Shown: in pieces, positions 1 to 64,000 of the stretch
Layout: every line of letters begins with the position of its first letter
How positions within the stretch are numbered: the stretch's first letter is position 1
From: Catenulispora sp. MAP5-51
Lineage (GTDB): Bacteria; Actinomycetota; Actinomycetes; Streptomycetales; Catenulisporaceae
Length of the DNA stretch: 64,000 nt
Reading direction: 5' to 3'
Assembly (NCBI RefSeq): GCF_041261205.1
Contig: NZ_JBGCCH010000003.1
Location: 496,001-560,000, forward strand
The notes under the pieces: generated by a model
Databases searched by the model: none
What the model was told of the DNA's origin: nothing
Seen by the model: the letters and a program-made list of their open reading frames with translations, nothing else
Translations under genes and position numbers: made by a program

Positions 1-2616
1 GTAGTGGGCCGCGACCCAGGTACCGATCGAGCTGCCCTCGTCGGCGCCGCCGTTGGCCTGTCCGCCGATGCCGCCGCCGATGTAGTAGTGGATCTTGTGC
101 TGGGCGACGTAGGCCTGGAACTGCGCCAGCGTCGGGGACGGGTCGGAGCCGTTGAAGCCGCCGATGGCCATCACCGGGTCGCCGGTGGCGAGCTGGTAGC
201 CGGCCGCGTTCTGGGCGCCGATGGCGGCGGCGGCCCAGCGGTACTTCGACGCGTCCTGCTTCAGCAGAGCCTGGATCTGCGCGCCGGGGGTGCTGGCATC
301 GAGGAGGTTGCCCATGCCGCCGCCGGCGCCGCCCCTGCTGGTGCCGCCGGTGGTTCCGCCGGTTCCGCCGGTTCCGTTGGTACCGCCGGTGCCGCCAGTG
401 CCGCCGAAGCCGCCCATGCCGCCGGGTGCGGTTCCAGTGCCGCCGCCGAAGCCGCCCGGGCCGGTCTGGCCGGTGGTGCCGCCGGTGTTGCCAGTACCGC
501 CAGTGTTGCCAGTGTTGCCAGTGCCGCCAGTGCCGGTGGAACCGCCGGGTCCGCCCTGGAAGAATCCCTGACCCCCGCCCGGCATCGTGAAGCGTCCTCC
601 GCCTCGACCGCCGCCGAAGCCGCCGGGGCCGCCGAAGCCCGCACCGGCCGGTCCGGCCGAGGGGATGGAGCCGCTGTGGCCCTGTCCGGTCGTGGCCACG
701 GCGTACGCCGCCGGGCCCAGCAGCGCCGCGCCCACGCCGAGCGTCACCGCGGCCAGTCGCAGTGCCTTGCTCCGCGACGCGTTCGCAGCAGGTGCCGCCG
801 CCGCAGCCGTGGCAGCCGGGCTCGACGTAGAAGCCGACACAGGACTCGAAGCAGACACAGGACTCGAAGCAGACACAGAACCCTGCTCGGACCCGCTCGC
901 GTTCGCGCCGCCGGTCGTCGGCACCCAACTCGGCTGCCCGACGCCTCCGCCGGTCTCGGCCGCCGGCACCGCGCCCGCCGCGCCCTGCGCTTCACCCGGG
1001 GCGCCCTGCGCGCCGGCCGCGCCCTGCGCTTCGGTCCGCAGCCATCCCGGCCCGGCCAGCAGCAGCACCGTCCCGACCACACCGACGACCGCGATCAGGT
1101 ACCGCAGCCACGAGTACCAGTCCGGCGTTTGCCCCAGCAGGTGGAACGACCACCACGTGGTCACCCCGACTGCGCCGGCCAGCCCGATCCGTGCCAGCGG
1201 CTCGGCGCGCCGGGCCCACAGCATCCCGCCGCCGATGCCGATCGTGACGGCGATGAGCGGGGCCAGCGCGATCGTGTAGTACGGGTGGAAGATGCCCTGC
1301 ATGTAGCTGAAGACCGCGGCCGTGCTCAGCAGCGACAGTCCCCAGGCCAGCAGCGCGGCGCGTGCGTGGTCGGTGCGGCGGGCGCGGCCGGCGGCCCAGA
1401 GGCCGAAGACGAACAGCACCAGCGCCGCCGGGATCAGCCAGCTGATCTGGTTGGCGATCTCGGAGTCGAACATCCGGCCCAGGCCCGTGCCGGAGCTGAA
1501 GCCGCCGGGGCCGCCGCCTCCGCCGGGACGCCCGCCGCCGAAGCCGCCGGCACCGCCGGTGCCGCCGGGCACCGTGATGGTCTGCCCGCCGGGCGCGGTG
1601 AACTGGAGGCCGCCGCCGGCCCCGGTGGCCGTGCCGGCCTCCAGGCCGCGCCGGAACCCGCCTCCGCCGCCTCCGCCGCCCCCGCCGACGCTGCCGGTCT
1701 CGTTGCCGGTCAGGCGGCCGAAGCCGTTGTAGCCGAAGGTCAGGTTCAGGAAGCTGTTGTCCTGCGAGCCGCCGATGTACGGCCGCGAGCTCGCCGGCCA
1801 GAACTGCACGATCGCCACCCACCAGCCGGCGCTCACCACGATGGCCAGGCCGGCCGCGCCGATCTGCCACAGCCGGCGCAGGAACTTGCCGGGGCCCAGG
1901 GCCAGGTACACGGCCGTCAGCGCGGGCAGGATCAGGAACGCCTGCAGGGTCTTGGTGAGGAAGGCGAAGCCGATCAGCGTCCCGGCCAGCACCAGCCAGC
2001 GCGTGCTGCCGTGCTCCATGGCGCGCACCACCGCGTAGACGGAGAGCGTCATCAGCAGGACCAGCAGCGCGTCGGGGTTGTTGAACTTGAACATCAGCAC
2101 CGCGACCGGCGTGACCGCCAGCGCCGCCGCCGCGAGCAGTCCGGCCGCCGCGCCGATCGTCGCGGTGCGGCTGCGGGTCAGCACCCGCTTCACCGCCGCG
2201 TAGACGACGCCGCACGTCGCGACGCCCATCAGCGCCTGCGGCATCAGCATGGTCCAGGAGTTGAAGCCGAAGACCCGGCCGAAGACCTCCATGACCCACA
2301 GCGAGGCCGGGGGCTTGTCGACCGTGATCGCGTTGCCGGCGTCGAGCGACCCGAAGAGCATCGCCTTCCAGCTCTTCGTGCCGGCCTGGACCGCCGCGGC
2401 GTAGAACGAGTTCGCCCAGCCGGAGGCCGACAGGTCCCACAGGTACAGGACGGCCGCGGCGACCAGCAGGCCCAGCAGACCCGGCCGGGCCCAGCTTGGG
2501 TCGCTCTCCGGGCCGCGCCAGAAGCGGGTGAAGCGTCCGGTGCCGCCGGCCGCTGTCTGATCCGACGGCGGTCCGATCTCGTAGACGACTTCCGAGGTCG
2601 GGGAAAACGCGCTCAT
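1..2616 (-). CDS. GT39-type membrane glycosyltransferase, 3' end cut by window
   Basis: The frame is open from an ATG at 2616 to the window edge (872 residues) with no stop, so the C-terminus is missing. The N-terminal half is strongly hydrophobic with many membrane segments and carries DKPPASLW near residue 100, the acidic-PP loop typical of GT39/ArnT/PMT enzymes that use polyprenyl-phosphate sugars. A Gly-rich loop lies near residue 300. A long, low-complexity Gly/Thr/Asn stretch spans about 675-770, after an Ala/Ser/Pro linker with three SASSPV-like units. The visible C-terminal part (QAYVAQHKIHYYIGGG-like) resembles the extracytoplasmic domain of YkcB-type proteins. The start overlaps the upstream GT2 stop as ATGA, so the two are translationally coupled. 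The sugar and the acceptor cannot be told from sequence. Confidence 0.85.
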   Translation of the reverse strand, partial: MSAFSPTSEVVYEIGPPSDQTAAGGTGRFTRFWRGPESDPSWARPGLLGLLVAAAVLYLWDLSASGWANSFYAAAVQAGTKSWKAMLFGSLDAGNAITVDKPPASLWVMEVFGRVFGFNSWTMLMPQALMGVATCGVVYAAVKRVLTRSRTATIGAAAGLLAAAALAVTPVAVLMFKFNNPDALLVLLMTLSVYAVVRAMEHGSTRWLVLAGTLIGFAFLTKTLQAFLILPALTAVYLALGPGKFLRRLWQIGAAGLAIVVSAGWWVAIVQFWPASSRPYIGGSQDNSFLNLTFGYNGFGRLTGNETGSVGGGGGGGGGGFRRGLEAGTATGAGGGLQFTAPGGQTITVPGGTGGAGGFGGGRPGGGGGPGGFSSGTGLGRMFDSEIANQISWLIPAALVLFVFGLWAAGRARRTDHARAALLAWGLSLLSTAAVFSYMQGIFHPYYTIALAPLIAVTIGIGGGMLWARRAEPLARIGLAGAVGVTTWWSFHLLGQTPDWYSWLRYLIAVVGVVGTVLLLAGPGWLRTEAQGAAGAQGAPGEAQGAAGAVPAAETGGGVGQPSWVPTTGGANASGSEQGSVSASSPVSASSPVSASTSSPAATAAAAAPAANASRSKALRLAAVTLGVGAALLGPAAYAVATTGQGHSGSIPSAGPAGAGFGGPGGFGGGRGGGRFTMPGGGQGFFQGGPGGSTGTGGTGNTGNTGGTGNTGGTTGQTGPGGFGGGTGTAPGGMGGFGGTGGTGGTNGTGGTGGTTGGTSRGGAGGGMGNLLDASTPGAQIQALLKQDASKYRWAAAAIGAQNAAGYQLATGDPVMAIGGFNGSDPSPTLAQFQAYVAQHKIHYYIGGGIGGQANGGADEGSSIGTWVAAHY

Positions 2617-3899
2617 GACAGCTCTCCAGAGGTCTGAGCCGCCGGGATCGGGGATTCGTGATCGGCGGACGTGGTCGGATGGTGCCTGGGGTGGAAGACC
2701 CAGGCGCGGAGCAGGATGAAACGGGCCAGCGTCGACAGGCCGTTGGCGACGATCAGCGCCGCCAGTTCCGCGACGCGGGAGGGATGCTGCACGGCCGCGT
2801 GGACCCCGGCCAGCGTCCCGGTGGACAGCACGAGCCCGATGCCGAAGGCCACGAGGCCGCCGATCTGGTCGCGCAGGGCGTTGCGGCTGCCGGTCACGCC
2901 GAAGGTGAAGCGGCGGTTGGCGGCCGTGTTGGCGACGGCGGTGACGGCCAGCGCGACGGCGTTGGCCGCGAAGGCCCCCATCGGCCCCCGCAGCAGCACG
3001 TAAAGGAGCAGATACGCCAGCGTCGACAGGACGCCGATGGTCGCGAAGACCGGGATCTGCCACTTCAGCCCGGGCGGCGGGTCGGCGGCCCGGACGCGGG
3101 CCCGGACCGGCGCGCCGGAGGAGGAGCGCAGCGAGGCCTTGGCCACCCGCCACATGCCCCGCAGGTCGGCCTTGGCGGTCTTCACGATGTCGACGCGGGA
3201 GTCCGGGTCGTCGATCCAGTCCACCGGCACCTCGTGGATGCGCAGGCCCGAGCGCTCGGCGAGCAGCAGGAGCTCGGTGTCGAAGAACCACTCCTCGTCC
3301 TGTACCCGCGGCAGCAGAGCCTGGACCACCTCGGTCTTGGCGGCCTTGAAGCCGCACTGCGCGTCCGAGAAGCGCGCCGCCATCGTGGTGCGCAGCAGGA
3401 AGTTGTAGGTGCGCGAGATGAACTCCCGCTTGGGGCCGCGCGCCACCGCGCTGCCCCGGGCCAGCCGCGTGCCGATGGCCAGGTCCGAGTGGCCGCTGAG
3501 CAGCGGGGCCACCAGCGGCAGGAACGCGTTGAGGTCGGTGGACAGGTCGACGTCCATGTAGGACACGACGTCGGCGTCGGAGGCGGACCACACGGCGCGC
3601 AGCGCCCGGCCGCGGCCCTTGAGGTCCAGATGGACGGCGCGCACCCCGCTCAGCTCCCGCGACAGCCGGGCGGCCACCGCCCAGGTGCCGTCGGTCGAGG
3701 CGTTGTCGGCCACCGTGATCCGGAACGGATACGGCAGGTTCTCGACGAGGTAGCGATGCAGTCTGCGCACACTGGTCTCCAGGACGTGCTGCTCGTTGTA
3801 GACGGGCACCACGACCTCGACCAGCCGTCTGCGCGGACCGCGCGCCGCCCCGGTGCCGGCGTCCGGCGGTTCGCGGTCGGTGAGTGCGGTTGCGTTCAT
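2613..3899 (-). CDS. GT2 (dolichyl-phosphate-mannose-synthase-like) fused to a GtrA-like membrane domain
   Basis: 428 residues. Residues about 27-240 are a GT-A glycosyltransferase of the DPM1 type: VVVPVYNEQ near the start, a nucleotide-binding ADNAST region and the metal-binding MDVDLSTD. Residues about 275-400 form four membrane segments of the GtrA family (proposed flippases or anchors for lipid-linked sugars). The expected reaction is transfer of a sugar from an NDP- or GDP-sugar to polyprenyl phosphate on the cytoplasmic face, supplying the adjacent GT39 enzyme, whose ATG overlaps this stop. The donor sugar is unknown. The gap of 149 bp to the upstream histidine kinase holds only a small hairpin, so co-transcription with the two-component genes is possible. 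Confidence 0.9.
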   Translation of the reverse strand: MNATALTDREPPDAGTGAARGPRRRLVEVVVPVYNEQHVLETSVRRLHRYLVENLPYPFRITVADNASTDGTWAVAARLSRELSGVRAVHLDLKGRGRALRAVWSASDADVVSYMDVDLSTDLNAFLPLVAPLLSGHSDLAIGTRLARGSAVARGPKREFISRTYNFLLRTTMAARFSDAQCGFKAAKTEVVQALLPRVQDEEWFFDTELLLLAERSGLRIHEVPVDWIDDPDSRVDIVKTAKADLRGMWRVAKASLRSSSGAPVRARVRAADPPPGLKWQIPVFATIGVLSTLAYLLLYVLLRGPMGAFAANAVALAVTAVANTAANRRFTFGVTGSRNALRDQIGGLVAFGIGLVLSTGTLAGVHAAVQHPSRVAELAALIVANGLSTLARFILLRAWVFHPRHHPTTSADHESPIPAAQTSGELS

Positions 3900-4026
3900 G
3901 GCACTGACGCTCGCGGGACGGCGTGGGAGGGGAATGAGGCTTCGATGAAGCCGGGATGAGAAAGGTGTTGATCACGCCGTTCCGCCTGCCCGGCCACGGA
4001 AAGTGACGATCAGGGCCCTGGCGACA

Positions 4027-4044
4027 CCGGAGCCCCGACTCCGG
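4027..4044. terminator. Small hairpin between histidine kinase and GT2
   Basis: CCGGAG and CTCCGG flank a 6-nt loop just downstream of the kinase stop on the minus strand. With no T-tract and a 6-bp stem it is a weak terminator at best and may only reduce read-through into the glycosyltransferase genes. Confidence 0.3.
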
Positions 4045-4048
4045 CGGA

Positions 4049-5476
4049 TCAGGCCTCGGAGGTACCGGGCAGGAACAACCGCGCGATGGTCCCGGGGCCG
4101 TCGTGCGGCTGCTCGAAGAAGATCGAGCCTCCGGACTCCCTGGCGGCGCGCGCGGCGATCGCCAGCCCCAAACCGCTGCCCGGCAGCGCGCGGGCCGTGG
4201 GGGAGCGCCAGAAGCGCTCGAAGACGTGCGGCAGCTCCTCCGGCGGGATGCCGGGGCCGCGGTCGCGGACGGTCAGCGCGCCGTTCGCCAGCCGCACCTG
4301 GACGTCCGAGCCCGGCGGGGCGAACTTCACCGCGTTGTCGAGCAGGTTCACCACCGCGCGCTCCAGGGCGGCGCTGTCGCCGTGGGTCGTCCAGGGGCGC
4401 AGGTCCTCGGTGATCGTGACCGGCGTCTCGCGGGCGGCGCCGCGCGGGCGGACGCGCTCGATCGCGCGCTCGGCCACCTCATGGAGCGCCACCGGGGCGG
4501 TGACCTGCGAGGCCTGTTCGGGCCGGGAGAGCTCCAACAGGTCGGCGATCAGCACCGTGAGTTCCCGCATCTGCGTGCGGGCGCCGGTGAGCAGTTCGGT
4601 GCGCTTGCCCTCCGGCAGCGCCCGGCCGGACTCCTCGGAGCGGATCAGCAGGTCGATGGCGGTGCGCAGCGAGGTCAGGGGGGTGCGCAGCTCGTGGCCG
4701 GCGTCGTCGACCAGGCGCTTCTGCTCGTCGCGGGACGCCTGCAGGGCGGCGGTCATCGCGTTGAAGGATTCCGAGAGCCGGGCGATCTCGTCGTCGCCGG
4801 ACACGGGCATGCGGACCGACAGGTCCTCGGTGCGCGCGACGTGTTCGACGGCCGAGGTCAGCACGTCCACCGGACGCAGCGCCGCCCGGGCCACCAGCAG
4901 GCCGGCGGTGGCCGCCCCGCCGATCCCCAGCAGCGACACGACGATCAGCAGCCAGGCCAGGCTGCTCAGCGAGTCGTCGATGGGCTGGTAGGGCTGTGAC
5001 TTCAGGAGTACGCCCGAAGGGTTGTCCTGCGCCGGCACGACCTCGATCCGGACCTTGTCCCCGGCGGTGGTGACCCCGTCGCGCCAGATGGCGGCGGTCG
5101 GCGGTCCTCCGGCGATCTGCAGGTCACTGGCCTGGCCCTGCACCTCGGTGGATCCGGGCAGGGGACAGGTGGCGGAGGGGCTGTAGTAGGTGATGCTGAC
5201 CAGGGCCTGCGGGTGGTACTCGTTGTCGCTCCCCGGGTGCGGTCCGCCGCCCAGGGGAGGGAAACAGGGGGAATCCGTCTGGAACTGCTGGCCGCGGTCG
5301 TGGAAGACCTGGCCGCTGCCCGGCCCCCCGGCGCCGGCGATCGACTTGTCCATCTGGTCGTGGAGCCGGTTTCCCACTGCTACGTAAGAGATGAGCGACA
5401 CCGCGCCGATCGCGATCGCCACCGCGACGGCGCTCATGATCGCCAGCCGCGAGCGCAGGGGCATCCTCCGCCTCAT
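4049..5476 (-). CDS. Sensor histidine kinase (HAMP-HisKA-HATPase)
   Basis: 475 residues from the ATG at 5476, chosen because it overlaps the response-regulator stop as ATGA; an open frame continues upstream but only as the shadow of the regulator. Membrane segment 1 is at about 10-34 and segment 2 at about 172-196, with an extracytoplasmic sensor of about 135 residues between them. HAMP follows, then the phospho-acceptor helix with His261 in GHELRTPLTS. The ATPase domain has the N box (NLLDNAVKFAP), DRGPGIP and GSGLGLAIA. The architecture matches MprB/TcrY-like actinobacterial envelope sensors. The cognate regulator is the upstream gene. The signal sensed is unknown. Confidence 0.93.
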   Translation of the reverse strand: MRRRMPLRSRLAIMSAVAVAIAIGAVSLISYVAVGNRLHDQMDKSIAGAGGPGSGQVFHDRGQQFQTDSPCFPPLGGGPHPGSDNEYHPQALVSITYYSPSATCPLPGSTEVQGQASDLQIAGGPPTAAIWRDGVTTAGDKVRIEVVPAQDNPSGVLLKSQPYQPIDDSLSSLAWLLIVVSLLGIGGAATAGLLVARAALRPVDVLTSAVEHVARTEDLSVRMPVSGDDEIARLSESFNAMTAALQASRDEQKRLVDDAGHELRTPLTSLRTAIDLLIRSEESGRALPEGKRTELLTGARTQMRELTVLIADLLELSRPEQASQVTAPVALHEVAERAIERVRPRGAARETPVTITEDLRPWTTHGDSAALERAVVNLLDNAVKFAPPGSDVQVRLANGALTVRDRGPGIPPEELPHVFERFWRSPTARALPGSGLGLAIAARAARESGGSIFFEQPHDGPGTIARLFLPGTSEA

Positions 5477-6285
5477 CGCCGCCCGCCGGAAGCGGTGCGC
5501 AGGGCGTAGCCGACCCCGCGGACGGTCTGGACCAGCCGGGGGAGGCCGTCGAACTCGGTCTTCTTGCGCACGTACATGACGTACACGTCCAGCGAGTTCG
5601 AGGCGGGCTCGAAGTCGAAGCCCCACACGGTGCGCAGGATCTGCTCGCGGGTCAGCGCCTGGCGCGGGTGGGACAGGAACATCTCCAGCAGCAGGTACTC
5701 CGTCCGGGTGAGCTCGATGAGCTGGCCGGCCCGGGTCACCTCGCGGGTCAGGGTGTCCATGCGCAGGTCCTCGTACTCCAGGACGTGGTCCTCCCGGGAG
5801 CCCGCGGCGGCGCCCGGCTCGGCGCCCTCGCCGACCAGCGCGCCGCGCCGCAGCAGGGCCCGGACCCGGGCCAGCAGCTCGTCGAGCTCGAAGGGCTTGG
5901 CCAGGTAGTCGTCGGCGCCGGCGTCCAGGCCGGCGACGCGGTCCCCGGTCAGGTCGCGCGCGGTGAGCATGAGCACCGGCAGCGTCGGGTCGGCGGCGCG
6001 CAGCCGGCGGCAGGCGGTCAGGCCGTCCATGCCCGGCATCAGCACGTCCAGCACGACCAGGTCCGGCCGCGTCTGCTCGACCTCGGCGAGCGCGGCCCGG
6101 CCGTCGTTGGCGGTCCGGACGGCGTAGCCCTCGAACTCCAGGCTGGAGGCGAGCACGGCGCGGATGCCGGGCTCGTCGTCGACGATGAGGACCTCGGGGG
6201 CGCCCTGGGCGCCGGACGGGCCGAGCTGGCCGGCCGAACCGGCGGGACCTGCGAGGAAGGGCGTGGGAGAGCTCACGGCGACCAC
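5473..6285 (-). CDS. OmpR-family response regulator
   Basis: 270 residues from GTG 6285; a second GTG at 6276 is equally possible and would give a nearly leaderless message behind a GATAGT -10-like hexamer. The receiver domain (about 31-145) has the acidic pair DDE, phospho-acceptor Asp80 in VVLDVLMPG, and the conserved Thr and Lys (TARD, AKPFELDEL). The winged-helix DNA-binding domain (about 165-265) ends in RKKTEF...VRGVGYAL, typical of OmpR/PhoB. It has an unusual 30-residue Ala/Gly/Pro leader. It is coupled to the kinase by ATGA overlap. A candidate autoregulatory box lies 15 bp upstream (6300-6318). Confidence 0.93.
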   Translation of the reverse strand: MVAVSSPTPFLAGPAGSAGQLGPSGAQGAPEVLIVDDEPGIRAVLASSLEFEGYAVRTANDGRAALAEVEQTRPDLVVLDVLMPGMDGLTACRRLRAADPTLPVLMLTARDLTGDRVAGLDAGADDYLAKPFELDELLARVRALLRRGALVGEGAEPGAAAGSREDHVLEYEDLRMDTLTREVTRAGQLIELTRTEYLLLEMFLSHPRQALTREQILRTVWGFDFEPASNSLDVYVMYVRKKTEFDGLPRLVQTVRGVGYALRTASGGRR

Positions 6286-6299
6286 TATCCGTGGGGTGA

Positions 6300-6318
6300 A
6301 TGAGGAACGTCTGAGAAA
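6300..6318 (-). promoter_or_regulatory. MprA-like direct-repeat box upstream of the response regulator
   Basis: On the minus strand TTTCTCAG and TTCCTCAT, two loosely conserved 8-mers, are separated by 3 nt (ACG). That 8-3-8 layout matches what is described for boxes of the mycobacterial regulator MprA. It ends 15 bp before the regulator start, where an autoregulatory site would be expected. Binding is inference. Confidence 0.4.
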
Positions 6319-6386
6319 CCTTCGGGAGAAGTCTTAGAGGTTTTCGCCTACCGGGCCAGGCTACTCAGCCGGGTCTTGCGGGCTAG

Positions 6387-6403
6387 GTTAGTGAGTGATA
6401 ACT
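6387..6403. promoter_or_regulatory. TetR operator site 1
   Basis: GTTAGTGAGTGATAACT, an imperfect palindrome (GTTA/TAAC arms), lies 8 bp before the likely start of the TetR gene. The same 17-mer pattern recurs twice ahead of the efflux gene (7172 and 7199). This implies autoregulation and common control. Confidence 0.7.
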
Positions 6404-6411
6404 TACTTCAC

Positions 6412-7080
6412 ATGACCCGGATGAGTGCCGAAGAGCGCCGCGACCAAGTGGTGCGTGCCGCCGTCGCCGAGTTCTCGGTGCGCGGCCTGGAAGGGACCTC
6501 GACCGCCGACATCGCCAAGCGCGTCGGTGTGTCGCAGCCCTATCTGTTCCGTCTGTTCCCGACCAAGCGCGACTTGTTCATCGCCGCCGTGATGCACGGC
6601 TGCGAGCAGGTCCGCGACGTCTTCACCAAGGCGGCCGAGGGCAAGTACGGCCACGAGGCGCTTGCTGCGATGGGGGACGCCTACCAGGACCTGCTCATGG
6701 CGGACCGCACCGTGCTGAACATGCAGCTCCAGCAGTTCGCGGCGTGTCACGACCCCGAGATTCAGGAGGCCGTGCGCGGTGCCATGCAGGGCATATGGCA
6801 GCACATGGACAATCTCTCGGGTGCTCCGGTCGGGATGCGCGTGGACTTCCTCGCCAAGGGGATGCTCTGCAACGTGATCGCCGCCATGGGCCGCGACCAG
6901 GTCGATGACCCGGAGTGGCGGCCGATCCTCGACGTGCTGCGCGACGACAACGCCGAGACCGCCGGCGCGGCCGCGGATCTCGACGCGGCGGCCGCCGAGG
7001 GCGATGCCGCACAGGAGCGGCCGGGCAGTCCGGCCGAGCCCGACTACGCCACCTACGTCGAGCAGGCTTTCACCACCTGA
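6412..7080 (+). CDS. TetR/AcrR-family transcriptional repressor
   Basis: 222 residues from ATG 6412 (MTRMSAEERR). An in-frame TTG at 6376 would put the operator inside the coding region, so the later ATG, probably on a leaderless or very short leader, is preferred. The helix-turn-helix is at about residues 28-55 (TSTADIAKRVGVSQPYLFRLFPTKRDLF). The C-terminal ligand and dimer domain ends in an Ala/Glu-rich tail. The downstream gene is a drug-type MFS pump, and three copies of one operator flank the two genes, so this is most likely its repressor, released by an unknown ligand. Confidence 0.92.
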   Translation: MTRMSAEERRDQVVRAAVAEFSVRGLEGTSTADIAKRVGVSQPYLFRLFPTKRDLFIAAVMHGCEQVRDVFTKAAEGKYGHEALAAMGDAYQDLLMADRTVLNMQLQQFAACHDPEIQEAVRGAMQGIWQHMDNLSGAPVGMRVDFLAKGMLCNVIAAMGRDQVDDPEWRPILDVLRDDNAETAGAAADLDAAAAEGDAAQERPGSPAEPDYATYVEQAFTT

Positions 7081-7171
7081 GCCGGCCGGACACCGCGGCC
7101 ACCCGCCGCGAGGCTCGGCAGGCTCCACAAACGCATCCTGTCCGCTTCCGGGCAGAGCTCTGACCATTGAA

Positions 7172-7188
7172 GTTAGTGACCGATTACT
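7172..7188. promoter_or_regulatory. TetR operator site 2
   Basis: GTTAGTGACCGATTACT matches the pattern of sites 1 and 3 (consensus GTTAGTGAnnGnTnACT). It sits 27 bp upstream of site 3 in the MFS promoter region. Confidence 0.6.
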
Positions 7189-7195
7189 ACCTTTC

Positions 7196-7217
7196 GTAGT
7201 TAGTGACTGCTAACTAC
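7196..7217. promoter_or_regulatory. TetR operator site 3, perfect 8-bp inverted repeat
   Basis: Arms GTAGTTAG and CTAACTAC are exact reverse complements around TGACTG. This is the most symmetric of the three sites and ends 28 bp before the MFS start codon, placing it over the expected promoter or transcript start. Confidence 0.75.
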
Positions 7218-7245
7218 ATGAGAATCTGATCTGGGGAGTATCAGC

Positions 7246-8757
7246 ATGAGCACCGAGAGCATCGACCGGCCCGGAGGCCGCGCGGCGGAGGGCCTGCGGG
7301 CCGCCACCATCGGCCACCCGGTCCGCACCTTCCTCATCACCGGCGCCGCCATGTTCATGGCCCAGCTGGACAACCTCGTGGTCAGCATCGCGCTGCCCTC
7401 GATCCGGGAGTCGCTGCACGCCGGCCTGTCGGGCCTGCAGTGGACGGTCTCGGCCTACACCCTCACCTTCGCCGTCTTCCTGCTGACCGGCTCCACGCTC
7501 GGCGACCGCTTCGGCCGCCGGAACCTGTTCGTCGCGGGCCTGGCGGTCTTCACCGCCGCCTCGGTGGCCTCGGCGCTGGCGCCGAACATCGCGGTGCTGA
7601 TCGCGGCGCGCGCTGTGCAGGGCCTGGGCGGCGCGGTGATCGTGCCGCTGAGCCTGACGCTGCTGTCGGCGAGTGTGCGTCCTGAGAAGCGCGGTGCCGC
7701 GGTCGGCGCCTGGGGCGCCATCGGCGGGCTCGCCGTGGCGCTCGGGCCGGTGATCGGCGGGGCCGTGGTGGAGGCCGCCTCGTGGCAGTGGATCTTCTGG
7801 GTGAACGTGCCGCTGGGCATCGTCCTGCTGCCGCTGGCCTGGTTCGGCCTCACCGAGAGCCGCGGCCCGGTGCGCCGGCTGGACGTGGTCGGGACCGTGC
7901 TGGCCACCGGCGGGCTGCTGGGCGTGGTGCTGGGCCTGATCCGGGGCGGGGACGTCGGCTGGACCAACTCGCTGGTCCTGACCGGCTTCGTGGTCGGGGC
8001 CGTGCTGCTGGCCGCGTTCGTGGTCTGGGAGCTGCGGACCGACGCGCCGATGGTGCCGATGCACCTGTTCCGCGGCCGGAGCTTCCCGCTGATCAACCTC
8101 AGCGCCCTGTTGATGTCCTTCGGGATGTTCGGCTCGGTGTTCTTCCTCTCGCAGGTGTTCCAGACCGTCTTCAACGACTCGCCGCTGGCCTCCGGTGTGC
8201 GGGTGCTGCCCTGGACCGGTATGCCGATGCTGGTGGCCCCGATCGCCGGCATCCTGTCCGACAAGATCGGCGGCAAGTGGATCGTCACGGTCGGCCTGGC
8301 CCTGCAGGCGGTGGCGCTGGGCTGGATCGCGGCGGTCAGCACGGCCACGGTGAGCTACACCACGCTGCTGCCGGCCTTCATCCTCGGCGGCACCGGCATG
8401 GCGATGTTCTTCGCGCCGATCGCGAACCTGGTCCTCGGTTCGGTGCGGCGCGACCAGGAGGGCATCGCCTCCGGCATCAACAACGCGCTGCGGGAGTTCG
8501 GCGGCGTGCTGGGCATCGCGGTGATGGGTGCGGTGTTCTCCGCGAACGGCGGCTACGGCCCGACCGCGACCCGGTCCGCCGGCCAGCACTTCGTGGACGG
8601 CATGGTCCCGGCGGTCTACACGGGCGCCGCGATCCTGGCGGTGGCCACGCTGGCGATGTGGCTGGTGCCCGGCCGGCGCCCGCAGGCCGGCGCCGAGAGC
8701 GTCGAGGGTCCGGTGGAGGAACGCCGGCATCAGGAGGCTGTCGCTGCGACCGTGTAG
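7246..8757 (+). CDS. MFS efflux transporter, DHA2 (14-TM) family
   Basis: 503 residues with about 14 membrane segments. An early ALPSIRES stretch, motif A as GDRFGRRNLFVAG near residue 85, and a central motif C-like GPVIGGAVVEAASWQWIFWVN identify an EmrB/QacA-type proton-coupled drug exporter. GGGGAG lies 7 nt before the ATG. It is expressed from a region with two copies of the TetR operator and lies downstream of the repressor gene. The substrate cannot be predicted. The gene ends at a strong hairpin shared with the convergent aminotransferase. Confidence 0.93.
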   Translation: MSTESIDRPGGRAAEGLRAATIGHPVRTFLITGAAMFMAQLDNLVVSIALPSIRESLHAGLSGLQWTVSAYTLTFAVFLLTGSTLGDRFGRRNLFVAGLAVFTAASVASALAPNIAVLIAARAVQGLGGAVIVPLSLTLLSASVRPEKRGAAVGAWGAIGGLAVALGPVIGGAVVEAASWQWIFWVNVPLGIVLLPLAWFGLTESRGPVRRLDVVGTVLATGGLLGVVLGLIRGGDVGWTNSLVLTGFVVGAVLLAAFVVWELRTDAPMVPMHLFRGRSFPLINLSALLMSFGMFGSVFFLSQVFQTVFNDSPLASGVRVLPWTGMPMLVAPIAGILSDKIGGKWIVTVGLALQAVALGWIAAVSTATVSYTTLLPAFILGGTGMAMFFAPIANLVLGSVRRDQEGIASGINNALREFGGVLGIAVMGAVFSANGGYGPTATRSAGQHFVDGMVPAVYTGAAILAVATLAMWLVPGRRPQAGAESVEGPVEERRHQEAVAATV

Positions 8758-8789
8758 CTCGCAGAACACTCGCAGAACATTGGAAACGT

Positions 8790-8820
8790 CGAAGGCCCCG
8801 GCTCGTCGCCGGGGCCTTCG
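8790..8820. terminator. Bidirectional terminator between MFS pump and aminotransferase
   Basis: A perfect 13-bp stem (CGAAGGCCCCGGC and its complement) closes a 5-nt loop between two convergent genes. Confidence 0.85.
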
Positions 8821-8857
8821 GGCATGTCAGGGTGCTCAGCGGCGGCTCAGCGGCGGC

Positions 8858-10102
<1,245 letters not shown>

Positions 10103-10198
10103 GCCTCCATCGTCCCACCGCCGGGGCGCCGTCCGGGGCCGTGTTCCACGAAAGGAGACGGCCGTGACACGGGCTTAAGCCGCGCGCGGCGGAACCCG

Positions 10199-10229
10199 TT
10201 CGCAATCGGGGACGCGCTTCCCGTACACT
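10199..10229 (+). promoter_or_regulatory. Putative promoter of tRNA-Trp
   Basis: TACACT at 10224-10229 is a good actinobacterial -10 box; TCGCAA at 10200-10205 is a weak -35 with an 18-bp spacer. It lies about 60 bp ahead of the tRNA. Confidence 0.45.
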
Positions 10230-10292
10230 CTCGATCGGCGGATTCCCCTTCCCCACCTCGGCGAGGTAGGTTTGTGGAGCACGCTTAGGCAA

Positions 10293-10365
10293 AGGGTCGT
10301 AGCTCAACTGGCAGAGCACCGGTCTCCAAAACCGGGGGTTGGGGGTTCAAGTCCCTCCGGCCCTG
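10293..10365 (+). tRNA. trnW: tRNA-Trp (CCA anticodon)
   Basis: The cloverleaf closes: acceptor AGGGTCG pairs with CGGCCCT, the D-stem is GCTC/GAGC, and the anticodon stem is CCGGT/ACCGG with loop CTCCAAA, giving anticodon CCA at 10326-10328. The T-arm has GTTCAAG. The discriminator is G at 10365 and the 3' CCA is not encoded, so it must be added by the nucleotidyltransferase. A tRNA-Trp directly before secE is the usual arrangement in Streptomyces and relatives. Confidence 0.97.
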
Positions 10366-10370
10366 CTTAG

Positions 10371-10408
10371 GCGCCCAGGAAAGCCCGGTAACGGGCCTTC
10401 CTGGGCGC
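10371..10408 (+). terminator. Hairpin after tRNA-Trp
   Basis: GCGCCCAGGAA and GCCCG pair with their complements (11 + 5 bp, one A-C mismatch) around a GTAA loop, starting 6 nt after the tRNA. There is no T-tract. It may terminate or define the tRNA 3' end while allowing some read-through to secE. Confidence 0.7.
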
Positions 10409-10473
10409 GAAGCGTGTTCGCGGCAAGACCTGCCGCGCAACTTGCCACTTTCACCGAATGTGATGAGGACCAG

Positions 10474-10743
10474 GTGACCGAGACGAGCTCGACCTCCGCG
10501 ATGTCGAAGCCGGACCGCGGCCGTGGTGGCGACCGCCGCCCCGAGCGCCGTCGGTCCCCGCTGGGCCGCATGGGCCTTTTCTACCGGCAGATCATCGCCG
10601 AACTGCGCAAGGTGGTGTGGCCGACCCGCAACGAACTGGTCACCTACACCACGGTGGTCATCGTGTTCGTCGCGATCGTCGTCGCGATCGTGGCTACGCT
10701 GGACTACGGGTTCAGCAAACTGGTGATGTGGGTGTTCGGCTGA
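10474..10743 (+). CDS. secE: Preprotein translocase subunit SecE
   Basis: 89 residues from GTG 10474, chosen for GAGG at 10465 and because the upstream frame runs through the tRNA terminator. A polar Arg-rich N-terminus precedes the conserved amphipathic RQIIAELRKVVWPTRNEL and one membrane segment (about 60-82), the single-TM form usual in Gram-positive bacteria. SecE clamps SecY (42411-43757) in the SecYEG channel. It lies 47 bp before nusG, the standard secE-nusG pair. Confidence 0.97.
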   Translation: MTETSSTSAMSKPDRGRGGDRRPERRRSPLGRMGLFYRQIIAELRKVVWPTRNELVTYTTVVIVFVAIVVAIVATLDYGFSKLVMWVFG

Positions 10744-10790
10744 GCCGCCGTACCGACATAACACCCCGAGCAAAGGAAGTATGAGCGACC

Positions 10791-11585
10791 GTGTCTGAGA
10801 CGTACGGAGACCTCGAAGAGGCGACTGTTCTCGTGGAGAACGACGACGAGGCCGTCGAGGAGACGGAGGTCGCCGCCGACGCGGCCGAGCAGGACGCCGC
10901 CGATCAGGACGCGGCCGAGCAGGCCGAGGGCGAGCAGGCTGAGGGCGAGCAGGCCGAGGGCGAGGTCGGCAGCGGGCCCGCTCCGGGCAGCCCGGAGGCG
11001 ATCGAGGAGTTCCGCGACGCCCTGCGCCGCGCGCCCGGCGAGTGGTACGTGATCCACAGCTACGCCGGCTACGAGAACCGGGTGAAGCAGAACCTCGAGA
11101 CCCGCATGACCACCTTGAACATGGAGGAGTTCATCTTCCAGGTCGAGGTGCCCATGGAGGAGGTCGTCGAGATCAAGGGCGGCCAGCGCAAGCGGGTCAA
11201 GCGCAACAAGTTCCCCGGCTACGTGCTGGTCCGCATGGACCTGACCAACGAGTCCTGGGGCGTGGTGCGCAACACGCCGGGCGTGACCGGCTTCGTCGGC
11301 AACGCCCACGAGCCGTACCCGCTGACCCTGGACGAGGTCGTGAAGATCCTGCTCGAGGAGCAGCCCGAGGAGGTCAGCGGCAAGCAGAAGGCGCCGGCCG
11401 AGGTCAAGGTGCTGGACTTCGAGGTCGGCGACTCGGTCACCGTCATCGACGGCCCGTTCGCCACACTGCAGGCCACGATCAACGAGATCAACGCCGACTC
11501 CCAGAAGGTCAAGGGCCTGGTGGAGATCTTCGGCCGGGAGACCCCGGTGGAGCTGAGCTTCAACCAGATCCAGAAGAACAGCTGA
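10791..11585 (+). CDS. nusG: Transcription termination/antitermination factor NusG
   Basis: 264 residues from GTG 10791. Residues 1-75 are an acidic Glu/Ala/Gln-rich extension with three EGEQA-type repeats, longer than the E. coli protein but common in actinobacteria. The NGN domain (about 84-195: [38 protein letters not shown]) is followed by the KOW domain ([16 protein letters not shown]). NusG binds the beta-prime clamp and links RNA polymerase to Rho or the ribosome. A short in-frame ATG is absent; AGGAAG is 12 nt from the GTG. A hairpin follows at 11642. Confidence 0.97.
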
Positions 11586-11641
11586 GGTCGTCTGCCGGCA
11601 AACGGATGACAGATCTTCACGCTGCTTTCGCAGGCAGCTGA

Positions 11642-11672
11642 CAGGGCGCTTCACATACCGTGAAGCGCCCTG
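11642..11672 (+). terminator. Terminator of secE-nusG
   Basis: A perfect 13-bp stem (CAGGGCGCTTCAC and complement) with a 5-nt loop stands 57 bp after nusG, followed by TGATCGTTTC. Confidence 0.8.
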
Positions 11673-12300
11673 ATCGTTTCCTGAAAGATTCTGGGGGGAT
11701 CTCACCGACGTCTCCTGGTCGCCGCTGCTGGTCTTCGCCGGCTGGGACCCGGCCGCCGGCGGCCGGGTCCGGCCCGACCCAGCTGATGGCCACCTGGTCC
11801 AACGGTTCGGCCACCGACAACGGCAAGCCGGTGTCCTGGCCGCTGCCCAAGACCTCCAGCCCCGCGGCCGCCGACTCGGCCCCGGACTTCGGCGGGGACA
11901 CCCTGGCCTTCGCGCGGTCCCAGAACGGGCCCCGGCCGGGATCTGGGTCCGCGACGAGGCCGGGAACTACGTCCCGTACCAGGTCGCGGCCACCGGTACC
12001 GCGCCGACCGGGTCCCCGGATGGCAGGACGGTCGCGTTCGTGCAGGCCGACAAGAACGCCGACAAGAACAACGTGCCGCAGATCTGGACGGTGCCGGCCT
12101 CGGTGCCCTCCGGCGGCTGGCCGCGCCGGTCCAGCAGGCCTTCGCCGCCACCGGCGTCAAGGTCGCCAACCCGGCGTTCTCCCCGGACGGCAGGACCATC
12201 GTCTTCGACGAGACCTCGGCCGGCACCAGCCAGGTGCGCTCGGTCGCGCTGCACACCGACGCGAACGCCACGGCCAACGCCGAGACCACGATCTCCGGCG

Positions 12301-12360
12301 CGGCCTGGCGGGACGCGCTGTCCGGCGGGGCGGCCTGGCCGGACGCGCTGTCCGGCGGGG
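12301..12360. repeat. 30-bp tandem duplication inside the pseudogene
   Basis: Two adjacent 30-bp units differ at one base (G/C at unit position 10). Each encodes a W-x-DALSGGA segment, so part of the wall-binding motif was duplicated in frame. Confidence 0.95.
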
Positions 12361-12700
12361 CGGCGATGGGCACGCGGGGCGGCCCGCTGCTGCTGGTGAA
12401 CCCGGCGACGGGGCTGTCCGGCCAGGACGTCGCGCTGCTGGATGCGAACCGGGCCAAGCTGTACTCCGGGTTCGTCTTCGGCGGGACCGCGGCGGTGCCG
12501 GCGGGTATCGACAAGCAGCTGGGGGAGGCGATCGCGGGTCCGTTGGGCGCCGTGGATGGGAGCGGGCACCGGTTGGCCGCGTCTTCGGGTGTCGGCGGTG
12601 TCGGCGGTGCGGGCGGTGTCGGCGGCGTCGGCGTGCGGGCACGCTGTCACCGCAGGACGCGGCGGGGCTGCGGTCGGCGTTGCCGCAGGGCGGGGCTGCG

Positions 12701-12766
12701 AAGCTGACGCCGAAGCTGACGCCGAAGCCGAAGCCGAAGCCGAAGCCGAAGCCGAAGCCGAAGCCG
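12701..12766. repeat. AAGCTGACGCCG x2 followed by AAGCCG x7
   Basis: Two 12-bp units run into seven perfect 6-bp units. In one frame this encodes a Lys-Pro run. It is the only clear microsatellite in the window. Confidence 0.95.
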
Positions 12767-12804
12767 AAGCTGACGCTGAGCCGTCCGTAGTTCTCTTCGT
12801 CCGA

Positions 12805-12837
12805 GGCCCCCGTACCGGTGTTGACCGGGACGGGGCC
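12805..12837 (+). terminator. Hairpin downstream of the pseudogene
   Basis: GGCCCC/GGGGCC and CCGGT/ACCGG stems are separated by a short internal loop and closed by GTTG. It may be the old terminator of the decayed gene or may insulate rplK. Confidence 0.5.
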
Positions 12838-12916
12838 ACGGTGTGTCCGGGGCATACCGGCTGGTCCGGTAAGCTTGACGGCTGTTGCCTGTGGCGACAC
12901 GTCTTCCGCCGTGCCC

Positions 12917-12946
12917 TTGGTAGGGGTTATCGGCGACGTCTATAGA
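12917..12946 (+). promoter_or_regulatory. Possible rplK promoter
   Basis: TTGGTA at 12917 and TATAGA at 12941 are 18 bp apart. The message would start only a few bases before the rplK ATG at 12960, which has no strong ribosome site. A second TTGACG at 12875 lacks a good -10. Confidence 0.35.
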
Positions 12947-12959
12947 AACGAGTACGGGA

Positions 12960-13394
12960 ATGCCTCCCAAGAAGAAGCTCACCGCGGTCATCAAGCTCCA
13001 GATCAAGGCCGGTATGGCGAACCCGGCCCCGCCCGTCGGCCCGGCCCTGGGTCAGCACGGCGTGAACATCATGGAGTTCTGCAAGCAGTACAACGCGGCC
13101 ACCGAGGCCCAGCGCGGCCAGGTCGTGCCGGTCGAGATCTCGGTGTTCGAGGACCGCTCCTTCACCTTCATCACCAAGACCCCGCCGGCCGCCAAGCTGA
13201 TCCTGAAGGCCGCGGGCATCGAGAAGGGCTCGGGCGTCCCGCAGAAGGACAAGGTCGCGACCCTGTCGCAGGCCCAGGTCCGGGAGATCGCCGAGACCAA
13301 GATGCCCGACCTGAACGCCAACGACGTCGAGGCCGCGATGAAGATCATCGCCGGCACCGCGCGCTCGATGGGCGTCATCGTCTCGGACAGCTGA
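12960..13394 (+). CDS. rplK: 50S ribosomal protein L11
   Basis: 144 residues, full length. The N-terminal domain (residues 1-72) carries the Pro-rich [16 protein letters not shown] helix, whose prolines form the thiopeptide (thiostrepton) contact with 23S rRNA. The C-terminal domain binds the GTPase-centre rRNA. No resistance-type change at those prolines is visible. It forms a two-gene unit with rplA, but the 152-bp gap between them holds two hairpins. Confidence 0.98.
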
Positions 13395-13441
13395 GCCCTA
13401 GGGTTCGAAGGTTCGAAGGTCTGAAGGTTCGACAGTTCGAC

Positions 13442-13471
13442 GGCTCAGCCGGTCGTACGGCCGGCTGAGCC
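13442..13471 (+). promoter_or_regulatory. Hairpin in the rplK-rplA spacer
   Basis: A perfect 11-bp stem (GGCTCAGCCGG and complement) with an 8-nt loop. A second 16-bp palindrome (GAGCCGCG/CGCGGCTC) lies at 13494-13509, 37 bp before rplA. They could act as an attenuator, a processing site or part of an L1 control site. Upstream (13399-13440) are imperfect TTCGAAGG direct repeats. Confidence 0.5.
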
Positions 13472-13546
13472 CGCACCACCAGCAGTAGTGGCAGAGCCGC
13501 GCGCGGCTCGTGAAGACCACATCTCACCCTGTCAAGGAGAGCAGCA

Positions 13547-14260
13547 ATGAAGCGCAGCAAGGGTTACCGCAACGCCGCGGCGAAGATCGACGCCGACGAG
13601 GTCTACGCCCCGCTGGCGGCCATCCGCCTGGCCAAGGAGACCTCGGTCACCAAGTTCGACAGCTCGGTGGAGGTCTCGATGCGCCTGGGCATCGACCCCC
13701 GCAAGGCCGACCAGATGGTCCGCTCCACGATCGTGCTCCCGCACGGCACCGGCAAGACCGCCCGCGTGCTGGTCTTCGCCCAGGGCGACAAGGCCGAGCA
13801 GGCCCGCGAGGCCGGCGCCGACATCGTCGGTTCCGACGAGCTGATCGACGAGGTCGCCAAGGGCCGCCTGGACTTCGACGCGGTCGTGGCCACCCCGGAC
13901 CTGATGGGCAAGGTCGGCCGCCTGGGCCGCGTGCTCGGCCCGCGTTCGCTGATGCCGAACCCGAAGACCGGCACCGTCACCGCGGACGTGGCCAAGGCCA
14001 TCAACGACATCAAGGGCGGCAAGATCGAGTTCCGCGCCGACCGCCACTCGAACCTGAACTTCATCATCGGCAAGGTCTCCTTCTCCGAGCAGCAGCTCGC
14101 CGAGAACTACGCCGCCGCCCTGGAGGAGGTCCTCCGCGTGAAGCCGAGCGCCGCCAAGGGCCGCTACCTGAAGAAGGTCACCTTCGCCACGACCATGGGC
14201 CCCGGCATCCAGGTCGACGCCAACCGCGTGCGCAACGTCGCGGGCGACGACGAGGCGTGA
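13547..14260 (+). CDS. rplA: 50S ribosomal protein L1
   Basis: 237 residues, normal length. AAGGAGA lies 6 nt before the ATG. Conserved segments include [20 protein letters not shown], the two-domain hinge with [10 protein letters not shown], and the RNA-binding [16 protein letters not shown]1 forms the stalk at the E site and in many bacteria represses its own rplKA message. A strong terminator follows at 14336, so rplKA does not run into rplJL. Confidence 0.98.
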
Positions 14261-14335
14261 GTCTCGCGTCGTGAGGCGTGAGTTTCGCGTCGGTTGGTTG
14301 ATCGCTGACTGATCGCTGAGCATTCGCTGAGCGGG

Positions 14336-14370
14336 AGCCCCTGTCCCTTTGGGACGGGGGCTTTCGTTTT
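14336..14370 (+). terminator. Intrinsic terminator after rplA
   Basis: A 12-bp stem (one T-G pair) with a TTT loop is followed by TTCGTTTT, one of the few classical U-tailed terminators in the window. Confidence 0.9.
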
Positions 14371-14605
14371 CGAGGCTGGGGTCTTTGGCTGCGGTTGGGT
14401 TGTGGGATTAAAGGCATTTTTACGGCTTCGCGCATGGTTTACGGGATCCGCTGGTAGCGCAGTCCGGTCGAGCCACTCGTTTCGCGCTGGCGGCCGGCGG
14501 CTGGCGGCTGGCGGCTGGCGGGCTGGCGGTTTGCGTGTTCACGAGCGCGCATGAGTCCGAGTCACTGCGCATGCGTCATTGCTGGCGGGCGGCTGCCGCG
14601 TTTGG
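14371..14605. other. Non-coding spacer with GGCGGCT tandem units
   Basis: No reading frame with a ribosome site was found. From 14497 the 7-mer GGCGGCT repeats three times perfectly and then degenerates (GGCGGGCT, GGCGGTTT). The rest shows no structure I recognise. Confidence 0.6.
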
Positions 14606-14722
14606 TGGGTGCCTAAGATCAAAGGCAGGTGCCTCCGGCGGGTGCTCTACAGCGGGGGGCGCCCCCTGCGGACCTCCTGCAACCGGCGGCCCGCGACTGT
14701 TCGGCTTTGTCTTCGTGCGTGG
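14606..14722. repeat. Dispersed intergenic repeat, copy A
   Basis: About 117 bp that recur at 41705-41820 with roughly 9 differences. It begins TGGGTGCCTAAGATCAAAGG and ends TTCGTGCGTGG, with a GGGGCGCCCC palindrome in the middle. Both copies lie in spacers between translation operons, in the same orientation. Read on the minus strand the copies give a similar Pro-rich peptide, but the frame is not supported by a start site, so an RNA or DNA element is more likely. Confidence 0.9.
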
Positions 14723-14764
14723 TGGCGCCGCGTGGCTCGCCGGCGGTGTTGCTTGTGGTCGCCA

Positions 14765-14922
14765 TGTTCCGGGTCCCCCGCCGCGTCGTCGCCTGACGGA
14801 AGCAGGCCGGTCCGGTGGTGTAAAGCCGGATCGCTGCTGCTGGGGTGCTGTTTCGTGCGGCTTGACACCACCGGACCGGCCAGCTTGGCTTCGCCCGTCG
14901 ACGCGGCGGGGGACCCGGAACA
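14765..14922. repeat. MITE-like long inverted repeat
   Basis: The outer arms 14765-14788 and 14899-14922 are perfect 24-bp inverted repeats (starting TGTTCCGGGTCC). The inner arms 14801-14828 and 14858-14885 match at 26 of 28 positions. The centre is 29 nt. The whole 158 bp would fold into one long hairpin. No transposase and no clear target duplication are visible. It lies between the dispersed repeat and the L10 leader. Confidence 0.85.
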
Positions 14923-14969
14923 CAACCCCCTCTGTGGGGTGGAGGGTCCACGTGCTTGGTCCGTTCGAC

Positions 14970-15213
14970 CGTGTCAAAACCACCTCGAACCCCGTGCTAG
15001 TCTTGACGCAGCCGAAGACCGCTGGTCGCTGGTCCGAGCCGAACGGCCCGGAACAGTCGAAGGCCTCCTTTACGGAGCGACCCGCCGAGGCGCGATTAGT
15101 GAAGCAGTTGCCGTCCTTGGACGGGGTTCCGACTTGTGACGCCCGCGCTGACGCGCCGGGCGTTTTTTCGTTTGAGGCTGGAGTCGGCTCTGACACCCCG
15201 GAAGGAGGCCCGT
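14970..15213 (+). promoter_or_regulatory. L10 (rplJ) leader with intrinsic attenuator
   Basis: The 200-nt leader before rplJ is in the position of the L10_leader family, whose RNA is bound by the L10-(L12)4 complex for feedback control. TAGTCT at 14998 is a possible -10. CCTCCTTTACGGAG at 15063-15076 forms a small stem. At 15139-15168 an ACGCCCG stem, with an inner CGC/GCG stem, is followed by six Ts: an intrinsic terminator inside the leader. AAGGAGG at 15202 serves rplJ. Confidence 0.7.
15139..15168 (+). terminator. Attenuator terminator in the L10 leader
   Basis: ACGCCCG pairs with CGGGCGT, CGC with GCG, the loop is TGAC, and T6 follows. It ends 45 nt before the rplJ ATG. Confidence 0.8.
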
Positions 15214-15738
15214 ATGGCGAGGCCTGACAAGGCGGCTGCGGTCGCCGAGATCGCGGATCACTTCCGCGGCTCGAACGCCGCCGTGCTGACCGAGTACCGC
15301 GGGCTCACTGTCGCGCAGCTGAAGGAGCTTCGGCGCGCGCTCGGTGCGACCACGGATTACGCCGTGGTGAAGAACACGCTGACCAAGGTCGCTGCTCGCG
15401 AGGCCGGTATTGACGGTCTGGACGAGTCGGCGTTGAAGGGTCCGTCGGCCATCGCCTTCATCAAGGGCGACCCGGTCGAGGCTGCCAAGGGTCTTCGTGA
15501 CTTCGCCAAGGCGAACCCCCTTCTGGTGATCAAGGGCGGGGTGATGGAGGGCAAGACCCTCACCCCGGCCGACATCACCAAGCTCGCGGACCTTGAGTCC
15601 CGCGAGGTTCTGCTGGCCAAGGCGGCCGGCGCGATGAAGGCGTCCCTCGCGAACGCGGCGGCGCTCTTCCAGGCTCCTTTGTCGAAGGCCGTCCGCACCG
15701 TGGACGCGCTGTCGGCTCAGAAGCCCGCCGACGCCTGA
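15214..15738 (+). CDS. rplJ: 50S ribosomal protein L10
   Basis: 174 residues from ATG 15214 ([10 protein letters not shown]), with GAAGGAGG 6 nt upstream; the open frame upstream overlaps the attenuator and is not translated. The N-terminal rRNA-binding domain has [20 protein letters not shown] and [12 protein letters not shown]. The C-terminal helix that carries L12 dimers is at about 135-170. It is the stalk base and the expected autoregulator of rplJL. Confidence 0.98.
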
Positions 15739-15790
15739 TAGGCAACCGGCAAAACCTAGCTAGAACTCACTTAGAGAAAGGACGCCTACC

Positions 15791-16174
15791 ATGGCGAAGC
15801 TCAGCAACGACGAGCTGCTCGAGGCTTTCAAGGAGATGACTCTGATCGAGCTCTCCGAGTTCGTGAAGCTCTTCGAGGACACCTTCGACGTCAAGGCTGC
15901 CGCCCCGGTCGCCGTGGCCGCCGCCGGCCCGGCTGCCGCTGCCGCCGAGGCCCCGGCCGAGCAGGACGAGTTCGACGTCATCCTCGAGGGTGCCGGCGAG
16001 AAGAAGATCCAGGTCATCAAGGTCGTGCGCGAGCTGACCTCGCTGGGTCTGAAGGAGGCCAAGGACCTCGTCGACGGCGCTCCGAAGCCGCTGCTGGAGA
16101 AGGTCACCAAGGAAGTCGCCGACAAGGCGAAGGAGGCCCTCGAGGCCGCCGGCGCCGGCGTCTCCGTGAAGTAG
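15791..16174 (+). CDS. rplL: 50S ribosomal protein L7/L12
   Basis: 127 residues. An N-terminal dimerisation helix ([29 protein letters not shown]) is followed by an Ala/Pro hinge (about 36-57) and the C-terminal factor-binding domain ([27 protein letters not shown]). It recruits EF-G, EF-Tu and IF2. The 52-bp gap after rplJ has AAAGGA before the ATG. A strong terminator follows. Confidence 0.98.
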
Positions 16175-16198
16175 TTCTTCTTCACGGCGCGAGCCATT

Positions 16199-16232
16199 CG
16201 AAGGACCCCCGGGGTTTCCCGGGGGTCCTTCG
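16199..16232 (+). terminator. Terminator after rplL
   Basis: A perfect 15-bp stem (CGAAGGACCCCCGGG and complement) with a GTTT loop lies 25 bp after the rplL stop. Confidence 0.9.
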
Positions 16233-16545
16233 TGTCTGTCGGCGTGACCAGTGTGATCACCGTGCGCGGCGGGCTTGCGACAGCACTGATCCCCGGACGC
16301 CTCTTGACGTCGGCCCAGCTACGCGGGATTCTGCGGTACGTCAGCGCGATACAGCTGGCCTCCCCGGCCACGGCAGCGCGAGGCAGGGCCGGGGAGGAAA
16401 AAAGGTGCGAAGGGCGGACTCGGGGCCCGTGTCGGCGGCGACAACTGTCGGTCGACCCGGCTAGTCTGTCCGTCTGTTGCCCGACGCGTCGGGGCCTCCG
16501 ATGAGGGGGTCTGCCGGCCCGCGTCAGGCCTATTAAGGCACGGGC
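16233..16545. other. rpoBC upstream region with additional promoter-like pairs
   Basis: No gene is seen. Two further promoter-like pairs are present: TTGACG (16304) with GATTCT (16327), spacer 17, and GCGACA (16438) with TAGTCT (16462), spacer 18. Multiple promoters would fit the separation of rpoBC from rplJL by a strong terminator. Confidence 0.45.
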
Positions 16546-16574
16546 TGGACAGGCGTGGCCGAGATGGCTACACT
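16546..16574 (+). promoter_or_regulatory. Probable main rpoBC promoter
   Basis: TGGACA (16546-16551) and TACACT (16569-16574) are 17 bp apart, the best sigma-70/HrdB-like pair in the region. The message would begin near 16581, giving a leader of about 187 nt before the TTG start of rpoB. Confidence 0.65.
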
Positions 16575-16767
16575 GTTCGTTTGCGCTGCCTTTCTGCATG
16601 CCTTGTTCTGTCAACGGCCTCGTGAAACCCCGTCCACCACCCGGCACCGGTGCCCATTACACCGCCGCCGACCTGGGGTTTCGCTGAATCCGTCGGCGGG
16701 TAGGGATACAGGTCCACCGGTAGCGCTAAGGACAGCCAGTCCAGTCCGAGCCCCGGAAGGACCCCTC

Positions 16768-20244
<3,477 letters not shown>

Positions 20245-20276
20245 TCGAACGAGTCATCGAGGAGGATAGAAACCAC

Positions 20277-24155
<3,879 letters not shown>

Positions 24156-24186
24156 GGTCGGGCCCCTGATGGGCCTGTAGATCGCT

Positions 24187-24228
24187 GAAAGGGCGGTCGT
24201 TCCCCGGTGGGGGAGCGGCCGCCCTTTC
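24187..24228. terminator. Bidirectional terminator after rpoC
   Basis: A 19-bp stem with two G-T pairs (GAAAGGGCGG... and complement) closes a short GGTG-type loop between rpoC and the convergent gene. Confidence 0.85.
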
Positions 24229-24247
24229 GGCGTCACGCGACAGCGGC

Positions 24248-24598
24248 TCAGGCGAACCCGCGCCGCGCCCAGCCGCCGAACAGCCGGCGCTCCTGCTGCT
24301 TGGCACGCACGGCGGACACCAGGCTGAACGCGGACAGCGCGGGATCGCCGCGCAGTTCCTCGAGCCGCCGGCGCAGGACCTCCTCGGAGGATTCGGAGTC
24401 GGTGGGCACCAGCGCCCCGGACTTCAGCAGCTCTGTCAGAACTCGATCAAGGTGCTGCTCCAGTTTCCCGGCCGGCCGGTCGACCAGCTGGGCCACATGG
24501 GATATCGGCAGGCCTTCGCGGTAGCGGAAGACCAAGGCCGCGCGCGTGGTGACGGCCAGCGCGCCGAACTGCTTCTGGAAGACTTCTTGCTCTGTCAT
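24248..24598 (-). CDS. Small protein with sigma-70 region 4-like helix-turn-helix
   Basis: 116 residues. Residues about 8-62 (GALAVTTRAALVFRYREGLPISHVAQLVDRPAGKLEQHLDRVLTEL) read like the second half of a sigma factor: the leucine-rich helix before the turn and the HTH of region 4, but without the usual LPxRQR motif and without region 2. The rest is charged and helical. It is convergent with rpoC. It could be an orphan region-4 domain that binds promoters or the beta flap, or simply an HTH regulator of unknown target. The family assignment is tentative. Confidence 0.6.
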   Translation of the reverse strand: MTEQEVFQKQFGALAVTTRAALVFRYREGLPISHVAQLVDRPAGKLEQHLDRVLTELLKSGALVPTDSESSEEVLRRRLEELRGDPALSAFSLVSAVRAKQQERRLFGGWARRGFA

Positions 24599-24709
24599 CG
24601 TTTTCCCCCGTCCTGAGGACCATTCCGCTACTTAGATGCGCGAGACGTGGTTCAGGTTCCTGATGGGTACTCTGAATGTGTCGCCTGTGGCCGGAAAATC
24701 GGAGTGCCG

Positions 24710-25123
24710 ATGAACGAGCAGCCCGAGGTCGGGCGTCCCAACTACAGCGCCGGAGGCAGCCGGCCCTCGGCCGGTCCGGTGCCGCGTCAGGGCGGCGCCT
24801 ACCCGCCGGACCAGGGCGCGCGGGTGGACCTGCGCGCGGTGGCCGCGATGGCGGCGGCGGCGCTGGCGTGGTCGTCGTGGACGCCGTTCTACAACCTGCC
24901 GATAGTCGTGGCGCTGGTGGCCGCGGTCCTGGCGGCGCGGTGGGGGACGCGGGCCAAGCGGAACATCCTGGCCTCGGAGGGGCGCCGGACCGGAGCGGGC
25001 CTGGCGGACCTGGCGCGGCTGCTGGGGATGGCCGATCTGGCGATCCTGGCCTACCTGATCTTCCACTACTACTTCGTCGCGCACGCCGGAATCAAGGGCG
25101 TCCTCACGCTGTTGCTCACGTGA
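24710..25123 (+). CDS. Small membrane protein of unknown function
   Basis: 137 residues from ATG 24710 (MNEQPEVGRPNY), preceded by GGAG at 5 nt. A GTG at 24647 would add a Cys-x2-Cys leader (ECVACGRKI) and cannot be excluded. The first 40 residues are Pro/Gly-rich and cytoplasmic-looking. Three hydrophobic stretches lie at about 44-58, 62-76 and 108-130, separated by the basic segment WGTRAKRNIL. It resembles DUF4190-type small actinobacterial membrane proteins in layout, but I cannot name a family. Confidence 0.65.
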   Translation: MNEQPEVGRPNYSAGGSRPSAGPVPRQGGAYPPDQGARVDLRAVAAMAAAALAWSSWTPFYNLPIVVALVAAVLAARWGTRAKRNILASEGRRTGAGLADLARLLGMADLAILAYLIFHYYFVAHAGIKGVLTLLLT

Positions 25124-25297
25124 CGGTCCGTGGCGGGTGGGGCGGGGGAATACCTCCCGTGCCCCTGTCGTTGAACCCGATGCCGCCAAGTGTCCTCCGT
25201 CCCGTCAAGCCCGCACGCCACCGTGTCCGGCATGCGAGAATGGGTGGGTTCGCCGGCACGGCGGACCGTGGTGGGCCCGGGGATCGGACCAGCCGCC
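25124..25297. other. Spacer before the str operon promoters
   Basis: No open frame with a start site and no repeat were found in the 174 bp after the membrane protein stop. Confidence 0.5.
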
Positions 25298-25326
25298 TTG
25301 ATGGCGGCCTTCGCCGGTGCTAGGGT
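25298..25326 (+). promoter_or_regulatory. str operon promoter 1 (distal)
   Basis: TTGATG and TAGGGT are 17 bp apart. The leader to rpsL would be about 330 nt. Confidence 0.5.
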
Positions 25327-25339
25327 CCCTCCCCTCGTT

Positions 25340-25369
25340 TTGACCTCACAGGCATGCCCTGGGTAGGCT
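25340..25369 (+). promoter_or_regulatory. str operon promoter 2 (proximal)
   Basis: TTGACC and TAGGCT are 18 bp apart. The two tandem promoters serve rpsL-rpsG-fusA-tuf. The roughly 290-nt leader from here to 25666 contains no gene I can support. Confidence 0.55.
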
Positions 25370-25666
25370 CGTCGCCGTGCCAGGGGTGTCCCCCCGGCTG
25401 CTCCTGCCTGCGCACCGTTCGTTCGGTGGCGTCGGCGCCAAGCCGCTCGCCGTTCCGCCGGAGGCAGCAGGGGTCTGTTGGTCGCGACACACCCGACCTC
25501 GTGGACCGGACGTCCCGGGTGATACCCGGACAGGACGGACCCGGTCCCGCAGGGGTGTGTGACAAGTGGACAAGCAGGAACTCGACGCGAAACCGAGAGG
25601 TAGTAGCTCTCCACGACCGGGGTCGCCCACGTGGAGCCGTAGAAGGAAAGGGAAGGCCAGCACCTA

Positions 25667-26041
25667 GTGCCTACCATTCAGCAGTTGGTCCGCAAGGGCC
25701 GGCAGGACAAGGTTGTGAAGAGCAACACTCCTGCGCTCAAGGGATCCCCGCAGCGCCGCGGCGTCTGCACCCGCGTGTACACCACCACGCCCAAGAAGCC
25801 GAACTCGGCTCTGCGCAAGGTGGCCCGTGTGAAGCTGTCCTCCGGCATCGAGGTCACGGCGTACATCCCGGGCGTCGGCCACAACCTGCAGGAGCACTCG
25901 ATCGTGCTCGTGCGCGGCGGCCGTGTGAAGGACCTGCCGGGCGTTCGGTACAAGATCGTCCGTGGCTCGCTCGACACCCAGGGCGTCAAGAACCGCAAGC
26001 AGGCCCGCAGCCGCTACGGCGCCAAGAAGGAGAAGAGCTAA
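25667..26041 (+). CDS. rpsL: 30S ribosomal protein S12
   Basis: 124 residues from GTG 25667 ([15 protein letters not shown]). The decoding-centre loops [11 protein letters not shown] and [11 protein letters not shown] are wild type, with the two lysines whose substitution confers streptomycin resistance intact. The stop TAA overlaps the rpsG ATG by one base. It is the first gene of the str operon. Confidence 0.98.
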
Positions 26042-26511
26042 TGCCTCGCAAGGGTCCTGCCCCGAAGCACCCGGTCGTCATCGACCCGGTCTACAACTCG
26101 CCCCTGGTCACCTCCCTGGTGAACAAGGTGCTGCTGGACGGCAAGCGCTCCACCGCCGAGCGCATCGTCTACGGCGCCCTGGAAGGCTGCCGCGAGAAGA
26201 CCGGCACCGACCCGGTGATCACGCTCAAGCGCGCGCTGGACAACGTCAAGCCGACCCTGGAAGTCAAGTCCCGCCGCGTCGGCGGTGCGACCTACCAGGT
26301 GCCGATCGAGGTCCGCGCCGGCCGCAGCACCACGCTGGCCCTGCGCTGGCTGGTCGGCTACTCCCGGCAGCGCCGCGAGAAGACCATGACCGAGCGCCTG
26401 ATGAACGAGCTCCTGGACGCCTCCAACGGCCTGGGTGCCTCGGTCAAGCGCCGCGAGGACACGCACAAGATGGCGGACGCGAACAAGGCGTTCGCGCACT
26501 ACCGCTGGTAA
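26041..26511 (+). CDS. rpsG: 30S ribosomal protein S7
   Basis: 156 residues, normal length, from ATG 26041 in the TAATG overlap with rpsL, with AAGGAG inside the rpsL end. It contains [10 protein letters not shown]-like and [14 protein letters not shown] segments and the C-terminal [11 protein letters not shown]7 binds the 3' major domain of 16S rRNA and in E. coli represses the str operon. Confidence 0.98.
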
Positions 26512-26548
26512 CCCCGGTAGCCGAGACCGCAGAAAGTAGCTGAGCGAA

Positions 26549-28666
<2,118 letters not shown>

Positions 28667-28698
28667 CCCAAGCCGGTTCACCTAAACAAATCTGTAGA

Positions 28699-28727
28699 GC
28701 CGCCGGGGGCAGCCATCCCTCGGCGGC
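28699..28727 (+). promoter_or_regulatory. Hairpin in the fusA-tuf spacer
   Basis: An 11-bp stem (one G-T pair; GCCGCCGGGGG/CCCTCGGCGGC) with a 7-nt loop lies 28 bp before the tuf GTG. It could be a processing site or partial attenuator. EF-Tu is usually needed in excess over EF-G. Confidence 0.45.
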
Positions 28728-28754
28728 ACCACAACCGTCCAACAGGAGGACATC

Positions 28755-29948
<1,194 letters not shown>

Positions 29949-29980
29949 GGCCTCCGTGGCCTCGGCCGCTGAGCAGTACT

Positions 29981-30023
29981 GCGGGAAGGCCCCCGGAGCT
30001 TCAAGCTCCGGGGGCCTTCCCGC
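29981..30023. terminator. Terminator after tuf
   Basis: Twenty to twenty-one bp of perfect complement (GCGGGAAGGCCCCCGGAGCT and its complement) around a tight TCA loop. It closes the str operon and marks the left edge of the accessory islet. Confidence 0.9.
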
Positions 30024-30074
30024 GTCTACTTTCGAGTGAATTTCCTGAACGCCTCACACCTGCGAACAGCGCTG

Positions 30075-30100
30075 GGGGAATTAACTAGATGTAATTCCCC
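30075..30100. promoter_or_regulatory. Inverted-repeat operator ahead of the PIN pair
   Basis: Perfect 8-bp arms GGGGAATT and AATTCCCC around a 10-nt centre end 10-16 bp before the first start codon of the pair. The AT content is higher than the surroundings. Position and symmetry fit autorepression by an antitoxin or complex. Confidence 0.65.
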
Positions 30101-30116
30101 GAACTCGGAGGTGGGC

Positions 30117-30335
30117 GTGAAGTACCCCCTGCAACCCGGCGAGACCTTCGACGCGTGGCTGGCCCGCGTCCAGCCGCTGCGCCGCGGCGAACTGACGGCG
30201 CGGGTCCGCGGCGCCGGCATCAGGCCCCTGACCCGCGAGGAGTTGGCGGCCTGGCCGACGCTGTTCGCCTCGGAGCGCGAGCACAAGGCGTTCCTGGCCT
30301 GGCTGCGCGTGGAGCGGCAGCGCCATGGCCGGTGA
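30117..30335 (+). CDS. Small protein upstream of a PIN-domain gene, putative antitoxin
   Basis: 72 residues from GTG 30117 (MKYPLQPGETFDAWLARVQ), with CGGAG 6 nt upstream; GTG 30111 or 30036 are in frame but less well placed. It is charged and helical with an Arg-rich C-terminus (FLAWLRVERQRHGR). I do not recognise a family. It overlaps the following gene by 11 nt (4 nt is more usual), and a palindromic operator stands directly upstream. This is the layout of a type II antitoxin, but no DNA-binding fold can be claimed from sequence alone. Confidence 0.6.
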   Translation: MKYPLQPGETFDAWLARVQPLRRGELTARVRGAGIRPLTREELAAWPTLFASEREHKAFLAWLRVERQRHGR

Positions 30336-30912
30336 GGAACGCGCTTTGAGCGCCGAAGACCTCACTGCGCGGTGGCTGACGGCCGAGGAGGTGCTGGGCC
30401 GGCACCCCGGCCTGAGGGCCGACAACCATCGCGGGCCGGAAGTGGTTTCGGCCGGCGAGTATCAGCAGTCCGCGCTGCGGTTGGTCGCCGAGGCCGATGC
30501 GGCGCCGGTCGGCGGGCATCCCGCGCCCGACCTCGTCGCCGCCGACACGGCTCAGGCCTCCCGCTGGTTCACCGCGGATCCGGCGCCGGGCCGGCTCGCC
30601 GGCCGCACCGTGGTCCTGCCCTTCGTCGCGCTGGCCGAGTTGGCGACCTGGCCCGAGCGGCTGCTGTGGGGCCACGCGCGCAGCGAGGACCTGAGCCGGT
30701 GGACCGATCCCGGGCGCGTGATCGCCGCCGACGACACCGTCTGCCGCGTCTGGGCCCGCATCACCGTCGCGGCGCAGCGTGCCGGGAGCGCGGCGTCCTC
30801 CGAGGACGCCTGGATCGCCGCCGGCTGCCTGTCCTACGGGCTGCCGCTCGCCACCCAGCACAAGCGGCGCTATCAGTACTTCGCCGCTCGGTACGGTCTC
30901 AGGCTGCTGTGA
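30325..30912 (+). CDS. PIN-domain (VapC-like) protein with extra N-terminal region
   Basis: 195 residues. Residues about 70-195 read as a VapC-type PIN nuclease: Asp74 in AADTAQAS, Glu105 in VALAELATW, and Asp161 in SEDAWIAAGCLSYGLPLAT. These are three of the acidic residues that bind metal; the usual fourth, in the T-N-x-x-D-F stretch, is replaced (TQHKRRYQYF). Residues 1-68 are an additional domain (LTARWLTAEEVLGRHPGL...) not found in standard VapC of 130 residues. If active it would cut RNA, probably tRNA or rRNA. Its 5' end overlaps the 72-residue gene, its presumed antitoxin. Confidence 0.7.
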   Translation: MAGEERALSAEDLTARWLTAEEVLGRHPGLRADNHRGPEVVSAGEYQQSALRLVAEADAAPVGGHPAPDLVAADTAQASRWFTADPAPGRLAGRTVVLPFVALAELATWPERLLWGHARSEDLSRWTDPGRVIAADDTVCRVWARITVAAQRAGSAASSEDAWIAAGCLSYGLPLATQHKRRYQYFAARYGLRLL

Positions 30913-30921
30913 GCGCCCGGG

Positions 30922-31107
30922 CTAGACGGGCGACCCGCTCTGGGCCATCAACTTCTCGCATTCCTCCAGCCAGCGCATGTCCACGATCGCGACCACCGGC
31001 TCCCCGGTGTCGTCGGTGACGTAGACCGGGTGGCGCGTGACGCGGGCCTCCTCGACCAGGTCGGGGAACAGGGCGCGGGCGTCGTCGAGGGTGTAGGCGG
31101 CTTCCAT
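30922..31107 (-). CDS. Phd/YefM-like antitoxin, no toxin partner beside it
   Basis: 61 residues from ATG 31107 (MEAAYTLDDARALFPDLVEEA); a longer open frame upstream is not supported. The pattern 'x-x-A-R-x-x-x-x-x-L-V-E-E-A...P-V-Y-V-T-D-D-x-G-E-P-V-V-A-I-V-D' is that of the N-terminal half of Phd/YefM antitoxins. The usual partner (RelE, Doc or PIN) is not next to it on the minus strand. It converges on the PIN gene with a 9-bp gap. It may be an orphan or may act on the neighbouring toxin. Confidence 0.65.
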   Translation of the reverse strand: MEAAYTLDDARALFPDLVEEARVTRHPVYVTDDTGEPVVAIVDMRWLEECEKLMAQSGSPV

Positions 31108-31176
31108 GGCGTGACCGTATGCCGCACGTGGGCGGGAATCGCGGATCGACACGATGAGACATTCGTCTTGAACAAA

Positions 31177-31200
31177 CGTCTTGCACGAACGTACGAGACG
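31177..31200. promoter_or_regulatory. 24-bp operator-like palindrome with promoter
   Basis: Eighteen of 24 positions are symmetric (CGTCT...AGACG with inner ACG/CGT). It overlaps TTGCAC (31181), which pairs with TACAGT (31205) over an 18-bp spacer, a repressor-over-promoter layout typical of TetR control. A further CGTCTTG direct repeat starts at 31164. No TetR gene is nearby. Confidence 0.55.
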
Positions 31201-31250
31201 CTTGTACAGTCGTGTCGTCGAGCACGGCAGGGCATCCGAAGGGGCAGACC

Positions 31251-31437
31251 ATGACCAGCACTCGCAGCATCCTGATATCCGGCGCGGGCATCGCGGGCCC
31301 CGCGCTGGCCCACTGGCTCCACCGGCACGGCTACCGGGCGACCGATCCACATGGACAGCTGGTCGACCGGCCGCGTGGTGCTCCTCGGCGACGCCGCGTG
31401 GTGCGCCGGCCCCGGCGGCCGATCCCGTGCGTTTGAC
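31251..31437 (+). pseudogene. Gutted FAD-dependent monooxygenase
   Basis: ATG 31251 begins MTSTRSILISGAGIAGPALA, the N-terminal dinucleotide-binding motif of PHBH/TetX-type flavin monooxygenases. After about 29 codons the sequence jumps, in another frame, to MDSWSTGRVVLLGDAAWCAG near 31350-31410, the C-terminal FAD-ribityl (GD) motif of the same family. The roughly 250 residues in between and the rest of the C-terminus are missing, so an internal deletion with frameshift is clear. The promoter and operator upstream remain. Confidence 0.85.
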
Positions 31438-31580
31438 GGAGAACACGTCCGTCGCCTGAATGTCGACAGTCGCCGATCGCTTCCCCACGGTGACCAGGCG
31501 AGGCCGCGCGACCGCCGCGAGCAGGGCGTGTGCCCCATATCACATCTCAAAATGACTCCCTGGTATCCCCACGCCCCGAT
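31438..31580. other. Spacer after the monooxygenase remnant
   Basis: No gene or repeat recognised. It may hold further decayed coding sequence, but no motif is readable. Confidence 0.4.
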
Positions 31581-31610
31581 TTCCCAAAACCCCCAGGCCT
31601 GGGCCATACT
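31581..31610 (+). promoter_or_regulatory. Possible S10 operon promoter
   Basis: TTCCCA (31581) and CATACT (31605) are 18 bp apart. A perfect 12-bp palindrome CCCAGGCCTGGG (31592-31603) fills the spacer. The leader to rpsJ would be about 380 nt. Confidence 0.4.
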
Positions 31611-31993
31611 GTTGAGGTTGCCTGACCGTACGCGCCCGCATGACGGGTGCTCGGGAGCTCCCGGCCGTCCTCGGCCAGGGCTCCACTGCTGGTAGGGCAC
31701 TCTTGTGGAATCCGGATTCTGCAGGCGAGGCGATGAGTCGCGCCCACGGGATCTCCGCGCTTCACCGGGCGACACGCCCGACCGCGTGGACCGGAGGACA
31801 TGGGACAAGAACGACAAGCTTCGCGGGACACACAGGCTGTGGAACGCGGCGAACCCGGTGGTCAGGTGGGTCCACAACCGCCCCGACCGCCGGTCGCGTT
31901 GATGCGAGCACTCCCCGGCACCGATCGGGGAGGGCCGACGCAGACGCCGGACAACAGGTCCAAGAAAGACGAAGGATAAGGAACCAAGCAGCC
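31611..31993 (+). promoter_or_regulatory. S10 operon leader
   Basis: A 383-bp non-coding leader. It holds a CGGGCG/CGCCCG stem (31766-31780) and a 7-bp CTCCCCG/CGGGGAG stem with 8-nt loop (31911-31932). No start site supports a gene. L4-type leader control cannot be inferred from this alone. Confidence 0.4.
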
Positions 31994-32302
31994 ATGGCGG
32001 GACAGAAGATCCGCATCAGGCTCAAGGCCTACGACCACGAGGTGATCGACTCCTCGGCGAAGAAGATCGTCGAGACCGTGATCCGCACTGGTGCGCAGGT
32101 TGCCGGCCCGGTGCCGCTGCCGACTGAGAAGAACGTGTACTGCGTCATCCGCTCGCCGCACAAGTACAAGGACTCGCGCGAGCACTTCGAGATGCGCACG
32201 CACAAGCGACTCATCGACATCCTCGACCCGACCCCGAAGACGGTTGACTCGCTGATGCGTCTCGACCTCCCCGCGGGCGTCGACATCGAGATCAAGCTCT
32301 AG
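31994..32302 (+). CDS. rpsJ: 30S ribosomal protein S10
   Basis: 102 residues from ATG 31994 ([19 protein letters not shown]), AAGGAA 9 nt upstream. Complete, with the long loop [35 protein letters not shown], shown here only by its landmark residues Pro-Leu-Pro-Thr and His-Lys-Tyr-Lys. S10 also forms NusB-S10 in antitermination. It is the first gene of a 21-gene cluster that runs to rplO. Confidence 0.98.
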
Positions 32303-32313
32303 GCGGCCGGCAC

Positions 32314-32961
32314 ATGGGAAAGCAGATTAAGGGCGTCCTGGGCGAGAAGCTCGGCATGACCCAGGTCTGGGACGAGAACAACCGGGTCGTCCCGGTGACC
32401 GTCGTCAAGGCCGGGCCGTGCGTCGTGACGCAGATCCGCAAGCAGGAGATCGACGGCTACGAGGCCGTGCAGATCGCCTACGGTGCCGTGAAGCCGACCA
32501 AGGTGACCAAGCCCGAGGCCGGCCACTTCGCGAAGGCCGGCGTCACGCCGCGCCGCTACACCGTGGAGATCCGCACCACCGACGCCGCCGAGTACGAGCT
32601 CGGCCAGGAGATCACCGCCGAGACCTTCACGACCGGTCAGATCGTGGACGTCTCCGGCACCTCCAAGGGCCACGGCTTCGCCGGTGTCATGAAGCGCCAC
32701 AACTTCCGGGGCCTCGGCGCGGGCCACGGCGTGCAGCGCAAGCACCGTTCGCCCGGTTCCATCGGCGCCTGCGCGACCCCCGGTCGCGTCTTCAAGGGTG
32801 TCCGCATGGCCGGCCGCATGGGCTCGGCGCGCGTGACCGTCCAGAACCTCACCGTCCAGGCCGTGGACGCCGAGAAGGGCCTGATCCTGGTCAAGGGTGC
32901 CATCCCCGGCCCCAACGGCGGGCTGGTCCTGGTCAAGACCTCGGTCAAGAAGGGAGCCTGA
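32314..32961 (+). CDS. rplC: 50S ribosomal protein L3
   Basis: 215 residues, 11 bp after rpsJ. It contains [21 protein letters not shown] at the N-terminus and the peptidyl-transferase-reaching loop [20 protein letters not shown], with [18 protein letters not shown]. It is an early-assembly protein near the factor-binding and catalytic centres. Confidence 0.98.
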
Positions 32962-32963
32962 CC

Positions 32964-33617
32964 ATGACGCAGGTTGTCTCCGTCGACCTCCCCGGCGAGA
33001 TCTTCGACGTCCAGACCAACATCCCGCTGATCCACCAGGTCGTGGTGGCCCAGCTGGCCGCGGCCCGTCAGGGCACGCACAAGACCAAGACCCGCGGCGA
33101 GGTGTCCGGCGGCGGCAAGAAGCCGTACCGCCAGAAGGGCACCGGCCGGGCCCGTCAGGGTTCGACCCGCGCGCCGCAGTTCGCCGGCGGTGGCGTCGTC
33201 CACGGCCCGGTGCCGCGCGACTACGCCCAGCGCACCCCGAAGAAGATGAAGGCCGCCGCCCTGCGCGGTGCCCTGTCGGACCGGGCCCGCGACGGCCGCG
33301 TGATCGTGGTGGACGCTCTGGTGGAGGGCACGACGCCGAACACCAAGTCCGCCGTGGCGCTGCTCAAGGGCGTGACCGAGCACAAGAGCGTGCTGGTCGT
33401 GCTGCAGCGCACCGACGAGGTCTCCTACAAGAGCCTCCGCAACGTCCCGACCGTGCACCTGATCGACGTCGGCCAGCTGAACACCTACGACGTGCTCGTC
33501 AACGACGCCGTCGTGTTCACCCAGGGCGCTTTCGACCAGTTCGTCGCCGGTCCCGCCAAGGGGAAGTCCGCGACCGCGGTGGCGAGCTCCCTCGAAGTTG
33601 AGGGGAGCGACGCGTGA
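32964..33617 (+). CDS. rplD: 50S ribosomal protein L4
   Basis: 217 residues from ATG 32964, 2 bp after rplC. The exit-tunnel loop [19 protein letters not shown] is intact. L4 lines the tunnel constriction (macrolide region) and in E. coli controls the S10 leader. The end overlaps rplW by GTGA. Confidence 0.98.
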
Positions 33618-33948
33618 GCAGCAAGTTCGCTGACCGCTCGGTCCTGGCCCGCGACATCATCATCAAGCCGGTGGTGTCGGAGAAGAGCTACGCCCTTCTG
33701 GACCAGAACACCTACACCTTCGTCGTCCACCCGGACACGAACAAGATCCAGATCCGCGAGGCCGTCGAGGAGATCTTCGACGTCAAGGTCCTGTCGGTGA
33801 ACACGATCAACCGCCAGGGCAAGCGCAAGCGCACGCGCTACGGCGTGGGCAAGCGCAAGGACACCAAGCGCGCGATCGTGACCGTGGACCCGAACCCCGG
33901 TGGCGGCAAGAAGGGCCGCATCGAGCTGTTTGGAGGGCCGGTTTCCTA

Positions 33949-33949
<1 letters not shown>
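33614..33949 (+). CDS. rplW: 50S ribosomal protein L23
   Basis: 111 residues from GTG 33614 within the rplD stop. It contains [22 protein letters not shown] and [21 protein letters not shown]23 sits at the tunnel exit and docks SRP and trigger factor. One-base overlap with rplB (TAATG). Confidence 0.97.
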
Positions 33950-34785
<836 letters not shown>

Positions 34786-34797
34786 GAGGAGGTTTAG

Positions 34798-35079
34798 ATG
34801 CCGCGCAGTCTCAAGAAGGGTCCCTTCGTGGACGCCCACCTGATCAAGAAGGTGGACGCCCAGAACGCGAAGAACACCAAGAACGTCATCAAGACCTGGT
34901 CCCGGCGCTCGATGATCGTGCCGGACATGCTGGGTCACACCATCGCCGTGCACGACGGCCGCAAGCACGTCCCGGTGTTCATCACCGAGGCCATGGTCGG
35001 CCACAAGCTGGGCGAGTTCTCCCCGACCCGCACGTTCAAGGGTCACGTGAAGGACGATCGGAGGTCGCGCCGTGGCTGA
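34798..35079 (+). CDS. rpsS: 30S ribosomal protein S19
   Basis: 93 residues, AGGAGG 7 nt before ATG 34798. It contains [17 protein letters not shown] and [22 protein letters not shown]. It forms a head complex with S13. Overlaps rplV by 8 nt. Confidence 0.98.
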
Positions 35080-35464
35080 GAACAAGGCCAAGGACCTCGC
35101 GGGCAATGAGGCCATTGCCCAGGCGAAGAACATCCGCATGACCGCCATGAAGGTGCGCCGGGTCGTGGACATGGTCCGCGGCCAGGACGTCGAGCAGGCG
35201 CTGGACACCCTGCGCTTCGCGCCGTACGCCGCCGCCGAGCCGGTCTTCAAGTGCGTCGCGTCGGCTGCCGCCAACGCGCGCAACAACAAGCAGCTCCGCG
35301 GCTCGCTGGTCATCAGCGAGGCCTACGTGGACGAGGGCCCGACCCTGAAGCGGTTCCGGCCGCGTGCCCAGGGCCGCGCCTACCGCATCCGCAAGCGGAC
35401 CTCGCACATCACGATCGTGGTCCAGGAGACCGCGGGCGTCGCGCAGAAGGGCAGGACCCGATAG
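35072..35464 (+). CDS. rplV: 50S ribosomal protein L22
   Basis: 130 residues from GTG 35072 ([19 protein letters not shown]). The fold core [19 protein letters not shown] is followed by the tunnel beta-hairpin region around [20 protein letters not shown], intact with respect to macrolide contacts. TAGTG overlap with rpsC. Confidence 0.98.
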
Positions 35465-36345
35465 TGGGCCAGAAGGTTAACCCGCATGGGTTCCGCCTCG
35501 GCATCACCACGGACTTCAAGTCCCGGTGGTACGCCGACAAGCTGTACAAGGACTACGTCAAGGAAGACGTCGCGATCCGCCGCCTCATGACCGAGGGCAT
35601 GGACCGCGCCGGCATCTCGAAGGTGGAGATCGAGCGCACGCGTGACCGCGTCCGCGTCGACATCCACACCGCGCGTCCGGGCATCGTCATCGGCCGCCGC
35701 GGCGCCGAGGCCGACCGCATCCGCGGCAAGCTCGAGAAGCTGACCGCCAAGCAGGTCCAGCTGAACATCCTCGAGGTGCGCAACCCCGAGAGCGACGCTC
35801 AGCTGGTCGCGCAGGGCATCGCGGAGCAGCTGGCCCAGCGCGTGGCGTTCCGCCGCGCGATGCGCAAGGCGATCCAGTCCTCCATGAAGTCCGGCATCAA
35901 GGGCATCAAGGTGCAGGTCTCCGGCCGCCTGGGCGGTGCGGAGATGAGCCGCTCGGAGCAGTACCGCGAGGGCCGCGTGCCCCTGCACACGCTGCGGGCG
36001 AACATCGACTACGGCTTCTACGAGGCCAAGACCACCTTCGGCCGCATCGGCGTGAAGGTCTGGATCTACAAGGGCGATGTCACCTCGCTGTCGGCTCAGC
36101 GTGCGCTGAACGCCGCCGAGGCCCGCGCCGGGCGTCCGTCCCGCGACGGCGGCGACCGCCGTGGCGGCGGCCGTGACGGCGGTCGCGACGGCGGCCGTGG
36201 CCCGCGCCGTGACGGTGGCGGCGGCGGACGCGGTCCGCGCCGCGACGGCGGCGGTGGCGGCGGCCAGCAGTCCCAGGCTCCGGCCCAGGCGCAGGCTCCG
36301 GCCGCCGCCGAGGCCCCGGCCGCTACCGAGTCTAAGGAGGCGTGA
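35464..36345 (+). CDS. rpsC: 30S ribosomal protein S3 with long Gly/Arg/Asp tail
   Basis: 293 residues from GTG 35464 ([20 protein letters not shown]). The KH domain has [20 protein letters not shown], and the C-terminal domain has [20 protein letters not shown]. After about residue 218 a 75-residue tail of RDGG, RGGG and GPRRDGGGG repeats ends in Gln/Ala/Pro. E. coli S3 is 233 residues; such tails occur in actinobacteria. S3 and S4 help unwind mRNA at the entry tunnel, so the RGG-like tail may touch RNA. Confidence 0.97.
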
Positions 36346-36764
36346 TGCTGATCCCTCGGCGGGTCAAGCACCGCAAGCAGCACCACCCCGGTCGCTCCGG
36401 CGCCTCCAAGGGCGGCAACAACCTGGCGTTCGGCGAGTACGGCATCCAGGCGCTGACCCCGGCGTACGTGACCAACCGGCAGATCGAGTCCGCCCGTATC
36501 GCCATCAACCGGCACATCCGCCGTGGTGGCAAGGTGTGGATCAACATCTACCCGGACCGTCCGCTGACCAAGAAGCCGGCCGAGACCCGCATGGGTTCCG
36601 GTAAGGGTTCGCCCGAGTGGTGGGTCGCGAACGTCAAGCCCGGCCGAGTGCTCTTCGAGCTCTCGTACCCGAACGAGGAGCGCGCTCGCGAGGCTCTGCT
36701 TCGCGCCACGCACAAGCTCCCGCTCAAGTGCCGGATCATCAAGCGTGAGGCAGGTGACATCTGA
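36345..36764 (+). CDS. rplP: 50S ribosomal protein L16
   Basis: 139 residues from ATG 36345 ([17 protein letters not shown]) in the TGATG overlap with rpsC, AAGGAGG 4 nt upstream; a GTG 3 nt earlier is possible. It contains [19 protein letters not shown] and [19 protein letters not shown]. It sits beside the A-site tRNA. Confidence 0.98.
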
Positions 36765-36988
36765 TGGCGACCGGGACCACCGCGCGCGAACTGCGCGAGC
36801 TCGGCGACGCCGAACTGCTGGAGAAGCTCCGTGAGAGCAAGGAGGAGCTGTTCAACCTCCGCTTCCAGCAGGCCACCGGCCAGCTTGAGAACCACGGCCG
36901 CATGCGCGCCGTGAAGAAGGACATCGCTCGCATCTACACCTTGATGACAGAGCGTGAGCTCGGCATCAGTACTGAGGAGGCGAAGTGA
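36764..36988 (+). CDS. rpmC: 50S ribosomal protein L29
   Basis: 74 residues, a helical hairpin with the [20 protein letters not shown] and [18 protein letters not shown] core. ATG 36764 overlaps the rplP stop by one base. The last codons overlap rpsQ (GTGA). Confidence 0.98.
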
Positions 36989-37266
36989 GCGAGCAGACGG
37001 TGGAGACCACCGAGGAGCGTGGCGCGCGCAAGGTGCGCGAGGGGTACGTCGTCAGCGACAAGATGGAGAAGACCATCGTCGTCGAGGTCGAGGACCGCAA
37101 GAAGCACCCGAAGTACCGCAAGGTCGTGCGCCGCACCACCAAGCTCAAGGCCCACGACGAGCAGAACACCGCCGGTGTCGGCGACCGCGTTCTGCTCATG
37201 GAGACCCGGCCGACCTCGGCGACCAAGCGCTGGCGCCTGGTCGAGGTTCTCGAGAAGGCCAAGTAA
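36985..37266 (+). CDS. rpsQ: 30S ribosomal protein S17
   Basis: 93 residues from GTG 36985. OB-fold with [20 protein letters not shown] and [20 protein letters not shown]. It is followed by an 86-bp spacer with a hairpin, the point where E. coli divides S10 from spc. Confidence 0.98.
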
Positions 37267-37284
37267 CCAGTCCGTTCGGCCAGG

Positions 37285-37325
37285 CACAGGGGAAAGCTGC
37301 CGGCACCGTTCGGCAGCCCCCTGTG
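37285..37325 (+). promoter_or_regulatory. Two-tier hairpin between rpsQ and rplN
   Basis: CACAGGGG pairs with CCCCTGTG, and inside it GCTGCCG with CGGCAGC, with an AAA bulge on the 5' side and an 8-nt loop. It lies 27 bp before the rplN GTG, at the S10/spc junction. Confidence 0.65.
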
Positions 37326-37352
37326 AACCGGCACGACGAAGGAGATAGATAA

Positions 37353-37721
37353 GTGATCCAGCAGGAGTCGCGGCTCCGGGTCGCCGACAACACGGGTGCG
37401 AAGGAAATCCTCTGCATCCGCGTTCTCGGTGGCTCCAGCCGCCGCTACGCCGGAATCGGCGACGTCATCGTCGCCACCGTCAAGGACGCCCTGCCCGGCG
37501 CGGGCGTCAAGAAGGGCGACGTCGTCAAGGCCGTCATCGTGCGCACCGTCAAGGAGCGCCGGCGTCCGGACGGCTCGTACATCCGCTTCGACGAGAACGC
37601 GGCCGTCCTGATCAAGGACGGCGGGGACCCGCGCGGGACCCGCATCTTCGGCCCGGTGGGCCGCGAGCTGCGCGAGAAGCGCTACATGCGCATCGTCTCG
37701 CTCGCCCCGGAGGTGCTGTAA
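37353..37721 (+). CDS. rplN: 50S ribosomal protein L14
   Basis: 122 residues from GTG 37353, GAAGGAGA upstream. It contains [20 protein letters not shown] and [17 protein letters not shown]. It contacts L19 and 16S rRNA in the intersubunit bridge. Confidence 0.98.
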
Positions 37722-37724
37722 GCC

Positions 37725-38093
37725 ATGGCGTCGATGAACATCAAGAAGGGTGACCTGGTCCAGGTCATCACCGGTAAGGACAAGGGTCTGCAGGGCAAGG
37801 TCATCCAGGCCTTCCCGGAGACCTCGAAGGTCCTCGTCGAGGGCGTCAACCGGATCAAGAAGCACACCAAGGTCGGCCAGTCCGTCCGCGGGAGCAAGAC
37901 CGGCGGCATCATCACGATCGAGGCCCCGGTCCACGTCTCCAACGTGATGCTGGTCGTCGAGCACGAGGGCGCCAAGGTCGTCACGCGCGTGGGCTACCGC
38001 CGCGTGGAGGAGGAGCGCACGCTCGCCGACGGTTCCAAGAAGACCGTCACGCGCAGCGTCCGCTACGCCAAGCGCACCGGTAAGGACATCTGA
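37725..38093 (+). CDS. rplX: 50S ribosomal protein L24
   Basis: 122 residues, KOW domain [20 protein letters not shown] at the N-terminus. It initiates large-subunit assembly. Three bp after rplN and 1 bp before rplE. Confidence 0.98.
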
Positions 38094-38094
38094 C

Positions 38095-38667
38095 ATGACC
38101 GTGACTGAGACTGAGACCTCGGTGCAGCCGCGTCTGAAGCTGCGCTACCGCGAGGAGATCGCGCCGGCGCTCAAGGAGCAGTTCGGCTTCCCGAACGTCA
38201 TGCTGATCCCCGGTCTGACCAAGATCGTGGTCAACATGGGTGTGGGCGACGCCGCCCGCGACTCCAAGCTGATGGACGGCGCTGTCAAGGACCTGGCGGC
38301 GATCACCGGCCAGAAGCCGACCGTCACCCGGGCCCGCAAGTCCATCGCGCAGTTCAAGCTGCGCGAGGGCCAGCCCATCGGCGCGCACGTCACCCTGCGC
38401 GGCGACCGGATGTGGGAGTTCTGCGACCGGCTGGTGTCGATCGCGCTGCCCCGTATCCGCGACTTCCGTGGCCTGTCGCCGAAGCAGTTCGACGGTCGTG
38501 GCAACTACACGTTCGGTCTGAACGAGCAGTCGATGTTCCACGAGATCGACCAGGACAAGATCGACCGCGTGCGCGGCATGGACATCACCGTCGTGACCAC
38601 CGCCCGCAACGACGACGAGGGTCGCGCCCTGCTGCGGCTCCTCGGATTCCCGTTCAAGGAGGCGTGA
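38095..38667 (+). CDS. rplE: 50S ribosomal protein L5
   Basis: 190 residues. It contains [20 protein letters not shown], the 5S-binding [19 protein letters not shown] and [19 protein letters not shown]. It binds 5S rRNA and the P-site tRNA region. Confidence 0.98.
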
Positions 38668-38671
38668 TCAC

Positions 38672-38857
38672 ATGGCGAAGAAGGCCCTGATCAACAAGGC
38701 TCTCGCAAAGCCGAAGTTCAAGGTGCGCGGCTACACCCGCTGCTCCAAGTGCGGCCGTCCGCACTCGGTCTACCGCAAGTTCGGCCTGTGCCGTGTTTGC
38801 CTGCGCGAGATGGCGCACGCCGGCGAACTGCCGGGCGTCACCAAGAGCTCCTGGTAA
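38672..38857 (+). CDS. rpsN: 30S ribosomal protein S14, zinc (C+) type
   Basis: 61 residues, the short type Z form, often called rpsZ. Zinc ligands are seen in [10 protein letters not shown] and [10 protein letters not shown] (Cys-x2-Cys twice). The C-terminus [11 protein letters not shown] is complete. Actinobacteria often carry a second zinc-free S14 elsewhere under Zur. Confidence 0.98.
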
Positions 38858-38865
38858 CTACTACA

Positions 38866-38931
38866 CGCCGCAGGTCCCCGCGTATGTGCACTCTGATCGG
38901 AGAGTGTGAGCAGCGCGGGGATACCACGGCG
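38866..38931 (+). promoter_or_regulatory. Long multi-stem hairpin before rpsH
   Basis: From the base upward: CGCCG/CGGCG, GGT/ACC, CCCCGCG/CGCGGGG, then an internal loop and CACTCT/AGAGTG with a 6-nt loop. Together 21 bp are paired in 66 nt. It lies 20 bp before the S8 start codon and is the most elaborate RNA fold in the cluster, so an S8-binding control site is possible. Confidence 0.6.
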
Positions 38932-38951
38932 AGGAAGGCCTCAGGCCGACT

Positions 38952-39350
38952 ATGACCATGACCGACCCGATCGCGGACATGCTCACCCGTCTGCGGAACG
39001 CCAACTCGGCGTACCACGACCAGGTGACCATGCCGTCGAGCAAGATCAAGACTCACATCTGCGAGATCCTCAAGCAGGAGGGCTACATCGCCTCCTGGAA
39101 GGTCGAGGACGCGGAGGTGGGCAAGTCCCTCACCATCGAGCTGAAGTTCGGCCCGAACCGTGAGCGTTCCATCGCCGGGATCAAGCGGATCTCCAAGCCG
39201 GGTCTGCGCGTCTACGCGAAGTCCACCGGCCTGCCGAAGGTCCTGGGCGGACTCGGCGTCGCCATCATCTCGACTTCGACCGGTCTGCTGACCGACCGCC
39301 AGGCCGCCCGCAAGGGCGTCGGCGGCGAAGTCCTCGCCTACGTCTGGTAA
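38952..39350 (+). CDS. rpsH: 30S ribosomal protein S8
   Basis: 132 residues from ATG 38952 ([20 protein letters not shown]); Streptomyces S8 also begins MTMTDP. It ends [13 protein letters not shown]-like. It binds the central domain of 16S rRNA and is the known spc repressor in E. coli. Confidence 0.98.
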
Positions 39351-39368
39351 GGGAAAGGAGGAGAAGCA

Positions 39369-39911
39369 ATGTCTCGTATTGGACGGCTGCCGATCCCGGT
39401 TCCCACCGGCGTCGACGTCACCATCAGCGGGCAGGACGTGACCGTCAAGGGACCCAAGGGCACCCTGTCGCACACCGTCGTGGCCCCGATCACGATCGCC
39501 AAGGGCGAGGACGGCAACCTGGTCGTCTCGCGCCCGAACGACGAGCGGATCGCCAAGGAGCGCCACGGTCTGTCGCGCACCCTGGTCAACAACATGATCA
39601 TCGGCGTGACCCAGGGCTACACCAAGAGCCTGGAGATCTCCGGTGTCGGTTACCGCGTGACCGCCAAGGGCTCGGACCTCGAGTTCGCCCTGGGCTACAG
39701 CCACCCGGTTCCGGTCCCGGCTCCCGCCGGTATCACCTTCGCCGTGGAGAGCCCGACCAAGTTCTCCGTGTCCGGGATCGACAAGCAGCTGGTGGGCGAG
39801 ACCTGCGCCTACATCAAGAAGCTGCGCAAGATCGACCCGTACAAGGGCAAGGGCATCAAGTTCGCCGGCGAGGTCATCCGCCGCAAGGCCGGAAAGGCTG
39901 GGAAGAAGTAA
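39369..39911 (+). CDS. rplF: 50S ribosomal protein L6
   Basis: 180 residues, AAAGGAGGAG upstream of ATG 39369. It contains [19 protein letters not shown] and the C-terminal [19 protein letters not shown]. It lies by the sarcin-ricin loop. TAATG overlap with rplR. Confidence 0.98.
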
Positions 39912-40294
39912 TGGCTTTCGCAGTCAAGATCGGCAAGGGTCCGGCGAAGAAGCGCAACGCGGTCAAGCGCCGCCACCTGCGCGTCCGCAAGAAGGTCTCC
40001 GGCACGGCACTGCGTCCGCGCCTGGTGGTCACCCGTTCGGCGCGCCACATGGTCGCGCAGATCGTGGACGACGTCACCCGCGTGACGCTGGCGTCCGCCT
40101 CCACCATGGAGGACGGGCTGCGCGGCGGCGAGGGCGACAAGACCGCCAAGGCCAAGGAAGTGGGCAAGCTCGTCGCCGAGCGGGCCAAGGCCAAGGGTGT
40201 CGGCACGGTCGTGTTCGACCGCGGCGGCAACAAGTACCACGGCCGGGTGGCCGCGGTGGCCGACGGCGCGAGGGAAGCGGGGCTCGACCTGTGA
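39911..40294 (+). CDS. rplR: 50S ribosomal protein L18
   Basis: 127 residues. It contains [20 protein letters not shown] and [20 protein letters not shown]. It anchors 5S rRNA with L5. Confidence 0.98.
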
Positions 40295-40325
40295 GCACTC
40301 AGACTACGAACGGAAGGAGCCTCTG

Positions 40326-40961
40326 ATGGCTGGTCCGCAGCGCCGCGGAGGCGGCTTCGGTGGGCAGAACAACCAGGGTGGCGGCGAGGGCGGCAACAAC
40401 CGCCGCGAGCGTCGCGACCGTCGCGGCGACCAGGCGCCGGTTGAGAAGTCGGCGCACATCGAGCGCGTCGTCACCATCAACCGCGTGGCCAAGGTCGTGC
40501 GCGGTGGCCGCCGCTTCAGCTTCACCGCCCTGGTGATCGTCGGCGACGGCGAGGGCACCGTGGGCGTCGGCTACGGCAAGGCGAAGGAAGTCCGCGACGC
40601 GATCGCCAAGGGTGTCGAGGAGGCCAAGAAGAACTTCTTCAAGGTCCCCCGCATCCAGGGCACGATTCCGCACCCGATTCAGGGCGAGCGCGCCGCCGGC
40701 GTCGTTCTCCTGAAGCCGGCCGCCCCCGGTACCGGCGTCATCGCCGGCGGCCCGGTGCGCGCCGTGCTGGAGTGCGCGGGCATCCACGACGTGCTGAGCA
40801 AGTCGCTCGGCTCGGACAACCCGATCAACATCGTCCACGCGACCGTGGCGGCTCTGAAGGGCCTGGTGCGCCCCGAGGAAGTCGCCGCTCGCCGCGGGCT
40901 CCCGCTGGAGGACGTGGCTCCGGCCGCCCTCCTGCGCGCCCGCGCCGGTGTGGGGAGCTGA
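40326..40961 (+). CDS. rpsE: 30S ribosomal protein S5 with Gly/Asn/Arg leader
   Basis: 211 residues from ATG 40326 ([20 protein letters not shown]), GGAAGGAG upstream. The first 40 residues are Gly/Asn/Arg-rich. Then the conserved fidelity loop [20 protein letters not shown] and [20 protein letters not shown] follow. It lies at the mRNA entry. No spectinomycin-type change is evident by eye. Confidence 0.97.
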
Positions 40962-40966
40962 GAGAC

Positions 40967-41149
40967 ATGGCCCGTTTGAAGATCACGCAGACCCGCTCCA
41001 AGATCGGGACCAAGCAGAACCACCGGGACACCCTCCGGTCGCTCGGTCTGAAGCGGATCAACGACACCGTGGTGAAGGAGGACCTCCCGCAGTTCCGGGG
41101 CATGGTCCACACCGTTCGCCACCTCGTCAAGGTCGAGGAGGTCGACTGA
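40967..41149 (+). CDS. rpmD: 50S ribosomal protein L30
   Basis: 60 residues from ATG 40967 ([20 protein letters not shown]), 5 bp after rpsE. It contains [19 protein letters not shown]. Normal short bacterial form. Confidence 0.98.
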
Positions 41150-41150
41150 C

Positions 41151-41591
41151 ATGACGCTGAAGGTCCACCACCTCCGCCCGGCCCCGGGCGCCAAGACCGC
41201 CAAGACCCGCGTGGGTCGCGGCGAGGGCTCCAAGGGCAAGACGGCCGGCCGCGGTACCAAGGGCACCAAGGCCCGCTACCAGGTGTCGGCCCGCTTCGAG
41301 GGCGGCCAGATGCCCCTGCACATGCGCCTGCCCAAGGCGCGGGGCTTCAAGAACCCGTTCAAGGTGACGTTCCAGGTCGTGAACCTGGACAAGCTCTCGG
41401 CGCTGTACCCGGCCGGCGGCGAGGTCACTGTCGAGGACCTGGTCGCCAAGGGCGCGGTCCGCGACAACGAGCTGGTCAAGGTGCTCGGCACCGGCGAGGT
41501 GTCGGTCGCGCTGCAGGTGAAGGCGCATGCCTTCTCCGCCTCGGCGAAGGAGAAGCTGGCTGCGGCCGGCGGCTCTGCTGAGGAGGTCTGA
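41151..41591 (+). CDS. rplO: 50S ribosomal protein L15
   Basis: 146 residues. It contains [38 protein letters not shown] and [17 protein letters not shown]. Last gene of the S10-spc cluster here: a T-tailed terminator follows, and secY is 820 bp away, unlike E. coli, where they adjoin. Confidence 0.98.
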
Positions 41592-41631
41592 GTCCTTAGG
41601 GCTTGGGTCTTGGGTTGAGTGTTAAGGGTTA

Positions 41632-41676
41632 GAGGGGCGCTGCTCCGGGCTTGGGCTCGGGGCGGCGCTCTTTTTT
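41632..41676 (+). terminator. Intrinsic terminator after rplO
   Basis: A 12-bp stem (GAG, 3-nt bulge, CGCTGCTCC with GGGGCGGCGCTC) with a 12-nt loop and six Ts. Confidence 0.85.
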
Positions 41677-41704
41677 GGGCTCAGGGGGTTGTGTGTGGGT
41701 TGCG

Positions 41705-41820
41705 TGGGTGCCTGAGATCAAAGGCAGGTGCCTCCGGCGGGTGCTCTACAGGGAGGGGCGCCCCCTGCGGACCTCCTGAAGGCGGCGGTCCGCGACTGTT
41801 CGGCTTTGTTTCGTGCGTGG
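41705..41820. repeat. Dispersed intergenic repeat, copy B
   Basis: 116 bp matching copy A (14606-14722) at about 92 percent. It starts TGGGTGCCTGAGATCAAAGG and shares GGCAGGTGCCTCCGGCGGGT and CGCGACTGTTCGGCTTTGT. It starts 29 bp after the rplO terminator, as copy A stands after the rplA terminator. Confidence 0.9.
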
Positions 41821-42400
41821 GCGCGTCACGTATATAGGTGGCGGTAAGGGTTGGGCCTGGGGTGTGGTCGAACATTTTTGAGGAATCGTTCGGCATTCGG
41901 CCTCGGTTGCCCGCGTCTCGGTTGAAGCGCGTGTCGGCAACCGGCTTTCTGTTCCGGTGGCAAGCCGTGGCCGTTGTCGGTGGTTGTGCTGGCGCCTCGG
42001 GTGCGGGCTGGGCCGTGGCGTGTTCGGGGGTGCTCTGCCGCAAGTCAGCGCTTCGCGGCGCTGCTCTGGCGGGGTTCTCGGCGGTGGGCTGTTCTTGCCT
42101 GGTGGCAAGGTGTCGCTTGTGCTGGGTGTGCGCGTGTCGGGGGTGGTCGTTGGTGCTGGTCACGGGGTTGTGTGGGGTCCTTTGTGCTTGGTCCGACCCC
42201 GACCCCCAGTAGTGCCTCGGGCACCCTGTGCCGAAGGCCCCTAGCCGACGCTCGCCTTCGCCTCCCTGCTATGCGTAAGATGGCGCAGGTCGGCCATCAC
42301 CCCGACCCGACTCCCGTGTGCCCTCCGAGCCCCGCGTACCTGCGCAGAGCCCGCGGCGCGCGGTCATCAGGACCCTTTGACAATCTGTCGCGTCAAGGCG
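41821..42400. other. G/T-rich spacer before secY
   Basis: From 41821 to about 42190 the plus strand is rich in G and T, with a CGGTTGCC/GGCAACCG stem at about 41905-41945. The opposite strand has a long open frame of Pro/Ala/Thr/His-rich composition but no ribosome site or recognisable domain. TAAGAT at 42276 is a possible secY -10 without a good -35. No gene is supported. Confidence 0.5.
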
Positions 42401-42410
42401 CAGGAGGACC

Positions 42411-43757
<1,347 letters not shown>

Positions 43758-43773
43758 CGGCGGTGATGACAAC

Positions 43774-43833
43774 GGCGTCGACGCGCCTCACCCGAAGCGG
43801 GCGGCACCGTGCCGCCCGTCCCATCGACGCCGA
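43774..43833 (+). promoter_or_regulatory. Nested hairpins between secY and adk
   Basis: Outer arms CGGCGTCGA/TCGACGCCG (9 bp) enclose a second 9-bp stem CGGGCGGCA/TGCCGCCCG with a 3-nt loop. It ends 15 bp before the adk GTG and may time or reduce read-through. Confidence 0.6.
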
Positions 43834-43848
43834 AGGGTTCCTCATCTA

Positions 43849-44526
43849 GTGCGTATCGTTCTCGTCGGTCCGCCGGGCGCGGGCAAGGGCACCCAAGCCT
43901 CGTTCATCGCCGGGCACCTGGACGTCCCGAAGATCAGCACGGGGGACATCTTCCGGGCCAACATCTCCCAGGGCACGCCCCTGGGAGTGAAGGCCAAGGA
44001 GTACCTGGATGCCGGGCAGTTGGTCCCGGACGAGCTCACCATAGACATCGTCCGCGACCGGCTCTCGCAGGCCGACGCGGCCGCCGGCTTCCTGCTCGAC
44101 GGCTTTCCGCGCAACGTCGCGCAGGCCGAGGAGCTGGACAAGATCCTCGCCGACAACGGGGTCGCCCCCTCGGCCGGCAAGGCCTACCTGGACGTCGTGC
44201 TCGACCTGGAGGTCGACAACGGCGAGGTGATCAAGCGGATCTCCGGCCGGCGGCTGTGCCGCAACGACTCCGGGCACATCTTCCACGTGGACTACAGCCC
44301 GTCCAAGACCGGCACCACGTGCGACATCTGCGGCGGCGAGCTCTACCAGCGCTCCGACGACGCCGAGGACGTGGTGCGCACCCGCCTCGAGGTCTACGCG
44401 GCCGAGACCGCCCCGATCATCGACTACTACCGCGAGCAGGGTGTGCTGACCACGATCGACGCCACCGGCGAGGTCGACGTGATCACCCGGCGCGCCTTCG
44501 CGGCGGTCGACGCCGCCCGCGGCTGA
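43849..44526 (+). CDS. adk: Adenylate kinase
   Basis: 225 residues from GTG 43849. P-loop [10 protein letters not shown] at 7-16, AMP-binding [10 protein letters not shown] and [13 protein letters not shown], and the long LID (about 127-165) with Cys in LCRNDSGH and Cys-Asp-Ile-Cys in [14 protein letters not shown], the metal-binding form with one non-Cys ligand that is usual in actinobacteria. It converts ATP plus AMP to two ADP. Confidence 0.97.
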
Positions 44527-44571
44527 ACGACCCGCCGTATCCTCCCCAGCAGTCTCTAAGGAATTCCCAAC

Positions 44572-45399
44572 ATGCACGCCCACGGTGACGACGACGGCCT
44601 GATCGAGCTGAAGACCCCGGAGCAGTTCGAGGTCATGAAGCAGGCCGGAAAGGTCGTCTCACGAACCCTGGCGCTGCTGCGCTCGGCGGTCCGGCCGGGC
44701 ATCACCACCGGTGAGCTGGACCGGATCGCCGAGGAATCGATTCGTTCGCTCGGCGCCGCGCCCTCGTTCCTGGGCTACGGCGACTTCCCGGGCTCGATCT
44801 GCGCCTCGGTCAACGAGGAGATCGTGCACGGCATCCCCGGCTCGCGCATGCTGCGCGAGGGGGACCTGATCTCGATCGACTGCGGTGCGATCATCCCCGA
44901 CGAGGCCGGCAAGGCCGCCGTCGGGCGCTGGAACACCAAGGGCTGGCACGCCGACGCGGCCATCACCGTCGCCGTCGGCGAGGTCGCCCCGGAACTCGCC
45001 GAGCTGTCCCGGGTCACCGAGCAGGCGATGTGGGCCGGCATCAAGGCGGTGAAGGAGGGGGCGGCGCTCAACGACGTCTCCACCGCGATCGACGAGTCCA
45101 CCCGCTCGCACCCGCGCCGCTACGGCATCGTGCGCGACTACGGCGGCCACGGCATCGGCTCGGCGATGCACATGGCGCCGATGGTGTTCAACTACCCGGT
45201 GCGCGGCGAGCGCACGGTGCTGACCACCGGCATGGCCATCGCCATCGAGCCGATGCTGACCCTGGGCAAGAACAAGACCCGGGTACTGGCCGACGACTGG
45301 ACGGTCGTGGCTAAGGACGGCTCCTACGCCGCACACTGGGAGCACACGGTCGCGCTGACACCGGACGGTGTCGTGGTGACCACTGCTCCGGAAGAGTGA
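44572..45399 (+). CDS. map: Methionine aminopeptidase, type I
   Basis: 275 residues. The five metal ligands are in place: Asp103 (ISIDCGA), Asp128 (GWHADAA), His193 (GGHGIG), Glu226 (AIEPM) and Glu257 (HWEHT). It removes the initiator Met from new proteins. It follows adk by 45 bp, as in the usual secY-adk-map order; infA is displaced 6 kb downstream. Confidence 0.97.
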   Translation: MHAHGDDDGLIELKTPEQFEVMKQAGKVVSRTLALLRSAVRPGITTGELDRIAEESIRSLGAAPSFLGYGDFPGSICASVNEEIVHGIPGSRMLREGDLISIDCGAIIPDEAGKAAVGRWNTKGWHADAAITVAVGEVAPELAELSRVTEQAMWAGIKAVKEGAALNDVSTAIDESTRSHPRRYGIVRDYGGHGIGSAMHMAPMVFNYPVRGERTVLTTGMAIAIEPMLTLGKNKTRVLADDWTVVAKDGSYAAHWEHTVALTPDGVVVTTAPEE

Positions 45400-45484
45400 C
45401 CAGACGTGACCGACAGGGGTGAGCACGCCACGGGGTCCGTGGTGTCCGCCGCCTGGCGGCCCTGATTCCGGCGGACGATGAAGC

Positions 45485-46243
45485 ATGGCTCGTGACCGAT
45501 CGGCTGCCGCCCTGGCCGCCGCCGCGCTCCTGGCGCTCGGCGGCGTGGCCGGCTGCGGGGCCTCGAAGAGCTCCGCGAAGCCCGCGGCGGCTCCTGCCCC
45601 GGCGGCGTCCGTGCCGCCGACCCCGAGCCCGACTCCCGCGCCGCCGACCGCGGCCGATCTGAAGGCCCGGGTGCTGACCCAGGCCGACATGCCCTCCGGC
45701 TTCGTCGCCGACGACGACACCTCCGACGCCGACGGCGTCATGTCCTCGGCCGAGCCGGACTGCCGGTCGATGACCGATCTGATGAACAGCCAGGGCCACC
45801 CGGCCGGCGCCCGGGCCTGGGCCGAGGCCTCGTTCAGCCGCTCGCAGTTCGGCCCGAACATCGCCACCGGCCTGGCCGGCTTCGCCAGCCCCGAGGCCGC
45901 GCAGGAGCTGCTCGCCTCGGTCACGCAGGCGATGCGCAGCTGCACCAAGATCACCGAGACGGACAAGGACGGCAGCAGCTACGACTTCCTGGTGACGCCG
46001 CTGGCCTTCCCGCCGGCCGGGGACGCCAGCGCCGCGATCCGAGTGGTCGCCGATGTCGACGACCTGCCGGCCCAGGTGGACCTGGTGTTGGTGCGGGTCG
46101 GCGACACCCTGCTGTATGTGGCGGACACCAACTTCGGCAGTGCTGATCCGGACCTGACCCAGCAGGTGGTCACGCGGGCCGTGGCCAAGGCGGAGGACCC
46201 GGCGGAGCCGCGCTCCGCGCCGACCACGGTCTCAAGCCTCTAG
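45485..46243 (+). CDS. Secreted lipoprotein of unknown function
   Basis: 252 residues. The signal peptide ends in the lipobox LGGVAGC with Cys24, followed by an Ala/Pro/Thr-rich linker (25-56) and a globular domain with LTQADMPSGFVADDD and paired Cys (CRS, SCTK). The layout resembles PknH-type extracellular sensor domains and related actinobacterial lipoproteins, but the family call is tentative. It is convergent with the MMPL transporter. Confidence 0.75.
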   Translation: MARDRSAAALAAAALLALGGVAGCGASKSSAKPAAAPAPAASVPPTPSPTPAPPTAADLKARVLTQADMPSGFVADDDTSDADGVMSSAEPDCRSMTDLMNSQGHPAGARAWAEASFSRSQFGPNIATGLAGFASPEAAQELLASVTQAMRSCTKITETDKDGSSYDFLVTPLAFPPAGDASAAIRVVADVDDLPAQVDLVLVRVGDTLLYVADTNFGSADPDLTQQVVTRAVAKAEDPAEPRSAPTTVSSL

Positions 46244-46251
46244 TAAAGAGG

Positions 46252-46304
46252 GGCCGGGCGCGCACATCGCAGTGTCCTCGCACCTGCGGCATGCGCACCC
46301 GGCC
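46252..46304. terminator. Bidirectional terminator between lipoprotein and MMPL genes
   Basis: GGCCGGG-GCGC arms with one C-A mismatch enclose a loop that itself holds CGCAG/CTGCG. Confidence 0.7.
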
Positions 46305-46321
46305 GACGGCTGTTCTCCCGC

Positions 46322-48532
46322 TCAGACGCTCTGCAGCAGCTCCTCACGGGCCGGCTCCGGGGCTTCGGCGACCCCGAACCGGGCGTGCAGCCCGCGCAGT
46401 GCCCGTGGCGCCCACCAGGCGCGCTCGCCGAGCAGTGCCAGCACTGCGGGCACCAGCATCATGCGGACCAGGGTGGCGTCGATGAGCACTGCGAAGGTGA
46501 GTCCGAACCCGAACTCCAGGATCGGGGCCGCGCCGCCGGTCATGAAGCAGGCGAAGACGATCACCAGCAGCGCCGCCGCGCACGTCACCACCCGGCCGGT
46601 GTACCGCACGCCGGTGACCACCGCCTGCCGCGCCTCCTCGCCGGCCAGCCTGGCCTCCCGGATCCGGCCGAGGATGAAGATCTCGTAGTCCATCGACAGG
46701 CCGAAGGCGACGGCGATCATCAGCGGCGGGACCGTCACGTCCAGCGCGCCGAGGCCGCCCTTCAGTCCGGAGCCGAAGACCCCTGCGAAGTGCCCCTGCT
46801 GGAAGACCCACACCATCGCGCCCAGCGAGGCGCCGATGCTCAGCAGGTTCGTCAGCACCGCCTTGAGCGGGACCAGCAGCGAGCCGGTGAACAGGAACAG
46901 CAGGACGAACACCGACAGGAACACCACGCCGGCGGCGTAGGGGAGCCGGTCGACGAGCATCTGCCGGAAGTCGACCAGGTGCGCGCTGTCGCCGGTGACG
47001 GACGCGCCCTGGTGCTCGGCGCGGATGGTCTGCACCAGGCCGGTCGCGACCTTGCCGTCGACCGTTCCGGCGGGTGTCAGCTGAAGCACCGCGCTGCCAT
47101 CGGGCAGCATCTTCTGCGCGGACTGCACGACCCCCGGCAGCGACCGCAGGTGCGCCAGGTAGGCCGGCTTCGTGGCGCCGCCGTCGACCAGCACGTACAG
47201 GGGGCCGGTCGCGCTCTGCCCGGGGAAGTGCGCCACGGTCAGGTCGTACACCTGCCGCGGCTCCGAGCTGGCCGGCAGCTCGCGGGCATCGCCCGGGCTC
47301 AGCGACAGCGCGGTCACCGGCGTGGCCACGGTGACCAGGCCCGCGACGATGACCAGCAGGACCGGCAGCGGTCGCCGGGCCACGCCCGCCGCGAACTTCC
47401 CGAACCAGCGCCCCTCCGAGCGGTCGGCCTTCGCCGGCTTGATCCGGTGCCCGTACTTCGCCAGCAGGGCCGGCAGCAGGGTCACCGCGGCCAGCATGTC
47501 GACCGCCACCACGGCCGTGGCCGCCAGGCCCATGCTCCGCAGGAACGGCGCCGAGTAGACCACCAGGCCGACCAGGCTGACCGCGACGGTGAGCCCGGAG
47601 AAGAAGACGGTGCGGCCGGCCGCCGAGACCGTGCGGCGGACGCAGTCGGCGATGTCCGGGGTGGCCGCGCGCTCCTGTTTGAAGCGGGTCACCATCAGCA
47701 GCGCGTAGTCCACACCGAGGCCCAGGCCCAGCATCGTCGTGATCTGCACCGAGTACACCGACAGGTCGGTGGCGAAGCTGAAGCCGAACAGCACCAGCAG
47801 CGTGGAGGCGATGCCGCAGACCGCCAGCACCAGCGGCAGCGACGCGGCCAGCAGCCCGCCGAACACCACGACCAGCAGCAACAGCACGATCGGCAGCGAG
47901 ATCAGCTCGGCCTTGCTCGCGTCGGACTGCGCGATGCTGTTCAGCGCGTCGCCGGCCAGGGGTCCGCCGCCGACCTTGACCTGGAAGTCCGGGGTCGCGA
48001 TCGCGTGCAGGCGGGCCTGGACCGCGAGGCTGGCGACGTGCTCGTCGTGCGCGGCGATCCCGCTTACGAAGGTCACCGGGATCGCGACCGCCTGGCCGTC
48101 GCCGGTGGCGCCAGGAGTCTGATACGGGTCCGGCACCTGCGCGACGCCGGGGATCTTCCGCAGGTCGCCGACGGCGGCGGTAACGCGGTCCCGCAGGCCC
48201 GGGTCCGCGGCGATCACCCGGCCCGGGGTCGCCGAGACCACCAGGGCGTCGATGGTGTCGGCACCGGGATCGATCTTGTCCAGGCGGTCGGCGGTCACCT
48301 GGGACTGGCTGCCGGGTACGTTCGCGCCGAGCCCCCCGAGCCTGCCGAACACGGACCCGCCCAGGCCCAGGCCGACCACCAGGACCACGGCCCACACGGC
48401 GACCACGGTCCTGGGTCGGCGGATGGCCAGTTCTGCGGCGTTTCTCAACATGCCACCACTGTCCGGCGGCGCGGGCGTCCTGTGATCCCGCGCGGGAGGG
48501 GATCGGCGGACTCGGTAGATCGGGTGAGTCAT
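46322..48532 (-). CDS. MMPL-family (RND-type) transporter
   Basis: 736 residues from ATG 48532, which overlaps the regulator stop as ATGA. An ATG at 48451 (MLRNAAELAIRRPRTVV) matches the usual start of the family and may be the true one. Two repeats each have one membrane segment, an external domain and a five-segment bundle; LGLGLGVDYALLMVTRF and VAFGLSMDYEIFILGRI are the MMPL signatures. Such proteins export lipids or drugs. It probably answers to the NarL-type system encoded just upstream. Confidence 0.93.
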   Translation of the reverse strand: MTHPIYRVRRSPPARDHRTPAPPDSGGMLRNAAELAIRRPRTVVAVWAVVLVVGLGLGGSVFGRLGGLGANVPGSQSQVTADRLDKIDPGADTIDALVVSATPGRVIAADPGLRDRVTAAVGDLRKIPGVAQVPDPYQTPGATGDGQAVAIPVTFVSGIAAHDEHVASLAVQARLHAIATPDFQVKVGGGPLAGDALNSIAQSDASKAELISLPIVLLLLVVVFGGLLAASLPLVLAVCGIASTLLVLFGFSFATDLSVYSVQITTMLGLGLGVDYALLMVTRFKQERAATPDIADCVRRTVSAAGRTVFFSGLTVAVSLVGLVVYSAPFLRSMGLAATAVVAVDMLAAVTLLPALLAKYGHRIKPAKADRSEGRWFGKFAAGVARRPLPVLLVIVAGLVTVATPVTALSLSPGDARELPASSEPRQVYDLTVAHFPGQSATGPLYVLVDGGATKPAYLAHLRSLPGVVQSAQKMLPDGSAVLQLTPAGTVDGKVATGLVQTIRAEHQGASVTGDSAHLVDFRQMLVDRLPYAAGVVFLSVFVLLFLFTGSLLVPLKAVLTNLLSIGASLGAMVWVFQQGHFAGVFGSGLKGGLGALDVTVPPLMIAVAFGLSMDYEIFILGRIREARLAGEEARQAVVTGVRYTGRVVTCAAALLVIVFACFMTGGAAPILEFGFGLTFAVLIDATLVRMMLVPAVLALLGERAWWAPRALRGLHARFGVAEAPEPAREELLQSV

Positions 48533-49206
48533 CCCTCCGGAGAGGGAGTCACCAGCCCGCTGTCGTAGGCGAAGATCACCGCGTGGACCCGGTCGCGCAG
48601 CCCCAGCTTCATCAGGATGTTGCTGACGTGGGTCTTCACCGTGTGCTCGGTGACGTACAGCCGGGCCGCGATCTCGGCGTTCGAGGCGCCGCGGGCGATC
48701 AGCAGCAGGGTCTCGCGCTCGCGCGGGGTGAGGGCGTCCAGGCGGGCCGAGGGCGCGGCCGCCGGCTCGCCGGCCCGGGCCGGGCGGCGGGAGGTGACGT
48801 CGGCGATCAGCCGCCGGGTCACCGAGGGCGCCAGCAGCGAGTCCCCGGCCGCGACCACGCGGACCGCGTGCACCAGGTCGTCGCGGCGGACGTCCTTGAG
48901 CAGGAAGCCGGACGCGCCGGCGTAGAGCGCGTCGTACACGTACTCGTCGACGTCGAAGGTGGTGAGCATGAGGATCCGGCTGTCGCCGTCGGCGGTGATC
49001 TGGCGCGCGGCCTCGATGCCGTCCATCACCGGCATCCGGACGTCCAGCAGCACCACGTCGGGGCGCAGCGCGCGGGCCAGCGCCACGGCCTCGGCGCCGT
49101 CGCCGGCCTCGCCGGCCACCTCGATGTCCGGCTGCGCGTCCAGGATCATCGCGAACCCGCTGCGCACCAGTTCCTGGTCGTCGGCCACCACTACCCGAAT
49201 CGCCAC
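48529..49206 (-). CDS. NarL/LuxR-family response regulator
   Basis: 225 residues. The receiver has the acidic pair ADDQ and phospho-acceptor Asp55 in VVLLDVRMPVMDG. An Ala/Pro/Arg linker (about 140-158) leads to the LuxR helix-turn-helix LTPRERETLLLIARGASNAE / YVTEHTVKTHVSNIL. Coupled to the MMPL gene by ATGA and 101 bp after the kinase gene. Confidence 0.95.
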   Translation of the reverse strand: MAIRVVVADDQELVRSGFAMILDAQPDIEVAGEAGDGAEAVALARALRPDVVLLDVRMPVMDGIEAARQITADGDSRILMLTTFDVDEYVYDALYAGASGFLLKDVRRDDLVHAVRVVAAGDSLLAPSVTRRLIADVTSRRPARAGEPAAAPSARLDALTPRERETLLLIARGASNAEIAARLYVTEHTVKTHVSNILMKLGLRDRVHAVIFAYDSGLVTPSPEG

Positions 49207-49307
49207 GCCCGCTTTCTATCAGGCCCGTGTGAAGACTGTCCTCAGCCCGGCCCCGGCTGCGGCGCTGACACCGGCTCCGACACTGCTCCGGTCTCGTGCC
49301 GGCTGGC

Positions 49308-50444
49308 TTACTGCCCCGCGGGGATGACCGCGGTCAGCGCGAACCCGCCGGTGTCCGGCGGCGAGGTCCAGCTCAGCGCGCCGCCCACCGGGGCCAGCCG
49401 CTCCCGCAGGCCGATCAGGCCGTGTCCGCCGCCGCCGTCGGCCGTGCCTTCGGACACGCCACGGCCGTTGTCCGCCACGGTGATCTCCAGCGCGCTCGGC
49501 ACCCAGCTCAACCGGACCTCGGCGCGCGAGGCCCTGGCGTGCTTGAGGGTATTGGTGAGCGCTTCCTGCACCACGCGGTAGGCGGCGGTCTCGGCGCCCG
49601 GCGACAGCGGCGCGGCGTCGCCGGTCTGCTCCAGGCGCACGTGGAGTCCGGCCTTGCGGACCCGGTGCACCAGTTCGTCGAGGTCGGCCAGGGTGGGCAG
49701 CGGTTCCCGGCCGCCGGCGGCGTCCTGGCTGAGCGTGCCCAGCAGGCCCCGCAGCTGGGCCATCGCGTCGCGGCCGGCGGTGGAGATGGCCTCGAAGGCC
49801 GCCTCGGCCCGCTCCGGCTTGTCGCGTACCAGCAGCGGCCCGGCCTCGGCCTGCACCACCATCAGTGCGACGGCGTGGCCGACCACATCGTGCATGTCCC
49901 GCGCGATGCGGGCCCGCTCGGCCCGCAGCGCGCGGTCGCCGCGCACCGACAGCGAGTCGCGCTCGGACTGCATGAGCACCCCGAGGAAGAGCGCGGTCAG
50001 GCTCAGGGTGAAGGTGACCAGGAAGTCCTCGGGGTTGCCCCACTGCTGGTGCAGGGCCTCGGCGACGACGTTGCCGGCCATGAACACCCCGACCAGGAAG
50101 GCCCGGGTCCGGCCGCGCAACACCGCCCCGATCGTGTACTGGGTGACCAGGACCGCGTACGGGAACGGCTGGGCCGGGTGCACGGTGGCGGTGACGATCA
50201 GCGTCAGCGCGCCGGTGGTCAGGGCCGAGGGGACCGGGAGGGACTCCCGCCACAGCAGCGGCACGATCGTCGCCGTCTCCATCATGTACCGCCATGGTCC
50301 CCACGGCACGATGCCGGGTATCAGGTACGTGCCGCTGTTCAGGAGCAGCACGATCAGGGCCACCATGACGTCGTTGCGCCGCGGCCGCTGCGGGCGGATC
50401 TGGAGTCGGGACAGGGCGTCCGTGCTTCGCACGTGATAGATCAT
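49308..50444 (-). CDS. NarL-type sensor histidine kinase (HisKA_3)
   Basis: 378 residues from ATG 50444 (MIYHVRSTDALSRLQIRPQR), with GGAG 4 nt upstream; the longer frame runs into the divergent gene and is rejected. Five to six membrane segments (about 27-160) precede the phospho-acceptor His185 in ARDMHDVVGH, then ATPase motifs EALTNTLKHA, DNGRGV and GHGLIGLRER. No large sensor domain, so the signal is probably in or at the membrane. Partner of the downstream regulator. Confidence 0.93.
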   Translation of the reverse strand: MIYHVRSTDALSRLQIRPQRPRRNDVMVALIVLLLNSGTYLIPGIVPWGPWRYMMETATIVPLLWRESLPVPSALTTGALTLIVTATVHPAQPFPYAVLVTQYTIGAVLRGRTRAFLVGVFMAGNVVAEALHQQWGNPEDFLVTFTLSLTALFLGVLMQSERDSLSVRGDRALRAERARIARDMHDVVGHAVALMVVQAEAGPLLVRDKPERAEAAFEAISTAGRDAMAQLRGLLGTLSQDAAGGREPLPTLADLDELVHRVRKAGLHVRLEQTGDAAPLSPGAETAAYRVVQEALTNTLKHARASRAEVRLSWVPSALEITVADNGRGVSEGTADGGGGHGLIGLRERLAPVGGALSWTSPPDTGGFALTAVIPAGQ

Positions 50445-50505
50445 GCTCCACCGGGAGTAGTCGTACCTCCCTCCAAGGGGGGATCCTGAGGCCGCGATCC
50501 TGCGG

Positions 50506-50511
50506 TACAGT
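50506..50511 (+). promoter_or_regulatory. -10 box placed for a leaderless message
   Basis: TACAGT ends 6 bp before ATG 50518, so the transcript could begin at that start codon. A second ATG at 50548 has GGGGAG 8 nt upstream and is the alternative start. Confidence 0.5.
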
Positions 50512-50517
50512 CGAGAT

Positions 50518-51171
50518 ATGTCGCGAGTCAGTTGGGGAGTCACGGAGATGACGACGCAGGGTGGGGCCTCGTTCGATCCCGATATGCGCGCCGGCGACGC
50601 CGACCGCGAGCGCCTCGTGGAGCAGCTGCGCGAGCACCACGCCGCGGGCAGGCTCACGCTCGAGGAGTTCGACGAGCGCATGACCAAGGCCTATGAGGCC
50701 AAGACGTACGGCGAGCTGCGCACGCTCACCCGGGACCTGCCGGTGGACCTGGCGCAGCTGAACTTCCAGCAGGCCCAGCAGCGCACCGCGCAGTCCCAGC
50801 AGCGGCCGGTCGAGGTGCGCCGCGACGAGTCCGGCCGGATGCAGATCAACATCGACAACCAGGCCATCCAGGACCGCATCAACCACCACCTGGAGCGTCA
50901 GCAGGACCGCTGGGCGCGGCACCAGAACCGGCACCAGGCGCACCGGGCCCGCCAGGCCGAGCGCTGGCAGCAGGCCGCGGCCGGCCGCCGGGATCGCGGA
51001 CGCGGCCTGGCCTCCTTCAGTGCCTGGCTGTCGCTGTCGGTGCTGCTCACCGGCATCTGGCTGGTCACCAACCTGGCCGGCGGCGGCGACTGGGGCCACT
51101 TCTGGCCGATCTGGCCGATCGGGATCTGGGGTGTGCTGATGGTGGCGCGGGGGATCAACCGGCGGAACTGA
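50518..51171 (+). CDS. DUF1707 protein with C-terminal two-TM domain
   Basis: 217 residues (187 if ATG 50548 is used). Residues about 20-75 are DUF1707 (MRAGDADRERLVEQLREHHA, TLEEFDERMTKAYEAKTYGE), a short actinobacterial domain. A Gln/Arg-rich helical middle (80-155) leads to two membrane segments (about 163-185 and 190-212) with a Trp-rich HFWPIWPIGIWG turn. Function unknown; divergent from the NarL-type system. Confidence 0.85.
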   Translation: MSRVSWGVTEMTTQGGASFDPDMRAGDADRERLVEQLREHHAAGRLTLEEFDERMTKAYEAKTYGELRTLTRDLPVDLAQLNFQQAQQRTAQSQQRPVEVRRDESGRMQINIDNQAIQDRINHHLERQQDRWARHQNRHQAHRARQAERWQQAAAGRRDRGRGLASFSAWLSLSVLLTGIWLVTNLAGGGDWGHFWPIWPIGIWGVLMVARGINRRN

Positions 51172-51210
51172 GGGTGCGGCGGGTACCGCCCGCCACCGAC
51201 TGACCTCGCC

Positions 51211-51245
51211 AGACCGCGACCGGGTGCCCGGCCGCGGTCTGTTTC
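51211..51245 (+). terminator. Terminator after the DUF1707 gene
   Basis: A 14-position stem (AGACCGCG/CGCGGTCT plus CCGG/CCGG, one A-C mismatch) with a GTGC loop and TTTC after it. Confidence 0.75.
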
Positions 51246-51528
51246 GGTCTCCGCGTCGCTCCCGGTGTCCGTTGGTGTCCGTGCGGCGAACGAGGTGGGA
51301 ATTTTCGCCACCCGCCCCCGGTTTTATCTTTCGCGCGGACGGGGTAGAAAGCCTCGGTTTCGCGTTCTGCAAGTGTTCGGCGTACACTGGCGTGTCGGCT
51401 CCGTATGGAGTGGTTCACGTGCGCCCCCGCGGCTGGGTCTATGAGCGCATCACTGCTGGACCACCACTTGCTCCTGTTGCCGGAACCGACACGGCAGTAG
51501 ACACCCTTCTGAAGGAGATTGAAGGAAC
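51246..51528 (+). promoter_or_regulatory. infA upstream region
   Basis: TACACT at 51383-51388 is a good -10; TTCGCG at 51359 is a poor -35 (18-bp spacer). The leader of about 135 nt has two Shine-Dalgarno-like stretches, GAAGGAG (51511) and GAAGGA (51521). No gene is seen in the rest. Confidence 0.5.
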
Positions 51529-51750
51529 TTGGCCAAAAAAGAAGGCGCCATCGAGATCGAGGGCACCATCATCGAGTCCCTGCCCAACGCGATGTTCCGC
51601 GTTGAGCTGGCGAACGGCCACAAGGTCCTCGCGCACATCTCCGGCAAGATGCGGATGCACTACATCCGGATCCTCCCGGACGACCGGGTCGTCGTCGAGC
51701 TGAGCCCGTACGACCTGACCCGTGGGCGCATCGTCTACCGCTACAAGTGA
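51529..51750 (+). CDS. infA: Translation initiation factor IF-1
   Basis: 73 residues from TTG 51529 ([20 protein letters not shown]), the length and sequence expected in Streptomyces. OB-fold with [20 protein letters not shown]. It blocks the A site during initiation. First gene of the alpha-operon region. Confidence 0.97.
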
Positions 51751-51881
51751 CCAGTAGGACCCCTCCGGCTCGCCAGGGGTCCCGTGCTGTTCGCGTCCTA
51801 TCGAGGCTCACCACGCTCATGGTGGTGGGCTGCCTTTCGGTGTTTCCGCACCGGACGACCGATACCAGTTAAGGAACCAAA

Positions 51882-51995
51882 ATGAAGGTCAAGCCCAGCG
51901 TCAAGAAGATCTGCGACAAGTGCAAGGTGATCCGTCGCCACGGCCGCGTCATGGTGATCTGCGAGAACCTGCGCCACAAGCAGCGTCAGGGCTGA
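51882..51995 (+). CDS. rpmJ: 50S ribosomal protein L36, zinc (C+) type
   Basis: 37 residues ([20 protein letters not shown]...), AAGGAACC 7 nt upstream. Zinc ligands are Cys11, Cys14, Cys27 and His32. It lies between infA and rpsM as usual. Confidence 0.97.
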
Positions 51996-52009
51996 GCTCA
52001 CTGCTCAAG

Positions 52010-52129
52010 GCCGGCTCCGCAACAAGCCGGCTGAGGTAACCCGCAGCGTCCCGACCCCGCGTGCTCCCGCCATAGGGCTCGCGGATGAAACCTTCGGCCC
52101 GGAGGCCGAAGACCTGGTCAGGCACCAGG
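52010..52129 (+). promoter_or_regulatory. Structured spacer between rpmJ and rpsM
   Basis: Three stems: GCCGGCT/AGCCGGC (52010-52031), CTTCGGCC/GGCCGAAG with a CGGA loop (52092-52111), and CCTGGT/ACCAGG (52113-52129). The position matches the S4-regulated leader of the E. coli alpha operon, but no pseudoknot was demonstrated. Confidence 0.5.
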
Positions 52130-52181
52130 ACCGGCGCTGCATCGACACCTCCGGAATGAAACAGAAACAGGAGCCTGCCTG

Positions 52182-52562
52182 ATGGCACGTCTCTCTGGTG
52201 TGGACATCCCGCGCGAAAAGCGTCTGGAGATCGCCCTCACCTACATCTACGGCATCGGCCGGACCCGCTCGCAGAAGACGTGCGCGGAGACCGGCATCAA
52301 CCCCAACACGCGCGTGAAGGACCTGACGGAGGACGACCTCGTCAAGCTCCGCCAGTGGATCGACACGAACTACCGCGTCGAGGGCGACCTTCGCCGTGAG
52401 GTCCAGGCGGACATCCGCCGCAAGATCGAGATCGGCTGCTACCAGGGCGTCCGGCACCGCAAGGGCCTGCCGGTGCACGGTCAGCGCACCCACACCAACG
52501 CGCGTACGCGCAAGGGCCCGCGCAAGGCCATCGCCGGCAAGAAGAAGGCCGGCCGGAAGTAG
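52182..52562 (+). CDS. rpsM: 30S ribosomal protein S13
   Basis: 126 residues, CAGGAG before ATG 52182. It contains [20 protein letters not shown] and [20 protein letters not shown]-type residues with a Lys/Arg tail. It contacts the P-site tRNA and L5. Confidence 0.98.
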
Positions 52563-52636
52563 TCCAGCCACGGACCGGAACCTAACTGGTTGTCAGTGGC
52601 CCGGACCGATCACCTCATTCAGGAGAACCCAGCACA

Positions 52637-53047
52637 ATGCCTCCCCAGAGCCGTAAGGCCGGCGCCAAGGCTCCCAAGCTGCGCCGCAAGGAAAAGAAGA
52701 ACGTCGCCCACGGGCACGCTCACATCAAGAGCACGTTCAACAACACCATCGTCTCCATCACCGACCCGCAGGGGAACGTGATCGCGTGGGCGAGTTCGGG
52801 TCAGGTGGGCTTCAAGGGCTCGCGCAAGTCGACCCCGTTCGCCGCTCAGATGACCGCCGAGGCCGCCGCCCGCCGCGCCATGGAGCACGGCATGAAGAAG
52901 GTCGACGTGTTCGTCAAGGGTCCCGGCTCCGGCCGTGAGACCGCCATCCGGTCGCTTCAGCAGACCGGCCTGGAGGTCGGATCCATCAACGACGTCACCC
53001 CTTCGCCGCACAACGGCTGCCGTCCGCCGAAGCGCCGGCGCGTCTGA
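52637..53047 (+). CDS. rpsK: 30S ribosomal protein S11
   Basis: 136 residues. It contains [40 protein letters not shown] and [19 protein letters not shown]. It lines the platform by the E site. Confidence 0.98.
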
Positions 53048-53067
53048 GCTAGGAGAGAAGAACAAAC

Positions 53068-53694
53068 ATGGCCCGTTACACCGGCCCCGACTGCAAGCGC
53101 TGCCGCCGAGAGAAGACCAAGCTCTTCCTCAAGGGCAGCAAGTGCGATGGCCCCAAGTGCCCGATCGAGATCCGTCCCTACCCCCCGGGTGAGCACGGCC
53201 GCGGTCGCACCAAGGAGAACGAGTACCTGCTCCAGCTTCGCGAGAAGCAGAAGACCGCCCGTATCTACGGCGTTCTGGAGAAGCAGTTCCGCGGTTACTA
53301 CGAGGAGGCCAACCGCAAGGGTGGCAAGACGGGTGAGAACCTGCTCCGCATCCTCGAGTCCCGCCTGGACAACGTGGTCTACCGCGCCGGCTTCGCCAAG
53401 TCCCGCGACCACGCGCGCCAGCTGGTGCGCCACGGCCACATCCTGATCAACGGCCACAAGGCGAACATCCCCTCGATGCGGGTCACCCCGAGCGACATCG
53501 TCGAGGTTCGCAAGGAGAGCCTGGAGCTCACCCCGTTCGTGGTCGCCCGTGCCGAGGCCGGCGAGCGTGCCGTCCCGGCGTGGATCGAGGTCATCCCGTC
53601 GAAGATGCGGATCCTCGTGCACTCCCTCCCGGAGCGTGCTGTCATTGACACGCAGGTCCAGGAGCAGCTGATCGTCGAGCTCTACTCCAAGTAA
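53068..53694 (+). CDS. rpsD: 30S ribosomal protein S4, zinc (C+) type
   Basis: 208 residues. Zinc ligands are in DCKRCRREK and KCDGPKCPIE. The S4 RNA-binding domain lies at about 95-160 (SRLDNVVYRAGFAKSRDHAR, QLVRHGHILINGHKANIPSM). It is an assembly protein and the alpha-operon repressor in E. coli. A perfect hairpin separates it from rpoA. Confidence 0.98.
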   Translation: MARYTGPDCKRCRREKTKLFLKGSKCDGPKCPIEIRPYPPGEHGRGRTKENEYLLQLREKQKTARIYGVLEKQFRGYYEEANRKGGKTGENLLRILESRLDNVVYRAGFAKSRDHARQLVRHGHILINGHKANIPSMRVTPSDIVEVRKESLELTPFVVARAEAGERAVPAWIEVIPSKMRILVHSLPERAVIDTQVQEQLIVELYSK

Positions 53695-53714
53695 TCGGCA
53701 GTAGTAGTTCGAAA

Positions 53715-53749
53715 CCTATAGGGAGTCCCTGCGCGGGACTCCCTATAGG
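53715..53749 (+). promoter_or_regulatory. Perfect 15-bp hairpin between rpsD and rpoA
   Basis: CCTATAGGGAGTCCC and its exact complement enclose TGCGC. The arms begin and end in CCTATAGG, unusually AT-rich here. A second 7-bp stem, GGTCGGC/GCCGACC, is at 53764-53785. No T-tract. Attenuation or RNase processing between S4 and alpha is possible. Confidence 0.75.
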
Positions 53750-53805
53750 GGCATCACCCCCGTGGTCGGCAAATAGCGGCCGACCCAGGCAATGGAGGTT
53801 CCACC

Positions 53806-54831
53806 GTGCTTATCGCACAGCGCCCCACCCTCACCGAGGAAATCATCGATGAGTACCGCTCGCGGTTCCTCATCGAGCCGCTGGAGCCGGGCTTCGGCTA
53901 CACCCTCGGCAACTCGCTGCGCCGGACGCTTCTGTCGTCCATCCCCGGCGCCGCGGTGACGTCCATCCGGATCGACGGCGTGCTCCACGAGTTCACCACG
54001 ATCCCGGGTGTGAAGGAGGACGTCACCGACCTCATCCTGAACATCAAGCAGCTGGTCGTCTCCTCGGAGATCGACGAGCCGGTGACCATGTACCTGCGCA
54101 AGCAGGGCCCGGGCACCGTCACCGCCGCCGACATCGCCCCGCCGGCCGGCGTCGAGGTCCACAACCCCGAGCTGATCATCGCCACGCTCAACGGCAAGGG
54201 CAAGCTCGAGATGGAGCTCACCGTCGAGCGCGGCCGCGGCTACGTCAGCGCGGTGCAGAACAAGCAGGCGGGCCAGGAGATCGGGCGCATCCCGATCGAC
54301 TCGATCTACTCGCCGGTGCTGAAGGTCAAGTACGACGTCGAGGCCACCCGCGTCGAGCAGCGGACCGACTTCGACCGCCTGGTGCTGGACGTGGAGACCA
54401 AGCAGTCGATGCGCCCGCGCGACGCCGTCGCCTCGGCCGGTAAGACCCTGGTCGAGCTGTTCGGCCTGGCGCGCGAGCTGAACATCGAGGCCGAGGGCAT
54501 CGACATGGGCCCGTCCCCGACGGACGCCGCCCTGGCCGCCGACCTGGCGCTGCCGATCGAGGACCTGGAGCTGACGGTCCGCTCGTACAACTGCCTCAAG
54601 CGCGAGGGCATCCACACCGTGGGCGAGCTCGTCGCCCGCAGCGAGGCCGACCTGCTGGACATCCGCAACTTCGGTGCGAAGTCCATCGACGAGGTCAAGG
54701 TCAAGCTGATGAGCATGGGCCTGGCCCTGAAGGACAGCCCGCCCGGATTCGACCCCTCGCTCGTGGTGGACAACCAGTACGACGAGGAAGAGGACCTGGA
54801 CTCCGGCTACGCGGAGACCGAGGAGCTGTAA
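53806..54831 (+). CDS. rpoA: DNA-directed RNA polymerase subunit alpha
   Basis: 341 residues from GTG 53806, GGAGG 6 nt upstream. The N-terminal dimer domain has [20 protein letters not shown]. The C-terminal domain (about 245-315) has the DNA- and activator-binding [20 protein letters not shown] and [14 protein letters not shown]. The acidic tail ([16 protein letters not shown]) is typical of actinobacteria. Confidence 0.98.
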
Positions 54832-54952
54832 GGCTCCCCAGCCGGGCCGCCCCGCCAGGGTCGGCCCGGTTTCCGGCGCCGGGCACCCCGCCCGGCACCG
54901 GCTCAAGTTCCCGGGTACCTGACACGGCCCGAGACACCAAGGAGAAGAAGCA

Positions 54953-55477
54953 ATGCCCCAGCCGAAGAAGGGCGCCCGCCTCGGCGGCTCCCCGGCCCAC
55001 CAGAAGCTGATCCTGGCGAACCTCGCCAAGTCGCTGTTCGAGCACGACAGGATCACCACCACCGAGGCCAAGGCGCGCCTGCTGCGCCCCTACGCCGAGC
55101 GGCTGATCACCAAGGCCAAGAAGGGCGACCTGCACAACCGTCGCCAGGTCCTGGCCGTGCTCCGCGACAAGGACATCGTCTTCCGCCTGTTCGACGAGAT
55201 CGCGCCGAACTACGAGAACCGCCCCGGCGGCTACACCCGCATCATCAAGGCCGGCAACCGCAAGGGCGACAACGCCCCCATGGCCGTGATCGAGCTGGTC
55301 GAGGCCCTCACCGTGCAGCAGACCGCGGTCCGCGAGGCCGAGGCCGCGACGAAGCGCGCGAGCAAGAAGACCGCCGCCCCGGCACCGGCCAAGGCCGAGC
55401 CCGAGGCCGAGGTCGTCGAGGAGGCTCCGGCCGCCGAGGCCGAGACCACCGAGGCTGAGGCTGCTGAGAAGGAGTAA
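54953..55477 (+). CDS. rplQ: 50S ribosomal protein L17 with acidic tail
   Basis: 174 residues. The core (1-118) has [20 protein letters not shown] and [20 protein letters not shown]. Residues about 125-174 are an Ala/Glu/Pro/Lys extension absent in E. coli L17 (127 residues). It ends the alpha operon. Confidence 0.97.
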
Positions 55478-55499
55478 GTCTCCTTCTGATGTTCGTGAG

Positions 55500-55533
55500 A
55501 GCCCGCCGTCTCTTCGGAGGCGGCGGGCTTTCG
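55500..55533 (+). terminator. Terminator after rplQ
   Basis: A 13-bp stem with one G-T pair and a UUCG tetraloop, followed by TTTCG. Confidence 0.9.
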
Positions 55534-55550
55534 CGTGGGCGGGGGTGTGG

Positions 55551-55993
55551 TCAGTCTCCGGAGACGCCCCAGAAGGCGACCTCGGTAACGGTGCCGCTGT
55601 CATCGTGGAGCTGGACGCAGGCGCCGCTCCATCGGCCCTCGACTTCGACCCACCGACCCTCGCCGACCCGGTCGAAGTCGGCACGCGTGGGCTGGGCGGT
55701 GCTGAACAAGGCTTCGGCCTCGCCTGCGGGCAGGGGTGTGATGGGGCCGCGCGCGCCTACAGCGGACATGTCCAGGATCGAGTGGGTGCCGCTCGACGCG
55801 ATGTCCGCCAGCTGGATGATCCGGGGGTCCTCGTAGTCGATCTCGTCCGGCGTCAGCGCGGCGATCTCTGCGAAGAGTCCTTCGAGCTCAGCGAAGGTGG
55901 CAGGCTTCGGGATCGAGTCGAACCAGAAGTAGCCAGGGTCGTCGCCAGATCCGTGTCGAAGGGCTCTATGTAGTCCCATCCCGAAGCTCCCAT
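55551..55993 (-). pseudogene. Frameshifted hypothetical protein (MGASGWDY family)
   Basis: The start [20 protein letters not shown] (ATG 55993) matches the opening of a family common in Streptomyces. That frame is then lost, and the continuation [20 protein letters not shown] ... SGTHSILDMSAVG ... VTEVAFWGVSGD is in another frame, so a short indel (most likely a deletion) lies near 55935-55960. The two parts together read as one protein of about 145 residues. A sequencing error would give the same picture. Function unknown. Confidence 0.65.
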
Positions 55994-56059
55994 GGCAGGG
56001 CATCCTGCCAGCGCCGACCGACAACGCCGACCCACAACCGCCTGCGCCACAATGGACCG

Positions 56060-56914
56060 ATGAGCACCGACCCCGCCCCCGGCCATCTTCGCGTCCGCCT
56101 CGACCTGGCCTACGACGGCACCGCGTTCTCCGGGTGGGCCATGCAGCCCGGGCGGCGGACGGTGTGCGGGGAGCTCACCTCGGCGCTGTCCACGGTGCTG
56201 CGGCAGGACGTGACGCTGGTCGTCGCCGGGCGTACGGACGCCGGGGTGCACGCCAGCGGGCAGGTCGCGCATTTGGACGTTCCCGCCGTGCTGTGGGCCG
56301 AGCACGAGGAGCGGCTGCTGCGGCGCCTGGCCGCCGTGCTGCCGGGGGATGTGCGGGTCTGGTCGGCGGCGCCGGCGCCGGCGGGCTTCGACGCCCGGTT
56401 CGCGGCCAAGGGGCGCCGCTATGCCTACCGCGTCACCGACGTCCCCTATGGGCCGCATCCGCTGCGCCGGAACGACGTCACGTGGCATCCGCGGGCGTTG
56501 GATCCCGTGCTGATGAACGAGGCGGCGGCTGCGCTGCTCGGGGAGCATGACTTCGCCTCCTTCTGCAAGAAGCGCGAGGGTGCCACCACCATCCGCTGCC
56601 TGACCCGCCTGGAGTGGACGCGCGAGGCGCCGACGTCGCTGACGCCCGGCGGGCTGCTGGTCGCCGATGTGCGGGCCGACGCCTTCTGCCACTCCATGGT
56701 GCGTTCGCTGGTCGGCGCGCTGCTGGCGGTGGGGGAGGGGCGGCGGCCGGTGGGCGATCCGGGGCGCATCCTCGCCGAGGAGGTGCGCTCGCCCGAGGTG
56801 AAGGTCGCGCCGCCGCAGGGGCTGACGCTGGAGGAGGTCGTCTATCCCGCCGACTCCGAGCTGGCCGCTCAGCAGGAGAAGACGCGGCGGATCAGGGTGC
56901 TGGGGGCGGACTAG
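56060..56914 (+). CDS. truA: tRNA pseudouridine(38-40) synthase TruA
   Basis: 284 residues. Catalytic Asp60 in [16 protein letters not shown]; other motifs are [20 protein letters not shown] and [14 protein letters not shown]. It makes pseudouridine in the anticodon stem-loop. It follows the alpha operon as in many actinobacteria, separated here by a terminator and the frameshifted gene. Its 3' end overlaps the convergent gene by 23 bp. Confidence 0.96.
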
Positions 56915-57458
56915 CCGCACCGGCCGCCGGGGCGGGCCGGGCGTTCCGGAGCCGGATCCCGCTGAATCCCAGGGTCGTGGTGATCACCTGGTCCCAGAAC
57001 GGCAGCAGCGTCGGGAGGACCCGGAGCTGGATGTCCGCCTCATCGAACAGCTCGAACAGGTCGCGCACGCGCTCCGCCGGCCCGAGCGGCACGACATCTG
57101 CCTCCGCCACATGTGCGTTCACGGGATCGCCGAACGGCCGGAACTCCTTAGCGTCGAGCCGGTACGCGTACAACTCCGTTGTCCGCATCCGCTCCAGCCA
57201 GCCGTACTCCACAGCGTGCACCCGCAGCCCGCCCCCGGGACCGATGATCCGCTCCCGGTCCTCCTCCGTGGTCTCCGGTGTCACCCAAGCCATAGCGCGC
57301 GGACACTGCCTCGGAAACCAGTAGTCGGGCGAACGGTCGTAGGCGACCGCCCACACATACGATTCCGGCTGCCGCGCCGTGGCGGCGACGTGGGGCGAGA
57401 AGCGGGTGATCGTCGGGTCTTCCGAGAAATGCAGGACTTGGCCTGGTTCCGGTCGCAT
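56892..57458 (-). CDS. DUF6886-like protein
   Basis: 188 residues. The opening [19 protein letters not shown] and [20 protein letters not shown] match a family I recall as DUF6886, of unknown function. The Ala/Pro tail overlaps truA. No catalytic residues can be named. Ten bp downstream of the flavin reductase gene, so the two are likely co-transcribed. Confidence 0.7.
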
Positions 57459-57467
57459 CCGTCTGTT

Positions 57468-57953
57468 CTACCGCAAGGCCTTCAGGACCGCGCCAATACG
57501 TTTTCCCGCATCGGGATCCGCTAGAGCGATCCGTACACAGGCGTCCTCCACAATCGCGGCACCGGTGTACTCCAGAACAGTCCGCAAGGTGGCGATGGCA
57601 CCCTCACCGCGCCCAGGGTTCGCGGCATTGATCCACCCCGTCGGCTTGTCACAGATCTCGGTCCCGCCGACGGTCCAGTCCAGCAAGTTCTTAAAGGAAC
57701 CCGGCAGTGTGCCCGCGTACTCGGGCGTAGAGACGAGAACCGCATCCGCCTCCGCTATAGCGCGGCGTAGTTCAACGACGGACTCGGGAAGCGGATCGGC
57801 GTCCAGATCCGGGTTGAAGTGAGGAAGCTCTCCCAGACCGTCATAGAACACCGCACTGTCCGGTTCCCCTACGACCTCCTGCACCAGCCGTAGCATGGCC
57901 TCGTTCGAGGACCCCTTGCGCACCGATCCGCACAGCAGCAGCACCTGAACCAT
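57468..57953 (-). CDS. NADPH-dependent FMN reductase family protein
   Basis: 161 residues. Flavodoxin-like fold with the phosphate-binding LCGSVRKGSSNEAML at the N-terminus and VLVSTPEYAGTLPGSFKNLL, the family signature PEYxGxxPxxxKN. It would reduce flavin or quinones with NADPH. TATAGC about 13 bp before the ATG suggests a near-leaderless message. It is divergent from the ABC-F gene. Confidence 0.9.
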   Translation of the reverse strand: MVQVLLLCGSVRKGSSNEAMLRLVQEVVGEPDSAVFYDGLGELPHFNPDLDADPLPESVVELRRAIAEADAVLVSTPEYAGTLPGSFKNLLDWTVGGTEICDKPTGWINAANPGRGEGAIATLRTVLEYTGAAIVEDACVRIALADPDAGKRIGAVLKALR

Positions 57954-58009
57954 GCCCCGACGCTATAACCACTCGCGCGACTAAGAAGGCCTGAGCGAGA
58001 CTGCCACCT

Positions 58010-59671
58010 ATGGGCCATATCGACGTCAACAGCCTCCAGTACCACCTCCCGGACGGCCGCATCCTGCTCGAGGACGTGTCCTTCCGGATCGGTGACGGCG
58101 ACAAGGCGGCCCTGGTCGGCGCCAACGGGGCGGGGAAGACCACCCTGCTGCGGCTGATCGCCGGCGACATCGAGCCGACCGGCGGCGCCGTGGTGCGCTC
58201 CGGCGGGCTCGGCGTGATGCGGCAGTTCGTGGACCGCAAGCCGCAGGACGGCGAAGAGCCGCCGACCGTGCGCACCCTTCTGCTGTCCGTCGCGCAGCCC
58301 GCGCTCCAGAAGGCCGCGGCGGAGTTGGAAGCCGCGGAGTTGGCCATGATGGAGGACGACTCCGAGCCCACGCAGATGCGGTACGCACAGGCGCTCGTCG
58401 ACTGGGGCGACGCAGGCGGCTATGAGGCGGAAACGCTATGGGACACCTGTTGCACCATCGCTATCGGCGTTCCCTATATCCAGGCTCAGTTCCGCCACGC
58501 CTCCACGCTCTCCGGCGGTGAACAGAAACGCCTCGTCCTGGAAGCCCTCCTGCGCGGCCCGGATCAGGTCCTTCTGCTCGACGAGCCGGACAACTTCCTG
58601 GACGTCCCCGGCAAGCGCTGGCTGGAAGAGGCCATCAACGAGACCGTGAAGACGGTCCTGTTCGTCACCCACGACCGTGAACTCCTGGCGCTCACCGCCA
58701 AGAAGATCGTCACCGTGGAGATCGGGTCCGGCGGCGGCATCGGCGGCTCCGTCTGGATCCACGGCAGCGGCTTCGCGAACTACCACGAGGCCCGCAAGGC
58801 CCGCTTCGATCGCTTCGAAGAGGTGCTGCGCCGTTGGGAAGAAGAGCACCGCCGCCTCAAGGACCTGGTGAACACCCTTCGCCAGCAAGCGAAGATCAGC
58901 CCCGACATGGCTGCCAAGTACCGCGCCATGTGCACGCGCCTGGAGAAGTTCGAGCAGGCGGGTCCGCCTCCGGCGCCGCCGCGCGAGCAACAAGTGAAGA
59001 TGCGCCTTAAGGGCGGCCGCACTGGTGTCCGTGCCTTCGAGTGCGTGGACCTGGAGCTGAGCGGCCTCATGAAGCCGTTCTCCGCGGAGGTCTTCTACGG
59101 GGAACGCGTAGCGGTTCTCGGAGGGAACGGCTCAGGGAAGTCCCACTTCCTCCGCCTCCTCGCCGGCGAGGACATCGCGCACACCGGCAGCTTCAAGCTC
59201 GGCGCGCGCGTCGTCCCTGGACACTTCCGCCAGACGCACCGCCAGCCGGCGCTGGAGCAGAAGACTCTCCTGGAGATCCTGTGGGAGGAGTTCTCCTTCC
59301 AGCGCGACAACGCGGCCCCGACGCTCTCGCGCTATGCGCTGAACCAACAGGCGGAGCAACGCTTTGGCAATCTCTCCGGCGGACAGCAGGCGCGGTTCCA
59401 GATTCTGCGCCTGGAGCTGACCGGCTCCACGATGCTTCTGCTGGACGAGCCGACCGACAACCTCGACCTGATGTCGGCCGACGCGCTGGAGGCCGGTCTG
59501 GAGGCGTACCAGGGGACCGTGATCGCCGTCACGCACGACCGGTGGTTCGCCCGCGGCTTCGACCGCTACCTGGTCTTCGGCTCCGACGGCCGGGTCTACG
59601 AGGCGCCCGAACCGGTCTGGGACGAGCGCCGGCCGGACCGCAGGCCGGTCAAGTCGGGTGCGAAGTCATAA
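58010..59671 (+). CDS. ABC-F family ATPase
   Basis: 553 residues, two ABC domains and no membrane segment. Walker A is GANGAGKT (37-44) and GGNGSGKS; signatures are LSGGEQKR and LSGGQQAR; Walker B is LLLDEPDNFLD and LLLDEPTDNLD. The linker (about 260-325, RWEEEHRRLKDLVNTLRQQA) would reach the ribosomal P-site tRNA. ABC-F proteins act in translation or antibiotic protection; which applies cannot be told. Its place just before rplM-rpsI fits a translation role. Confidence 0.92.
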   Translation: MGHIDVNSLQYHLPDGRILLEDVSFRIGDGDKAALVGANGAGKTTLLRLIAGDIEPTGGAVVRSGGLGVMRQFVDRKPQDGEEPPTVRTLLLSVAQPALQKAAAELEAAELAMMEDDSEPTQMRYAQALVDWGDAGGYEAETLWDTCCTIAIGVPYIQAQFRHASTLSGGEQKRLVLEALLRGPDQVLLLDEPDNFLDVPGKRWLEEAINETVKTVLFVTHDRELLALTAKKIVTVEIGSGGGIGGSVWIHGSGFANYHEARKARFDRFEEVLRRWEEEHRRLKDLVNTLRQQAKISPDMAAKYRAMCTRLEKFEQAGPPPAPPREQQVKMRLKGGRTGVRAFECVDLELSGLMKPFSAEVFYGERVAVLGGNGSGKSHFLRLLAGEDIAHTGSFKLGARVVPGHFRQTHRQPALEQKTLLEILWEEFSFQRDNAAPTLSRYALNQQAEQRFGNLSGGQQARFQILRLELTGSTMLLLDEPTDNLDLMSADALEAGLEAYQGTVIAVTHDRWFARGFDRYLVFGSDGRVYEAPEPVWDERRPDRRPVKSGAKS

Positions 59672-59721
59672 GCACCTCCTGCCATCGGGTAAAGTGGTGG
59701 CTTGGTGCATTCGACCCGCGC

Positions 59722-59775
59722 CCGTACGAGACCTTGACCCTGGCGTTGCATCCGGGGAAGAGCGGCAAGGTACGG
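59722..59775 (+). promoter_or_regulatory. Stem in the rplM leader
   Basis: CCGTA/TACGG and CCTTG/CAAGG form a 10-bp stem with a 5-nt bulge. The 200-bp leader also holds the palindrome AGGCATGCCT (59795-59804). In E. coli L13 controls its own message; a similar role here is only a suggestion. TAAAGT at 59690 may be a -10 box. Confidence 0.4.
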
Positions 59776-59871
59776 CGAGGCAATATGCGCCTTTAGGCAT
59801 GCCTTGTACTCACGACGACGGCGTGCTTCTTCACCGCGTAAACGTCTACGACACACGCCAGGAGCATTTCC

Positions 59872-60315
59872 GTGCGTACGTTCAGCCCCAAGCCCACTGA
59901 CGTGCAGCGTCAGTGGCACGTCATCGACGCCCGTGACATCGTTCTCGGCCGTCTCGCCTCGCACACCGCGCAGCTTCTGCGCGGGAAGCACAAGGCGATC
60001 TTCGCGCCGCACGTCGACACCGGCGACTTCGTCATCATCATCAACGCCGAGAAGGTCCACCTCTCCGGCAACAAGCGCGAGGACAAGCTCGCGTACCGGC
60101 ACTCCGGCTACCCGGGTGGTCTGCGTTCCGTCAAGTACGGCGACCTGATCGACAAGGACCCGCGCAAGGCCATCGAGAAGGCCGTCCGCGGCATGCTGCC
60201 GAAGAACTCCCTGGGCCGCCAGCAGCTGTCGAAGCTGAAGGTGTACCGCGGCGCGGAGCACCCGCACGCCTCGCAGAAGCCCGAGCCGTTCGTCATCACC
60301 CAGGTCGCGCAGTAG
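59872..60315 (+). CDS. rplM: 50S ribosomal protein L13
   Basis: 147 residues from GTG 59872 ([20 protein letters not shown]), CAGGAG 7 nt upstream. It contains [20 protein letters not shown] and [20 protein letters not shown]. Paired with rpsI, 42 bp downstream. Confidence 0.98.
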
Positions 60316-60357
60316 TCCCGGCCACTCCACTCTTCTTAGATTTCCCAGAAAGGAACT

Positions 60358-60888
60358 GTGGCTGTGACCGAGGTCGACACCACCACCACCGAGACCACTG
60401 ACGAGTTCGCCGGCGAGGCGGGCACCGAGGAGGAGCTCACCGAGTACACCTCCGAGACCCCCGCGAGCGCGGCCGCGCCGGTCGTGCGCCGCACGGCCAG
60501 CACCTCGGGGCAGGGCCTGGGCCGCCGCAAGGAGGCCATCGCCCGCGTCCGCATCGTGCCGGGCACCGGTCTGTGGAAGATCAACGGCCGTACTCTGGAC
60601 TCCTACTTCCCGAACAAGGTCCACCAGCAGCTGGTGAACGACCCGTTCAAGATCCTGGAGCTGGACGGCGCCTACGACGTCGTTGCCCGCATCGACGGCG
60701 GCGGCATCTCCGGCCAGGCCGGCGCGCTGCGCCTGGGTGTGTCCCGCGCGCTGAACGCGGCGGACCTGGAGAACAACCGGGCGGCGTTGAAGAAGGCCGG
60801 ATTCCTCACCCGGGACCCGCGCGCCACCGAGCGCAAGAAGGCCGGTCTGAAGAAGGCCCGTAAGGCCCCGCAGTACAGCAAGCGCTAA
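60358..60888 (+). CDS. rpsI: 30S ribosomal protein S9 with acidic N-terminal extension
   Basis: 176 residues from GTG 60358 (a GTG 6 nt on is possible), AAAGGAAC upstream. Residues 1-48 are Thr/Glu/Ala-rich. The core begins [19 protein letters not shown] and ends [12 protein letters not shown], whose terminal Lys-Arg reaches the P-site tRNA. E. coli S9 has 130 residues; such an extension is common in actinobacteria. Confidence 0.97.
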
Positions 60889-60927
60889 ATCACCGCCCGT
60901 CCGCGAACGGCTGCGGACCGCGTTGTC

Positions 60928-60968
60928 TACGAACGCCCCGGGAGCATCCGCTTCCCGGGGCGTTCGTA
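60928..60968 (+). terminator. Terminator after rpsI
   Basis: A perfect 16-bp stem (TACGAACGCCCCGGGA and complement) with a 9-nt loop. Confidence 0.9.
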
Positions 60969-61035
60969 CGATGTTTTCCCGGGAATATCGTTCCCTAGGG
61001 TTCCACCCTCCTGCCCCCTCTAGGAGCGCGCGCAT

Positions 61036-62379
61036 ATGACCAGGCTTTTCGGCACCGACGGCGTTCGCGGCATGGCCAACCGGGATCTGACAGCGGAACT
61101 GGCGTTGGACCTTTCGGTGGCCGCCGCGCACGTGCTCGGCGAGGTGGGGGCCTTCGAGGGGCACCGGCCCAAGGCGGTCGTCGGCCGCGACCCCCGCGCC
61201 TCCGGGGAGTTCCTGGAGGGCGCCGTGGTCGCCGGGCTGGCCTCGGCCGGCGTGGACGTCCTGCGCCTGGGCGTGCTGCCCACCCCGGCGGTCGCCTACC
61301 TGACCGAGATTTTGGGCGCCGACCTCGGCGTGGTCCTGTCGGCCTCGCACAACCCGGCCCCGGACAACGGCATCAAGTTCCTCGCCCGCGGCGGCGTGAA
61401 GCTCGACGACGCCCTCGAGGACGCCATCGAGGCCCGGATGAACGAGCAGTGGACGCGCCCCGTCGGCGCCGCCGTCGGCCGGGTCCGGGACTACCCCGAG
61501 GGCGGCGAGCGCTACATCGAGCACCTGCTGGGCACCCTCCCCAACCGCCTGGACGGCCTGAAGGTGGTCGTCGACGAGGCCAACGGCGCCGCCTACCGCG
61601 TCTCCCCGGAGGTGCTGCGCCGCGCCGGCGCCGAGGTGATCGCCACCCACGTCGAGCCCGACGGCCTGAACATCAACGACGACTGCGGCTCCACCCACCT
61701 GGCCAAGCTGAAGGCGGCCGTGATCGAGCACGGCGCGCACGCCGGCATCGCCCACGACGGCGACGCGGACCGCTGCCTGGCCGTCGACGCGGCCGGCGAG
61801 GAGGTCGACGGCGACCAGATCCTGGCGGTCCTGGCGCTGTCCCTGCGCGCCCGGGGCAAGCTGGCCGGCGACACCGTGGTGGGCACCGTGATGGCCAACT
61901 TCGGCTTCAAGCAGGCGATGCAGCGCGAAGGGCTGAACTTCGTCGAGACCGCGGTCGGCGACCGCTACGTGCTGGAGGTCATGCGCGCCGGCGGCTACGT
62001 GCTCGGCGGCGAGCAGTCCGGCCACGTGATCCTCACCGAGCACGCCACCACCGGCGACGGCACCCTGACCGCGCTGCACCTGCTGGCGCGGGTCGCCGAG
62101 ACCGGCAAGCCGCTGGCCGAGCTCGCCGCGGTGATGACCAAGCTGCCGCAGGTGATGATCAACGTGAAGGACGTGGACAAGGCCCGGGCCGCGACCAGCG
62201 CGGAGCTGGCGCAGGCCGTGAAGGAGGCCGAGGCCGAGCTCGGCGACAGCGGCCGGGTGCTGCTGCGCCCCAGCGGGACCGAGCCGCTGGTGCGGGTGAT
62301 GGTGGAGGCCGAGGACGGCGAGGTGGCGCGGCGGCTGGCCGAGCACCTGGCCGGGGTGGTCAAGGCCACGCTGGGCTGA
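61036..62379 (+). CDS. glmM: Phosphoglucosamine mutase
   Basis: 447 residues. Catalytic phosphoserine Ser104 in [14 protein letters not shown], magnesium loop HDGDADRC (about 242-249), sugar-binding GGEQSGHV and phosphate-binding [14 protein letters not shown]. It converts glucosamine-6-phosphate to glucosamine-1-phosphate for UDP-GlcNAc and peptidoglycan. TAGGGT at about 61002 may be a -10. rplM-rpsI-glmM is the normal order in actinobacteria. Confidence 0.97.
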
Positions 62380-62395
62380 GGCCCGGCGGCGCGCG

Positions 62396-62429
62396 GCGCC
62401 ACTGACTCGCACAAGCGTGTCAGTGGCGC
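62396..62429. terminator. Bidirectional terminator between glmM and phosphofructokinase
   Basis: GCGCCACTGAC/GTCAGTGGCGC plus CGC/GCG with one T-T mismatch and an ACAA loop, between convergent genes. Confidence 0.9.
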
Positions 62430-62519
62430 GCGCTATACACGTACATGGGGGTGAATCGCCCTAACACAATGCCGGATGCCGGATGCCAGCGTTGCCCGCC
62501 CCCGCCCCGGCAGCCCCCC

Positions 62520-63839
62520 TCACAGCATCCGCTTGGGCTGCCCCGTCGTCTCCAGCACGTTCATCCAGAGCTGCCCGTGCGGGTCCACCACGTTCCGGCT
62601 CGCCGTCGCCAGCTCGATCGGCAGGTGCACCATCCGCCCGCTCCACTGGCCGACCACCATCGACGTGAAGCCCGCCATGCCGGCGTGCGTCGCGGCCTGC
62701 GCCAGGCGCGTGCAGTACACCGCGTCGAAGGCGTTCGCCGGGACCGAGCGGATCTCGTAGCCGGGGTCCACGTACCGCACCGACAGCGGCTCGTCCCCGA
62801 ACGACTCGACGATCCGCCGCTTCAGCAGCGCCCCGATGTCGTTCAGCTTCGAGTTCCCCGAGGCGTCGGTCTGGTCCGAGGCCGGGAAGTGCTCCTGGCC
62901 GGCGCCCTCGGCGACCACGACCACCGCGTGTCCTTGCTGCTCGACCTTCTTCTTCAGCCGCGACAGGAACACGTCGACGTCGAAGGGGACCTCGGGGATC
63001 AGCGTGAAGTCCACGTCGTGGCTGGCCAGGGTCGAGTAGCAGGCGATGAAGCCGCTGTGCCGCCCCATCAGCTTCACCAGGCCGACGCCGTTCTCCGTCG
63101 AGGACGCCTCGATGTGCGCCGCGCGTATGGACTGCGCGGCCTGGCCGAACGCGGTGTGGAAGCCGAAGGAGCGGTCGATCCAGGGGATGTCGTTGTCGAT
63201 GGTCTTCGGGATGCCGACCACCGCGATGCGCTCGCCGCGGGCGCGGGCCTCGTCGGCCAGCTTCTGGGCGCCGCGCAGGGTGCCGTCGCCGCCGATCACG
63301 AACAGGATGTTGACCCCGAGCCGGACCATCGTGTCCACGCCCACCTTGGGGTCCTGGTTGCCGCGGGAGGTGCCCAGGATGGTGCCGCCGCGGTTCTGGA
63401 TGTCGGCGACCGTCTGCTCGGTGAGCTCCATCGGCTCCGAGCCGTCGGTGAGGCCCTTGAAGCCGTTGCGGAAGCCCAGGACGCGCTTGACGCCGTAGGC
63501 CCGCCCCAGGTGCAGGACCAGGCCGCGGATCACGTTGTTCAGGCCCGGGCACAGGCCGCCGCAGGTGACGATGGCGGCGGTGACCTCGGACGGCTCGAAG
63601 AACAGCTTCCGGCGCGGGCCGCCGGGGTTGAAGGCCGGCAGGCCGGCCACGTCCACGTCGCGCTTGTTCGCTATGCCCTGGACCACGTCGAGCAGGACCC
63701 GGTCGGTCTCGGTGACGTAGTGCCACGTCTCCTCGCGCTCGCCGAGCAGGTCGGCCAGCGGCGTGTCGACGGTGCGGTCTCCCAGGCGCGTGATGGCCAG
63801 ATCATCGGAAGTGATGGTGAGAAGATCGGCCGTGTTCAT
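62520..63839 (-). CDS. pfkA: 6-phosphofructokinase (PFK-A family, long form)
   Basis: 439 residues, about 100 longer than classical E. coli PfkA, with an N-terminal extension before TAAIVTCGGLCPGLNNVIRG. Substrate motifs are LGTSRGNQDP, IGGDGTLRGA, PKTIDNDI (Asp base) and KLMGRHSGFIA. The GGDGT form, with Gly rather than Asp, points to ATP rather than pyrophosphate as phosphate donor, by family rule. It acts in glycolysis. The closest group is the long PFK clade found in actinobacteria, spirochaetes and plants. An 11-bp tandem repeat starts 69 bp upstream. Confidence 0.9.
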   Translation of the reverse strand: MNTADLLTITSDDLAITRLGDRTVDTPLADLLGEREETWHYVTETDRVLLDVVQGIANKRDVDVAGLPAFNPGGPRRKLFFEPSEVTAAIVTCGGLCPGLNNVIRGLVLHLGRAYGVKRVLGFRNGFKGLTDGSEPMELTEQTVADIQNRGGTILGTSRGNQDPKVGVDTMVRLGVNILFVIGGDGTLRGAQKLADEARARGERIAVVGIPKTIDNDIPWIDRSFGFHTAFGQAAQSIRAAHIEASSTENGVGLVKLMGRHSGFIACYSTLASHDVDFTLIPEVPFDVDVFLSRLKKKVEQQGHAVVVVAEGAGQEHFPASDQTDASGNSKLNDIGALLKRRIVESFGDEPLSVRYVDPGYEIRSVPANAFDAVYCTRLAQAATHAGMAGFTSMVVGQWSGRMVHLPIELATASRNVVDPHGQLWMNVLETTGQPKRML

Positions 63840-63907
63840 GAGTTCACGCTAACAAGACTCAGCGGATCCGCCGCGACCGGTCCACCATCCGGCCCGCGCA
63901 GGCCGCG

Positions 63908-63984
63908 ACGCCGATCGGACGCCGATCGGACGCCGACTGGACGCCGACTGGACGCCGACTGGACGTCGATCGGACGTCGATCGG
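63908..63984. repeat. Seven tandem 11-bp repeats upstream of the phosphofructokinase gene
   Basis: Units ACGCCGATCGG x2, ACGCCGACTGG x3 and ACGTCGATCGG x2 follow without a gap. The 11-bp period is about one helical turn. They lie 69-145 bp upstream of the start on the promoter side. Confidence 0.95.
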
Positions 63985-64000
63985 AGGGGGTGCGGGGGCT

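Follow-up and report, generated by a model that had tools for sequence, protein, structure and literature searches.

A repeat found in two spacers of a 64,000-nt stretch of the genome of Catenulispora sp. MAP5-51 (the window) belongs to a genus-wide family of gene-less, kilobase-sized palindromes, of which both window copies are decayed remnants. Very probably, these repeats are fragments of non-autonomous, MITE-like palindromic elements which would be mobilised in trans by a transposase of the ISL3 family. An earlier note on the window had considered a mobile element, and this is borne out by 27 matching places in the genome, by complete relatives whose ends are inverted repeats and which have 8-bp target duplications, by sites at which congeners differ in carrying the element, and by the match to an ISL3 element. 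The strain's own genome (G000, 10.9 Mb in 87 contigs) was analysed together with congeners, among them G001, G002, G003, G008 and G009.

The repeat as first described, with copies at 14606–14722 and 41705–41820 in the same orientation, proved to be real. The copies (117 and 116 nt, one single-base indel) are 92–93% identical, and a 24-mer from inside the repeat occurs exactly twice in the window, compared with 0.00 occurrences expected from shuffles. Copy 1 lies between the genes for ribosomal proteins L1 (ending at 14260) and L10 (starting at 15214), copy 2 between those for L15 (ending at 41591) and SecY (starting at 42411), as assigned by Pfam families. Both copies are preceded by a hairpin with a T-run, recognised in the sequence by eye, in agreement with the proposed location downstream of a terminator. 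The setting in translation-operon spacers is not special, since these two spacers represent only two of 27 matching places in the genome.

When counted genome-wide, the repeat was found at no fewer than 27 places (E ≤ 3.8e-7; 40 of the 66 first-look candidates were scored). Comparison of the copies with their flanks revealed similarity beyond the repeat on both sides. Some of the places are inverted pairs, and the stretch around locus L021 is self-complementary; self-comparison identified L021 as a relative in complete form, about 1.05 kb long. With this stretch as query, 181 matching pieces were obtained from the genome. A map of 72 loci, many of them overlapping, shows the module plan O – (K) – B – (centre) – B' – (K') – O'. 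Within this plan, the repeat described in the note corresponds to K, an inner module of the interspersed family, which is confined to an older subfamily; a younger subfamily is devoid of K. The repeat had been described as a 116-bp unit, and this is true of copy 2, which consists of K alone, but not of copy 1, where similarity reaches far past the 117 bp (blastn against copy L005 covers positions 1298–1849 of locus L001; see Table 1). Copy 1 contains O, K and B and lacks the second half of the element; several other K-bearing copies are likewise halves. Copy 2 has lost the modules flanking K, part of which G008 still has at this site.

Table 1. Features of the two repeat copies and their surroundings (positions in the window).
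Feature	Position	Strand	Description
Terminator-like hairpin and T-run after L1 gene	14335–14371	+	upstream of copy 1; by eye
Window copy 1	14392–14943	+	one half (O, K and B) of a palindromic element in the rplA–rplJ spacer; boundaries approximate
Outer-arm module O	14405–14593	+	L001 1311–1412 and 1439–1499; module split by about 26 extra bases
O motif ACGGCTTCGCGCATGGTTTACGGGATCCG	14422–14450	+	G000:C3:510422–510450 in the end-motif search
Module K, copy 1	14595–14730	+	reported repeat, extended (boundaries from the genome search)
Hairpin module B	14765–14923	+	imperfectly palindromic, about 159 bp; included in an alignment with 27 further hairpins from the genus
Terminator-like hairpin and T-run after L15 gene	41636–41676	+	upstream of copy 2; by eye
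Module K, copy 2	41704–41820	+	K alone, in the rplO–secY spacer (boundaries from the genome search)

The palindromic architecture is evident from six copies (L149–L152, L154 and L155) that are self-complementary over 0.92–1.06 kb at 76–85% identity, and from L153, which has a central insert and is self-complementary over 1.17 kb at 71%. A 29-base motif in the outer module has 103 matches, 56 in forward and 47 in reverse orientation, compared with none for the reversed control pattern. The longest reading frames of three complete elements (L149, L086 and L047) gave no Pfam match. The only gene seen inside an element is that of a Mutator/IS256-type transposase, nested there together with inverted ends of its own: in L148 (G000:C9:278900–282400), positions 1091–2446 encode a 451-residue protein (PF00872) at the centre of the palindrome, the apex of which is occupied as if it were a landing site. 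According to codon composition, which gives a rough estimate, 21 of 26 surroundings were readable; the genes beside the element are convergent in 12 cases, co-directional in eight and divergent in one.

Other copies show rearrangements of their own. In L153, L093 and L094, the stretch between the two B modules exceeds its usual length by about 210 bp. The extra central stretch of L153 is bounded by GGTGTAAG and CTTACACC, like a second small nested mobile element at the apex. At L012/L125 (G000:C1:758977–759272), a half-element has its outer end motif joined directly to central-module sequence at a shared GGGATCC, as expected for the product of a deletion between short direct matches.

Complete elements of the younger subfamily carry GGCGCCCCTGACCTATGTGTGGGTG at both ends, about 75 bp outside the 29-base motif, and GGCGCCCCTGACC... 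is found at the end on either side. An outer boundary at TTTTTACGG was discarded when flank comparison moved it about 75 bp outwards. Paired ends were obtained for 26 of 27 candidate loci; L020 could not be paired. An end with at most 8 mismatches in 25 positions was regarded as recognisable. Eleven of the 26 paired elements have such ends on both sides, and in the other 15 one or both are missing. Among the 11, eight measure 1,028–1,089 bp, one has 899 bp and two contain inserts (1,295 and 2,541 bp). Their 8-bp flanks are duplications with no more than one mismatch in six cases, five of which are exact, and differ at 2–6 positions in the remaining five. Altogether, the flanks agree at 63 of 88 positions versus 32.7 in shuffled pairings, a level reached in none of 20,000 shuffles. 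L051, L039 and L090, where duplications were seen by eye with small shifts, were left out of this count.

The duplications are 61% AT in comparison with 31% AT (69% GC) for the window, and AT-rich octamers are the common feature of the sites. Insertion into intrinsic terminators is not the rule, as a strong hairpin is located directly upstream at only three of 12 sites (L148, L058 and the insertion sequence of G001 described below). For the K-bearing elements L014, L016, L021 and L025, we found neither convincing ends (8–12 mismatches in 25 positions) nor duplications (4–7 mismatches in eight). The exact 29-mer end motif had no record in a named genome collection, which may omit this genome. 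With three mismatches allowed, it was found in G000 and G008 alone among 14 genomes of the family, whereas module K occurs, whole or in part, in seven of ten genomes of the genus, the own genome included. The end motif is therefore young, and K and hairpin B are wider in distribution. In the draft assembly of G000, at least 28 of the 100 end motifs listed are no more than 700 bp away from the end of a contig; contigs therefore break inside the palindromes. Near contig ends, the variant ATGGTTGGCGGGATCCG of the end is common, which suggests recent copies.

A search of the own genome for transposases of the ISL3 family gave six matches. One of these, a remnant (G000:C1:523314–523769), stops at GGCGCCTCTGACCTATGTGTGGGTG, which is one mismatch away from the consensus of the 25-bp palindrome end; beyond these shared 25 bp the sequences compared differ. 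Within the family, the remnant is best matched by a complete 1,403-bp ISL3 element in G001 with a 425-residue transposase, assigned to ISL3 by both Pfam and NCBIfam (PF01610, NF033550). The 27-bp inverted ends of this element, GGCGCCCCTGACTTATCCGTGGGTTGT, deviate from the palindrome end at four of the first 25 bases, and it is flanked on both sides by the duplication CATTTTTC, within the T-run of a terminator. The family search found no intact transposase with palindrome-type ends in the own genome, and G008 yielded nothing related to the remnant at E ≤ 1e-10. On contig C34, the own genome has another ISL3 gene of full length, whose ends seem to be different (GGCTCTTCG..., a weak match). Inverted ends were also sought by eye in 19 of 31 ISL3 relatives fetched from named genomes, mostly of actinobacteria. 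Nine of the 19 read TGTGTGGG- and several others CGTGGGT-, like the G001 element; L218 and L229 showed no convincing inverted ends. At least five of the 19 (L212, L214, L215, L221 and L230) have exact AT-rich 8-bp duplications. At L196 (G003:C158, 228–1483), an ISL3 copy starts at the margin of a palindrome 1,256 bp long, beside the terminal TTTTTA run; the ISL3 insertion sequence seems to hit palindromes as well.

The nearly identical ends and the duplications of equal length suggest that an ISL3 transposase would have mobilised the palindromes in trans. This link is direct for the younger, K-less subfamily only. The older subfamily, including the window copies, would have moved in the same way, judging from the modules that it shares with the younger one.

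Close species differ in whether an element is present. On reading, the rplA–rplJ spacer contains no element in G008, G009, G002 and G003, and in G001 unrelated DNA is located upstream of rplJ; these spacers have diverged too far for the empty site of copy 1 to be drawn exactly. In the rplO–secY spacer, G008 has a longer element at the same place, while G001, G003 and G009 have none. At the site of L150, G008 contains other DNA. Copy 2 shares 93% identity with copy 1 and 69% with the element that occupies the same site in G008; hence, either another copy has overwritten it or its origin is separate. The same figures would fit a non-mobile segmental duplication or a gene conversion between the two spacers. 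Being closer to copy 1 than to the G008 element, copy 2 does point to conversion or re-insertion. As the sole explanation, however, such an exchange is hardly credible: it is contradicted by the 27 genomic places and by complete relatives with duplications.

The symmetry of the elements has a history that can be read from their arms. For 16 elements of the own genome, arms within a copy are 80% identical on average, and the figure between copies is 82%; when each arm is compared with its nearest like arm in another copy, identity is mostly 88–95%. Amplification thus followed when the palindrome was already imperfect. Recent arm-to-arm conversion as a general cause of symmetry in this genome is not supported by these identities; one of the 16, L154, speaks for conversion in its own case, as its arms are each other's nearest relatives. 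Elements of G000 and of G002 or G003 are only 47–61% identical, whereas the arms within each element are 71–84% alike (n = 8). Since arms stay alike while lineages diverge, the symmetry has been kept or renewed over time.

The best-kept part is hairpin B. In 28 chosen hairpins from seven genomes, 96.4% of the cells pair, and an internal loop holds its place even between lineages that are only about 50% identical. Two-sided changes were found in 213 cells (60.7 in shuffles), changes on both sides at 29 of 46 pairs (21.6 in shuffles), and the covariation score is 0.452 (0.142 in shuffles), with the structure taken from this very alignment. Pair types (42) do not outnumber those in shuffles (45.8); the other four measures do exceed the shuffled values. 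Near-identical hairpins differ mostly on a single side (12 to 1). The share of double-sided differences rises with divergence and always exceeds the independent expectation, which is compatible with selection and template switching alike.

The earlier note had also considered a small RNA, with covariation among the copies as a sign of it. Strong covariation was indeed found in the adjoining hairpin B, but G-U intermediates are few there, a pattern that points to DNA. One-sided G-U changes account for eight of 1,284 cells, six of them at one end pair, and A-C cells, which correspond to G-U on the other strand, for 29 of 1,284 by manual count. Among 73 distinct hairpins of the own genome, 2,794 of 2,847 pair cells are Watson–Crick, 36 are G-T and ten A-C. 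Twenty-six of the 36 G-T cells are at one doubtful column and five at a small local pair, leaving five against ten A-C. The G-T and A-C counts were discarded as a strand test, as they favour no consistent strand (36:10 in the own genome, 8:29 across the genus). As far as alignments can tell, RNA is disfavoured by how rarely G-U occurs on either strand. In addition, the nearly symmetric element privileges neither strand, module K folds no better than its shuffles (z 0.42 and 0.85), and an Rfam scan of the window at gathering scores revealed tRNA only. A small structured or cis-acting RNA encoded in the repeat and then duplicated is thus highly improbable, the genus-wide covariation of hairpin B notwithstanding. 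Nor is the minus-strand frame likely to be a gene: three frames tried gave no Pfam match, and in ten of 18 sequences compared with copy 1 the length difference is not divisible by three, one or two of these being partly due to trimmed ends.

The same pairing might reflect a functional DNA structure, a cruciform or a single-strand hairpin, that is recognised by a protein and maintained by selection, the element being domesticated. The degree of pairing in B at about 50% lineage identity, the fixed position of its internal loop and the location of 12 of 21 elements between convergent genes would all suit such a role. We regard it as unlikely, because close species differ in whether they carry an element and because, according to an excerpt of PMC8794818, template switching during replication can yield the same pairing pattern without function. 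Palindromes of the REP/BIME type, spread by a RAYT (IS200-like) transposase, are likewise intergenic and multicopy, as are ERIC and similar repeats intergenic and palindromic; those are much shorter and spread in another mode. The size of REP sequences is 20–40 bp according to an excerpt of PMC3733652, in contrast to about 1 kb here, and the 8-bp duplications and the inverted ends of about 25 bp, nearly identical to those of an ISL3 element, leave this origin with a next to negligible probability.

Mobilisation by an ISL3 transposase is the reading that we prefer, and it places the palindromes beside known systems without making them identical to any. With ISL3 insertion sequences of the same genus they share nearly the same ends of about 25 bp and AT-rich 8-bp duplications; unlike these, they lack a transposase, and no similarity was noticed inside the ends. 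Eukaryotic DNA transposons of the foldback type have very long inverted repeats that make up most of the element. The palindromes resemble them in this respect, but are bacterial and have ISL3-type ends. Type II MITEs are described, in an excerpt of PMC10969869, as non-autonomous elements which share only terminal inverted repeats with an insertion sequence and which in prokaryotes are typically shorter than 500 bp. Like these, the palindromes are gene-less and intergenic, have inverted ends of about 25 bp in common with an insertion sequence, and occur in tens of copies, many of which are truncated; the younger copies have 8-bp duplications. They differ in their length of about 1.05 kb and in that nearly the whole element is one branched palindrome. 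The younger subfamily thus agrees with type II MITEs in ends, 8-bp duplication and absence of an internal transposase, though not in length; in the four complete K-bearing copies tested, no convincing ISL3-type ends or duplications were found. As the 500-bp limit is given as typical only, we consider the family a MITE-like variant despite its length. A search of titles and abstract openings, with few subscription journals among those covered, found no published description of these elements.

The following course of events would account for these data. A complete element, a near-perfect palindrome of mostly 1.03–1.09 kb with no recognisable gene, would have had its ends of about 25 bp recognised by an ISL3-family transposase encoded elsewhere. 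It would have inserted into AT-rich 8-mers of intergenic DNA, mostly downstream of genes, and duplicated 8 bp. Later, one arm may have been lost (copy 1), or everything except K (copy 2), and copies probably exchanged sequence among themselves. The inner hairpin appears to have been kept paired across the genus, by the rarity of G-U more likely at the level of DNA. The likeliest cause would be template switching during replication, in which one arm has time and again served as template for the other. It is conceivable, though we hold this only tentatively, that these selfish kilobase palindromes keep their own symmetry, the hairpin being repaired arm against arm, or selection acting on a folded DNA form recognised by the machinery of transposition or of the host. 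Either process, template switching or selection on folded DNA, would lead to strong covariation without any RNA.

A repeat that resembled a conserved RNA is thus explained as mobile DNA. Hairpin B, with covariation far above that in shuffles and few G-U pairs, suggests that covariation can be strong where no RNA is involved. Given the usual instability of long palindromes, dozens of them, each about 1 kb long, in one bacterial chromosome are unexpected. The elements matter for genome assembly in the genus, since at least 28 draft contig ends adjoin element ends. If these palindromes do keep their own symmetry, they would represent a natural long-term experiment on the survival of long palindromes in a bacterial chromosome.
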